Below, piece by piece: positions 1 through 64,000 of a stretch of DNA of 64,000 nucleotides. The DNA is from Lobosporangium transversale (lineage: Eukaryota; Mortierellomycota; Mortierellomycetes; Mortierellales; Mortierellaceae). Below the pieces are notes generated by a model. It had not been told where the DNA came from, did no database searches, and was given only the letters and a program-made list of their open reading frames with translations. Numbering within the stretch: the first letter of the stretch is position 1; each line of letters starts with the position of its first letter. The stretch spans positions 120,933 through 184,932 of the forward strand of contig NW_019029046.1 of NCBI RefSeq assembly GCF_002105155.1, written 5' to 3'. The position numbers and the translations under genes are program-made.

Positions 1-1650
1 GTTGCTGCGGCGTGGAATCCCACGAAGTGTGACTCCCTGTATCTGGATGGGCCATCTCCCGAAGAAAAAAGGTTGACGCATGAACGTCATGAGAAGTCCC
101 GGACAAAAGACGCTCATCATGTTCAAACCCTCCTGGACACCTTACAAGAGCTGGTTGGTAAGAAGCTCTGAGTGCGAAAGCGTCATATTATCAATACCAG
201 CATGAAGTAAATGCTGCTTTCTATTGTGAAACGGATTCTCACGTTGCCTTTGCTAAGTGCATGAGATCCAAGAATTGGGAAGCTCAAGAATGCGCTTACG
301 AAGCCGACGTTGCCAATGCTAGCGTCTGTTCCACTAGTGACATTGTTATGTCGGTGGACAACGACATCCTGGCATATGGTAATATAACGACCGCCCGACG
401 GCCCGTGTCCAGGCATAAAAGCTTCATTTATCACGTCCCAACCATGTTAAGTCAGTTGAATATCTCAAAAGGACAGTTGGCTGCGCTGTGCATTGTCTCA
501 AAAAATGACTACAATTGTAACATCGCACGAATGGGGCTTAAAACAAACTTCAAGGTCATCAAATCGCTTCAAGCAGAGGGTACTTTTGTTATTTTCGTTA
601 TAGAAAACAGCCAGAAATCGCTTCTTAACCTCTTCAACGCGCTCATTCTTTTTTTTTTTTTTTTTTTTTTTTTTTGACAGATCCTAAAGAATCGGTTAAA
701 CATCATCTCAATCATCCAGATGTTACTAGCAAGAATGAAACTTATGAACGCTTCACAACTGCCATAAAGGTTTTTATCAATAGAAGACAGCGCTCTCAGG
801 CTGCTTAACTTCAAGCTCAGGATGGTGGGAAATATCCTTGGGACGACTTCCGGGAAAAGCTCAAGAACTGCCATGCGACATTAAAATTGAGTAAAATGGA
901 TAGACCGAAGAAAAGCAGCAACCATTGATGGCTCTACAAAATCCATTAGCGACATTAAGAGCAGTCTACCTCCTCTCCGTGGCAATGGAGCAAGCATCAA
1001 AGAGTACATCGACAAGCTTGCAGAAGTGAAGACACACCTCAGTTCCTTCTAGAAGAAAAGAGTCATTAAAAGGTATTGGTGGAACGCGAAGAGGCCCTGG
1101 GATAAAGAATACGGTCAGGTCACCAATCGTCTGTTCAACATAGTTGGTGATTCAATTGGAACGAAAAGGAAAGAGGCCGGCAGGGTTATGTTTGCTGTAG
1201 GCCTGAGAAAATTTCTTCCAATGCCAGGCTTTCTTCTTTACATTCAAATCACCGTTCGAATGGTGAGTTTTTTTTTCCTTATAGCTGATATTTATACATT
1301 CACACTTCTTCCAGACCAGATCCCTTAGATACATTGTTGTCGACGTGAGCGAGTATTATACTTCTAAGAAGTGCCCTAGCTTTGAGGAATTTATGGGGTA
1401 AGTTGAAATTCGTCGAGTTTATTGCCCGAAGTGCAAGGCATTTATACACAGAGACGTGATGGCCGGCCACAACATAGCCAATGTCGTCTGCGATCATTTA
1501 CTCTACCAATAGCCTCTTTACCTTCAGTCGGCAGACAAGAATGGAGCATATCCTTGGATGAAAGATTGTCGTTCAGCGCGCGCCAAAAGTCAAACACCAT
1601 TCGAGGCTGTGTCAAGAAATTACTTGAACTATATAATATCTTGGACTAGT
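1..1650 (+). pseudogene. decayed PIN-Fanzor (TnpB-like) gene, copy 1
   Basis: The left part (about 30-780) translates, across frameshifts, into a PIN/FEN1-XPG-like nuclease: EADVA, SVDNDILAYG, then LCIVSKNDYN and GLKTNFKVIK, matching the acidic motifs and helical clamp of flap nucleases. An intron at 580-680 still has GT-AG ends and a T27 tract and joins QAE to DPKESV in frame. The right part (about 940-1560) is a TnpB/Fanzor core: SDIKSSLPPLRGNG, VGLRKF then SSNARLSSLHSN one frame over, VSEYYTSKKCP, and the zinc-ribbon/RuvC-III block CPKCKAFIHRDVMAGHNIA at about 1423-1479. A second intron fits 1263-1314. Decay is clear: a TAA between the two zinc-knuckle halves, the second Cys of the first pair replaced (CPSF), a stop after DHLLYQ, and several frameshifts. 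The 5' end may lie outside the window. The Fanzor call is firm; the PIN call is by motif order and less sure. Fanzors are RNA-guided nucleases as a family; this copy cannot make an intact protein. Confidence 0.82.
649..675. repeat. T27 homopolymer in an intron
   Basis: An uninterrupted run of 27 T just before GACAG, the probable 3' splice site of the first intron of the decayed PIN-Fanzor gene. On the sense strand it acts as a long polypyrimidine tract. Confidence 0.9.
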
Positions 1651-1773
1651 TCATAGCCATGTTTATGAAGTACTTTGAGAGAGGTGTATGCGCTTCAGTT
1701 TGATAAGTTCCTCTATTGTAGTGTGAAATTAGACTCGGTCCAACTTGTTGCTCTTTCTAAAATAAATACTACA

Positions 1774-3259
1774 ATGATTTACTTTGGAGAGGGTCTGACC
1801 GCACCAGCTCTCGAAGCACAGATTTCGCCATCAACGCCATCTGTCCATCGTTCGCCTCTCACCTTCGTACTAATGCCAATCCATACTAGCGCTGCTGAAT
1901 CCGAACATGACTCAATGCCCACGGGCGCCGCAGGCAGGTCTACAGCTCAGAGACGACAGAACTGGCGGCTATCGGAAAGGCAAATGGATCTTCTAAGTAC
2001 ATCAGCCCGTGGAATGTACGAGGAATCACCTTGGGCCATTAAGTCATGTGTCAGAGGATCGCTTGAAAACGTTCAGCACAATAGATTTACAAATCAAGGA
2101 CTTCGCTCACAGAATATGTCAAATTTGATCAATTTAACAGGTATTAGTGGCAGCGAGTCATCCTATTACAAGAAGAAAATATATATTGAATTCTATAATA
2201 ACAGAATGGTCTGCGATATTTTGACTGAGGACAGATGCACCTCAACCACCCCTTCATGAACACGCAAAGAAAACATCAATGTCTAATTATTACATGGAAG
2301 CCTACCATCACCAAGCTGATACTACTTCCACTTGGATCAAACCTCATATTCAAGATCGTAAGAGACATGTGCCACTGCCTACCAATTTGTGTGAAGCATT
2401 AAGAACGAACTGCGTTGATCAGCTACTCGTTTTTGACACAACTAGTACATTGCTTTCCGACAGTATGGGTATGTTCGACGGTTCTCACTTCATAACAATG
2501 CTTCTCTCCCAGTTATTAAACGCTTTAGTTGGTTTTCTATTACTGGCGTTTTTTTTAACATCCATTAGGTTTAAATACGTCTGTTTCTCGAAGGTATTCG
2601 TTGAATTCCAGCATGGACTGCCTTACAACAAGAAACCAAACCAACAATGCCAAAGAGGACAATATAGCCTATAAGTATCTCAAACTAGGAAGTTCACAAA
2701 CGAGCTGCAATAGCTTCAGAAGTACACCACATGTTGGGGCTTTCGAGAAAAAGTCTAGTGTTAGATCCTCGTTATCCTCTTTGTCCCCTTTGCCTTTTTC
2801 GAGTCTAGAACGGTCGTCGAGTAGTACAGAACCGCATTTAGTTTTATCAGTTAATACTTCTCAACCATTGCCGTCGCTAGAGACTTCACCTCATGTCAGT
2901 AAAGAGGAAATTGCACTTTCTGCAATACCGGAGCCTGCCTTCAAAAGAGTGAGTTTGCCTCATTCGCTGTCACGGAAAAAAATCAATAACCGTCACAGCC
3001 AGCCGGACGCGACTTCTACTAGTATTGGTTCACTAAGTTCTTCGTTTGTCATCGCACCAAACGCGCTCTTTGAAGTACACATGGCTGATATAAAGCAGTA
3101 CGTTGAAGAAGATCTAGAAGGTATGACTCATCTATCGTACTAACAAAGAAAGATTTTCATCTGCGAGTTCAATCTGCTCAAGCGAAAAGTGCCACAATTC
3201 ATGTATCTACCACAACTATGAAAAATATGAATAAAGGAGGATTTGACGAATGGGTATGA
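1774..3259 (+). CDS. hypothetical Ser/Thr-rich protein, four exons
   Basis: I do not recognise this gene. Four open stretches join in frame through consensus introns: 1774-2140, 2235-2462, 2569-3120 and 3168-3259, giving about 412 residues. The third intron (3121-3167) has GTATGA, a perfect TACTAAC branch site and a TGCGAG acceptor; the second (2463-2568) rejoins SDS to LNTSVSRRYS in frame. The first ATG in the opening frame is at 1774; the true start could be a later Met. The protein is polar and rich in Ser, Thr and Pro (residue composition of a disordered region), with the most protein-like segments near MADIKQYVEEDLE and the C-terminal MNKGGFDEWV. An alternative last intron from 3254 to 3322 would end the protein Tyr-Ile. 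No catalytic motif or membrane segment is visible. It lies directly downstream of the decayed nuclease gene on the same strand. Confidence 0.5.
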
Positions 3260-4064
3260 CCACATCATCCAGATTTATGTGGGTGTGGACTCCTTTCGCA
3301 ATATACATTTTTTACCCTACAGTATATCTAAGACTGCTTATAAATTTCTTCAAGATTATCTTGTTCAACATTAAGTTTGCGGTTGAACTCAGCGCAGTTC
3401 GAGGTGACTGCAGCAGATATTAACGATCTTCTCGGACCGACACTATCCCTAACAAAGTATGGCGGCCACAGCAACAACTTAGGTTGCCTTTCTGCAAACT
3501 CAAGGGGCTGATGGCAGCCACGTCGAGGACATTTCGTGCTCGTGTATATACTCCAAAGCCTTATCTTTAAAGAGATAAAAAAAGAAGCAATGATAGCTAT
3601 AGTGCTATAGTGGCCGATGGCAAATTCGTGTATAAAGTGTCGTGATGACAATCTTATCTGTACCTTGAGTATAAACCTCTTCAAAAGATGTTATGTTTGC
3701 TTGATAGCCTAGTTCCCGTTTTAACGGCTGAAAAGAGCAACACTGAAGTAACGGTCAAAGATGAAGGCTTATGAAGATCAATATCAATCTTGTGCTCCGC
3801 GATACTTTTATAAGTAATGGCAATGAAACTTTTGGAAAAAGCCCAGATGTATATATTATAATTTTACGTTCAAAACACTTCCTACTGCTTAATCACAACG
3901 ACAGAGTGAAGAACAATAGATAGAAAAAATTGCTATGCTTACATCAAACGCACACGCGTTCATTCGGTTCTGAGATGATCAGAGCGCATGCAAAACGTCT
4001 AGGAAATGCATAATCATTTGAAACCACATTTTACTGAGTAGTAGTTACACCTTCAAATATAATG
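3260..4064. other. intergenic, no confident gene
   Basis: About 0.8 kb between the hypothetical gene and the ORC1 stop. A short plus-strand open stretch near 3345-3508 could be an extra terminal exon of the upstream gene, and a minus-strand frame overlaps it at 3328-3684; neither has recognisable motifs. The rest is AT-rich with no gene seen. Confidence 0.5.
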
Positions 4065-7004
4065 CTAAGAGGATAGGGTATTTAAGGCTCGTTTGAAGAG
4101 CGGATCGGTTTTCAACGCCATCATTACATCTTCTTCACTGACACTAAGTCGAACGCGCTGATGAATATCCTGTTTCCCAGACTCAACAAGCAGACACCTG
4201 GAAGATCCTAAGCTCGCGCAAATAGCTGAGAGGTCGCTCAACATAGGAAGCTCAAGGTTATAAAGCCGACACATTTGCAGGTGTGCGTGTGCGATTTCTG
4301 AGAACTCTACTTCTGCCAAGCCAAGACGCCGGAGCCTTAGGGTCAAAGCTACAAGAAATAGTTTTTGATGCAAGGAAGCTGTTTGGATAAGACGGACATT
4401 CGGCGACGCAAACATTTCCTTGATAGCTTGATCCACTATACGGATTGTCACCTGCTCTGGTTTCGGAGCAGGTCCTAAGTCTAAGAAAGGATTCTTTTGA
4501 GATGTCCTTCGTCGCTGCTCTTCTAATTTCTGTGCATTATTCTCCACAATCTCCACAGCGCGCCTATTGTTGGCCATGGCGAAGAACTTTAGCTAAATGC
4601 AGGATGAAGGTAAAGCTTTTCGTACTTGGTTGAATAATGACATTGCGCTCTACCTGCATATATCAAGAGCACGGCGAGCGTCTCCCGAAACAGCGCCAAC
4701 CTTACGTGCAGCAAACTCGATTGCCTCCTTTTTAAACGCCCGAATGCCTTCCAATCTTGACTCGACAATTGTAACAAGCTGCTGATAAGTGTAGGGCTGA
4801 AAATTAATTCTAGTAAGACCTATTCATCAAAAAACAGGTTAGAGTGGCTTTGCGACATCATTGTCTTGCGTTCTGATCAGAATCGTAATTTACCCAAGCG
4901 ACTAGACACTTTGTTGGAGAGCATGCGCTCTGGCAGGTCCATTGTATTTGCGACAGCCACTACAATCAATCTGGAGTGCTGCCAGTTTGGCCATTCGAAA
5001 AAGTTATACATAACGGTTTGTTTGGAAGTGACCAACAGGTCTAGTTCGTCCATCAATACAACGCTATTACACAATAAACCACGTTAAAACATTTGCCGCA
5101 GTCTGAATCCCACTATGACAGGGTTTTACCAAGAAATTACCGGACTCTGTTCTATATACCATGGTAATCTCCTAGGCCCCGGAGTACTGAACTGTTTTTC
5201 CAGTAACTGCAGTGCATGGTTTGCAGTGACTTTTTGATTTGATAATGCCATCCACAAGAGTACATATGCATACGATGGCTCCGTAACCTTCATTCCATTG
5301 ATCTCAACAAATTGGAATGGTGATATTTCCTATTGTTCATCACCATTTGTTTTAAATCAATAAAAGTAGAGTGACAGTGACCCATATGTTCATTAATGAC
5401 TACATGGGTTTTCAAGAAAAAAAAAATACATTACTCCTATATCAGCTTTCGCCTGTAATGATCGAATAACCTCAAGTACCGTGGCTGTCTTTCCAGTCCC
5501 AGGTACTCCAGAGATATCTAATGGAAAACATTGATAAGCGGAAAAAATGTAAGCTTAGATTTGTTAACGCTTCACATGTAGACAATCGAAACCTTCCTTG
5601 ATCTTCTTACAAATGCAACTGCCTGTTCCTTCTTCAAGCGCACTCTCCAAATGCTCCTGAATTTCCATGAATTCATCCTCTCGGCAAGGCAGTGAATCGG
5701 GGACGGCTTTTACATGCAAGCGATTGCGCGCAAACTCAAAATCAGTCTTTGGTACGATAGTTGAAATCGATCTGTGGGTTGTTGGCACTTGAGGTGTTGA
5801 GGACCTGAATCGCAAACAAACTTAAAGATTAAGAAGAGACTTCATCATAATTTGATCGCATTTGTATCCTACGCATTTTTCCATACCCAGTATGTTTTGA
5901 AGAGACAGAGATGATAGCGGATTTTCGCACGTTCGCTACAGTTGCGGCCTTTTTCTTGGCAGGGCCTCTCTTCCTCTTCATTCTAGAATTATCATTCTCG
6001 CTCTCACTCTCGTTGCTCTGTTCATCACTGGCATTCTAATTTTGGGAATGCAAAGAGATTAGCGGTGCCTCATTTTGTTAGAACTCGTGGCCAAAGTGCT
6101 TGCTATATAACAGACTTACTGCTTGATATTCATTTGAATCTTCCTCTGAGGCACTGTCTATTTTAATAGTGCCCATCTTATGTTTTGAGGATGATTTGAT
6201 GACCTTTCGAGGCATTTGCTTGGTTTTCGAAAAATCATTAGAGGGTGTTTTATTCACTTGCGCTACACTCTCCTCTTTTAGAGCCATCATTTCATTATTG
6301 CCCATCCAATCCATAGTGTGATATCCTGTCATTCTTTTGACCAGGCCTCTGCAAAACCACACCATGCTCTCCTCATGATCTTGAACTTTCGCCTGTTCCT
6401 GGCCGAGACGCTGCTGCCAATCACGTTCGTTTAGCACCTGACACTTCGCAATGACAGTACTGATCTCATTCTTGTCATCATCAAGAGAATACACAATTTC
6501 ACCCTTCTCAAGTTGTTGTGGGAAATTTCCTTTGCGCTGATGTTTCCTCAATCTGGCGATATCTTCAGCCTGATGAAACCACCGAAAATTACCCTCGAGC
6601 CCTCCATCCTCAGTCTCCCACAGTTCCAGTATCTGTGCCACATGGGGATACTCATATTTTCCCGAGTATTGTTTATTTCGGAGAAGGACAGTGTCACCAA
6701 GGAAATAGGTCGTACGACCTTTCTTAAACCCGCCATAATATGGGATATTAGAAAAACCAGAACCGCGAGTAGCCCTCCTCAAAGGGATCCGCTCTAGCCC
6801 ACTACTATGACTGTCGGCAATGCTATGGTTTTTATCCCTATCGATAGGCTTTCTACGCAAGAATGTCTCTTTATTGAGTGGTTCCCCAATCCATTCAATC
6901 TCTTCATCTTCTGACTCAGATTCGAATGACTTTTCCGGCGCAACCTTTTTGGCCAGACGTCGGGTTTCTTTCAGTCTTTTATAGGTTCTCTGTTCAGTCG
7001 CCAT
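4065..7004 (-). CDS. ORC1: origin recognition complex subunit 1
   Basis: Orc1 is the ATPase subunit of ORC, which marks replication origins in the nucleus and loads MCM with Cdc6. Eight exons (7004-6120, 6035-5887, 5804-5611, 5517-5435, 5329-5160, 5063-4894, 4819-4654, 4563-4065) join in frame to 771 residues. The N-terminus carries a BAH domain (about residues 95-210, around [18 protein letters not shown]), then an acidic and basic linker rich in Ser, then the AAA+ domain: Walker [12 protein letters not shown], Walker [11 protein letters not shown], sensor 1 [13 protein letters not shown], and NKVSSRLG followed by [13 protein letters not shown]. The C-terminal winged-helix region includes [11 protein letters not shown]. 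The start is the only upstream ATG before the BAH domain. The exon 5 to 6 junction (LP to CVVLMDELD) was chosen because it restores the family sequence. It diverges from INTS6 across about 180 nt that contain an A29 tract. Confidence 0.96.
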
Positions 7005-7037
7005 GGTGATAATGTGCTGTTATTGACCATAATAATG

Positions 7038-7068
<31 letters not shown>

Positions 7069-7186
7069 CGCTTGGTGCGGTCGCTAGGTGGCTTATGTGA
7101 TCTACTTATTGCATGCTGTTGCATCAATGCAATCAAGGGCCATCCTTTTGTTCTTTTGTCTGCCAGCAGTGCAGCTATCAAACATC
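7005..7186. promoter_or_regulatory. shared ORC1/INTS6 promoter region with A29 tract
   Basis: The 182 nt between two divergent start codons must hold both promoters. It contains an uninterrupted A29 run at 7040-7068, a likely nucleosome-excluding element by general knowledge of poly(dA:dT). No TATA box stands out. Confidence 0.5.
7040..7068. repeat. A29 homopolymer
   Basis: Uninterrupted run of 29 A between ORC1 and INTS6, 35 nt from the ORC1 start codon. Confidence 0.9.
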
Positions 7187-10100
7187 ATGATTGTGGTGTT
7201 CTTGGTCGACACGAGTGCGTCGATGAACCAAAAGTTCTCGAGCGGAATGTCAGCGTTGGAATGTACCAAGTCTGGTATTGAACATCTCGTTAAAGTAAAG
7301 GAAGCATGACAGATGAGTTAACATTGACATTTTGTCATTGCTTGCGTCCATAATTGTTCCGCCTTTCACTGATTATTTCTTTTCGTAGTCCTCCAACGTC
7401 CCTACTAATGACACCATGAGTGCTTTATGTAGCATCTACCACAAGTAAAATCCGCTGAGAAACATAACGATAAATTCATGTTGGTCACATACGAAGAAGG
7501 CCCTGGATGTGTGAAGGTAGATATGGACATAGTAGGCACGTTATCATCAAGTTATGCCGCCTCATCTGCTGTGTGTGCTGATTATAAGCTTTACGACTCA
7601 AAATAGTCATCATTGAAGGACCCTTTATCACACCTGATCAAAGAACTCAAAGTGCTGAAAGCCAACGACATCTCCAATCCAGGATCGTCTCTTTCGACGA
7701 TATTTGATTTGCTCAATGTCTATCGCATCTACCATGGAATAGATACGCCAGGAAGTGTAAGCCATTCAGAGTGTAAGCAAATGTGCATGCAATGCAAACC
7801 CCGCGTTTTTCCCATGATGAATTAAAAAAAGACGACTTTCTAATTTTCAATTAATAGGGTCGATTCCCTGGCACCATTGAGCCCACAATTATCTTATGGT
7901 TCACAGACGGCGGAAAGCAATCCTCAGCCTCGGGGACATTAGATAGAGTACAGTGTATTTTGCGGATGATTGATCATACCGACTGTCAGTATGTATAGCA
8001 TCTGAGCTGTTTTTGAAGGATGTATTAACCCCCGTTTTGATTATCTACCTCATAATAGCTCAATATTCCAGGAATCACGACAGCTGGGGTTGATTACTAT
8101 CATGAGCCTTTTCGATGGGACCAAAGATTGTATACAGTTTTTTTGGAACCCAACACTGAAACGGTGGACCCGCAGCTCAGCATTTTAAGCACAGTAATGG
8201 GTGGTATGATTGTGCAAGTTATTGTCCTTTATCAGCAAAGCCAGTTCTATTCTGAAAATAGACAAGAATATGCATAAATGCAATCAACAGGAAACTTGCT
8301 CTTGGACATCTTCAGCGTTATGTACCTTTGTTACTGACTCTAATATTCAACGGCGGCATATTCTCTAGGGACAAGTTATCGTGTGCGGACACTCCGGCAC
8401 ATGCTTCAAGCCATGGATTGCATGCTAGGGATGAGCAAAATCCCCCCAACTCAATACTCTCCACAGGCTGTCCTTCATATATATGGTGTTGTGGTGAACT
8501 TTGAGGATTTAATAGGTAAGATTAAACCCCGAAAGAAAACATCTTTGCTACATACGCTGTGCTGCTGCTGACCACACGATTCTCATATATACATCTTAAT
8601 AGTGGATCCACGAAGACCCAATACGGCCAATCACCACCAGCTAATTTATGTGAATCCCTCCTGGCTTAATCCTCAATCGCGTCACCCGGGCTTTTTTCCG
8701 ATTCCAGAGCCTTTCTGGCCAGAGATCGATGCCCAGCGGATCCCAACACGTAATGCGCAACCTACTATTCACTACCACACCAAGGAGGAAAAGTGTATTG
8801 ATATACCGGATGGTTTTCCATACGACAAATACGTTGTTGCTCCATGTCCAATGACTCAGGAACTCCTCACACGATCCCCAGGGACATGTTGGCCAGTATG
8901 CATATAATTTGCTAATATCTTCATTTTGAGATTTGCTGTATATTAATATAATCTTACTTTTCTTTTTTTCCTTTTTATATTAGGTTTATATCAAGAATAG
9001 CTATAAAACTGAGGGATTTGGATTCCCTTTTGGGTTCCTAAAAGCAAATACTAGCAAGAATGCTGTGACTTTAACAGTGGTCGCCTATAATTACCCTGCG
9101 CTTTTTACATTACTTGGTATAACGACATCGCTAAGGTTTACATTGTGGTTTGCATTGATTGCTACTTTTCTTTATTCAGCAGCTCCCTGAGTATCAATCT
9201 CACATGAAATAATGAATCAATGATAGTAAATTTGAACTCCATACCGAGCCGGACACCGACGGCTGAATGGCTTCGAGATTTTGCGGAATACCTTAGCCAT
9301 ACGCCTTCATACTACTATTCAGTAAGAATCATTCAAATGCCATTATTTTAATTCATATAGGATGCACATCACTCACAATATTGTCGATGTTACTGCAGCC
9401 CTTAAGAAACGCTCTCAAGCGGATAGGTCTTTTCAATGTCATACAACCTGACCAAGGCATGATGAGCCAGGCAGTTCTCAAGATCCTTGGCAAAAACAAG
9501 ATACAGGTAAATCACAAGAGCTTCATGATTTTTGATAAACCCATGCGTAGTCACCCAAGGCTCATGTGTTGTCTATTTTTATTTTTATTTTTTCCTAGGC
9601 CAAAGCTGAACTGGACAGATTTCTGACCATAGAAGCAATAGCTCCTGTTGATGCTGTGGGTCCTAAGAAGAAGACGCTTTGTGGCAATGCATTCGATGTC
9701 CCTCGTTCTGAGCTGATCCCTGTACTTGATGATATGAAACGTGCATTTTTTAGAGATCTCCAAATTACTTCTATCTCTACCACATTGGCATATGCATCAG
9801 AAACTTCCCATTCTTTGATACCATCTGCATCAAGATCAACGTCGGGTGTCATGCGAACCGCGGCTTTGAAACTGGATTCTATTGTGGATTCTGATGATCT
9901 TCATTCATTACCAATCGCTGATATGGGGATTTATCAAGATCGTATGCAAAAGATCCAGCAAGAAACTCTTCGGGATCCGTTCCGAGATGAGGAGTCAGTC
10001 AAGTCATTGCAGCGGACAATGTTTGGTAATCCCTACAAACAAGATAAAAAGGTTTCAATTGATGAAGAAGATGAAGCATCTGCTGCTGGTCAATCATTGT

Positions 10101-11595
10101 CAACCAATAGCAGTTCAGGTGGCTCGTCATGGTCATCAATCCTAGGTAGGAAGAGGAGACCACGACGACGTTCTGTATCACCCTCACATTTTCCAATTGA
10201 GAAAGTCCCGAGTTTGGCCCGGAGTGATCGATCGACGTCGACTAAGACTCTTGTGGTATCATTTGGGGCTCCTAGCGGGAAAACAGCCATGCCATTGCTG
10301 AACATCATGATTCAACATGGCTCTGGAAAAGTTCAGTCTATTGTGGATTCTACAGAAGGGCTTGGGTTACATATGGTTATGCATGATGGAGAGGACGAAG
10401 ATGAGGATGATGATGATTTCAGGAGGGCTATGTTCAATTCTGATGAAATGGAGCTTGATGGCGAAGACGAAACAGCGCGCCTTCGTGCCGATACGCCGAT
10501 GCCAGGAGGCATGGGTCTGGATGATGATGATGAGGAAATGGAGGAGCTTCAGCACGCACAAGACTTGATTCCACCACCGATTATACCCATGACCTTAAAT
10601 GACATTGTTGACTCTCAATCGGATAGTCTGTATCAGAGTAAAGATGGAGTAACAGCCAATCATTTAAAGCACGAAAGGGTTGACAATCGGCAGGAGCGCG
10701 AAGGAAATCCAGAACATACTGATGAAGTCGCCAAACCAGTGTTCGAAGGTCTTGTATATGATCCAACAGCATCGTTAGAGCTGCAGTCCATACCACATAC
10801 GATCCCAGAACGTACTGAGCCCCAAACTACCACTGAAATGCTTCCAGTACGACCAACATCATATGATCTTTCAATGCATGGCGACAGTGAGTCGGAACAC
10901 ATTTCTCTTGCCACAGATGCTGAGAGCAACTTGTCGAAGTCCTCCCAAAATCTTACGCCAGTGCCTATTCTCTATTCACCTTCAGCTGAGAATAATATTC
11001 ACAGCTCTGAAACGGTCACTATTCCTGTATCATTGGAGGGGAATGTATCGGCAGAGGCTTCCTTGGCACTTATGCGAAGTCCGTTGGAAAGTATGGTGTT
11101 GGACGATGCATCAATCAGTCCAAGGCAAGGAAAACCTGTTCCTTCAACTTCCGCTCCAGTAATCACTTCTTCAACCTTTGAATTGAATGACCCTTGCTCT
11201 ATGGAAGCTCGCAACCTGGACAAAGAATATGTTGTAGCACAGGAGCAGGTCTTATCGTTACAACAAGAGCACATTAGTTTTCAAAAGACACCAGCCGAAA
11301 TCAAAAATAAAATTGTCGCACAACTCAAGAAGGGACCTAAAGGTATGTACTGATTTAATCCCATGTTTGAGGTAAACAGATTGATTGAGATGTGTCCTAA
11401 TCACTACATATTATTATTATAGGCTATAACGAAGGAACCATTATCAATCTTCTTTGGCAAATTAATGAGGCACCGAATTGGAATAAGGAACAAAAGCGAG
11501 CTGCAGTAATGGGTTGTCTAAATTTCGCGAAAGGTTTGCGTCGAGGAGCGGTTGTGTCGGTATTAGAGACAATAGCACACAATATTAGCAGATAG
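7187..11595 (+). CDS. INTS6: Integrator complex subunit 6 homologue
   Basis: INTS6 is a subunit of Integrator, the nuclear complex that cleaves snRNA and paused nascent transcripts and, with PP2A, acts on RNA polymerase II. The start MIVVFLVDTSASMNQKF opens a von Willebrand A domain with an intact MIDAS-type DxSxS. Later exons match the family closely: HEPFRWDQRLY, HHQLIYVNPSW, IPEPFWPEID, GFPYDKYVV, TCWPVYIKNS, FGFPFGFLKA and VVAYNYPALFTLL. A long exon (9599-11342) encodes a disordered, Asp/Glu- and Ser-rich middle. The last exon (11423-11595) gives the C-terminal INTS6/SAGE1-type module: GYNEGTIINLLWQ, AAVMGCLNFAKGLRRGAVV. Supported exons are 7187-7294, 7433-7516, 7607-7756, from 7858, about 8100-8205, 8369-8514, 8603-8896, 8985-9119, about 9237-9320 and 9399-9506, then the last two. 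The fourth to fifth exon junction is uncertain. Confidence 0.92.
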
Positions 11596-11775
11596 AGCGA
11601 GATGTAAAAGTGCTATCCACCGCATTCTAAATCAACCACTGATTTGTTTGTTACTTGTCACTAAAATAAAAATCGTATTTGCTGCTTGGCTCTTTTTTCA
11701 ACTCCCTTTCATTTTCTGGGCGGTCCATCCATCAATCACTTTCTAGTATAGTAACCAACATTTCAAAGATCCTTC

Positions 11776-13581
<1,806 letters not shown>

Positions 13582-13681
13582 ATGTAGTATAAATAATCCT
13601 TTAAAAAAAAATAATAAAAAAAATATCAATTGAGAAAAGCTGTAGCTTATGCAAACAGTGAAAGAGTATTTGAAATAAAGA

Positions 13682-13686
<5 letters not shown>

Positions 13687-13714
<28 letters not shown>
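13687..13714. repeat. A28 homopolymer
   Basis: Uninterrupted A28 in the 248-nt gap between the convergent NKAP and TFIIE-beta genes, followed by (TTA)n. Confidence 0.9.
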
Positions 13715-13717
<3 letters not shown>

Positions 13718-13829
13718 TGTTATTATTATTATTATCTATTCAATTTTTCTCGCTGTCTCAGGGCATGACATGACGTTAAAATGAAAAAAGCTCCCGTTTT
13801 CGTTTGTTCTTGCTCTTTATTTACCCTTG

Positions 13830-15148
13830 TTACTTTTGAATTACGAAATCTTTAGTGAGATCCAGACCCTTCATATGTGTATTAGTAATCTTCATTTTTC
13901 GATTCCTACGCACTTGCTTGCGTTTTGGAACTTCACCTGGTCCCTTCTTATCAAACACTTGCATATGAGTCAAACCAGCCTTCTCCAATTCCTTAGGCAG
14001 ATCAATCTCGTCCGGAATTCGCAAGCGGTGCCAAATTTCTCGAAACTCTGTAAAGGATAATTAGGAGGATAAAGGAAGCAGGGAGTAAAGAAATAAAGGA
14101 AGGCAAACAGAGGTGGATCAAGGAGGGTGAATGCAAAAAGTGGATGTGTTTAGCCACTTGCTACACCACTCCTTGCTACATCCTCAAGTACTCAGCACTT
14201 GAACATTCTGTTACAAAAATGAGTTGTTGATCATATAACTATACCTGGATCCATAGCTGTATTATAGCGTTGATCGTTCCAAAAAAGTACCCTTGGCTGC
14301 CCATCCTTATTCTTTACCACCAAGATGCGTCCTTCACTAGCGAGTTCCTGAACTGCCTGTGGCAGTTTGGAATACGAGTCCTTGAGCTCCTTGTAGTCCA
14401 TACCTCCTTCATTTTTCCTTTTTTCGAGCATTGCAAGAAGATCCTCCTTGCTTTTGATCTGATACGTTGGCTAATGTATCATGGTATTATCTGTCAGATA
14501 ATTTGCTCTCGCGCTCAGCAGCTATTGGGATACGAAGCATAATAGCAACGTACCTTGTATACAAATGTATTATTGACTTCATCATATGCTACTTTCTCAT
14601 TCGATTTGAGCAACTCATACAGTCTTGGTTTTGTCTCCAGGTCAATATTTCCTTTACGTTTCAAATCCTCTACAGATTGTGGCTCATCTGATGTCTATTA
14701 ACATATGGAAATAAAAAAATAGTCAGCATTAGCATTTATCACTATGAAGCCAGAACAATCCGTAATTTCATTAAAAAAAATACTCAAAAGTACTTTTAAG
14801 AAATTGATCGCATTGAGGAGTAAACTATTTATATGGTTTCCCGCCCCAGTTTCTTGTGGTTGAGAATATACTATTAAAAGAAAATGCATCAAATCAGTAT
14901 TACTGGAGAGAAAAAAAGGGTAATATTCCAATGATTGGTAGTTCATCGCTCTCATATGCACCTTCCGCCTTCCTCTTCTTGCTTGACTTGAACACTTGTA
15001 ATCCGTTATTGTTAGGATTGGCATTAGAACCTGTGTAGATAGGTCCATCATCCTGTGCTAGTAATGGTGTAACTACTGCACGTCTGATGACGGGCTGATC
15101 AGCTAGGCGCTTCTTGAATTCGCTGGTGGCATTTTTGAAGTGAGACAT
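13830..15148 (-). CDS. TFA2: transcription initiation factor IIE subunit beta
   Basis: TFIIE-beta binds TFIIE-alpha and RNA polymerase II in the pre-initiation complex and recruits TFIIH. Five exons (15148-14962, 14870-14794, 14694-14554, 14470-14245, 14047-13830) join in frame to 282 residues, close to the metazoan size. A first winged helix is recognisable from GNHINSLLLNAINFLK through NNTFVYKPTY; the second from KSKEDLLAMLEKR through ILVVKNKDGQPRVLFWND. MDPEFREIWHRLRIPDE and the basic C-terminus RRNRKMKITNTHMKGL complete the family pattern. The second exon is only 77 nt, and was found because the core domain lacked its first helix without it. An upstream in-frame ATG-like codon is not ATG, so the start at 15148 is preferred. 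The gene is convergent with NKAP. Confidence 0.93.
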
Positions 15149-16267
15149 AATGCTGTTTACGATTGATTTGGACAATAGTTTTTCTTTACACAATTTGGAC
15201 AACAGAGAGATTTACAGAAAGGTAAAAGACAAAAGTAAGGAGAAGCGCTGGATGATGCACGTGACTCGCTTTATACTTTTCTGAGTAACATTGAAGATTG
15301 CATAAAAGTCTTTCTGCCTGGAAGGAAGAACAACATTAGGAAGAGAACTAAGAGACAGAATGGTGGGATAACCTAGAAGAGCAGAAAGTTGGAGGAAAAG
15401 AAAGTGAAAGAAAAAAATGCCAATCAGGAGATGGAGATACTGCTTAATCTGTCAACGTCATTACCTTGGCGACGGCGCGCATCCGAATAGGCATAGATGC
15501 GCATAGAGCTATAGGAGATACTTTATCCCGAGATCTTGAGGACAACCGAGGATTTTAGCGATAAAAAACAGCATTGATACGGAGAGAAGGTTTTCAATCT
15601 CAAAATGAGGTCTATTCTGAAAGTTAACTGGGGTACCACCAAATAGTCATTGGTATTAATTTCACATCATATTGCAAATCGTGCTCCTTCTCGGATAAAG
15701 ACTCCGCTAACCAAGTCAAGGCTTAGCATGATTATCATGGTAGAAACATCAGTAAAGGTAAGATTGATCCTGAAGTGCTTGTGATGTTTTGAAGCGGATA
15801 GCCGAAATGTTTGCGGATAGCCGATATGTTCATGGAAAGCCATCCAGTTTTAACCTGCCGTGTCCTCAACAGAAAGCAAATAAAGTGTCCACTTCAGGAC
15901 AACAATGTATTCTGAAAGGATAGGCGACTACTTAACTTGAAGTAAAACTCGGTAAGTACTTACTGAAATTTGTATGATAAACATTCACATCAGTAAAAAA
16001 AAAAAAAAGTAAATTTCAGTAAGTATATACTTACCGATTTTTACTGGAAATTTACCGATGTTTAAGTAAATAATAATAAAAATTTATTCCAAGTTCGTTT
16101 GTTCAGTACACTACTTAGAGCTACTAAAATTTATCCCGTGTAGCTCAATATTCAGGAACAACCCGAGGATATTCCTTGATGAATAGAACTTAAACGCCTT
16201 CATATACTAGTTTTAGAGTGTGGAAAGGTTTATTCCGTCTTTTTGGATAGGATATGAGCATTCTAGT
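15149..16267. other. intergenic spacer with hairpin repeat
   Basis: 1.1 kb without a gene. It holds a two-copy direct repeat of about 17 nt (GCGGATAGCCGAnATGTT) near 15793-15833 and an imperfect inverted repeat at 15930-16067, listed separately. The 5' third is likely the TFIIE-beta promoter. Confidence 0.6.
15930..16067. repeat. imperfect inverted repeat, MITE-like hairpin
   Basis: The left arm (15930-15971) and right arm (16011-16067) are reverse complements over most of their length. The best core pairs CGGTAAGTACTTACTGAAAT with the complementary stretch at 16011-16035, and AAAA plus a flanking ACTTAA also pair. The 39-nt loop contains A14. No coding capacity. A miniature inverted-repeat element is one reading; a chance AT-rich palindrome is possible. 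Confidence 0.55.
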
Positions 16268-19200
16268 TTAAACGCATTTCCAAGATGCAATTACCACGCC
16301 GCCACTGCCCTCTCGTCCCACACGATTCTTGCCTCCATCGTCCATACGCACGCATTCCCAAACACCACGCTCTTTAATATCAATTTGGGCTTCATGGCAA
16401 TGTCTCACTGGGTTATACACAAGTTTGTAAACTTTGTTTGTCTGAGTTCTCAGGACAAGACGCTCTGGCCTTGGGATAAGAGTTCCAGCTGTTGGATTAT
16501 TGATAGCGTTCAGCACAGACGCATAGTTCTTGGAGCCTCGCAACGAGCCCGAGTTAACCGTATGAGATGCAGTTGTGGTTGTTCCTGTGGAAGCCTTTGA
16601 CGACGGCGTCATATTGCGTGAACCAGATAGACCTAAACTTTGCGCATTTGGACTGCTTCTTGCTCTGAATGTTGGCTGCCTTTGAGGTTTATTGTTGACA
16701 GGGGCTACTGCGGATGATCCGACGCTACCTCCCGCAGTCTTGGAAGAAGCTGCAGTTGCTCCACCAGTAGCTGCAATAGGAAGATTCGAGCCATTGGTAC
16801 TTCCAGTACATGACCCCAGGCTAGCCTCCGTTTCTGTGAGCGCCATCGCATTAGCTGATGCAACCGAAGCCTGTGCCTGAGCAGCTAGGGAAAGGATACA
16901 GAATTTGTAGGTGTGTGGGGAATAGAGGAACTCTGTCTGTGGAGACTTTACATAAAATTCATAAGGCGAAAAGTGTGGAACTACAAAGTTGAGTGGAGTT
17001 TTCGGAATAGTTCCAATGTGATGAATAGGGAGGGTGAGTGCTAGTGCATACGGAGTAGCATTACTTGGCGCCTAGGGGAAAAAAACAATTGAATTGAGGC
17101 AATATTAGATCACACGCTTAAAATTGGACTTCTTAGAACAGACCACTAACTGCCACTTACATGGTCCACTTTGCGCCCTGCAAAAATATGGATAACTCCC
17201 TTCCTGACTCCGCCAGGACATTCAACAGTTTCAGGGGGAAGAACAGCTTTGATCTTGGCGATCCTAATACCTGTGCAATGGTGTGGCTGATACAACTTAT
17301 TGCTAGCTGCTGCAATCGATGCTGCTAGACGTGCACCACTGGCAGCGCTAATCGTTGAAGGCGCTGATCCAGCTTGTGGCACAGGTATCTGACTCCGCGG
17401 AAGTTGTTGTTTCTGCGGCTGTGTGGACTTATGGCTACTGCGATGCTGATAAGGATTCCAGATCACAATCTGTGCAAGAGCACGTTTTCTAATGAGTTTG
17501 CCTTCCGAATTCATGGCTTCCACCTCAGCTCGTAGCTCAATGCCTTCTCCACAACCTTTACCTAAGCAGTCCCCCCCAAATAGCCTTGCGACATGCCCTC
17601 CACCCGTGCTTAGCGCTGTAGAGCTCGAAGGACCTCCACCATCAATCCGGATAAAGACTTCAACAGTCTCATCGTCTTTGATTTCCAGCCTTGTCCGACG
17701 TTTGAAATCCGGAAGACTCAATCCGAATTCAAAAAAGGCAGGCCTCACAAAAGGGAGCTGCAGAAATACCTGTGGCGGGATCGATGGACTGATGTATTGA
17801 TAGCTCAAAAACATGGGGAAATGAGTCAAAACCAATTCAGTTGGGGAAGTTAGGAAGTAGAACGATGAAGCTGTCTGAGGCTTATTAGGATAATGGGCTG
17901 GATGAGTTGGAGATGCAAGGCAGCAGTCAATAAATCGATAGGTGCCATCAATACGGATCACATTCCATGCATGGTTGGCCGCTGGGATATCTTTGGAAAA
18001 AACATCCATAGGACCTTTGATATAACCCTTCACAACACCCACATCCTCAATACCTGCAGCCAGCGCCATTTCTGCAAATAGATTTGCAAAACCCTCTCCT
18101 GTCTTGCATGTTCTGCTTGTCAATACATCCTGAGCGAGCTCTGGCATGTCTTCTTGAAGAAATCCACGCACGTAGTCGTCCACGCCTTCCATGAACACCG
18201 CTGGAAGTGGTGCCATAGCACCGGAACGCAGGACATGCGAGCCACTTGCAGCAATACCATTGCTATTTGCCATGGTATTCAAGGCCGCCATATGCTCATC
18301 TGCTGGCCCCAACTTGTATCGTCCACCAGAGACATCTCGACCAGGACCACCCTCAAGCTTAATGTTTTCACTAACCCAGATAAATAAGACACGTAGTTTG
18401 GATAATGGAGACTTGGAATAGGGGCGTGTCAGGTACTTTTGCGACAAGAGTTGTGGCGTCATATGTGGCCCACGCTGGTTCACATTCCTGGCAACTTTGT
18501 CAATCTGAGTAAACGTACTAGGTCCAAGCTCGAGAGCGTTGTTTGAAGTGATGCCACCAGGAACAGGAGGGCTATCTCTCATCGGCTGGCACCGCTTCAC
18601 TATTTCGAATGGATCTTGATTCTCTTGAGCACTATCCTCATCAGCGAAAAATTGGGTATCCTCCTTGCCTGGTTCTGGAGAGTGAACCCGCTTCAAGCTC
18701 TTTTGCATCTCAATCCAGGCAAAATGCTCATTCTTATTACGAATTGCGTCCTTTTCGGCAACTTTTTTGGGATTAAGGATCTGCTTGAACGCACGCATTA
18801 GTGACGCTTTGGGTTTCTTAGCGGTGTAGGCGCCTAAAGACTCAAGATTTTCAGACATTGATGCATCATCCATTGCTTTATCTCCAGCGGCTGACTCCCC
18901 TGTCCCAGATACTCCCACTACTGAAGCAGAGGTCAGGGGATCCTTGGCATCGACTGAAAACCTCCTCGTAGCGAAGTTTGATGCAGTCATTAAATTACTC
19001 TGAGGCATCCGGGCTGTTTCACTCTTCCGCCTGACGTCCCTTGTCCCAATAGCGGAAGCTCCAGACATAGCCGTACCTCCACTCGATAGAGTCTCTGCAG
19101 TCCCTTTCGAGTCCGCTGTAGCAGAGGATGAAGGTGACCTTGATAGCTGATGCATTTGAGCTGCACTATAACTTGACGGCGAACTCTCTGTAGGGGAAAA

Positions 19201-21099
19201 TTGAAACGGGGCAGAAAGAGCATAAGCCGAGTGGGGCCGTGCTTTCGGTTGCGGGATCACAATGCTTGGGGCCCGTGGCAAAGACGAGCGGCGCGCTGAC
19301 ACTGGGAATGTTGACTGGTGCTCTGCTTGATACATTTGTGCTTGATGATCGTAGGGATTAAATGCGGCACTTCCCTCGGGCTTTAAACTAACCTGACTCA
19401 AATTACGCCGATGACCGCCGCCATACGTTCCTTGAGACTTGGGTTTATCCAATGCTCCTTGGGAGCGATTATGCTTAGCGAGATTTTCCAGAGATAATTC
19501 TGATAAATTGGTTGAGTAAATACTCTGCTGCTGTTGTTGATGTTGTTGTGGAGCATAATCAAACGGAGCTGAACCGGTGGATACACCACTGTGCCTATAG
19601 CTTGGTCGGTATCGAAGGCTCTCGTTGGTATGTCCTTGCACGGGTGCTCCGGCAAATGAATCGTATTGTTGCGTAGGTAATATTTCAGATTCAACATGGT
19701 GCTGTTCTTCTGAATAATCCTGATCATCCTGAAGTTCCTGGTTTTGGAAGTCACCATAATCGCTATATGCGGCAAGGCTGACACCGGATGAATTACCACG
19801 CCATATACTTGAAGAGTTCTTATTTCCCATGTCAGACTCTTGGAGGTACATGGCAGACGCAGGCCGAGTGAAGTCTCTTGAACGATGTTGTGGATGATGT
19901 CGTTGCTGCGTTCTTGTATCATCCGTTAAATTAGGCATTGAATAGCGGTTCGATACTTGCCTAACCGCGCTCTCAGCTGCAGCATACGTCGTCGTATGAA
20001 CAGGACTTGATGGATCCATTAACGCAGAGCTAGTACTGTTTCTTCGTTGGTTTGAAGTGTACTCTAAATGATAGTCTGCATCACTCTGAATCCCTGGAGA
20101 ATCAAGATATGGCTCTTTCTCAGTGTCTGATGCAATTGGAAATGCCCCTGGCAGAGTTGTGCATAGACCCGAGTCACCAATGATTGCTTGTGGGTTCTTT
20201 CTGGATGTAGCTATTTGTATTCAAAATGCTTGAGATTAGCCACTTACTGCAGACTATTTTTTTTGAATCTTATGGTGAACCTAAGGCAACAACCCAAGGG
20301 TGCTGATATCTACATACCGCCGAGAGAAATACTAGATGCATTAGTAGATCCAGAATAAGGTAAATGTGAGGCACTACTGCTGGTTAGCCCTGTCTTATTT
20401 GTACCATTCGTATTGCTCAACATTGTATTGACAGGTTTGCGCTTTGTAAACTTTGAGCTATCAACAGAACTTTGACGCGAGTGTTGTCGCCGATAGCTTT
20501 GGGGTTGTGAGCGGGGCGAACTTCTTTCTGAATCATCGTCATTTGTGCTACTGTGATGAGTAGAGCTCGAGAAGTTAGATAATCAGAATATTAAAAATAA
20601 AAAATAAAAAATAAAAAAGTAATGATAACAGCATACAGCATGCAATCTGTTCGCATCCAAAAACGTTAAATTGATAGACTTACATGACTTCAACAAAGTT
20701 GGAGGGGAAGTTGCCATAAATACCGTCGGGAAGAAGAGTGCCTTTCCACCATCCACCATCTGCAACAATTTAAAAGAATTAGCAGTGTTAGACTGTTATG
20801 TCATATTTGCATTAAATCTATGCACTAATGAGCAGAGAAGGATCCCACGCTTCGGCGTTTGTCTTACCATTGTCATGCACCTTGATAATGTCACCTATTC
20901 ACGTAGAATCATTTTATTTAATTAATTATTAGTAACAACCAATATATAAAGTACAAGTTCATCCAATTTGGCCGAATGCATGTCATTGGAAATGAGATGT
21001 AATGACATTACCTTTGTTTATAGTAAGGTCGCCTTCCTCTTTTGCCGTGAAGGCGTAGATCACTCTGACAGTGCAGACAACTGGAAGTCCGTGTTCCAT
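16268..21099 (-). CDS. CYK3: Cyk3-like SH3 and transglutaminase-like cytokinesis protein
   Basis: Cyk3-type proteins act at the division site in actomyosin ring closure and septum formation. The N-terminus, split over short exons at about 21099-21012, 20896-20870 and 20762-20686, forms a clean SH3 domain: AFTAKEEGDLTINKGDII, DGGWWKGTLLPDGIYGNFPSNFVEV. A long Ser/Gln-rich region follows (about 20580-18490). The transglutaminase-like domain lies in the exon ending near 17162: TCKTGEGFANLFAEMALAAG, then NHAWNVIRIDGTYRFIDCC, supplying the Cys, His and Asp positions of the fold. A beta-rich segment (HYPNKPQTASSFYF, FLSYQYISPSIPP) fits the family C-terminus. A final exon (about 17070-16268) ends with a conserved-looking tail rich in Ser and Thr. 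The 5' start MEHGLPVVC is the first ATG before the SH3. Intron borders in the 20.0-20.9 kb part are approximate. Confidence 0.88.
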
Positions 21100-22337
21100 C
21101 GTGAAAGGAAAAATACAGATGGCACAATCTAAAGCTTTCTTGCCAATGAAATAGATAAAATGATAAATAGATAGATAGATAGAAAGAGAGAGAGATAGAT
21201 AAAAAAAGTCTGTGTGTAGGTAGTGGTATGAGGCAAAGATGGGGGAGGGGGAAGGGGGGGGTGAATATTCGAGTCCGCGGACTTTTGTGGCGTGATGATG
21301 TGGTATATTAATAAATGATGTTAAGAATGAGGAAACAGAGGTTTAAAAAGAGAGAGAAGAGAGAAGGAGTGACAATTAAGAAATTCGGTGTGAATTTTAA
21401 AGGCGATTATTCAGGGACAAACACATTAACTAAAATGGACAGTAAAGAAAGAGAGTGGACTTCGAGAAAGAATAAAATGCGCGCAAAGTTCTCAGTAGAA
21501 AAGTCAATGATGGATCAATGTCGTAACGGATCTGTATCTGAACACAGGCAGGAAAGCAGGGGGTCTACAACAATGAAAACAGGCTCAGATAAACAAAGCA
21601 ACGTAATGCATACAAAACAGAGTTGTTCCTGATGTAACACTGCTTAGGCTTAAACTAGAGGATAAAAAAAAATAACTTGGATGGATACTGTGTCTAGGTC
21701 ATAAAAGTTGGTTTATTAAAGCTAAGACTATGGATATAAAAGGACAAGTGAGTGATAAGATTCATACCAGCCAAGCAATCGATGCAAACAACAAATCTCA
21801 AGAGGATGAATGAAACCCCTGGATATGACCAGCACAAGACCAAACAACAGTAACAATTGTAACAACAATAAAACAATAAACATTAGAAAAAAGAAAGGAT
21901 AAGATAAGATCAATGATCCCTTTACGACAGACCTTGTTGTAGTTAGCCACTCTGCATTATTGAAATGCAGTACCAAAAACAATAACAATGGGGCAGGCCA
22001 GAATGCTTTCACATCAAAGCCAGACAAGCAAGAAACAATAAAAATTATCAAAGTGTGTTTTCGGCCCAGAAAGGAACTCCTTATCACTTGTTTTGATGGT
22101 ATTTGATTGTTGTCGTCAACTTCTTCTTATAGACGACTACTGCTCATTCAATCAAGTAGGGCTGTAGAAAGGTTGCCCAACTATGAGGACTTCATATCTT
22201 TGGAATCAACTGCAAATCGACTTTATTCCATAATTAAATTTATATAGAAAACAATGCAGAGATGTAAGTGTACTGTACAAATTATGATTGTATACAAGTG
22301 CAAAATGTTGTCAAACCAAGAAATAAAAGTCGCCGCT
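21100..22337. other. intergenic; promoter of the Cyk3-like gene and microsatellite
   Basis: 1.2 kb without a convincing gene. A short GATA/GAGA microsatellite lies at about 21163-21205 and a G-rich patch at 21240-21260. A purine-rich plus-strand frame (21315-21632) and a hydrophobic minus-strand frame lacking an ATG (21728-22087) look like composition artefacts. Confidence 0.6.
21163..21205. repeat. GATA/GAGA microsatellite
   Basis: Imperfect (GATA)n passing into (GA)n, about 43 nt, upstream of the Cyk3-like start codon. Confidence 0.75.
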
Positions 22338-23286
22338 TTAGATTGGCCTTCCGGTTCCAGCACGCATACCCTTCTTATTTTCTGCAACAACCTTTCTGAC
22401 ATATTCATCCACACCTCCTTCCATCTTGATCAATTTTCCACCCTTAACACGGTACACGACCCCGGCTTCCTCCTCATTTAAAGCTTGGTCCTCCTCATCG
22501 TCGAAAAACTCGTCATCTTCATCCTCTTCACAAACAGACTTCACAAAGTAGGCATCATGAGATACCAGTACAACAGCTCCTGCAAACGATTTGAGCGCCA
22601 CAATCAATCCTTCAATCGTCGCCATGTCTAAATGATTTGTGATTTCATCCAGCAACAGAACTTGTGGTCCCCCTTGAACACAAATAGCCAAGGCAACTCG
22701 TGCTTTTTGACCACCCGATAATGAGGACATGGGCAATAGCGCAATCTGGCCTGCAACACCGAATGATCCAAGATATTTCCGTGCCATCTCCGGGTTCTTA
22801 TAGTCATCAGGAAAAGTATCCATAAGGTACTGTGTTGCTGACTTGGCAGTGTATCCATCCAGTTTATCTACATTGTGCTGAGAGAAGTATCCGATATTGA
22901 CCAATGAAGAGAACCGTTCCACTGTCCCTGAGGTAGGTGTTAAATCCCCAGCAAGTAATGAGATGATAGTAGATTTTCCACACCCGTTTGGTCCAAGGAG
23001 CGCAATTCGAGAATATTGATGAAGAGAAAGATTGATATTCTGGACCACGGGACCAGACTTTCGGGTAGTAGCTCCGGGATAGGAAAAAGTTACGTTGTTG
23101 AGAGATAACAAGGTCGTGGGGTTGCCACGAAGCTCCTTGGGTATCGGCAGAGGGATTGTTACCGGAGGCTCCGGCACATCCCGTTCAATAAGTAGCCCCA
23201 TATTATGATGGAATCCAGCATGGTAAGATTGTTTAAATCGTTTTCCACTCTCTGTCTTGTTGTAACCCGCAAGCCGTTCGAGTTTC

Positions 23287-23317
<31 letters not shown>

Positions 23318-25164
23318 AAAAGCAGTCAGTAAACCAAACTTTTCAGATGTCGTATGGTCAATGACATTCATGCAAACAAACAACTTCGCAAAAAATACCT
23401 TTTGCCGTGATGCAATAACAGCGCCACGCTTTTCATCTCCTGTTTTATTCATGATGGACCGCTGCTTGTTGATCGTTTCCTGAACATGCTTGCGCTTCTG
23501 CTCTAGAGCTGCCACAATCCTGTCCTTCATCTTGGCTTTATCTTCCATTTTCATCTCATATTCGTCATAGTTGCCTGGAAAGTAAGATAACTGGTAATCG
23601 CGCAGTCGAATAATTTCCTCCGTGACGGCGTTCAAAAAGTTACGATCGTGCGAAACTACCACCACTGTTTGATCTTCGTCCAAGTTCTCTAGTAGATAAT
23701 TTTGTAGCCATATTATCGCAGGCAAGTCCAAGTGACTAAATAGATAACCCAAATTCGTATTAAACACTTATGAAAGCAAAAACACGCAATATACGAAAAT
23801 TAAAAGGAAAAGAAAAGCACATACTTAGTAGGTTCGTCGAGTAATAGAAGGTTTGGTTTCAAAAAGAGGGCCTGCGCAAGCGCAATCCTCATTCTCCAGC
23901 CTCCTGAGAACTGTTTAATTGGTAAATCCTGGCTCTCTGGCGTGAAGCCAAGACCTCGAAGCAATTCACGTGCTCTCGCTTCTGCAGAATCAGCCTCGAT
24001 CTGCTGAAGCTTGTTATAGACGGATTCGAGCATCTCGTGAGCCTGGTTCAAGATGTCTAGAGGAGGCTCAACTCCTTCAATTGGGACCGCTTCGAACGCC
24101 TCCTGCGCAGCCTTTTCTTGCGCCTCAACGATTAAGAGCTCCTCACGTGCCTCTGCTCCACGCTTACCACTCCTTCGTATGGCAAGCTTATGTTGGGCAG
24201 CCAACTTGACTTTAATTCGCTCCCATTCCAACTTCTTGATGCATTTAACCAGTTGCTTCGGGTACTTATTGATAGACTGCTGCAGCAACTTAGATTCAGA
24301 CATCAATAGGATCCGCTCTGTGTCCGCCTTAAGCACTGTCTCAATAACAGTCTGGTTCTCCGGAGTCTCTGAAGGCAATTGTTCGATGTAGAGCGTCCTG
24401 AGATTCAACGGAAACCCAATCAGCTGTCCGTATCCAATTGCCTTGAGCAGGGTTGACTTCCCCGTACCATTCCGTCCAATTAATCCATATCTTGTTCCAG
24501 ACTTAAACCAGAGGCGTGTATCCTTAAGTAGGGGCTTCTCACCAATATTAATATTGACTTGTTTGAGATCCACCTCCTTCGAAAGTGTTTCTAGCGTTTC
24601 CTCATGGAATCGTGATTGCTGAGAAAATGCCTCAACGATAGCATCCTTGCCCGAAAATGCATCTTCATTAAGGACTGGCGTAGCAGTAGCTGAAGCGGCC
24701 GCACTTCCTGCTGCTGGAGAAGTTGATCCTGCCTTTGCAGCAAGCTTCTTGGCGGCTTTTGTCATTTTGACAGGTTTTGCCTTGAAACTCTTTTTAGGTG
24801 ATCTTGACTCAGATTGCTGCCGCTTATCATCTGATTCGCTACTGTTTCCAGTACTTCCTCGATCTTTGTCTTTCATAGAGAGATCTTCAAGAGACGAATT
24901 TAGTTTGACAAGGGTGTTAGGTGTATGTTTTGTTCCGTCTGATTTGTTCTCCGTAAGCAGTTCATGAAATCCGTTGTAAAACAAGGACAAATCAGCTTCC
25001 TCAAGTCCAGCATCGACAAGGAAATGCTCGGTCTCTTCGCGAAGGGTTTCCACTGAGGCAAAAGATTGTCCATCAATGATCGATGCAAGAAAATCTTGGA
25101 CGTCATTATCAAGCTTGACGCCTGTAGGCAACCGGGCAATGAAGGTCTTTGCGGTAACAGTCAT
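22338..25164 (-). CDS. ABC-F ATPase, Gcn20/ABCF3-like
   Basis: Soluble ABC-F proteins bind ribosomes; Gcn20/ABCF3 members work in translational control with Gcn1. Three exons (25164-23825, 23735-23399, 23285-22338) join in frame to 874 residues. The N-terminal DVQDFLASIIDG and FYNGFHELL resemble the ABCF3 N-terminal helical region, followed by a Lys/Ala/Ser-rich linker. NBD1 has Walker A GRNGTGKST, signature FSGGWRMR and Walker B LLLLDEPTNHLD. NBD2 has Walker A GPNGCGKST, signature LSGGQKAR and Walker B VLLLDEITNHLD, where Ile replaces the usual Pro. No transmembrane segments. An acidic loop (EEDEDDEFFDDEEDQ) is inserted near the C-terminus. The second intron ends in a 24-nt A run directly before AG, unusual for an acceptor. 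Assignment to ABCF3 rather than another ABC-F type is moderately sure. Confidence 0.9.
23287..23310. repeat. T24 (A24 on the sense strand) at an intron 3' end
   Basis: Inside intron 2 of the ABC-F gene. On the sense strand the run is poly-A and abuts the AG acceptor at 23286-23287, where a pyrimidine tract would be expected. Confidence 0.85.
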
Positions 25165-25586
25165 GGTGATAACAGTAATTAGGGAATAAAGGAGGTGGGG
25201 ATAAATTGGATGATATTTGTTTAACTTTTTTTTCAGAATGCGAATGACAATTAGGAAAAAAAAAAAAAAGCTGCTCGCCATTTTATAATCGCCACACAAA
25301 AAGAAAAAGACAGTCTTTCCGCAGTGCAAAGTCCATGCGATCCAAATCCCGCAGCAATTTAGACTCCAAACTCTTAATATTCTGTGCGTACATGTCTAAA
25401 CATCGAAATTTATGCAGATCCTATCCGTGCACGTCCTTCTCGCAAACATAAAACAGTGATATTTATAAACTAACGGGGCGCATGTTCGTTATGGGCGAAC
25501 AAGTAATATTTACTCAGTAAATATAGGAAAGCTCCATGTCTTAACTATTCCCCTCTCTAGCTACTTTCTAGAAAGAATTTTACATT

Positions 25587-26080
25587 TTACATCTCAGTCG
25601 TTTGAATCTTTGAAGATTGATTGATATTGTCTTCAACCTTGATCTCAACATCAACAAAGGATGAGTGTGGCATATATATACATCTGCAATATATATAAAA
25701 GGCGAATTCTTGACACAGTTTTTTAATACGCTTACCCCATCTTATCTACGGTCTTAGCATAGCTCATACAGTCATTCGCAAAACTATTTGACATAGTGTT
25801 CAAGAATATAAACCTTGGAGCTGGTGACCTAAACTTAGTTACGACAGCATGCTTGAAACCGAAACTGAAGAATAGCGAGGCGCTGACATCCTGTCTTATT
25901 GTAGTTATTGTTGCTGCAATTCAATTGAGAACTGTTGATTGAATTACGAGTAAAAGATTCTGTCCTCACTTCAAGGCAAAATAAACCAAAATGAGGAGAG
26001 GCCCAAGATAGGCAGTTAATCCCAGTGAAATGTAGAATGTATTAATGAATATCTTAAATCTCAAGATACAGAGCCCTGTA
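25587..26080 (-). CDS. orphan 3' exons of an unknown membrane protein
   Basis: I cannot name this gene. Three exon-like blocks read toward the left. The first (about 26080-25975) has a strong hydrophobic segment, FYISLGLTAYLGPLLILVYF. The second (about 25900-25742) encodes SASLFFSFGFKHAVVTKF, then PAPRFIFLNTMS and DCMSYAKTVDKMG. The third (about 25684-25587) gives CIYMPHSSFVDVEIKVED and ends at a TAA. The second intron has GTAAGC and TTGCAG ends and joins Lys-Met-Gly to Cys-Ile-Tyr in frame; the first needs an ATAAG acceptor to keep frame. No ATG exists on this strand between the first block and the DPH2 stop at 26134, so the 5' end is missing or its first exon lies within DPH2. It could be a truncated duplicate or an overlapping gene. 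Confidence 0.45.
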
Positions 26081-26133
26081 TTGATGAGGTGATTCCTTTT
26101 TTAAAAAATGATGCAGACAAACTTTAATCTAGG

Positions 26134-28640
26134 CTAGTACGCTTCTTTTTCGCGATTATTATATCCAGACTCTGAGTTGTAACCCCTAGCAATGCCTGCG
26201 CGCCCTTCCGTAGCAAACTCAACTGATGTCTCACCCAGCTTGACTTCTAGGCCCTTGAATTGCCTTGACCGAAGATATTCCCCTGCAGCGCTTGACATTA
26301 GTGACGCTACACTCGTATTCTTATCCCTAACAGTCAAGTCTTTCGATCCTTCAAGCAAGGCTGCAAGCTCTTTCGAGTCTTCCCTATTGGACGTAAACTT
26401 CTTACTTTTCTTAAGCTGGCCTGTTACGAGTGAAAAATGTGGTATTTCATCTTCATCACTTGCACGATCGGACGGACTGTCACCATCTTGATCATCCTCG
26501 CGATCAGAAGCAGCATCGAGCTGAGCTTGAGAAAGCTTGATCTTGTCTACACCAACTTGCCCATCCTCAGGTAGCAGTTGCTGAAAATCCGTGATATATT
26601 TCCCAGTCCAATCTAGGGATTTACTAAGTGCAATCTCAAGCTCAAAAGGTGTGACAATGGGGCGATAAAACTCTTTGCTGTCTATTAAGCTATTCTCGGG
26701 ACATGCCACATAGACAAAGCAATCAATTTCCATGAAATTCGCCATCTTGGCCACATTAAGCTTGCCCATCACAAACGTGTAGGCTTTTTTACCCTTCGAC
26801 TCAATCAATGTCTTCAAGTGCTGTATCATGGTCATGTATGAGGCTAGTATATTTTAGAGATGTCGTGAACAAGGGTTAATACACTATATCATTATCAAAA
26901 GGCATTTCAAATAATATACGTCATGAGTCAATTCTCCAAAAAACATGAATATGTTAGGTATCCTGTCAAAACATACCAACGCCTAAAGTTCCAACAGCGA
27001 TACCAATGACATCTGCATCCCTAGCCTTCTGAACTAAAAAGTATCGGCGCATCAGAGACCTGTTGATCATTGCTGATTCTAATCGCCCTTCATTTTCCAT
27101 AGGGTTGAAAGAATAAACATCGCATGCACTATGGGTCATCATGATATTGGAAAGCGTGGGGCTTTCGTTTCCTACATAGAAAAGGGCATAGTCTTCAACC
27201 TTATCATCTCCAGGGAGTTCATACGTCCTCCCAAATCGTCTCCGTTTGGTCTGATCATTTTTATCACTGCTTCCATCCTCCATGTAATCGTTTGGCACCC
27301 TATTCTTTTGTTGTCGTTGCTGAGACATTATAATGGATGTAGCTTCCTGACGTGATGAATTATTGCATACTGATGGAGGGGATATGTTCGATCTATTTTG
27401 GCAGTATGAAGATGATTTCTCGGCGCTTGGAGTACATGGACCCTCATCACTTTGATTGGAACGAACTTCGTTCTGCTGACAGCATCCGCTCCTGGACTTA
27501 TGATCAACGATTTGACTCGATAGGACATATTCAAGGTTGGACTCGGTTTCAACTCTAGATCTAACAATGTTGCTATACTCCATGTTTCTTTCCAGTAATT
27601 TCAGGAGATCATCTATCTCAGTACGTTAAGATAAAAAAAAAAAAAAAAAAAAAAACCATATGTTCAACCACTTTTTTTTTCTCTCCTTTTAGAATAGCAA
27701 GCTGCAAAGCTAATTGATGGTCTGTTCTTACCAATACAATGTGCGTAAACCACATCATACATCAGTAGGACCTTTTTTGACTTATCTCGACCAAACAGCT
27801 CGCTGAATACTGAAGCACATTTCTGCACATCCACAGGCTGTTTTCCAAACACATAGATGACGGGAAGGCGAGAGCTTCTATTCAGCAAAAAAAGGGTTTA
27901 ACAGAACCAAGACCATCGACACCAGATATTTTTTAATATTAATACATCAGGACACAGTGCGTTTGTTTCAATGATCTCATGTTTGAGGATCTAAAGTCAT
28001 CAACTTACGGGCTCTGGCAGGAACGTCCATAATGAATGATTGCGTCAGCTGAAACATGCTGTGCTGCTACTTCGTCCACACAACAGCTACCGTTTACAGA
28101 TATTTAAAAAAAATAAAAAGTCAATGAAACAGGTATAACTGACCAATAAATCTAAATCAGGGCTATTCTTTTATATGTTTGTTTGCTCAGATGAAATAAA
28201 AGAGCCTATGTCTCCTCACCTTCCATATGAGGTGTCTGCAAGTACATAAATGTCACTACCCGTCTGTTCTCGGATTAATTGCGCTACTAATCCAGAATCT
28301 GGTAAAAGTTCATCTGGAAATTGTAGTGCGATCTATGTTTTTTTAGAGATCAAGATTGGGGTCAGCCTTTGTAACAAAAAAGCTCTACATACGTTGGACA
28401 TTTCGCTTCCAAGACATTAGGATGGCAAAAGACATCTCTATAATCCTATAAACTTACTCTTTTGAATCCACGCTCCTTGATAATACTGACCGTACGGTCA
28501 ATTTCATAAATGTCGGTGCAGGCGGCGATCTTGTTCTGTGTTTCGGATGCCAATCGACTATGCTGTACCTCAATCTGGCGAGCAATTACAGCTGAGCCAT
28601 CGTCTGCGAAATTTGAAGGTCCATTGAGCGAAGTCGTCAT
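26134..28640 (-). CDS. DPH2: diphthamide biosynthesis protein 2
   Basis: Dph2 pairs with Dph1 to form the radical-SAM-like Fe-S enzyme that transfers the 3-amino-3-carboxypropyl group to a His of elongation factor 2, the first step of diphthamide formation in the cytosol. Six exons run from [15 protein letters not shown] at 28640: about 28640-28460, 28334-28220, 28088-28017, 27876-27733, 27600-26978 and 26850-26134. Family blocks are [69 protein letters not shown], the acidic, Ser-rich insertion in exon 5, [17 protein letters not shown] and [37 protein letters not shown] is the C-terminal Cys-containing motif and GRAGIARGY is the tail seen in eukaryotic Dph2. The exon 5 insertion of about 130 polar residues is longer than in animals. 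It diverges from mitochondrial uS12 with 140 nt between start codons. Confidence 0.93.
27633..27655. repeat. A23 homopolymer in a DPH2 intron
   Basis: Uninterrupted A23, read as a T tract on the sense strand, near the 3' end of the intron between exons 4 and 5. Confidence 0.9.
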
Positions 28641-28780
28641 GGCTGGCTGGCTGAAAGGTGCGAAAAAAAATAATAAGGCCCAAAGAACCAGCCTTCAGAT
28701 AAATAAGCCACACCCGAAATCAAAATACCTTTGACCTATTGTCTTGTCAGTCCCCTTTCGCCCTTCGCCCTTCGCCCTTC

Positions 28781-29317
28781 ATGTTCAACTTACGATCACT
28801 CCTTACTGCATTGCCATCACCAATAGTAGGAGGCGGCGCTGCTCTCAGAGCCCCATTGACCATGGCTAAATCATCCATGTCCATCTCTGCCATTACAGCT
28901 GTTATCCGACAGCAGAACCAACAACAAATCCGCTCAATGGCTTCTCTTAACCAAGTCATGCGCGGCTGTCGCAAAACATTCAAAAAGGAGTCCAAGTCCC
29001 CAGCCCTTGATGCTTGCTTTCAAAAGAAAGGTGTTTGTGTTCGTGTCTTCGTGCAAAAGCCTCGTAAACCCAACTCAGCTGTCCGCAAAGTCGCTCGTGT
29101 AAAGCTTTCGAACGACAAAGTCGTTAATGCTTATATTCCTGGAGAGGGCCACAACTTACAGGAGCATTCAGTAGTCTTGGTCCGTGGTGGCCGTGTCCCC
29201 GATCTACCAGGAGTTCGTTATCATTTGGTCCGGGGAGCCATGGATCTGCAAGGCGTCGCCAGCAGGCGCACCTCAAGATCAAAATACGGTACCAAGAAGC
29301 CAAAGAAGGCTGAGTAG
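28781..29317 (+). CDS. mitochondrial ribosomal protein uS12m
   Basis: uS12 shapes the decoding centre of the small ribosomal subunit; this copy is the nucleus-encoded mitochondrial form. The single exon gives 178 residues. The first 50 residues are Ala/Ser/Arg-rich with few acids, fitting a mitochondrial targeting sequence. The S12 core follows: [74 protein letters not shown] and [24 protein letters not shown] and [11 protein letters not shown] are the hallmark decoding loops. The chosen ATG at 28781 follows three short CGCCCTT tandem units in the leader; a later Met at 28862 is possible but would shorten the presequence. The promoter region is shared with DPH2. Confidence 0.95.
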
Positions 29318-29550
29318 AAGTTAATATGAATGCATAGAGATAAACAACACCCTGGTCACAGTTTGTGAGGCATTGAGTTTGCAAGGGGGATGGAATTGAA
29401 TCCCAGCATTGTAATAAATTCATCATTATCAACATCAGCAGGATTTCTCTCACCACGTCAGCACATAAACAACAAATCGAAAGTAGAGATATGTATACAG
29501 CTACCATTTCTTATTTTTTGTCAGAGGATCCTCCTTTCTATACTTGTTTA

Positions 29551-30779
29551 TTATTGACTATCAAGCCATCCACGGAACGCAGTATAATTACTCTCGAGGT
29601 CGAACTCCAACTGTCTTTTTTCACTTGTGGTCAATTGATCACTAGCTTTCATGCTATTCAGCTTAATTAACCTAAAGTTCGGAATGTCATTGAGCACAGA
29701 CAGTGCGTTTAGATGAAAGCTCTCTTCAAAAAAAAAAAAAAAAAAAAAAAAAAGAGTTGAATCTATGAAACGGTCTCCTAGAAAACGAAGTTGATACAAA
29801 TATTCTTACCACTCGCGCACTTTAGCACGTCCTTCAAAATCTGCGGGTAGTGATCGCACGTTATTGAGAGATTGCATGAGTTCAGCCAAATGAGGATGAA
29901 TCTCGTCTACTGCTGTTCTTCCCAGCTTGAGCAGATCAACGACCGTAATATAGCTCTAAAGATATGGACATAGAGTGTTGAGAAGTGTCAAAGATATATA
30001 CACAGGCTTGTTGACCAGAAATAAGGGTGATGAATAGAACAGATATATTAACGGCAAGAGCATGCACTTCTTTCTCACACATGTACCTGAACAGTTTCTG
30101 CAACATATTTAGCAGTACGATGACCATTAGGTTCGTCTGATGCGCCGCCATCTCCAAACTCGACTGTAGCTGGTACTCCAATTTTGATCCTCTTGGCTGC
30201 AGCAGGGCAATCCAAATTATATTCCTTCATGAATTTTTCCAAATCAATGTCTCCTAACAGATTGGATGCTGTCCTATATTGTGCAATAAGATTTCGACAT
30301 TCTGGAGTATATCTATACCAAAAAAAAAAAAAAAAAAAAAAAAAGAAAGGAATGTTAACACCTTGTTTTAGTAATTGAGAGATTAGATAAAAAGAAAAAA
30401 GGGCTGCTAGCTCACATACTGGGTGTGCGTGATGGCACTGCGAATGTAGGCCATTTCTAGGTGCTCTAATACAACAATAATGGAATACAAGTCTGCCATA
30501 TTATCCATCTGTGCTCGCTCACGGTTATTTGTTGTTAGTCGGATTTCTTCGTCAAGGTTGATGGCTGGAACAACTACTCGAAGATAATGGAATAAATGCA
30601 AATAGGTCAGGTTAACATATTCCCATGGGTTTGTTTCCCTCAAAAAGAAATACTATTCTTTTTTTTTTACCCCGACTGCCACTAGAGGTTCCTCCAAAAG
30701 ATGCGCTAGGAAAAGAGCTGCTTGGTGAGGAAGATCCATTAACTGATGCTAAGTATTGCTGTGTTGAGGTGAATGCCAT
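29551..30779 (-). CDS. VPS28: ESCRT-I subunit Vps28
   Basis: Vps28 links ESCRT-I to ESCRT-II on endosomes for sorting of ubiquitinated membrane proteins. Five exons are inferred. Exon 1 (30779 to about 30671) is a Ser/Gly-rich leader. Exon 2 (about 30572-30421) carries INLDEEIRL and NNRERAQMDNMADLYSII, the start of the core. Exon 3 (about 30312-30095) has YTPECRNLIAQY and LDCPAALQRIK. Exon 4 (about 29949-29812) has SYITVVDLLKLG and DEIHPHLAELMQ and ends LPADFEGRAKVREW. Exon 5 (from about 29665) gives LNSMKASDQLTTSEKRQLEF and DLESNYTAFRGWLDSQ. The C-terminal four-helix domain is therefore complete. Introns 2 and 4 each contain a 25-26 nt T tract on the sense strand. The precise exon 1 to 2 junction is unsure. 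Confidence 0.92.
29728..29753. repeat. A26 homopolymer in a VPS28 intron
   Basis: Uninterrupted A26 (T26 on the sense strand) within the last VPS28 intron. Confidence 0.9.
30320..30344. repeat. A25 homopolymer in a VPS28 intron
   Basis: Uninterrupted A25 (T25 on the sense strand) directly upstream of VPS28 exon 3. Confidence 0.9.
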
Positions 30780-30933
30780 AATTATAGCGAACAATTAATG
30801 TGGTCGTCTTTAATGCAGAAATGGAAAAGTGTTGAATGAGAAAGGAGGGGTATTCGGCTTAATGAGACTGCTATTTCCAAGAGCTTGTTTGCTTCATTCA
30901 ATCTCTTTTCAAACATTCAGAGATAATTACATC

Positions 30934-31836
30934 ATGAGCTACCGCGGAGGACATGGACGAGGTGGACCTGGAGGCATGCAGCCAAAGCCTCGTGGTGGAG
31001 GGGGATCAGGAGGGATGAACTTTCCGTGAGTGACAGGCATGGCGGGATTTTTTCGCGGACATACTTTTAATTTCAGGAGATTACATTACTGGATGCTTAA
31101 CTAGCAATACTAATTGACTTGTACACATCCATTCGCCGATAGAAATGACATGTCACAACAGCAGTCAACAGGATATCAACAGCGTGGGTTTCCACCTCAA
31201 ATGATGCAGTCCCAGCAACCAGGACAACAGTTACAGCAGCAACCGCCAACAATGAACATGCCACCACAGCAGATTCAGATACCAATAGGCCAACAAAACT
31301 CGCGTGGATTTATGTCCGGTATGCCTTCACCATCCCTAGTGCAACCAAGCTCCACGCAAATAATGGGATATCAAGGAACTGGGTTTGTGCTTGATTGGCT
31401 GTTTCTTAAATACTATGTGCTTGATTTTACGGAACATTTTACATGCGTTCTTTTCTGCTAACGGCTATTTGGACAATTTCCTTTTCTGATGCTTGTCAAC
31501 AACTAAGACAAGGCACCAATGCTACTAGAACACCATTTGGGCCACCTATCGGACCCATTGAGCAAGGTCAAAAATCACATCATGATGTGAGTTTGTAAAG
31601 TGTTTCACCTGATTAATAAAATAATTTAATCCGCACTATCATGCTAAGTCGTTCTTACCTGATGGACTGAATAGATTCTTCGAAAGCATCAAGAAGAATA
31701 TGCACTCAAGCAATCTGGACAGATGGCAATGGCGCAAGCCCATTCGACAACTCCTGGGACATACATTGGCATGTCCTCAAAGCATAACAACAGTATCATA
31801 CCAGTTCTGCCTCGGTTACCAAATCCATCAATTTAG
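30934..31836 (+). CDS. hypothetical Gly/Gln-rich protein, four exons
   Basis: I do not recognise this gene. Exons 30934-31025, 31143 to about 31382, about 31508-31587 and 31674-31836 join in frame. The N-terminus is an RGG-like segment (MSYRGGHGRGGPGG), the middle is Gln/Met/Pro-rich (QQPGQQLQQQPP), and the last part is the most protein-like: DILRKHQEEYALKQSGQMAM and a C-terminal SIIPVLPRLPNPSI. RGG repeats suggest RNA binding or arginine methylation, but that is inference. It diverges from VPS28 with about 155 nt between start codons. Its final intron separates His-His-Asp from the ILRKHQEEY block. Confidence 0.65.
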
Positions 31837-31990
31837 TAACAAGAACCATACCAATTAAAATACTAGCCAGAATGTGATGCGATGCGATGTTTTGTATTTA
31901 TGCTTGTGTATTTAAAGAACAAAAGTACAATGAATTGGAGAGAAAAAGTTTAAAGCTACCATAAAAGGAAAATGAAACCTAGAATACAGT

Positions 31991-34441
31991 TTAATCGACC
32001 TCCTCCATCTCGCTGGCCTCAACAACATCCTCAGCCTCGAGGGCAGGCATGTCAGAGGTGGACTCCTCCTCATCATCATCAATAGCAAGGCCAAGCTTGA
32101 TCATGCGGTGGATGCGATCAGCAAAGACATCAGTCTTTTCAATGCTGAAGCCAGAGACAACGAGAGCAACATCATACATCAACAAGGTCAAGTCCTTGAC
32201 GGTCTTGTCATTCTTATCAGCCTCAACCTTGGCCTTGAGGGTCTTAATAATTGAGTTCTTGGGGTTCAACTCCAAAGACTTCTTGGAGGCCATGTAAGAG
32301 GACATAGAAGAGTCACGGAGAGCTTGAGCCTTCATGATACGCTCCATGTTGGAGGACCAGCCGAATGCACCAGTGACGAGGACGCAGGGCGATTCGGAGA
32401 TACGGTTGGAAATCAAGACCTTCTCGACCTTGTCACCCAAAATCTCCTTGATTTGAGTGCAGAGATTCTCATAGGACTTCTCTTCAGCCTCACGGGCAGC
32501 CTTCTCCTCATCATCCTCCTCAAGCTCAAGTCCCTCCTTGGTGACCGAGATGAGCTTCTTACCATCATACTCCTTGAGCTGAGTAACAGCATACTCGTCA
32601 ATAGGATCAACCATGAAAAGAACCTCGAAACCTTTCTTCTTCAGGACCTCAATGAAAGGCGAATTTTCGACGGCAGTACGAGACTCACCGGTAATATAGT
32701 AAATATTTTTCTGCTTCTCAGGCATGCGAGTGACATAGTCCTTGAGAGAAGTCATCTCATCAGAAGACTTGGTCGAGTGATAGCGGAGTAAATCAGCAAG
32801 CTTGGCACGGTTCTGAGAATCTTCGTGGATTCCAAGCTTGATGTTCTTGGAGAAAGCCTCGTAGAACTTGGCAAAGTTCTCCTTGTCCTCAGCAATCTCA
32901 GCGAACATCTCGAGACACTTCTTGACAAGATTCTTGCGAATAACTTTAAGGATCTTGTTCTGCTGGAGCATTTCACGGGAAATGTTCAAAGGAAGATCCT
33001 CAGAATCAACAATACCCTTAATAAAATTCAGCCACTCGGGAATAAGGTCTTCACAGTCGTCCATAATGAAGACACGGCGGACATACAACTTGATGTTGTT
33101 GCGTTTCTTCTTAGTCTCGAACATGTCAAAAGGAGCACGGCTAGGAACGAAGAGGATAGCACGGAACTCAAGCTGTCCCTCAATGGCAAAGTGTTTAACA
33201 GCCATATGATCGGCCCAGTCATTGCTCAAGGACTTGTAGAAAGTGGCGTACTCCTCGTTGGTGATATCTTCGGGGTTGCGAGTCCACAAAGGCTTTGTCT
33301 TGTTGAGCTCTTCATTTTCAATCTTCTTCTCCTTTATGGTCTTCTTCTTCTTCTCCTTCTTATCATCTTCATCCTCAATCTCTTCAATCTTAGAGTCACT
33401 CTCCTTAACTTCCTCCTCCTCATCATCCTCAACCTCCTTTTCAGTCTCCTTTTCGACAGCGAGCTGAATGGGGTATCCAATAAACTCGGAATGCTTCTTG
33501 ATGATCTCTTTAATTCTCTTCTCCTCGAGGTATTCGAGTTGGTCTTCCTTCATGAAGAGGCGCATCTCGCTACCACGACCAAGAGGAGGGTTAACAGTAT
33601 CACGAGTAATCGTGAAGGAGCCACCGGCAGCTGACTCCCAGATGTATTGCTCGTCGTCGTTATGCTTCGAGATGACCTGGACCTTCTCAGCAACCAAGTA
33701 AGCAGAGTAGAATCCGACACCGAATTGGCCAATCATGGAGATATCAGCACCACTGCTGAGGGCCTCCATGAAAGCCTTAGTACCAGACTTAGCAATGGTA
33801 CCAAGGTTGTTGACGAGATCAGCCTTCGTCATACCAATACCAGTATCACGAATCGAGAGAATCTTGTTCTCCTTGTCAGGTGTAATGCGGATGTATAGCT
33901 CCTTCTCGGAATCGAGCTTGGAAGGATCAGTCAAAGCATCATAGCGAATCTTATCGAGAGCATCTTTATGTAAGTAATGAAAATGGCAGATGAAAATGGT
34001 CAACATTAGTTAGGTTCGGTTTGAACATTAATAATTATAATGTTGACAAAAATATTTTTATTTGAGGTATATCAAGCGGTGAAATACGTACCAGAAGCGT
34101 TGGAAACCAACTCTCTCAAGAAAACCTCCTTGTTTGAGTAGAAAGTGTTGATAATCAAGCTCATCAACTGAGAGATCTCAGCCTATACGAATGCAAACGA
34201 TGAATGTTGGTGATCAGCGCATACTGTTTTGATGTTCATTCAAGATCAACAGGATCAGCTTCCAGTTCTTTACGCCACCGAACTTTCCGCCCAACAGACA
34301 AACAAGCAGACAAGTGATCATGGGGAGGCAAGTCGCGATGACACCTGCACTCTACTGTATACCACTGCATGCATAAGCGTCATTGGTCTTGATCATGAGA
34401 AAAAGCTGTCGTACCTGAAAAGAAAACGTCTCGGTCGACAT
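31991..34441 (-). CDS. HSP90: cytosolic heat shock protein 90
   Basis: Hsp90 is the dimeric ATP-dependent chaperone of kinases, receptors and other clients. Three exons (34441-34415, 34182-34092, 33963-31991) join in frame to 696 residues, the usual length. The GHKL ATPase domain shows [34 protein letters not shown] and [18 protein letters not shown] charged Glu/Lys linker follows (about residues 210-265). The middle domain has [19 protein letters not shown], and the C-terminal domain ends in MEEVD, the TPR co-chaperone binding tail of cytosolic forms. The first exon encodes only MSTETFSFQ. An element resembling a heat shock element lies about 120 nt upstream. It diverges from SmF. Confidence 0.97.
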
Positions 34442-34561
34442 GGCGTATAATTTTGGGGTGCAGGGAAGAGAAGGATAAGGAAACAAAAGAGGTACACCAG
34501 ACGGATATTATTTAAGTCATAATTCGTTTGCCATATTGTGAGGCTGGTGGAAACAAAAAGC

Positions 34562-34574
34562 TTCTAGATGTTTC
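34562..34574. promoter_or_regulatory. candidate heat shock element
   Basis: TTCtaGATgtTTC has three correctly spaced 5-nt heat-shock units with one mismatch (GAT for GAA). It sits 121 nt upstream of the HSP90 start codon and in the 326-nt region shared with SmF. HSF binding is inferred. Confidence 0.5.
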
Positions 34575-34767
34575 GATGTCTTGATGAGGGGAAGCAATTA
34601 AAACGTGGCAATGGACTTGCCAAAAAGTTTTTGTGCGATTTGATATTAAGGGTGTTTTCTTTAATTGACAATGGAGTAGCAGTGGCTGAGCTACTCTGTT
34701 TCTCTGTCTTGCCTTAATGAAGTCAAGCTAAATAAATGTCCTTCCATCAATCCTGTCTTCACCAACC

Positions 34768-35303
34768 ATGTCTACTGTAAGTCAAGGCAGAATCAGGGTG
34801 TAACTGTAGACCTCATCGAGCCAACATAAATCGAAGACGAGACGTGTACATCTTAAGTCATTGAATCAACATTTCCGAGATTGGATACTGAAAACTTATT
34901 ACCATTACTTTTTTATTTCATTTTGATTACGACTGGAAATAACTAGTTTGTGCCTGTCAACCCAACACCATTCCTTCATGGACTCACAGGAAAGCCCGTT
35001 ATGGTCAAATTGAAGTGGGGACAGGAATACAAAGGATTTTTGGTCTCAGTTGATTCATACATGAACTTGCAGGTACTTTCTATTCTTGTTTCTCGAATTA
35101 AAATCACTGGTTTAGTGGACTATATTTTTGCTCCAGAAGTTGAAGTGTCTCCCATCGTTTCCAACAGCATTTTACTAAAATCATATTCTTTCTAGCTTGC
35201 AAACACAGAAGAATTTGTAGACGGGACTTCAGCTGGAACATTGGGAGAGGTTCTGATCCGATGCAACAATGTCCTTTATATACGAGGTATCGATGAGGAA
35301 TAA
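34768..35303 (+). CDS. SMX3: small nuclear ribonucleoprotein F (SmF)
   Basis: SmF is one of seven Sm proteins forming the ring on U1, U2, U4 and U5 snRNAs for splicing. Exons 34768-34776 (Met-Ser-Thr), 34947-35072 and 35196-35303 join in frame to 80 residues, matching the family size. Sm1 is [20 protein letters not shown] followed by [16 protein letters not shown]; Sm2 is [19 protein letters not shown]. The NxxLYIRG signature is intact. The first exon is only 9 nt and was placed by the consensus donor GTAAGT after ATGTCTACT. Confidence 0.95.
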
Positions 35304-35753
35304 GCTAATTTGATAAAAGATCCGATACGCCGCCTGGTCGAACCGCTTTGTTATAGCGAGGACAAATGAACGCCATATAATAAAAAAAAAAAGTTCCTAA
35401 GTCTAATATGAGCTAGAAATATCTCCTATCAAGGATTCTTATAATCCTTCCGGATAAAACAAAATTAATGGTTGACTTTAATCAGGTCAAAACTATTACA
35501 TTTATTGCCGCCATCTGACGGCATCAATGAGCATCAAATTTATCATGAAACCGATGTGCAATTCTTTATTACAGCTAAACATTACCAGAAATGAGATTGG
35601 AGTAAAAGCTGACCAACGTATTTTACGTTTGGTATGGGAGTACATGAAGAATGGTAAAGCGAGAAAACGAGATATAGAACTAATTTACGTGTAGAGTCGA
35701 GCCAGAGTGCCATGGGTTGAAACAGAAAGAAGCGTCATGTATTCCCATCTTGC
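35304..35753. other. intergenic, convergent tails
   Basis: 450 nt between SmF and a small minus-strand gene. I see no gene; AT-rich 3' flanks. Confidence 0.6.
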
Positions 35754-36086
35754 CTAGAATAGACTCGCAGGATTTTCATGCAAGCCTTCGACTTGGATGC
35801 CTTTCTGGCACAATACACACTCCTCAACTCTTTCTTGACTATCTGTCATATAGACAACATTTAAGACCTTCATCTTGAGATCTCCAACAGTAGTTTGACC
35901 AGGCACAATATCTTGTTTTGATAAAAGGGAATAATGTACAAAGTTTCCTGGCAGACGAACAGGGATTCCTCGAATGGTTTCCTGTTGATATTGGAGAAGG
36001 TAGCTCAAAAATGAAGGCGATGTTAAAGGCAACGAGGAAAGCGTTTGTTGTTGCTCGGGTGAAAAAGCAATTAATCTTGTGGTCAT
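35754..36086 (-). CDS. hypothetical 110-residue protein
   Basis: A single-exon frame from ATG to stop, MTTRLIAFSPEQQQTL to GLHENPASLF. Codon use looks coding and the protein is not low-complexity. It contains a CVLC pair near the C-terminus but no second Cys pair, so a zinc site is not supported. I recognise no family. It could also be a terminal exon of a longer gene, although no upstream exon is evident. Confidence 0.45.
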   Translation of the reverse strand: MTTRLIAFSPEQQQTLSSLPLTSPSFLSYLLQYQQETIRGIPVRLPGNFVHYSLLSKQDIVPGQTTVGDLKMKVLNVVYMTDSQERVEECVLCQKGIQVEGLHENPASLF

Positions 36087-38044
36087 GTTATGTGTGTTAA
36101 AGATGTTCGATGTCTTGGAATGGTTAGATGTAAAAAGCTTTTGTTCTACACACCCCTTGTTTCCTTCTTCCTAACAATAAGCCACATAAGCAGTGGATGT
36201 GTGGATGTGCATAACACGGACGCCATGAATCGGTGAATGGAAAGGAAGAAAGGATCCACGCATTCTGTGACATTTTTGAATTGCAAGTTTTATTTCTGAA
36301 TAAACGCGTCTTCTGAAATAATTTCTAATGAGACAGGTCCAACTTAAAATGACTCGTAACTTTGCTGCGGTCCCTTGATTACACTATTCATCCGCAAGGA
36401 CGTACCGCTAGTACAAAGATAAAGTCATCCTCTACCTTCAAGCCTCCACTTCAACAGCAGCATATTCTTAACTTGTCCTCATACTAGAAATATAAAGCGC
36501 CAATGCTATAACATGGGCCATTATACATGCGAGTCTCGACGATTCGCAAGAATATATATAACACCATTTAATACAATAAAATATTTGTTTTGATAACAAA
36601 TGGACAGTATTGTGCCTTTACATCCATGATGGCCTATCTGGAATCCGACCGAGCATTTAAAAAGTATGTTGAGGCTGAGTGCCCCTTCTTGTTAAAGTAT
36701 TCGTTGCTCTAGAATATGACTCGCAATTGATTGAAATGAAGTTTCGATGTGTAAACAGAGAGTTAATGTATGGTGTTCATTAGCGGCCCTAGTCGTGTAT
36801 GGATTGACTTTGTATGAACTCTTCTAAAATGACCAAGAAGGAATGACTTTCTTCATTATGGTCACGCTTCTTGATATATTTGGTATGTCTTTGTATCATT
36901 TATAATAAATGTGGTGCTTGTTCATCTTTCGACTCATGAGACACGACGGTTTACATCCAGTTAATCAGAGGTAAAGGGTGCCATTCTTCTTGCTCCACAG
37001 GTGTTGGAATAAATGATGTACTTGCCTACATATCCGCCAACTTCTGTATATGCAGCAATTCTGTTCTTGTGGAGAAGCATATGCATGCATTAATTGACTC
37101 CTGTATGTCGCTGATTCGTGTGAGTGGCTCATTCTTTCATGTACAACTACTTCGCCCGCGGGGTCTTGGTCTTCTAAAATTTTAAAAGCCAAACAACGCA
37201 TAAAAATAAACAAAGAGCCTACGGACTATCAAATGATAGGCTTCACACAAGTTTGTTGTTAAATCAGCTTATTAACGCGTTTGCACCAACAAGGATAAAG
37301 CACCCCGATGGGAAAAGCTCCTTCACGCATTATAATTAACACTTTTCATATACAATGACAACCCACCAATTGTTTATCCCTTAATTTGTACAACTATCAC
37401 TGCATCGTTACATACTGTGTCTCTGATACGCGTCTCAATTTCACAATAGATTCGGCAAGTTGATTTCACGAGGTTTTTCATTTTGCTAAAATTCAAAAGT
37501 GTAGTGTGTAACAATTTGTGTTTGCTCCTGTACTTCAGCTTTGTCTTTCCCCCAAAGGTCATTGCCTCTATTGCTTGTCCTAAAAGCAACTCCGTAGTAC
37601 GCACTTCTTCGTAACAGTGCTAAAGCGTTCTCTTTAATAGAAATAGAGGTGTTAAATATGCCTTCGCTTACTGACATTACTGATTATTGATTACAATATT
37701 TGATCTCGGCTTTAGCATGCATCAATAAGGATAATTGCCATCCTGGCATTGCCTAATATTACTCAGAAGGCCTATCGAATATATCAATTAGCTTTAAGTG
37801 CTCTGACTGTTTACATGAGATCCGAAAGATGCGCCGATCTCCTCATTGTCAATACCATTGCTATTATAAAAGACGTCTATGTGTATTCCTCTGGCTAACC
37901 AACCAATTAACAAAGAGTGTATCCGGTTAGCTCAGAGAAAGGTACAAATAGCGAGATAAATCCCTCATTTCTTGAATATCATCATCCTCTTCACGACACC
38001 AGCAAACTCACTTCCCCTACGGTTCTAAAAAAATTTAACTAATA
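36087..38044. other. gene-poor interval
   Basis: About 2 kb without a confident gene. A minus-strand stretch at 37374-37677 starts with ATG (MSVSEGIFNTS), shows ENALALLRRSAYYGVAF, and is open in two adjacent frames; it could be a small spliced or decayed gene, but I cannot name it. The last 150 nt must contain the lipase promoter. Confidence 0.5.
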
Positions 38045-39115
38045 ATGAAGTTTACTATCTCTTCCGTCGTTAGCGCTGCCACCGCCGCCTTGATTCTTTC
38101 TCTTTCGGCCATTCAAGTCTATTCCCTTCCAACTGACCCTGCAAGGCCTGTTGCATTTAGAAAGCGTGCGATCGAGGGCCTGAATAATTTTGACTGCAAG
38201 TTGACTCCTGCTCATCCTCGTCCTGTGATCTTGGTTCATGCAACTCTACTTACCGTCGATTCCTGGTCCACCTTTGCGCCCGAATTGGCCAAGCGCGGCT
38301 ACTGCGTCTTTGGCCTCACCTATGGCAAATACAAGAAAATCCCTGGTTTTGGGGGCCTTGCTCCGATCGAGGATTCTGCCCAGGAGCTTGCCAGCTTTAC
38401 GAACGAAGTCATGAGCAAGATGAAAGTGTCCCAAGTTGACATTGTTGGGCATTCACAAGGTAGTATTCTGGCAAGGTACTGGATGAAGTACCTGGGCGGA
38501 GCCGGCAAGGTTTACAGACATGTTGGAATATCCCCCATTAACCATGGTACAACTCTGAGTGGAATCACGACAATGGCCAAGGCTATGAAGATGTTCGATC
38601 CGTCCCAGCCCTTCTTCGACTCATTCGCACCATCATTTTATCAAATGGTTGTGAACTCCACTTTTATGCAAAAGTTGAATGCTGGAGGTGACACTGCCCC
38701 TGGGGTCATCCATTCCAACATCGCTACCAAGTATGTCTTTGAATTATAAATCTATAAGACACGCTCTGTCGCGACACTCTTTGATACTAATTCTTTTAAT
38801 ATTATTATTACTATTAATTTTCACCAATCAATAGATACGATGAGGTCGTTACTCCTTGGGAGACATGCTTCCAGGAAGGCCCTGGGATTACAAACATTTT
38901 ACTTCAGCATCTCTGCGCGTTGTCATTGAACGAGCATCGTAAGTCATTGTTATTTGTAAGACTGAGATGTAAACACGGCATAAGTCCAGTGTTTAACTTT
39001 TCTTTTATTTATTTTATTAGTTACCATGGTCAATACCAAGGTTGTCCTTCAATTCGTCCTCAACCAACTCGATCCGGCCATCGCCAAGACTGCGAACTGC
39101 CTGTCGATGTTCTAA
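38045..39115 (+). CDS. secreted lipase, alpha/beta-hydrolase
   Basis: A triacylglycerol-lipase-like esterase of the bacterial class-2/EstA type found in fungi. Exons 38045-38730, 38835-38938 and 39021-39115 join in frame to 294 residues. Residues 1-27 form a signal peptide with a hydrophobic core (AATAALILSLSAIQVYS), so it is likely secreted. PVILVHATLLTVDSW is the oxyanion-loop strand, and VDIVGHSQGSILARYWMKYL holds the nucleophile Ser137 in GHSQG. Asp231 in YDEVVTPWE is the probable acid, with the His in the following Leu-rich segment or in LNEHLTMV. Substrate is not predictable from sequence. The gene is flanked on both sides by gene-poor or unknown DNA, unlike the housekeeping genes around it. 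Confidence 0.9.
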
Positions 39116-39773
39116 GCCAAAGGGCAGAATGATAGGGTTGTTTTCTCTAGGGATTTCATAGCCTGTGACCTACAGCTTTTCAACGTCTTATACTCATACA
39201 TAGCTATACGCTCATACTTTATTATTCTTTCTTTCATAAATGACGCTGGTCGTCTATCATGGTTGTATTGATTCAGATTATAGTATCCACTAAAGCTTTC
39301 GACAACTTTTCATATTTGGACCCTGGTGAAACGTATTATAAGGCCAACCCGATAGATGCGTCCAGCTTTTCGGTTAATTTTATTGTGTTTTCAGCTCTTA
39401 CCAAAAATGTATAGCAGAAAAGAAGGCGCGTTTTTTTTTTTTTTTTTTTTTTTTTTGTCGCCCCATCAGTCTGATTTCCGAGTTATCAGAAGCTATCAAC
39501 ATGTTTGCCTGACTCCTCTCCAAGAAGAGTCTCGTAGCGTGCTCCCTAGTCGCAAGGTGTTTTATACAATACAAATTCAACCTTAAGAGGTAGAATGGTT
39601 CACAGGATCTTGTTTATCATGGGCACGGCGCTCGACACTTGTAAATATCGCTAAGGATACGGTGAGGCTAAGAAGGCTAGAGCTATGCAGCCCATTATCA
39701 AAGTTTTTGAGACATCTATCCTACTTGATGCTCCTGATTTGCAATGACACACCCTCATGATATGTATTCATTG
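39116..39773. other. intergenic with T26 tract
   Basis: 650 nt after the lipase; includes T26 at 39431-39456. No gene seen. Confidence 0.6.
39431..39456. repeat. T26 homopolymer
   Basis: Uninterrupted run of 26 T in the spacer after the lipase. Confidence 0.9.
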
Positions 39774-40532
39774 TCATTGCACGTTTAACCCCATTTTCCA
39801 GCTTACATCTAGCCTCGCCATCCTCAATCTTTCCTTTGATGCTGGGCCAAAGATATCAAAGAGATGATCATGAATTTGACATGCCATACCGAGAAAGTTG
39901 AATGGCCCAACTTTCCTCCAGTTCTCTTCTAGCTCCAACAGCAACGACACTATGATGATCCTCAGTACCGGTCCCGTGTTTATATCATCAACCACTGATA
40001 GCAAGTCCTGGTGAGGGCTTTTAGGCCCCTTCGATGACATTTGGGTACCCTTGTAAGTTTTTGAACATCCAAGGTTCTTGTGTTCTCGAGCGCTATGTCC
40101 TAGCAGCTCATGGGAAATTGTCTCCTGTTGGTGCTTTTTAAATTGGCCGAGTCAATTAAAATAAGTATCGCACATGATCAGTTGTGGATATGCATATCGT
40201 TGATTGATTATGTGATTTCATCCATTTCAAGCCAACAATACTCGCCCTTGAGACCGTGGGCTTGGGCGTTAGCTAATGGTGTATTTATCAAGAAGGAAAA
40301 GCAGGAAAAGAAGAGATGTTGGTGTGATAGTTTAGACACGAATATAAGCAATTTCATGCATTAGGCGATATTCACCGATTGTACAAGCCAGGGCAGCTGA
40401 GGAGCCCTTCTTATGTTGAGAAAGAGGTTCAAGCTCCCCGTGCTGGATCAGCTCAGCCTTGTAAATGTCCTGAGGAGTTGACCTTGCAAAAAATTTAGAC
40501 AGTGTAGGAGATAGAAAGATGTAAAAGTTCAT
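39774..40532 (-). CDS. unknown multi-exon gene or pseudogene
   Basis: I cannot name this. Three blocks with good coding character lie in order on the minus strand. The first starts at an ATG at 40532 (MNFYIFLSPTLSKFFARS) and runs to GEYRLMHEIAYI, ending near 40335. The second (about 40290-40212) reads PLANAQAHGLKGEYCWLEMD. The third (about 40142-39774) is open for some 120 residues: QQETISHELLGHSAREHKN, SSKGPKSPHQDLLSVVDDIN, NWRKVGPFNFLGMACQIHDH and DIFGPASKERLRMARL, then a stop. Splice sites joining the blocks are not clear and the second block ends in a stop unless spliced. It is either a genuine spliced gene or a recently decayed member of a family. No catalytic motif is visible. Confidence 0.4.
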
Positions 40533-40888
40533 CTAGCACACCTTATCCATTCAATAAGAGAACAATGCATTTACATATCTGACTATAGGACAGCATGGAT
40601 TGGGTATGAGTATGTATATTGTAAACTTTATGCTGTAAGTGTTTATGTTGCGAGCCATAAAATGATTATCTAGACAGAGCGCGTGTCTTTCTTAATGATC
40701 GACTGCAGCATCATCAACTGTGCGTCAACATGGGGGATTTGTGAATGCATGCACGCATTGACCAATTTTAACCGTAATGCATGACATTAGTAATTACATT
40801 GTTGAACCGATATTTCAACGCAAGTATCAGAGAACTCTATCAAGCATGATGAGCTCTATATATTTTCAATCGCTCTTTATTATTATTA

Positions 40889-40938
40889 TTTTTTATTTTA
40901 TTTTTATTTTATTTTATTTTATTTTATTTTATTTTTTT
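40889..40938. repeat. TTTTA-type low-complexity tract
   Basis: About 50 nt of TTTTA and TTTTTA units just beyond the 3' end of the Bye1-like gene. Confidence 0.85.
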
Positions 40939-40948
40939 TGCATAGGTC

Positions 40949-43900
40949 TTAACGTCGTCTAGAGTTATCTTGCTTGGCAAGCCGTGGATCTTCTTGGCGG
41001 TACTGACTATTCGCTTGTGTAAGATATGACTGATGCTGTTGTGGTTGCTGCAACTGCTGTGGCTGTAAGTGTTGGTGCAAAGGAAGTGGTGGACGGAAGC
41101 TAGATGGGAATGGTGGTATAGCCGGCGGCGGCAACGGCGGCAACGGCGGCGTTTGTTGTCCATGTTGCGATTGTTGAGACAAAAATGCTTGCAGCTGATG
41201 TGGGGGTACAGGAGGTATAGGGGGTATAGGAGGCATCGGAGGCATGGGAGGCCGCGCGAGATGCGGAGGCAACATATTTGGAGGTAGTAAATGAGAGGGC
41301 AAAGGCGGAAATCCTGGTGGCGGGACAGGTGGATGAGGAGTGCCCGAGAAATATGGCGGTCTTTGAGCTTGTAAAGCAGAGGATGTCTGTTGTTGTTGCT
41401 GCTGTTGCTGCTGTTGCTGCTGTTGCTGATGATGCTGTTGCTGATGCTGTTGCTGATGATGCTGTTGTTGATGATGCTGTTGTTGATGCTGGTGCTGATG
41501 CTGGTGCTGATGCTGGTGCTGATATTGCTGCTGGTTAAGATGTGCCATGGCTTGAGACAGATTCATTGTGACACTTGCCGGTAGACTTGCAATCAGACTC
41601 GAGGCACTAGCAGCATTCAACTGGGCTGTCACTGCGGCCGCAGCAGGAGTCAAGCCAGATGAAGTTCCTGCGCTCGAGCCTGACGGTTTGCCAGAATGGA
41701 ATAGTTGGTCAACAAGCCCTTGTAGTTGTTCCAATGCAGGGACTTTGATAGGAGTATGAGCAGCAGTGGCTGCTGCCGTCGACGATGGATTCGACGCTAC
41801 TGGCGTTATCGGTGTGGTTACGGATGATGAAGCTGACATGGGTGTTCCAACGGAGAAAGTTGAGGATGGCATAGAGGTTGACTGATGTGGACGTGGAGAA
41901 TGTATAGCAGTGGCATATTCACTGCTACGTTGTTGTTGTTGCTGCAAGTCCTTGCTCTCACGCCGCTCGTGGCGCGGCGGAGGGTAAGGGCGTGAAGAGT
42001 TCGTTGTATTACCAGAGTGACGATGGTGTGATGATTTGCCATGGGAAGGTGAATGGCTATGACTGTGTCCATGTCCATGTCGATGAGGTTGCGACGCTTT
42101 ATTGACTATAAGCACTCCAAGTAAGGCGTCTTCTCTCCCAGTCTCTCCGTCTCGGAGAAGCATGTCACTCTCCACAATCCTTTGAAGGTATTCAGGTAGT
42201 GTCTCTGTTGCGGCCAATGGGACTAAATACATGTCCTTGACTAGACGAGCCTTTTGAGGTACAACTCCATAACGGCTTTTCTCATGAAAATAGTGAAACA
42301 GTTTATGAAATTCTGTTTTGTTTTTGTCATCCACATCGAACTGCACTATGATCAAATCCTTTGTCGACGATTGTATTTGTTGGGAAACATAGCTTTCCAC
42401 AGCTGGGATAGGGATGCGGCCTTCGATCAGAACTTTCCTAGTAAGGATATCAGACCATCCTGAAGCAAACATATCCACAAAAGGATCTACATCATGTCGC
42501 CCTGGAATAGTTCTACTGCCACCGATTTGGATTGCGCGAGTAAAGAACTTTGCAACTTGATCCATCTCCATGGTACCTTGCCATACTGGGAGCACCTTTG
42601 ATTTTACCTTGAGATTTTTCTCAATCTCCTCAAGCATAAAGGGCGGAGGGGAATTGAGTGGCGTTGTCGATACTAGCTCAGGCGATCCTACAGGCGACGG
42701 GGATGGAGAATAAGGCGAAGGCTCTCGTGGCAGATAAGAAGCCCCTTCCTGGCTGACATTAACATCCGTTTGCTTTGTGCGTTTCCCGCTAACGAGTGCA
42801 TCATTCAAAATTTCTTCTCCAGAACGTTTATTTGTATGGATTCTGGCCAACAACTTGTCCAAGGCCTCTGTCGTGGGCGACCCCACTGGCGTTGTCTTAT
42901 TCGAATGCCGCTGCTCCTGGGCAATCTCCCCCATCACTGTGCTTTCAGACGCATCTTTGACTACATCTGCCTTTTCTTCAATGTCCTTTTTAGCGTTACC
43001 GCTGACATCCTTTTGAGCCGTATCCGTTGGGTCCGATATACTTGCTGAGCTGCTAAGTCTAGAGGACCCTGGGATAAAGGTTACGTCGCCTTTATGCGTC
43101 TTCTTGATGAAGGGTTCTTGCTCAATGGTCAATACAGAATCATGAATACTTCTCTTCCTCACTTCCTCAGCAATGCTCTGCAATTCTGGATTTGCCAATT
43201 CCTCAGGTGTCAATCGAACAAGCTCATGCGGCTCTAATTCTCCAGAAAGCACACGAGCTCTAAGACTCTCGTTGTTTTTATCTTTGAGATTGAAAAATAA
43301 TGATCGGAATTTGGCTTTATAATCTTTTCCACAGCCAGACTGGCCTGGCGTAGCCGTGAACGTGTAGAGCTCCTTCTCAACTAATGCTGCCAGCTTGTTC
43401 GCCTGCTCTGTATCTACCCCTTTTGCTTCCGACTTATTCTCAAAGGCTACCATCAAACTTTCAGTAAGACCTTTAAGCGCTGTTGATCGCACAGGGTTTT
43501 GTTCAGCTTTAGGAGAGCCAGGAGATTTTGGGGTTAATGGAGAAGAAGGCTGAGCTGGCGAGGGCAATTTTTTAGCAGTCGGCGAAGGAAGAGGTTTTTT
43601 AGAGGGGATAATGATTGCAGATGGCCTGTTGTAATCTTTGTTCATCACAGCTTGTGATGCTTCGAGCTCGATACCCTTGATGGCACACTCTTCGCTGCAG
43701 TAATCGCTAGTGGCCCTGGCTTCGTTTAGACATGTTGGTAAAGCACAATCTCGTGCATCCTACATACAGACAAAGAAAGACACAAGGCTTGAGTATCAGA
43801 TAACAATGCTCTACTGAGCAGAATGGACACACTTTCTGTTCAAGATATCTTTTTTCTTCTCTCTTACCGAAATTCTTGACAACTTTAAACCTTTGCCTCC

Positions 43901-45577
43901 CACTTGGTTTTTAGTTCTAACTATGGAGCAGTCATACAAATATAAAGCAGATGACGGAGCACACAAATATGCAGAGAAAAAATACAACTCACGTCAATAT
44001 AGGATAGATAAATTATATTCCCAAGAGGATCGTCCTTATTGGATTATTGACAGCGATAATTTTGCAATATCACCCTCCCTCTTAATTATAATAAAATAAA
44101 GCAACAGCAATATATTAATAGTAAGAGTGGTAGAGGAAGCATAGCTGAGCAAAAGGTGTTCAGAAAAACATATTCTGGTGACACAAGTGATATATCCCAT
44201 CGAACAGTATGCAACATTAACTTTTTTTTTCCTTTTTTAAAAAACGGCCATTTGACAAGAATAGTTGGTAAGATTAGATAGTTCAAATCAATTGTATGAG
44301 CATTCTATGTTATCAGGTAACAACGTCCGTGATACAATCAAGGTAATAAAATTCACTGAAGCTGGTGGACATCATAGGCCCGAGCCATTCAAGGGTACAA
44401 TGGACATGGTTGCCCAGATGATCGATTTCTTACGACATTATATTTTATGTAGCAAAAAAAAAAAAGAAAAAGAAAAAGAAAAAAGAAAAACAAACAAGGA
44501 TATACGAATCCAAAAGAATACAAACTGAGAGTATACTGAACACAGAAAATATAACAACAGCAACATCATCTTACCTTTTAATTTTTCTGTACATGGGTCA
44601 CAAAAAAACTTTTCATTCTTAAGCTCCATTAGCTCAGCAATCTCATCCGTAACATCAACACACGCGCCGTGAAACCTAAAATAACAAAGCGGCGACTACT
44701 GATTAGTGACATGCTTTCAGTAAGAGCCCAAGGAAGCAAAGCTTTCTAAATTAAAGATAAAGAAGTAGGCTCCTTACCACTGCCGACAGTTATCGCACTG
44801 GATCATGACCTCGCCATCATCCGGCTTTTGACAGTAACAATAAACCTTCTTCGATCGGGTAACGCGTTCTGCTGGTGCAGATATCATATTCAATCCCATT
44901 GCAAGATATTCCTCGCTCTGCGTCGCTAAACTTGACGGTTTCCTAGCTCGTGTACTCCTTCTAATATCTGTAAGGGACTGCGTTGCGGTCATCAACTGTA
45001 TGGATATCTTTTTTGAGTCACCCGATGTTTGCTTTGCAGATGAATGTTGTGTCGTGGTAGGGAGGGGTGCTACCGACGTAGATGCCTCTGACGCTTTGAT
45101 TCTGGTATCCTCAGCCTGACTTTCGGTTACAGAAAATTTATCTTGTGCGTTTTTTGATGGAAATATCAAGTCAGGTGTAATACAGTCAGAGACCTGCTCT
45201 GGCGGCGACAGTTTGCTAAGTTCCATGTCCATAAGAGATCCATACACCTGACGTGCGCTATTCCAATGAACGGTATTTGGCTCAATGATCACTGGTGTTC
45301 CGAGAACAGTGTAGTTTCCAACTGAGCTGTCATCCAATGTAGGCTCTCTGACTGATACAGCATTATCTAAAGTAGGAGTAGTCTTGACGCTACTGTCCGG
45401 CCACTGATTTACACCATGAATGGCGCTATTCTGAGCCATAGCAGCCGCCTCCTCGCTTCCAGACTCTGGAAATTCAAGAAAACTCTCTCCTGTATCACCA
45501 TGGGGTTGAGGATCCAGTCCGCCTTCAGCTAGATCCAAATGTAGATAGTAATCTGGCTGTTGTGTTGAATCAGCCAT
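40949..45577 (-). CDS. BYE1: Bye1/PHF3/DIDO-like transcription elongation regulator
   Basis: Bye1-type proteins bind RNA polymerase II and histone H3 through PHD, TFIIS-like and SPOC domains. Exon 1 (45577-44778) is acidic and Ser/Thr-rich and ends in the PHD finger, VYCYCQKPDDGEVMIQCDNC. Exon 2 (44676-44575) continues with FHGACVDVTDEIAEL and FFCDPCTEKL. The last exon (43759-40949) begins with a small Cys motif, CALPTCLN and YCSEEC, as in DIDO proteins, then a TFIIS central-type domain (YKAKFRSLFFNLKDKNN, LVRLTPEELANPEL), a SPOC domain (VLPVWQGTMEMDQVAKFF, DLIIVQFDV, VPLAATETLPEYL), and a low-complexity tail of His, Gln and Pro. The phase from exon 2 to the last exon does not match directly, so a small exon within the 44.5-43.8 kb intron is expected. 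The order PHD-TFIIS-SPOC is diagnostic. Confidence 0.9.
41390..41540. repeat. His/Gln-coding trinucleotide tract
   Basis: CAG/CAT/CAA-type codons on the minus strand encode alternating His and Gln with a 14-residue Gln run. In-frame within the Bye1-like tail, followed by Pro-rich repeats. Confidence 0.85.
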
Positions 45578-45888
45578 CGTTAATATGGTTTAATGTGAGG
45601 CTAGATCTCCAGTCGCTTTGTGTTAACTCGATCTGGATTTGACTTGGCTTAAGTTAGTAAAGAATGACTGTGATGGGATGGAGGACAATTAAAGACTTCA
45701 AAGTTGAATGACATGGACTCCTCTTGTGAGAAACAAAACAAAAAATGGGTATCACATGGCGTGTGACTGTGGAAAGGTTGCTGACTCTAAACTTGTTTGA
45801 CGTTCGGCGCACACTGTACGACCACCTTTCATCCAAAGATGCTCTCCATCCTTATCCATCAGCTAAAAGTAGCGATGCCACTATTAGT

Positions 45889-48230
45889 AGAGTAGATGGC
45901 CACAGGCAAATTGGTTATCTTGTGGCCAGCCATCACAACTCTATATAAATGTCTTGCACTTGGAGCAATAAAGCCGACGAATATTAGCTTGCTCGAAAGA
46001 TTCTTGCCAGGGCTGGCATTCCTTGGTGGTATGTTATTCATTCACGCCGACAATAATGTACCTAAGGGATCTAGCCTGGAAGGGATGTGAAAGTGTGAAT
46101 ATTAGCCGGTAGCATTAAAAATAAAAAAAATAGTATCTACTGTTCGGGTGAAGTAAGATTGGAATGACAAATGTAAAGAGGAAAGCTTAGCATTATAAGA
46201 AAACCTTCCCAAGCCTACAGCGATCACGACCCTGCTAGTCTCCCTTTTTTCGCTCCAACCAAGCTACCAATCATCTGGAACAAAAGATTGACAGCCTGAA
46301 CGTATTCTTCAGCTCAGATCCTCTTCGTATTTCTCCGCTGCCTTTTGATGGCTCCTTCCCCATTGAAGAGAACAAGGGATATCTCAACTTCTGCAGGCAT
46401 GTCGTTGTAGGTTTGATTTTTGCTTTATTGTCGTGGAGAAGGGGAAAAGTGTTCTTAATATCGCTGATGGATCAATGACTGCTGCTTTCCTTCATTCGAT
46501 CCAGTATGTGGGTTGATACACCACCTTTTGCTTGATAGGCAGATTGTAGAGCCTGGACTGTATAGTCGTGCTAACGGAGCCCCTATTGCTTGGCAACAAA
46601 GCACTGGCACCAACCATACAAGTTTGCTCTAGGCCGAGGCGTAAAATCGATGTTTTCTAGTTCAGACTCCAAAGGTTAAGAACATCTTGACAAGCCTTGA
46701 CTGTATTCCTGGTCTCGGTCAAATAACAATCTATACCGCCAACTGTAGAAGTGATGAGGAGAGGTAGTTTATTCTCAGGTAATCGTCAGTATTTCACCAC
46801 ATTCAGCTCGTTCAGCTTGAGCGCCAGCAGCTGAAAGAGGAAGCCATCAGTTCGAATCAGTATTTGCAAAATAGTCGTCTTTCGTGTAAGGATCTGGTTC
46901 AAAGCTACCATCTCGATGGTTTGAATATGATCTTTCATTTTTGATAGAGGCATCATGAAGCCTTGACTTTGAATTCTTTGAGCCTTCAGTGTTCCTCTGT
47001 GTTATGGCCCGCAATGTCAGTGATCAGCTTGTTTATCAGGGATCCAGGTTCTTTGTAGAATAGTCAAATCTTGAGGTTATTTTGAGTGAGGGAGGCAGGC
47101 GCAATGTTAAGAAATACATCTTTGGCATAATCCGGGTATGTTTGCTCAAGCTTGGTTTTACTGCAGCCTGTAATGGATGGCAAGCAGCCCTTGGCTCTCT
47201 CGATAAAAGTTAAATATGGCAATTCATTCCTTGTACTGCTGGGACGTTCACGGTTGTACGTGCACAGGGCAAGCACGGCTAGAAAGCTAAGCTGGTCGTT
47301 TCCCGGTGAGCCGCTTTCAAGGCACTCATCAATGTTTTCATCAACTTCCTCGGACCCCTCCTAGCTACCATTCATTTTCGGACAGGCCATGTTGAGCAGC
47401 ATTCTATCTGTATCATCGATGTTGCCAATAGAAAGGCGCTCGATATCGGGCGATAGCTCTCTGACAGTTTGAGCTTCATCAACAGCTTGGAGGCAAGCAC
47501 CAGTGGTAGGTGCCAAGTCAGTCCTATTGCTCACTGCTCGCTTGGTGTTCGCGAAAATGGCTCTAACACTGAGAGCTCTTGTCGAATGCACCCTTTGTAT
47601 TGCTTTGCCAGATCTCTTTTATCCATTTTCCTAATACTTTTTCACATCATTTCCTTTTGCTTTCGTGGTAAACGGTTTATAGGCCACCCATGGCCTCCTT
47701 TACACTGAGGAAGGTGCCTGCATACCCCCAGTCTTCAACTCAACGGCACTTGAAGATCCCCTTCAATCCCATGAGGTCCACACAATCCTTTTGCGATGAG
47801 TTTCGCGCAACATAATTCGGATGCTTTGGTGCAACGAGGAAATCGCCCAGTCTTCATTTTTCATCAAGGGAAACCTAGATTCAATATTACTGACTTATAA
47901 CAAGGCGAGTCTTGGTCAGGATTCCACAACAGCTACCCAATGTAATGCTAACCCGCGTATATCGAGCCCAAGTAGGTCCAAAACGCGGTAGGTACCAACT
48001 ATCATTTCGGACAGCCTCTCGAAGACCCCTCGCTGGCTTTGCTAAGGTAGCTATAGGTAGTGGGGCTGGAAAATGCAAATAACTGTGTGGGGTATCCATC
48101 AGTCAGAATCGACCTTTGATGCATGTAGCCATGCGTCCTATAACCATCAATATGGAGGTTCACCTTGCAAATACCTATAAAATGGGCCTTTAGATTTGTT
48201 ATCATTGTGATAGTTCTGGCTCTGTGCCCC
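45889..48230 (-). pseudogene. decayed PIN-Fanzor (TnpB-like) gene, copy 2
   Basis: Read right to left. From about 48060 the trace runs YLPRFGPTWARYTR, then (47590-47361) ELSPDIERLSIGNIDDTDRM, then an open stretch (about 47360-47064) with DQLSFLAVLALCTYN and LTFIERAKGCLPSI, a linker between PIN and Fanzor parts. KQKVVYQPTYW (about 46540), SDIKNTFPLLHDNK (about 46470) and the RuvC block VVIAVGLGRFSYNAKLSSL at about 46218-46162 follow. An intron fits 46076-46140 and lies exactly where copy 1 has one. The tail reads RSLRYIIVGVNE, stop, TTKECQPW, RRLYCSKCKTFI, frameshift, RVVMAGHKI. The RuvC-III Asp is Val here (HRD is read YRV), and the first zinc pair is broken (CQPW). A piece near 48150 (KVNLHIDGYRTHG) may be the last trace of the PIN start; most of the PIN domain is missing. 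Fanzor identity is firm; the linker assignment is by similarity to the family from memory. Confidence 0.8.
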
Positions 48231-49447
48231 AAGTCTTTTACGCTTCGAGATTTACTACGTTAGGTAAAAATCTTGAGCCGAAAGTAATAATATTTGGGCC
48301 AAGCACGAAGCTTCTGCACAAAGTATTACTGAGACAACCAATATTATATAATCGCTAGTGGAGCCTTGGCTGTGTTGGTACAAAGCCTTTGAGGAGTGAT
48401 TTTTAGACAAATTGCACAATTCCTGAGCCAAATATTTTATGTGGATCTTGCAAGGAAGTATCGAAAGGATAATCCATAAAGGCCGAACGAGATATTCACA
48501 TTTGAACCTTCGAGTACTCTAATTATTTTTTATATCATATAGTTTTAAGTCGTATTCTTCAAGCAAAGAGGAAGAGGGATAAGAGGGAGATGGCACAGGA
48601 AGAGGAAGAAAAAGAAGATGATGTCGAGTATTCGCTTGTAATGGATATAAACAGCGGCACCCTTGTTTTCTATCCTCGTCCTACTTATAAAAAAATTGGC
48701 CAACATTGTTGTGGCTGGTCATTAATAGTTATATAAATTAATTATAACTATTTTATTTTTATTTTGTATCTACTAATCGGGACATTCTGTCGATCCACAG
48801 TTAAAAGAATCTTTGTGCAAAGTCTTATAAGCTATAGCTGAGTTCACCTCACCTAGAGAGCACCACAGTCAGGCCTGTAGGCTAAGTTATAAAAGCCAAG
48901 GAACTTCTTTCTCAATAAAGTCTTCAGTTTACCCATAGACCTTGAGTCTACCCAAGTCTTAAGTTTACCCATACTTGTTCTTGACCTGCAGTTTATCTTG
49001 CCATTTATCTTTTTCCCCTTTTCACAACAAGCATTTGTCTTCCGATAACTCAGTTTGTAAGCTCACCTATAAAGCCCCCATCTTCTCTTTTGGCATCCTA
49101 TGGCGCTGTTTGTCGTCAAGGTTATTTGCCTCTATTTCCTCTTGTTATTCTTGTTGACACTCTTTGTCCTGTCTTTTCCTGATTTTGTGTCTATCTTTTT
49201 GTCCCTTAAACAAAGATACACCTATTATTTACAGCAACATTAAAGCACGTGTTTCTCATACAATTCCAATCTTGTACCAGATCAAATGCCGTCTATTAAT
49301 AAAACTGCATAAAATACAAACATGAGCCATAGATCAAGCTGGGGAGGTATGATGGAATTTATTGATTGCACAAGGGCAAAATTTCCACGCCGGGCTTATT
49401 ACAGTCGAAATGAACGGCCACTATATCCAACACAAAGTAAAGTGCAC
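48231..49447. other. intergenic, no gene seen
   Basis: 1.2 kb between copy 2 of the nuclease gene and the hexokinase stop. AT-rich, with a loose duplication of AGTTTACCCATA near 48927 and 48962. It may include degraded 5' sequence of copy 2, but I find no PIN motif in it. Confidence 0.5.
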
Positions 49448-51225
49448 TCAAACTGGAAGTCCTTTCTGCTTGCATGTCAAATGTGCTGCAATGGCTCCTC
49501 CCACGCCACTTCCATCTTCTGCGCTGATCAGAGCGATCTTAGCCTTCACCGTTGCTGTGTCAAAAATCTCGTTGAGGGCACCCTCTATGTGGGGTCTAAA
49601 GTTGGGATACTTATTAAAGAGACTACCGTCAATGCCCACAATCGTCTGGTTAGGCTTGGTCAACATCTGACGTTTCTTGATCAGTGCTGCAATACCAACC
49701 GCTGAAAGACGGGCAGCCCGAGTAGAAATCAATTGACAGATATACTTGATTGTCTCGCGATCTGAGAGTGACGTTTTCAGGTTGTAGCTGCTCAAGAAAT
49801 GGTTCTCAATTACATCCAACTGAGCGGATTCGTCTCCTTCCAACGCACCCATCATAGCACCATCAAAACGCTCTTTGAGTGCCAAATCCCCCAACTCCTC
49901 AGAAGACTTGAAATGACCAGATTCTTCAACAAAAAGTTTGCCATTTAAAGCCAGATCATGGAAGACGATACGGGCCAGCTCTGAAATGTATAAGCCGGAA
50001 ACCATTTTTTCGTATAGTTGCTTGCCTGGTTGGCTGCTTTTGGCATCAAGATGCACGTCGTACTCGTTTATAGGAAGTATACCGCTCTTGTTTCCGAACG
50101 AGCCCCATTCAGTATTAATGAGCTGTTGATCCGTAAGAGCCGTAGAGTTGGAAGCATCGGACTTAATTTTCGTGATCTGGGACTGCTCTTCGAGGTAAGC
50201 GCAGTTGGTTCCAGTACCAAAGATGATGCCAATCTCGCAGCCAGGATGTTTATAGGTTGTGGCCAAAAGAGTGCCAACAGTGTCGTTGATTAGCGAATTC
50301 ACCATGACATTGAGCTTTTTTGCATCAATACAATCCTGAAGGATCTTTACGACATCTTGTCCTAAGATGTCATTACCTCTAAAGCCTGCCGTTTTTAAAA
50401 AATAAATGTACAGATGTAAAAAAAAAAAAAAAATTAGTGCAAGTAAAGATTTTATTATTATGGTTAAAATAAAGAGCGCGATTAACGAATGATACCTTTA
50501 GTCCAAAATAATAGCTTTCCCACGTTGATATCGAGCTGTTCACAGGGAAAGGAGAAGGTCATACCAAGAGGGTAGATTTTCTCCTTGTCATTGTGACCAC
50601 ACTGATGTGCCAGGAACTCCTCGATCCTATCTGCGATCCAAGCGAACAGGTCCTTGCCTGGACCCTTCTTGAGAGCATCAGAGATGGCCCACTTTTTATG
50701 AATAATCTCGAATTGACCTTTACCAAAGAGAGTCGTTTTGCACACACGAAGGTTTGTTCCACCTAAAATATGAAAAATTACGCGTGAGTATATTCTCAGT
50801 GTGGAGAAAAAGTGTCTGTGCGACTAGCTTCACTTTATTGAACGTTGTTCTGGTCTTTGATTACCAAGATCGAGAGATAGAACCTCTCCAGTCTCTTCAC
50901 CAGTGGGTAGTTCATAAACAAATGTGGGGATCATGGGCTGTTTTTACGGATCAAAGCGTTCGTTGACCATATTCAATCCAATCCAGTTTAATATAACAAA
51001 GTAAGAAAGTAAGAAAGTAATTGGATCAATCGGTTGCACTGACTAGACCTGGCGCTGATATGATGTAAGACGCAATAGTCTGTGTACCATCTGGCCTTTA
51101 TGAGCTAGACCTTGATTAAGCTCCTTGATGAATTGATCGACCAGGGCATCATAGGCTGAAGTGGGAAGAGTAAAGGCGTCAGTGAGACGCGAAATAACCT
51201 CGGGATCAGCATGAGATAAAGACAT
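49448..51225 (-). CDS. HXK: hexokinase
   Basis: Phosphorylates glucose and other hexoses with ATP at the head of glycolysis in the cytosol. Four exons (51225-51088, 50937-50865, 50762-50496, 50385-49448) join in frame to 471 residues, the expected single-unit fungal size. Phosphate-1 loop LSLDLGGTNLRV, sugar-binding LGMTFSFPCEQ, LLFWTKGFRGNDI and VNSLINDTVGTLLA, phosphate-2 IGIIFGTGTNCAYLEE, TEWGSFGNKSG, adenosine-site VGIDGSLFNKYPNF and C-terminal EDGSGVGGAIAAHL are all present. Asp in NDTVGT is the catalytic base. The exon 1 donor after HKGQM was chosen because it gives the family reading MPMIPTFVYELP. The start ATG at 51225 opens MSLSHADPEVISRL. It diverges from DUG2 across about 300 nt. 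No N-terminal nuclear-localisation or membrane segment is evident. Confidence 0.96.
50418..50432. repeat. short A tract in a hexokinase intron
   Basis: A15-type run in the intron between exons 3 and 4, shorter than the other homopolymers in the window. Confidence 0.7.
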
Positions 51226-51527
51226 TGTGGAAAATAGAATGAACGATCGCAGAATGTGGGAATGGGGAAGAAGAAATGTGTGCGAGTGAAGAAAGAAAAA
51301 AGTAAAGGAAACAAAGGAAAGAAAACGGGCTTTTAAGTAACACAGGAAGCATTTTAAAGTCATGAGGCTGATAAAGATACTCCAGGTTGGCAACAGATGG
51401 CAGAGCCCCTTTCGTCTTAGTTTATGTACAAATCAGTGGCTGGTGTGCAACTCAATTTCTCTCTTTATTCTTTATTCTTTCTTTATTCTATCTTTATTCT
51501 ATCTCCCCATTGCCATTCATTGAACCA

Positions 51528-54500
51528 ATGTCCTCTCGTTTTGACATTTGTATGGATCAACTTTGTTTCATGTCATGCTTTACTCTACTTTATTTCATGG
51601 AATGAGTAAATAATAACAAAAATATTATATTGCATGCAACTTGCCTTATATCGCCATATTTTCATGCAATTCATTTAGCGAGTCTCTCTCGGCCTTCTTT
51701 ATCCAGCCTCAACGGCCAATCACAGCAGAGCATCCACACCCTGACTCAGGAGGAGGATTCGGTGTTGTCTTTGGCTGCGACTGAGACGCTACTCTTCAGT
51801 GGTGGTCAGGGTGTTCACGGCTCTGATATCCATGTATGTTTGATCAGCAGTCAAATTCTCCAAAAATGTCGTGATTGTGTGTCAGTAACAGTCTACAAAA
51901 TCGTCCAATTGAGCAAAAACAATAAACGCTTTATATCTACTACACCCCTTGTGTAGGTCTGGGACTTAGCTCACTTTCAGCTCAAGGCAAATCTCAAGGG
52001 ACATCTCGGAAGTATTCTCTGCCTAACCTTGCGTGCTGACGGTAGATGGTTATTCAGTTCCTCTGGTAAATAGACCAAAGCCCTCCTATTCAAAAAAAAA
52101 AAAAAAAAAAAAAAAGAGTCGTTTTTCTTTTCCTTTTTTTTTCTCCAATTCTTACAGCGCAATCTTTACTGCTTCTAAAGGCGACGGCACTGTGAGGGTA
52201 TGGGATACTGAGACATTCCGTTGCTTATACCATATTCATTCAAGCCAAGATGTTGGCGATGTATTTTCAGTAGTTTTCTCGGAGACATTGAATACTATGT
52301 ACATCGGATGTCAGAATACAAGCATCCAGGTAATGATATTGAGCCATAAATTACGGATATGGCTAATTACTGCAACTTGAATTACCATTAAGGCTCGCAT
52401 CTCCTCATTAATTGTATTTTACCTTTTTTATCCTTCCAAAATAGTGGCTCGATTTTTCAGAATCGGTATTGGATGTTCCACAATCACCAAATATCACACA
52501 TTCTCTTCGCCAACAACTACCGACATTTTTTGAGGGAGATATTAGTGCAAAGGATCCTGAGGAACATGTGATTCGGCGAAGCATCCCTGATTCTTGCATC
52601 TCACTCAATAGTCACTTTGGGTATGTGTACTGCCTATTGCTCGGAAAAGTACCTAACGTGGGAGGCGAAATTTTGTTTTCCGGTTCTGGTGAAGGTGATA
52701 TCAAGGTATAGATATGACTATATAGTTCATTTGGCTTTTTTGTTTTTCTCATGTGAAAAATGTCAGTTCAGTTTAAAGCATTTTCCTCGAGAATTATAGC
52801 TATGGAATATTAGCAAGAGTAGACCAATCGAACATTTGAGGACGTTGAAAGCAGGTGTGGATGCCAGTACATTGACCTTGGCTCTTCATGATGGCTTCCT
52901 TTTTTGTGGCTCGCAAGGCGGCAATATTAAGGTATGATTTCACAGAGATGGAGGATCTAAAGACTATATCATAAGAGGATATAATTGTTTTTATTTAAGC
53001 AATCACTTCTAATAAACTGGATATAGATTTTCGATCTAGAAACCTTTCAATTGATCCGGTCGCTTATTGCGCATGAGGTAAGTATAACGATACTTACTGA
53101 GTTACTGAAAAGGTAATAGGGATTTATTTTCTGACTTGTTATTTTAATGGGAAAAAAACTAATGGTAGGATGATGTTCTGTCCCTGGAGGTGCGAGGCTC
53201 TCAAGTATATAGCGCATCTGCAGATGGCGTTGTCAAGGTATGCACTGATGCGCTTTCTACATCCAGTGTTTAAACTTTGTGCTGCATTTAAAATTACATT
53301 TAGGAAAAAAGCTAATCTTTTTTACTTTATTAGCAATGGAATAGAAGCTTTGAGCCTCTGAAAGCCTGGCGCGACCACAAGGGAAGCGTGCTCTCATTGA
53401 CTAGTACGCAGAACTACTTGGTCAGTGGAGGCAGCGACAAACTTATTAAGGTAAATAATACGTTGAATTAAAGTTGTAGCAAGTATTTTAAATGCCGTAT
53501 ATCTCTTTCAGGACGCATAGATGCTTAAGAATTTCTTTATGTTATTCAGTTTTGGCCTATCACGGAAGGAAGCGCCCAGACAGAGTCTGTAGAGCCGACT
53601 GCAGAAGGTGCGATCTCAAAGTCAAGCGATTTTATGTCATGACAGCCCTCAAAAAGAATACGAAGTAAACTAACACTCAATTTTATGTGGGATAACAATA
53701 GATGTGATGTTGTACGCATTAGAGAAATGGATTGCAATGCCAACAGTTTCTGGTATCCCATCGCAGCTGGAGGAATGCCGTCGTGGCGCAAAATTCCTGA
53801 AAGCAGTGCTACAGCAACTCGGTGCTGAATCTCGACTTATCCCTGGCGCTCCTGGACACAATCCATTGGTATATGGGCAATTTAGCGCAAGGTCCGCAGA
53901 ATCTGGTGGCCGAGCCCGTCCCCTTAACGTGCTAGTGTATGGCCACTACGATGTAATAGCGGCGGATATAAAGAAGTGGGACTACCCTCCATTCCAGATG
54001 ACAGGAAAGGACGGATACTTGTACGGACGTGGAGTGTCAGATAATAAAGGACCAATCCTCGCGTGTATCTTCGCAGCTAGCGAGCTACAGGAAGAACAAC
54101 AACTGGATGTCAATGTCAAGTTTTTGATTGAAGGCGAAGAAGAAAACGGAAGTGTGGGCTTCTTCCAAGCTGTTGAGCAAAATATTGAGCTATTTCAAGA
54201 GGCGGACGTTATCTTGCTAAGGTTAGAGTGGAAAATGACATGATGATGGGAAGCTCTCCAGTTTCCCACTTTTTAAACTTGCTGCTAAAGTCTATACCTC
54301 GTTTCGGACTGCAGCAATTCATATTGGCTAGGAGAAGATATCCCCTGTCTAACGTATGGGCTTCGAGGCGTCATCCACTCAACGTTGACTATCACTAGCA
54401 AGAATGTGGATCTACATTCTGGTGTTGATGGTGGCGCAGTCTCCGAGCCTCTGATCGATATGGTGAAGGTGCTATCGGAGCTCATCAACTCAGACAGAAC

Positions 54501-55510
54501 GGCCAAGATCCCTGGTAAGGCTTTAGTCTTAAAATTTGATTATATAAATTTAATAGCTTATTTCGAAAATGCGTATGCTGATCCTGGCACGTATCACGTA
54601 CTATCCTTTGATATTTTAGGTTTTTATGATTGTATCCGTCCTCTGACGTCACACGAAGACGCACTTTACGATCCAATTGTCGAGGACATGTTCAATAACC
54701 CTGCTGGTCAGCGCCACTGGGACCCTCTTGCAACTGGGGTTACAAGAGAGGAACTCAAGAAAAAGCTGATGGCGAGATGGCGTAATCCATCCTTGACCAT
54801 TCATCAAGTTGATGTTTCAGGACCAAAGAATAGGACCGTCATCCCCCGCCTAGCCAAGGCTTCAGTCAGTATGCGTATTGTACCTGATCAAAAAGTAGCA
54901 GACATTACAAAGTCATTTGAGGAACATGTGCGTAAGGTTTTTGAACAGCTACAGACCGAGAACGAGATTGAGGTATCACACTCTACATTTTTCATTATAA
55001 TGCGTGTTGTCTGAAGTTGACCAAGCTTGATGCCATCTCACAGAATTACATAACTCTTTCCTTGGATGCATACAGATCAACATTAAAGTAGTTGCCGATT
55101 GGTGGTTAGGCGACACTGAAGATCGGTTCTTCAAGGCTGCCGAGCTAGCGATTGAAGAAGAGTGGGGTCAAAAACCTCTTTTCATCCGAGAAGGTGGGTC
55201 TGTCCCAGCAATTCGATGGCTCGAAAAGCGGTTGGGCGCCGCTGCTGTTCATATTCCTATGGGTCAGGTAAGAGATAAACTCAGAATCTATTCAAATAAA
55301 GCAATTTCTTTCGTTTCCATTTTATTTTTATTATTATTACTTATTTTATTTTATTTTTTGGCCTTTGCATAATAGTCATCTGATCAAGCGCATCTGAACA
55401 ATGAGAGGATCCGGCTGCAGAACTTGAACTCGGGCAAACGAGTCATCAAGCTCTTCTTGAGGGAACTTAGGACACTTGAAGCAGCACCACATAACCATGA
55501 GCAGAAATAA
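51528..55510 (+). CDS. DUG2: Dug2-like WD40 and M20 metallopeptidase
   Basis: Dug2 is part of the fungal glutathione degradation complex (gamma-glutamyl cleavage with Dug3). The 5' half, spread over many small exons, encodes WD40 repeats: VWDLAHFQLKANLKGHLGS, GDGTVRVWDTETF, LWNISKSRPIEHL, IFDLETFQLIRSLIAHEDD and QWNRSFEPLKAWRDHKGSV. From about 53703 an M20 peptidase follows: VLVYGHYDVIAAD with the metal-binding His and Asp, YLYGRGVSDNKGPI with the bridging Asp, FLIEGEEENGSVGF with the catalytic and metal Glu, then the dimerisation domain (VDLHSGVDGGAVSEP) and REGGSVPAIRWLEK near the C-terminus. The first exon (51528-51549, MSSRFDI) joins 51679 in frame. One WD exon needs a TCTAAAG acceptor after an intron carrying an A24 run. 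The last exon ends at a TAA at 55508-55510. Fusion of WD40 and M20 in one chain is normal for Dug2. Confidence 0.93.
52092..52115. repeat. A24 homopolymer in a DUG2 intron
   Basis: Uninterrupted A24 on the sense strand, within the intron between the second and third WD40 repeats. Confidence 0.9.
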
Positions 55511-56046
55511 TAAAGATGATATTCCTTTATATTTATGAACGTATTTTATTTCTCTATATTCTTAAGATCTTAAGATCATTCCTGGTGATTCAACCAGCGT
55601 TCAACCTCATTCAAATTCTCCCTAAGAATGTATATCTATTTGTCTTCTGTCGTATAGCTGTGAATTGAGGCAAGTCAAACTAATAATGATTTCTTGGATC
55701 ATTTTAATTGGAACATGCGAGTATTTTGAATGATATGCACAGTTTTTAAAAAGGAGGGGGGGGATTGCTCTCATATTTACGAATGTTTCCATTTCTGCCT
55801 CCGTTATTTTTGGTAAAACCAGATGCTCGCTTTAAAGCATATAATGAAGACCGTTAACGTCAAAGTCCACTTTTCGTGAAGGCCGGTAAGATGTTAATCA
55901 CTACAACAAAACAGTTTATTACCATTGCTATCGTTATTACTATTATACTCTTTTCTTCCAACAAATCAACATTTTCCTTCCCTCATCCTATCCGCTTTCG
56001 TGAATAAAAAAACTCCATTTTCTTGCCCATCCTCTCCCTCTATAAT
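55511..56046. other. intergenic; promoter of the next gene
   Basis: 536 nt. Contains a short G9 run near 55757 and pyrimidine-rich sequence before the start codon at 56047. No gene seen. Confidence 0.6.
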
Positions 56047-58206
56047 ATGAACTCATTCCGCTCGTCCATCCAGACTGGCGTTAGTGACACTACCTCAAAC
56101 ATAGCTGTAGAACCCAACAGCTGCTCAAGCTCGGTACCTTCGATTCCATCTGCGGCCACCATTAAACGAGCCTCTACAGTCAGAAGTTTACAACCTCGTG
56201 CAGCTGCTGCAATGGATTTCAACGACAATGAGAGTGATGAAGAAGATGGTGGTCTTTTGAGTGCTGACTACAAAGCTCAACGTAAAACCACACAAGACTT
56301 GGTTGATTTCTTCAAGTCAGCACCACCATCTGATCTAGTTGTCACCGCTGGTGCTGGTGTCGGGACTACTTCAGGACTAGGAGCGTTTTCCGGGGGAGCA
56401 CTATCAACAGCAACATCATCAACACTTTTACAGGGAAAGACGTCTTCAATTATTGGTGGAGGCGATGATGAAAAAAAGAAAAAATCAATCTTACAGCGCC
56501 TTCGTCCTAAGAAATCAGCCATGGTACTAAATAACAATGCGGGAATTGTTGGGACTGGCAGTCAAAGCAATCAAAGAAATAGCCTACATACCACACCTTT
56601 ACCACGTACCAACAACAGCAACGTGAATACTGTGAGTGGAAATGGTGGCAACAAGAGTGATGTTGCAGCTGCTGCCATACCAAATGGTAAAAAATATATC
56701 ATGATCGCAGTAGATTATAATGAGCTCGAGGAAGACAAACGTGATAAGAATGGAGGAGAAGAAAGGGCTGTCGGACATGCGGCTCGTCCAGCAGCTAATT
56801 CATTATATGTGACTTCAAGACGCCAGAGCCAAGTTCCTGATGATTTAGATGAGTCCTTTTTGATAGATGAGCCTAAGAGAGCGTCGATAACGAGCAACCA
56901 ATTGGATGAAGCTGCGGGTGCAAGTGCAGGAGTTCGTCGCTCTATCGTACTGCAAGGAGGCGCGTTAGGAGACGAACCGTTCCCAATGCATGGTTTATCG
57001 TCCACAGGAGCAGAAAGAGCAGAAGGGGGCGCAACCTCGGATCTTCAACGGTCCTTTTCCACAATATTAAGGAATTCAGGGGCTGACAATATGCCAAACA
57101 ATGCAAGCTCAGATCTCTCAAGAGGTAGCTCCACATGCACAAACAAGGTCACCTTCTGTGCCCCAATGATCAATGTACCTCTGGATGAGGGGATTGTCTC
57201 AGAAGCACTTGTGCAACGCATTGCCTCCCACAAAGCCAAACAACAACAAAAGCAGCTCCAGGGCGGTATCAAATCAACCTCAATCCCTGTTAATTTTTCT
57301 AGTAGCCATGCACAAGCATCAGTATCTTCCTCCACAAATGACTATTCAGATATCATCCTTCCCAAGCCGGTCTCCCGCAAGAAGGTTCGCCACGTCCAGA
57401 TCCAGACCCAGCATTGCATCATGCGACCCGTTCATACTCAGACAGAGCCCATTAAGGATTTCGTGTGCGATCTCGAGCCAAAAGCATGGGTCTGTTCTTC
57501 ATCCGGCCTCATCAGCCATCACAGCACCTTGAAAGTGTCGTGCGATGCTGGAACCTCGACCAGCGATGTCACATCATTGACGCAAGCTAGTAGCAAATCT
57601 TGTTCATCACCTCACAAAAGGAATTGCTCGTGCGGGGGAGAAAATAGTAATGAACAACTTACTGCTGAAGCTAAGACTGCGGTCTTAAACAGCACGGCTA
57701 CTAGTCCTACTTCCCCAGTATCGCCTTTCATATCCTCTTCCCTACCAGGACAAAGCATTGAGGATAATAATATTAATACCGGCACAAACACAAGCCCTAA
57801 ATTGAGCGACGCTATGGCAACAGCGACTATTAACGCTGATAGCACACCGACATCAATGTCTTGTACTGTATCCATGGAATCCAATGAAATTGTCCAACTT
57901 CGTCAACAAAACGCCCTGTTGCAAGCCCAACTCGCATCGCTGCAACGTGACCTCGTTGCAGAAACCAGGGCACGGATGCGGACAGTAATTGCGATGCAAG
58001 ACACTCGTGAGAAATTTGAGATGCTTTCAGCTATGGCATACAAGAAACTGAAGGAAATGATTTTCCAGCGTCATGTCCTCGAAATGAAGGTCCGTGAACT
58101 TCGTGCACAAGTGGATGTACAGTCATCTCAAGGAGGAATGTTGCTCAGACACGAACAAATGCAATTACAACAGCTAGCTCAGTTTCAGTATCAAGCGGCT
58201 ACTTAG
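56047..58206 (+). CDS. hypothetical Ser/Asn-rich protein with C-terminal coiled coil
   Basis: I do not recognise this gene. One uninterrupted exon of 719 residues starts at MNSFRSSIQTG. Most of it is low-complexity Ser, Thr, Asn and Gly. Two short motifs look conserved in style: YKAQRKTTQDLVDFFKSAPP near residue 80 and KKKSILQRLRPKKSAMVL near residue 145. A Cys/His-containing patch (residues about 440-530) has MRPVHTQTEP and a CSCGG motif but no clear zinc pattern. The C-terminal 110 residues (EIVQLRQQNALLQAQLASLQ onward) form a strong coiled coil. It may be a scaffold or cell-polarity protein, but that is a guess from composition. The lack of introns is unusual beside its neighbours. Confidence 0.75.
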   Translation: MNSFRSSIQTGVSDTTSNIAVEPNSCSSSVPSIPSAATIKRASTVRSLQPRAAAAMDFNDNESDEEDGGLLSADYKAQRKTTQDLVDFFKSAPPSDLVVTAGAGVGTTSGLGAFSGGALSTATSSTLLQGKTSSIIGGGDDEKKKKSILQRLRPKKSAMVLNNNAGIVGTGSQSNQRNSLHTTPLPRTNNSNVNTVSGNGGNKSDVAAAAIPNGKKYIMIAVDYNELEEDKRDKNGGEERAVGHAARPAANSLYVTSRRQSQVPDDLDESFLIDEPKRASITSNQLDEAAGASAGVRRSIVLQGGALGDEPFPMHGLSSTGAERAEGGATSDLQRSFSTILRNSGADNMPNNASSDLSRGSSTCTNKVTFCAPMINVPLDEGIVSEALVQRIASHKAKQQQKQLQGGIKSTSIPVNFSSSHAQASVSSSTNDYSDIILPKPVSRKKVRHVQIQTQHCIMRPVHTQTEPIKDFVCDLEPKAWVCSSSGLISHHSTLKVSCDAGTSTSDVTSLTQASSKSCSSPHKRNCSCGGENSNEQLTAEAKTAVLNSTATSPTSPVSPFISSSLPGQSIEDNNINTGTNTSPKLSDAMATATINADSTPTSMSCTVSMESNEIVQLRQQNALLQAQLASLQRDLVAETRARMRTVIAMQDTREKFEMLSAMAYKKLKEMIFQRHVLEMKVRELRAQVDVQSSQGGMLLRHEQMQLQQLAQFQYQAAT

Positions 58207-58330
58207 CTTTCGACGTAGCAATTAATATTATATTTTCGAGACACTGCAAAATAAACAACTATATCAATTTGCAAACGAAAGAAATCGTACTTGTTGAGGT
58301 CTTTATGATAGTCTACCCTAGTGATAGTAA

Positions 58331-61300
58331 TTATCGTGCACTAATGTCTACTTTTGCTTGATCTACACAGAGTGGGCAAGGTGTGCGACCACGCTTTGAA
58401 CGTACTAAAGCCGCATGGTTCGCTTTAGCCCTGAGTGTGACCTTTGCTAGGGTCGACTTCATTTTAGGCATCGTATCTTGATCATCCATGAATAAGCATC
58501 GATCATGATATGCATGTCTGCAAAAGAACATCACGAATGTCGAGATGGATGTCCCAGGAAGCCGGTTCTCGCCTGCGATGAAAATAGGCTCTTGACAGCG
58601 AGCGCACAGTGTTTCTTCTAGAGATGAAAAGCTTTTAGTATCTTGTATAATGTTCTGACTTCCGCATCCTTAGTGGAAATGACCTTGTTTCTTGCAGTAA
58701 CTGTACCTGAACAAGAAATTCCTCGCTTCTGAGATCGCTGCAACTGATCAGCCATAGCAACACTATCACTGACCAAAATGCGTCTACAGCCCTCACGCAA
58801 GGACATTTGGAGATTAAAATCCTGCAAGATCTTCAAGAGTGCAGGACGCAGATCAGGAATCGCAAGTCCATTGGGGATTCGGCGAATTAAGCGAATTGGA
58901 TCAATCTCTGTGCCAACATTCTGGAGCAGACCGCGAATAAAATCTAGCCGTCAAAAGAAAAAAGCTTTAGTAAAAAAATGGCGAAGATATAGTCCCCAAG
59001 GAGTGCAATATGCTCTCTGTTGTATACGTACGTGGTTTATCCATGGAATACTTGAGGAGATCTTCCCAAAGATCGTCATCGTTTTGTTCCTTTGCAAAAT
59101 TAATTGCCTAGGAATATGGAGCAATAATGAAAAAGGTCAAACTATGTTTTATGACAGCGTCGCACAGAGCGCAAAAAGATCGAGACAGGATTTAAGACGT
59201 TTTCTCTTACACGCTCCACGTCGCCAAGACGCTCAATGATCAGCATTAATGCCTTTTTGTTATTTCCCATACGGCCTAACAAGAATACCATTTCTGGTAC
59301 AAGATCACGTTGCTCACAAGCACGGTAAGCCTATTCACACACGAAAGTAAGTGGAAATAAATATCTCTTATGTCAATTCTTCATGTCAAAGGAAGAAAAG
59401 CTGAATACCTTTTCTAATGAATAGTAATTGCTGGCTCTTAGAAAATCAATTAGCTTGCCCGGTGCATAATCTGCATAAAGAACCACTTGAAGATCATGGA
59501 ACTCAAAACTAAGATGCGGGTCCCGCAAAAAAAGCGCATCCAAGTAAATATGCAGCAGACGAGGGTGGCTCTTGAGTTGCGGAACGACTCTTTTGATCTA
59601 GATTTCAGATGCATATTAGATGGTCTATTGCTAACAAACCTTTATATATATATGTATATATATATAACTTTACCGGAATCTCCTCTGTGTGCTGAACCAT
59701 AAGTTGTACAGCAGGTCCTTTGACAAGCTCTTCTTCCGCTGTCGGATCGTGAGGTTGTGGTATTTCAGCCTTCTCAGACATATCTTTAGCTTTATCACTC
59801 TCCTTCGCCCGTGCTTCCTCTCGCTTCTTTTTCTCCTGATCGTACAAATATTGATCAAACTCCATTAAGAGTACAGCTTTGTCGCGCACTGCAGAAAATA
59901 AGTCGTGCCCACGGATGAGATCAAAAACGTTTGGTCTCCTCAACCTCAAGAAATATTCAAGTGCGCGGTCGGCACGGCCATCTCGGGTATATCTAATAAT
60001 GATCAAGTGAAAATGATCGGTCTCCATTAGCAATAATCCAAAATATAGTAATTCCTCAAAATTCCAAAATGGCGAAAGCAGGATGCTTTGTTCCTTTGAT
60101 CTTACAGTTCTGCAAGAGATTCCATGAGAAGCACGTTGTCCTTGTCTTTCTTGAGGCGATCTTCTACAGCTGCAATAACATTTTGGATATTATAAAGTCC
60201 GGGTGGAAAACTTTTAACAGTCTTGAATAAAGACTTTTGTGTATTGTGCACCGTTTGTTCAGAGACTGTTAGTGCCATAAAATTGATCATTAGTATATAG
60301 TATCACCGTCATTCACTTTAAATTGTGTTAAGACATACCTGATGGTCATGCAAAAGGAAATGATTAAGGACAAGCTCATAAATGGTGCTACTGAGCGTAG
60401 GCTCCTTGAATGGTATATATCCGGCGATAGCCTTTAGTTGTCTAGCACCGGCAAACGCATAAATCCAATGCTCCCAAAGTTCCGCATCTTGACCAAGGAT
60501 GCTGGGGCATTGTTCTGCTGCTTTACCATACTCATCTGGTGATGCATAAACACAAAATAGATATAACCGCATAGTAGTTAGTATAGCAATCATATGAAAA
60601 CACCACATTCTGTTACGATCAACAATGTCATGTTTCTGCTTACTTCGATCAAGGAGCCAACCGAGATATTTTTGCCCAATCTCACTTGCATTGAATCTCT
60701 TGCTGCCCCCATAGACTTGCGCTTCACGAGCATGTCCCAAGGCTTCTTCATAGCGTTCGCGCTCCATGAGCCATTCAATATGGTCGTCAAGGTCACGCTC
60801 TTTTGCAACAACAAGGTCTTTTGGGCTACCAATGTAAAACATATCCTGTGATGTCAGATATTCAAACATGTAGTCATTGGCCTGGTAATGTGCATATCCA
60901 TGTAGAGTTAAAGCATCAGAGCTAATCTCTTCATTATAAGCGTTGATAATCCTCAGCTCAGGTCGCTTCGCAAGCTATAATATAGATAGACGCAATTACA
61001 AAGCAATATTATCTTATGAGTGACATATGAGAAGAGAAAATATTCGTAGACCAGAATTAAGAAAAAAAAAGGCTTTACCTTGCGCACATTCCTTTCCGCG
61101 CCAGTAACATGAGCAATTTCATCAATGTCATCAACTACATAGGCCATAAGCAGTAGCATATCTTTGAAAGGTGCAATGCCACATACGATAAAATCGGTTT
61201 GGAACCTACAAGAGACACTCAGCGTCCAGTCAGTTTTCAACCTATTATTGAGTATAATATATAACTTGAAGGAGCCATCATTACGTACATTGTCGTAATT

Positions 61301-62715
61301 TCGACATATTGTGCTGGAAATCCTGCCTTGATTTGATCCTTGGGTCGGCTCTTAACTACAGCAATCTTGACCAGTGCAGCCCATCCGATCAACAGTTCTA
61401 CATCATTTCTCCAGCATAATCTACATTTAAATAAATCTGCTCTTGGGCTAGACCCAGGTCGATCAATAAAAGTGATACGTTGTTCGGTTGTAGTGTCGTA
61501 AATTTTGACTCCCAAATCATTAGACCATGCTATCAGATTGCCGCGCCATTTAATTGCATAGATGGGGCCTTCTCCTGAATGCAGTATAACGTCCCTGTTA
61601 CCGAGCCATCCTATCAGGCAAAAAAGAATGATGAGAATTGCGCATTTGTTTAAAAAAAAAAAAATGCTTCTTTTACTATCTCTGTTACTCATATTGTTCT
61701 GACCTTTCTCATTGAGAATAAGTTGTCCTGCCATGCCTCCTGAGACAAATTGGCGAGAGTTAGATCGAGCATAATGTGGTTCGAGGGCGACAGCCTTCAC
61801 AGGACGTTTGTAATTGAAAACTTGGTTTTCACTTTGAAACAATCCATTGATTACGACCTTGCCTATTAACAATATAATTGTAAAATATTGCAAATTGCAG
61901 CTTGTGTACTTGAGAAAGGGTTTTTGCTCCTTCGTAACAATAGGGTAGCAATTGGAAGAAAATCGTGGATAGCTTGCGCGATTCAATTACCATCATCAGA
62001 AGCACTAGCAATATACTCTCCATCTAAATCCACACTAAGGTCATTCACCGTGGCCTGATGGGCCTGAAACTTTTGATTCTCGTTTCCCTCAAAATCCATG
62101 ATGTGAACGACTCCCCAGTGAGTTCCCATTGCCTAAATGAGTTTAAGCAGAAATTATAAATACGCGTTGATGAGGGCTATTCCGCACATTCCATGATAAA
62201 AGAAACAATATTACTTGCAATCAAATGCTTACCAAGAAGCGCTCAGATACAGTCGTCGCGCTTGCGGAATCCTTTTTGAGCATGTCGCCAATCCCTGCAC
62301 CAAGTCGTTGATAGTTCAGTTTTGGCTCTTCATCCTCCTCTTCCTCCTCTTCTTCATCCTCCTCTTCCTCCTCTTCTTCATCCTCCTCCTCTTCTTCCTC
62401 TTCTTCTTCCTCATCTTCTTCCTCTTCTCCTTGTTCCTCCTCCTCCTCCTCCTCCTCCTCCTCCTCTTCTTCTTCTTCTTCTTCTTCTTCTTCTTCTTCT
62501 TCTTCCTCTTCCTTTTCTTGCTCGTCCTCTTCCTTGTCTTCTTCCTTCTTCTCTTTCTCTTTTTCCCCGTCGTCTTCTTCACTATTTCTCGAATCTGCTG
62601 CATGTTCGTCGTGTTTGTTTAAGTCAGAATGGCTCGTGAAAACGTTAGGCTGTTTTTGTGTGACTGAATCATTTGATGTAGCGGAAATCCCGCCCAGCTC
62701 GGGTATCGAACTCAT
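58331..62715 (-). CDS. VPS41: HOPS complex subunit Vps41
   Basis: Vps41 is the HOPS subunit that binds Rab7/Ypt7-type GTPase and drives vacuole or lysosome fusion. Exon 1 (62715-62233) has a long Glu-rich tract followed by EPKLNYQRLGAGIGDMLKKD. WD40 blocks follow: MGTHWGVVHIMDFEGN, GEYIASASDDGKVVINGLF, RQFVSGGMAGQLILNEK, IKWRGNLIAWSNDLGVKIYD and RLCWRNDVELLIGWA. Then SSDALTLHGYAHYQANDYM, VAKERDLDDHIEWLMERERY, the clathrin heavy-chain-like repeat region (YTRDGRADRALEYFLRLRRP, RDKAVLLMEFDQYLYD) and KILQDFNLQMSLREGCRRIL. The C-terminal RING-like finger has FFCRHAYHDRCL and TPCPLC. The clathrin-repeat exons between 59.2 and 59.7 kb and around 60.2 kb are split by short introns whose borders I did not all fix. 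The start ATG at 62715 (MSSIPELGG) is the first in frame. Confidence 0.92.
62337..62590. repeat. poly-Glu coding GAA/GAG tract in VPS41
   Basis: Pure-purine trinucleotide sequence on the minus strand (TTC/CTC on plus) coding more than 60 Glu with a few Asp, Lys and Gln, including a run of over 25 Glu. Confidence 0.9.
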
Positions 62716-63359
62716 TGAGAAGTTTGGAGAGAAGCTCAATGTGCGACTTGTCCAGATGTGTTGACCAGAGTGTAAATTGTAGGAGTTTGAGTTTGGTCAC
62801 TTTGGTGCACCTGGATGTAGTCACATGATCAATCGAGAAATAAGGGGTCAGCCTTCCTACTGGAAATGCTATTTCTATGTCAACCCGACGAAGATCAATC
62901 CACTCAACGGTGTACCTGCCTTCCTACTCCTTAGTACCATCCTGGCAACAGTCTAGAGATATCGCCATGTCTGTGTCCATCAAGGAGAGGACTTTGATGT
63001 GCTATGTGTCATAGCCGGTATTGATATCGCTTTGAGTCAGATTATCAATCAGCTGGAGAAAAATAGGAAAAGAGAGAAACTGTATTCACTTCGCCCGGCC
63101 AATCTGCCTCTGCTCTCTGACACCAACTTCTCCGGTTAATTAGTGGTGGAGGTATTACACAAACTGCTGACTTGATAAATCAATTACAACAAAAAAAAGT
63201 AAATAAGGAGCATCTTCGATTCTCTTCCTTTAAAAGAAAGCTAATCAAAAGAACCGATATTGTAGCATCCTTTTGCTTGCGCGGAAGGTTGATACAGTAT
63301 ATTCTGTCCATTTTCTTTTATAAAAAGACAACATGTGTATAACATGAAGCAACTATTAA
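62716..63359. other. intergenic with an unexplained open stretch
   Basis: 640 nt between VPS41 and the third nuclease remnant. A plus-strand stretch at about 62960-63139 is open for some 58 codons (EDFDVLCVIAGIDIALSQII, LYSLRPANLPLLSDTNFS) without an obvious start or splice context. It may be a fragment of another decayed gene; I cannot name it. Confidence 0.35.
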
Positions 63360-64000
63360 GGCGCGATGTCCCCGGATCATGTCGCGATCAAAATACATCT
63401 GACAACTTCGACAATATTTGCACCTGTTACCATGGCTTTTCAGGGATGCATTGCACTTGAGCAGGGGCATTCGGCGCTGGCACAACGCCTATGGACACCA
63501 ACAACTTCGTATCCAAGGGACCTCGCTTGCGTGAAAAAAAAAAATAAAAAAAAAAAAAATAACAAAGCTTTTTTTTTTTTTTTTTTTTCGATACTTACTC
63601 TCACTTGAACCGCTTTTGAACTCGGATTGCTTCGAGAGCAATCCAGTTTGTGTGTTGAAAGAAGAAGGTAGCGAAAACTGCAGTATTGGGGCATCCATCT
63701 TATCTCCCTTGTTTTCTCCAGCAACTTGAAGGATTGAGCAAATCCCGTAGTCGTATGCGGCTTTCTGAGCTTTCTCAAGTCCTAAATCTTTCATAGATGT
63801 CACCTGTTGAGATAAACAGACTGGCACTACCGAGCAAAAGCGCCTCAATACTTTCTGCTACTAACTTTTCAACTCATTCAGACACTTTTGCAAATGTATT
63901 TTAAAGGATTCAGTCCTTCGCTTTTCTTTATGTCTGACCAGTTCTTATCAAAGTCCATGCTCCTTAGATGCTGCTGTTGCAGTTATGTGAGATCAACTTT
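63360..64000 (-). pseudogene. decayed Fanzor (TnpB-like) gene, copy 3, cut by the window edge
   Basis: Read from 64000 leftward: ELVRHKEKRRTESFKIHL, two stops, QKVLRRFCSVV, then KAQKAAYDYGICSILQVAG, GDKMDAPILQFSLPSSFN and TQTGLLSKQSEFK, which resemble the RuvC region upstream of the zinc ribbon. An intron fits 63526-63598 (GTAAGTAT donor, CACGCAAG acceptor) with long A and T runs inside, placed before ARSLGYEVVGV, the same position as in copies 1 and 2. After it come ARSLGYEVVGVHRRC, ECPCSSAMHP, a stop, and one frame over YCRSCQMYFDRDMIRGHRA, the second zinc pair and the RuvC-III Asp. The first zinc pair is altered. Sequence differs clearly from copies 1 and 2, so it is a different subtype. 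The 5' part lies beyond the window; a PIN domain cannot be tested here. Confidence 0.75.

Follow-up and report, generated by a model that had tools for sequence, protein, structure and literature searches.

The protein predicted for a transposon gene family of the Mortierellales is an N-terminal PIN nuclease of the FEN1/Exo1/XPG family (~350 aa), followed by a lysine-rich linker and then by a Fanzor1 nuclease with its REC, RuvC and zinc ribbon regions. Judged from sequence, PIN and Fanzor are almost certainly encoded as a single gene.

A decayed copy in the window

The window, by which we mean the whole stretch of 64,000 nucleotides analysed, is part of contig C93 in the 42.7 Mb genome of Lobosporangium transversale, and contains a dead, internally deleted member of this Mortierellales transposon gene family. 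The original prediction described a FEN1/XPG-like PIN segment joined to a Fanzor core in one decayed gene, and the motifs it named are all present on the + strand in the order it gave: EADVA (300-314), VDNDILAYG (354-380), SKNDYN (498-515) and GLKTNFKVIK (534-563) in frame 3, and the zinc-ribbon block (1315-1473) in frame 1. A PIN remnant at 37..192 (+, frame 1; 44% identity in tblastn of the relative C13a) carries the metal-ligand motif LYLDG, the equivalent of FEN1 D86. It is followed by a PIN/XPG-I and helix-turn-helix remnant at 207..581 (+, frame 3; XPG_I E 4e-4; 47% identity to C13a), which has the four frame 3 motifs and falls within BX616_009329, the L. transversale protein deposited from this locus; exon 2 of that gene model (DPKESVKHHL...RRQRSQAA) lies at 680..808 (+, frame 2). 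Then come a Fanzor RuvC-II remnant at 897..1214 (+, frame 3; 52% identity to C13a), ending VMFAVGLRKF, and a RuvC-III/C4 zinc ribbon (TNB) remnant with HRDVMAGHN at 1315..1509 (+, frame 1; 72% identity to C13a).

The PIN assignment holds: taken alone, the ORF at 162-677 reaches 21.1 bits with Pfam XPG_I (E 4e-4), short of the cut-off of 24.9, it finds many further places in the genome, and its relative P0010 is predicted to fold like FEN1/Exo1, helix-turn-helix included. The ribbon is likewise confirmed, with 40.4 bits against PF07282 (cut-off 26.3) when read through its one stop; its two stop-free pieces reach E 4e-4 and 0.009 with Cas12f1-like_TNB. The core stood in part, with RuvC-II and RuvC-III/zinc ribbon present and REC and RuvC-I missing: this region, ~1.9 kb in C13a, gave no tblastn match between PIN and position 897. 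Decay is evident from the stops TGA (169-171), TAG (1050-1052) and TAA (1399-1401) and from a frame change between 192 and 207. The gene probably begins upstream of the window, where an ORF at C93:120736 has a stretch resembling, by eye, the first active-site region of the relatives; this stretch is absent from the tblastn matches.

Two further traces lie on the − strand. A second decayed copy at 45887..47432 (blastn 69% over 731 columns; tblastn) retains remnants of REC, RuvC-I, RuvC-II and zinc ribbon, with no PIN by tblastn at E≤1e-3, and a possible third trace, a weak one of the ribbon, is at 63398..63526 (tblastn E 2.7e-4, 33% identity). Near the first copy, at 4065-5554 (−), is a gene in which Cdc6_C (E 8e-16) and pieces of AAA are recognised, presumably an Orc1/Cdc6-type replication gene. 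The GC skew reaches 0.248 at 40001-42000; no other 2-kb segment of the window exceeds 0.153.

Pairing of the two halves and their junction

The PIN ORF matches at least 73 places in the L. transversale genome at E≤0.01, its own locus counted (best other copy 5.4e-39), and the ribbon family at least 90 places at E≤10. With so many places found the PIN match goes beyond chance, and we rejected a chance match on this count and on the FEN1/Exo1-type fold of P0010. A same-strand ribbon lies within 6 kb downstream in 44 of the PIN matches, against 0.46 expected, and in 41 of these 44 the distance is 1989-2908 bp; the 44 share 43 ribbons, one locus having its PIN in two pieces. Other arrangements are few (ribbon upstream in 1 pair, opposite strands in 2). 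No downstream ribbon accompanies 29 of the 73 PIN matches, and no PIN accompanies 47 of the 90 ribbons. The seven ribbon-only loci read among these 47 (L009, L010, L014, L015, L016, L034 and L035) are decayed or partial cores, one of them (L014) with an apparent PIN piece, and none is a clear case of an intact Fanzor lacking PIN. The best host FEN/XPG gene against the PIN profile, L001, scored 27.6 bits. A further diverged PIN (L005/L043, C117:643538-644023) starts MGIVGLWPLLEEKGYDP and exceeds the XPG_I cut-off; it has no zinc ribbon match within 6 kb downstream.

We sorted copies into group A (10 near-identical stitched copies), group B (L066, L068 and L069) and group C (C13a, C59, C79, C44 and the window copy). 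In genomic DNA the halves occupy ORFs of their own, and a stop codon closes the PIN ORF in all three groups, as would be so if a FEN-like nuclease and a Fanzor were neighbouring genes on one transposon that give separate proteins. However, the stop belongs to a GT donor, and in groups A and B the following exon is in frame and has the same phase. The group A PIN ORF (341 aa) starts MGIKGLY and ends AG/GTAAG; its TAA is part of the intron donor. Exon 1 is open to the same phase-2 donor in 10/10 copies with the next exon in frame, across an intron 1 of 84 to 104 nt, and the frame is kept over the ~45 residues tested past the junction in nine copies, the tenth (C46) soon losing it. With exact anchors all three introns were found in 6/10 copies, and each of these six meets its first stop somewhere from residue 370 to 766, so that the set contains no complete intact gene. 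Group B shares the intron phase, with donor AC/GTAAG, and group C the same stop-in-donor layout (AG/GTAATG), seen at the donor side. L068 runs from PIN into the linker as a single 512-aa ORF and so has both halves in one frame, though the deletion responsible removed the intron together with some of the junction peptide.

The junction is also spanned by predicted proteins, from automatic gene models, of five other strains, all of which we take to be Mortierellales: P0003 (Mortierella sp. GBA43, 998 aa), P0005 (GBAus27b, 1153 aa), P0006 (M. alpina, 1404 aa), P0007 (M. antarctica, partial) and P0010 (Modicella reniformis, partial). All five have the peptide FY[IV]..GS..NQ[FY]R[PH].F there, and the models have gaps elsewhere (the D86 segment is missing from P0005, the EAD segment from P0006 and the ribbon from P0003). 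The in-frame exon junctions of groups A and B and these spanning proteins support the fusion that the original prediction had proposed from a decayed copy, and make two separate genes highly improbable. Protein searches scored the 8000, then (with alignment A2) 7999, candidates sharing most words; alignment A2 gave 2 matches, one of them new, and in IMG/VR it found no viral relative, with 0 of 26 pattern matches confirmed.

The Fanzor half, the PIN half and their element

According to PMC3627910 the Fanzor1 motif is D-X(125,275)-[TS][TS]-X-X-C4 zinc finger-X(5,50)-RD. Searched with a regular expression allowing a gap of 100-330, 4/10 proteins match: the gap from RuvC-I is 174 in P0004, 180 in P0005 and 202 in P0006, which has E in place of the RuvC-I D, and P0007 lacks RuvC-I, its match resting on another D. 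In the remaining six the patterns missed RuvC-I, the ribbon or both. The core profile gave 22 matches, namely SpuFz1 at E 3.2e-4 for its full sequence and 21 ferritins at E≥0.28; the best single SpuFz1 stretch (E 0.039) aligns the ESRIPS segment, so that the two have 'ESxIPS' in common. In predicted structure the C-terminal half has the Fanzor/TnpB/Cas12 fold, with Fanzor1 as top match, tied with Cas12f. The family resembles Fanzor1 (SpuFz1, PpFz1 and GtFz1) in zinc-ribbon motif and spacing and in being transposon-borne, and differs in the ~350 aa FEN-type nuclease ahead of the core. TnpB of IS200/IS605, for which we know of no PIN half, is prokaryotic, unlike this family. Fz1 proteins are mostly 600-700 aa according to PMC11423790.

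XPG_I is matched above its cut-off by C13a (25.9 bits) and C117 (27.0) and below it by P0010 (24.1), C116 (20.4), C49 (19.0) and group A (13.9), with no match at E≤1 for P0002-P0009. The closest folds to the predicted structure of the PIN half are Exo1, FEN1, XPG and GEN1, which are DNA 5'-nucleases with a helix-turn-helix; mean pLDDT was 49.7 for the P0005 model and under 46 for 3/5 models of P0010. Likeness to Exo1, FEN1 and XPG extends to the fold across P0010 residues 2-296, the start MG, the active-site acids and the helix-turn-helix, at an identity of only 13-18% among the matches listed. Those are host repair enzymes, whereas the PIN here belongs to a transposon and shares its protein with an RNA-guided nuclease.

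The group A element measures 6.1-6.4 kb in the three copies read to both ends, where TATAG[CT]CCGT[CT]CCATT occurs at either side, TA being the likely target duplication. Its right end is found at 29 genome places with ≤2 mismatches; in group B the right end was located and the left was not. From the ends read in group A, the family (to which the window copy belongs through group C) very probably spread as a DNA transposon, and the near-identity of the group A copies suggests that this group, as distinct from that of the window copy, spread recently. No transposase of its own was found among ten ORFs upstream of the group A gene (61-97 aa, 2.1 kb) by Pfam at E≤0.01; a diverged or broken one may be present there. 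Part of a group B gene, decayed and in antisense orientation, lies in the same upstream region (~85% identity over 553 columns in C46, at 977-1606 from the left end; the same peptides occur in the C84 copy).

Past the stop codon but before the right end, 8/10 group A copies have an intron-like stretch (GTAAGT ... AG), and in group B (L068/L069) it ends only 11 nt short of the right end; the pattern has no counterpart in C13a, C59, C79 and C44. Since it reaches near the right end, the transcript could splice into flanking DNA. Predicted folds near the group A right end comprise only a short hairpin, and there is no covariation because the copies are near-identical.

Possible roles of the PIN domain

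As the best explanation overall, to which we give a probability of roughly 0.55, a fused transposon protein would make an RNA-guided break, trim its ends with PIN and leave it to recombinational repair. Guided by RNA, the RuvC domain would cut both DNA strands, probably at sites that lack the element, and the PIN tethered to it would trim a 5' strand or flap at the break. A copy carrying the element would then serve as partner for recombinational repair, in place of end joining, and the element would be restored at the cut site. End resection as the specific role of PIN is a tentative assignment, and we hold a shade more tentatively that this is a natural two-nuclease machine, in which an RNA-guided Fanzor with covalent Exo1-like resection would feed recombination and so copy or keep the transposon.

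Many PIN nucleases cut RNA, and a Fanzor guide RNA must be released from the element transcript. PIN might therefore act on RNA, trimming the guide or the transcript rather than DNA ends, and the intron-like stretch that follows the stop codon in groups A and B is consistent with this; yet the closest folds are DNA 5'-nucleases, and we consider an RNA role unlikely. Somewhat less probable still is a service to transposition, in which PIN would cut or trim the ends of the element, or intermediates of repair, on behalf of a transposase supplied in trans. The inverted ends of group A with TA at both sides and the failure to find an own transposase fit such a role, but a separate transposase acting in trans explains the ends without PIN.

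The domain could also be a module that binds DNA structures and has lost catalysis, as the change of one active-site D to N in P0003 might indicate. Against this, P0010 and the rows for groups A, B and C retain all seven acids. Numbered by presumed FEN1 equivalence, D34, D181 and D233 are present in 7/7 aligned rows and D179 in 6/7, with E158 and E160(D) in 6/6 and one gap; D86 is 7/7 as aligned, that of P0005 being an alignment artefact. Summed dN/dS in group A is 0.38 for exon 1 (10 copies), which also argues against lost catalysis, and 0.43 for part of the core exon (7 copies); three group B pairs gave 0.48, 0.72 and 0.43 for exon 1. As the dN/dS pairs are not independent, these values do no more than suggest that selection acted on both halves ahead of the spread of the copies. 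We regard a non-catalytic PIN as quite improbable, and the conserved residues point to a domain that is probably catalytic.

Fanzor1 and FEN-type nucleases are each already known, and we know of no earlier case in nature in which an RNA-guided nuclease is fused to one of FEN/Exo1 type. A full-text literature search, with most subscription papers outside its reach, found no description of a Fanzor-FEN/Exo1-type fusion. None appears in the accessible portions of PMC10711439, PMC3627910, PMC10432273, PMC11423790 and PMC11071296, the last of which applies 'Fanzor flap endonuclease homologs (Fendons)' to two animal-virus contigs, without stating a fusion in that portion.

The finding bears on why transposons carry Fanzors, a second domain in a Fanzor protein suggesting a role in steering repair. 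Engineered fusions of Cas9 or Cas12a to exonucleases are laboratory constructs; they resemble this family in tethering an RNA-guided cutter to a 5' exonuclease, whereas the family here is natural and repeated in a transposon. If our reading is true, evolution made what genome engineers build as cutter-exonuclease fusions. It would be, as far as we know, the first natural case of such a pairing and a natural template for editors favouring homologous repair.
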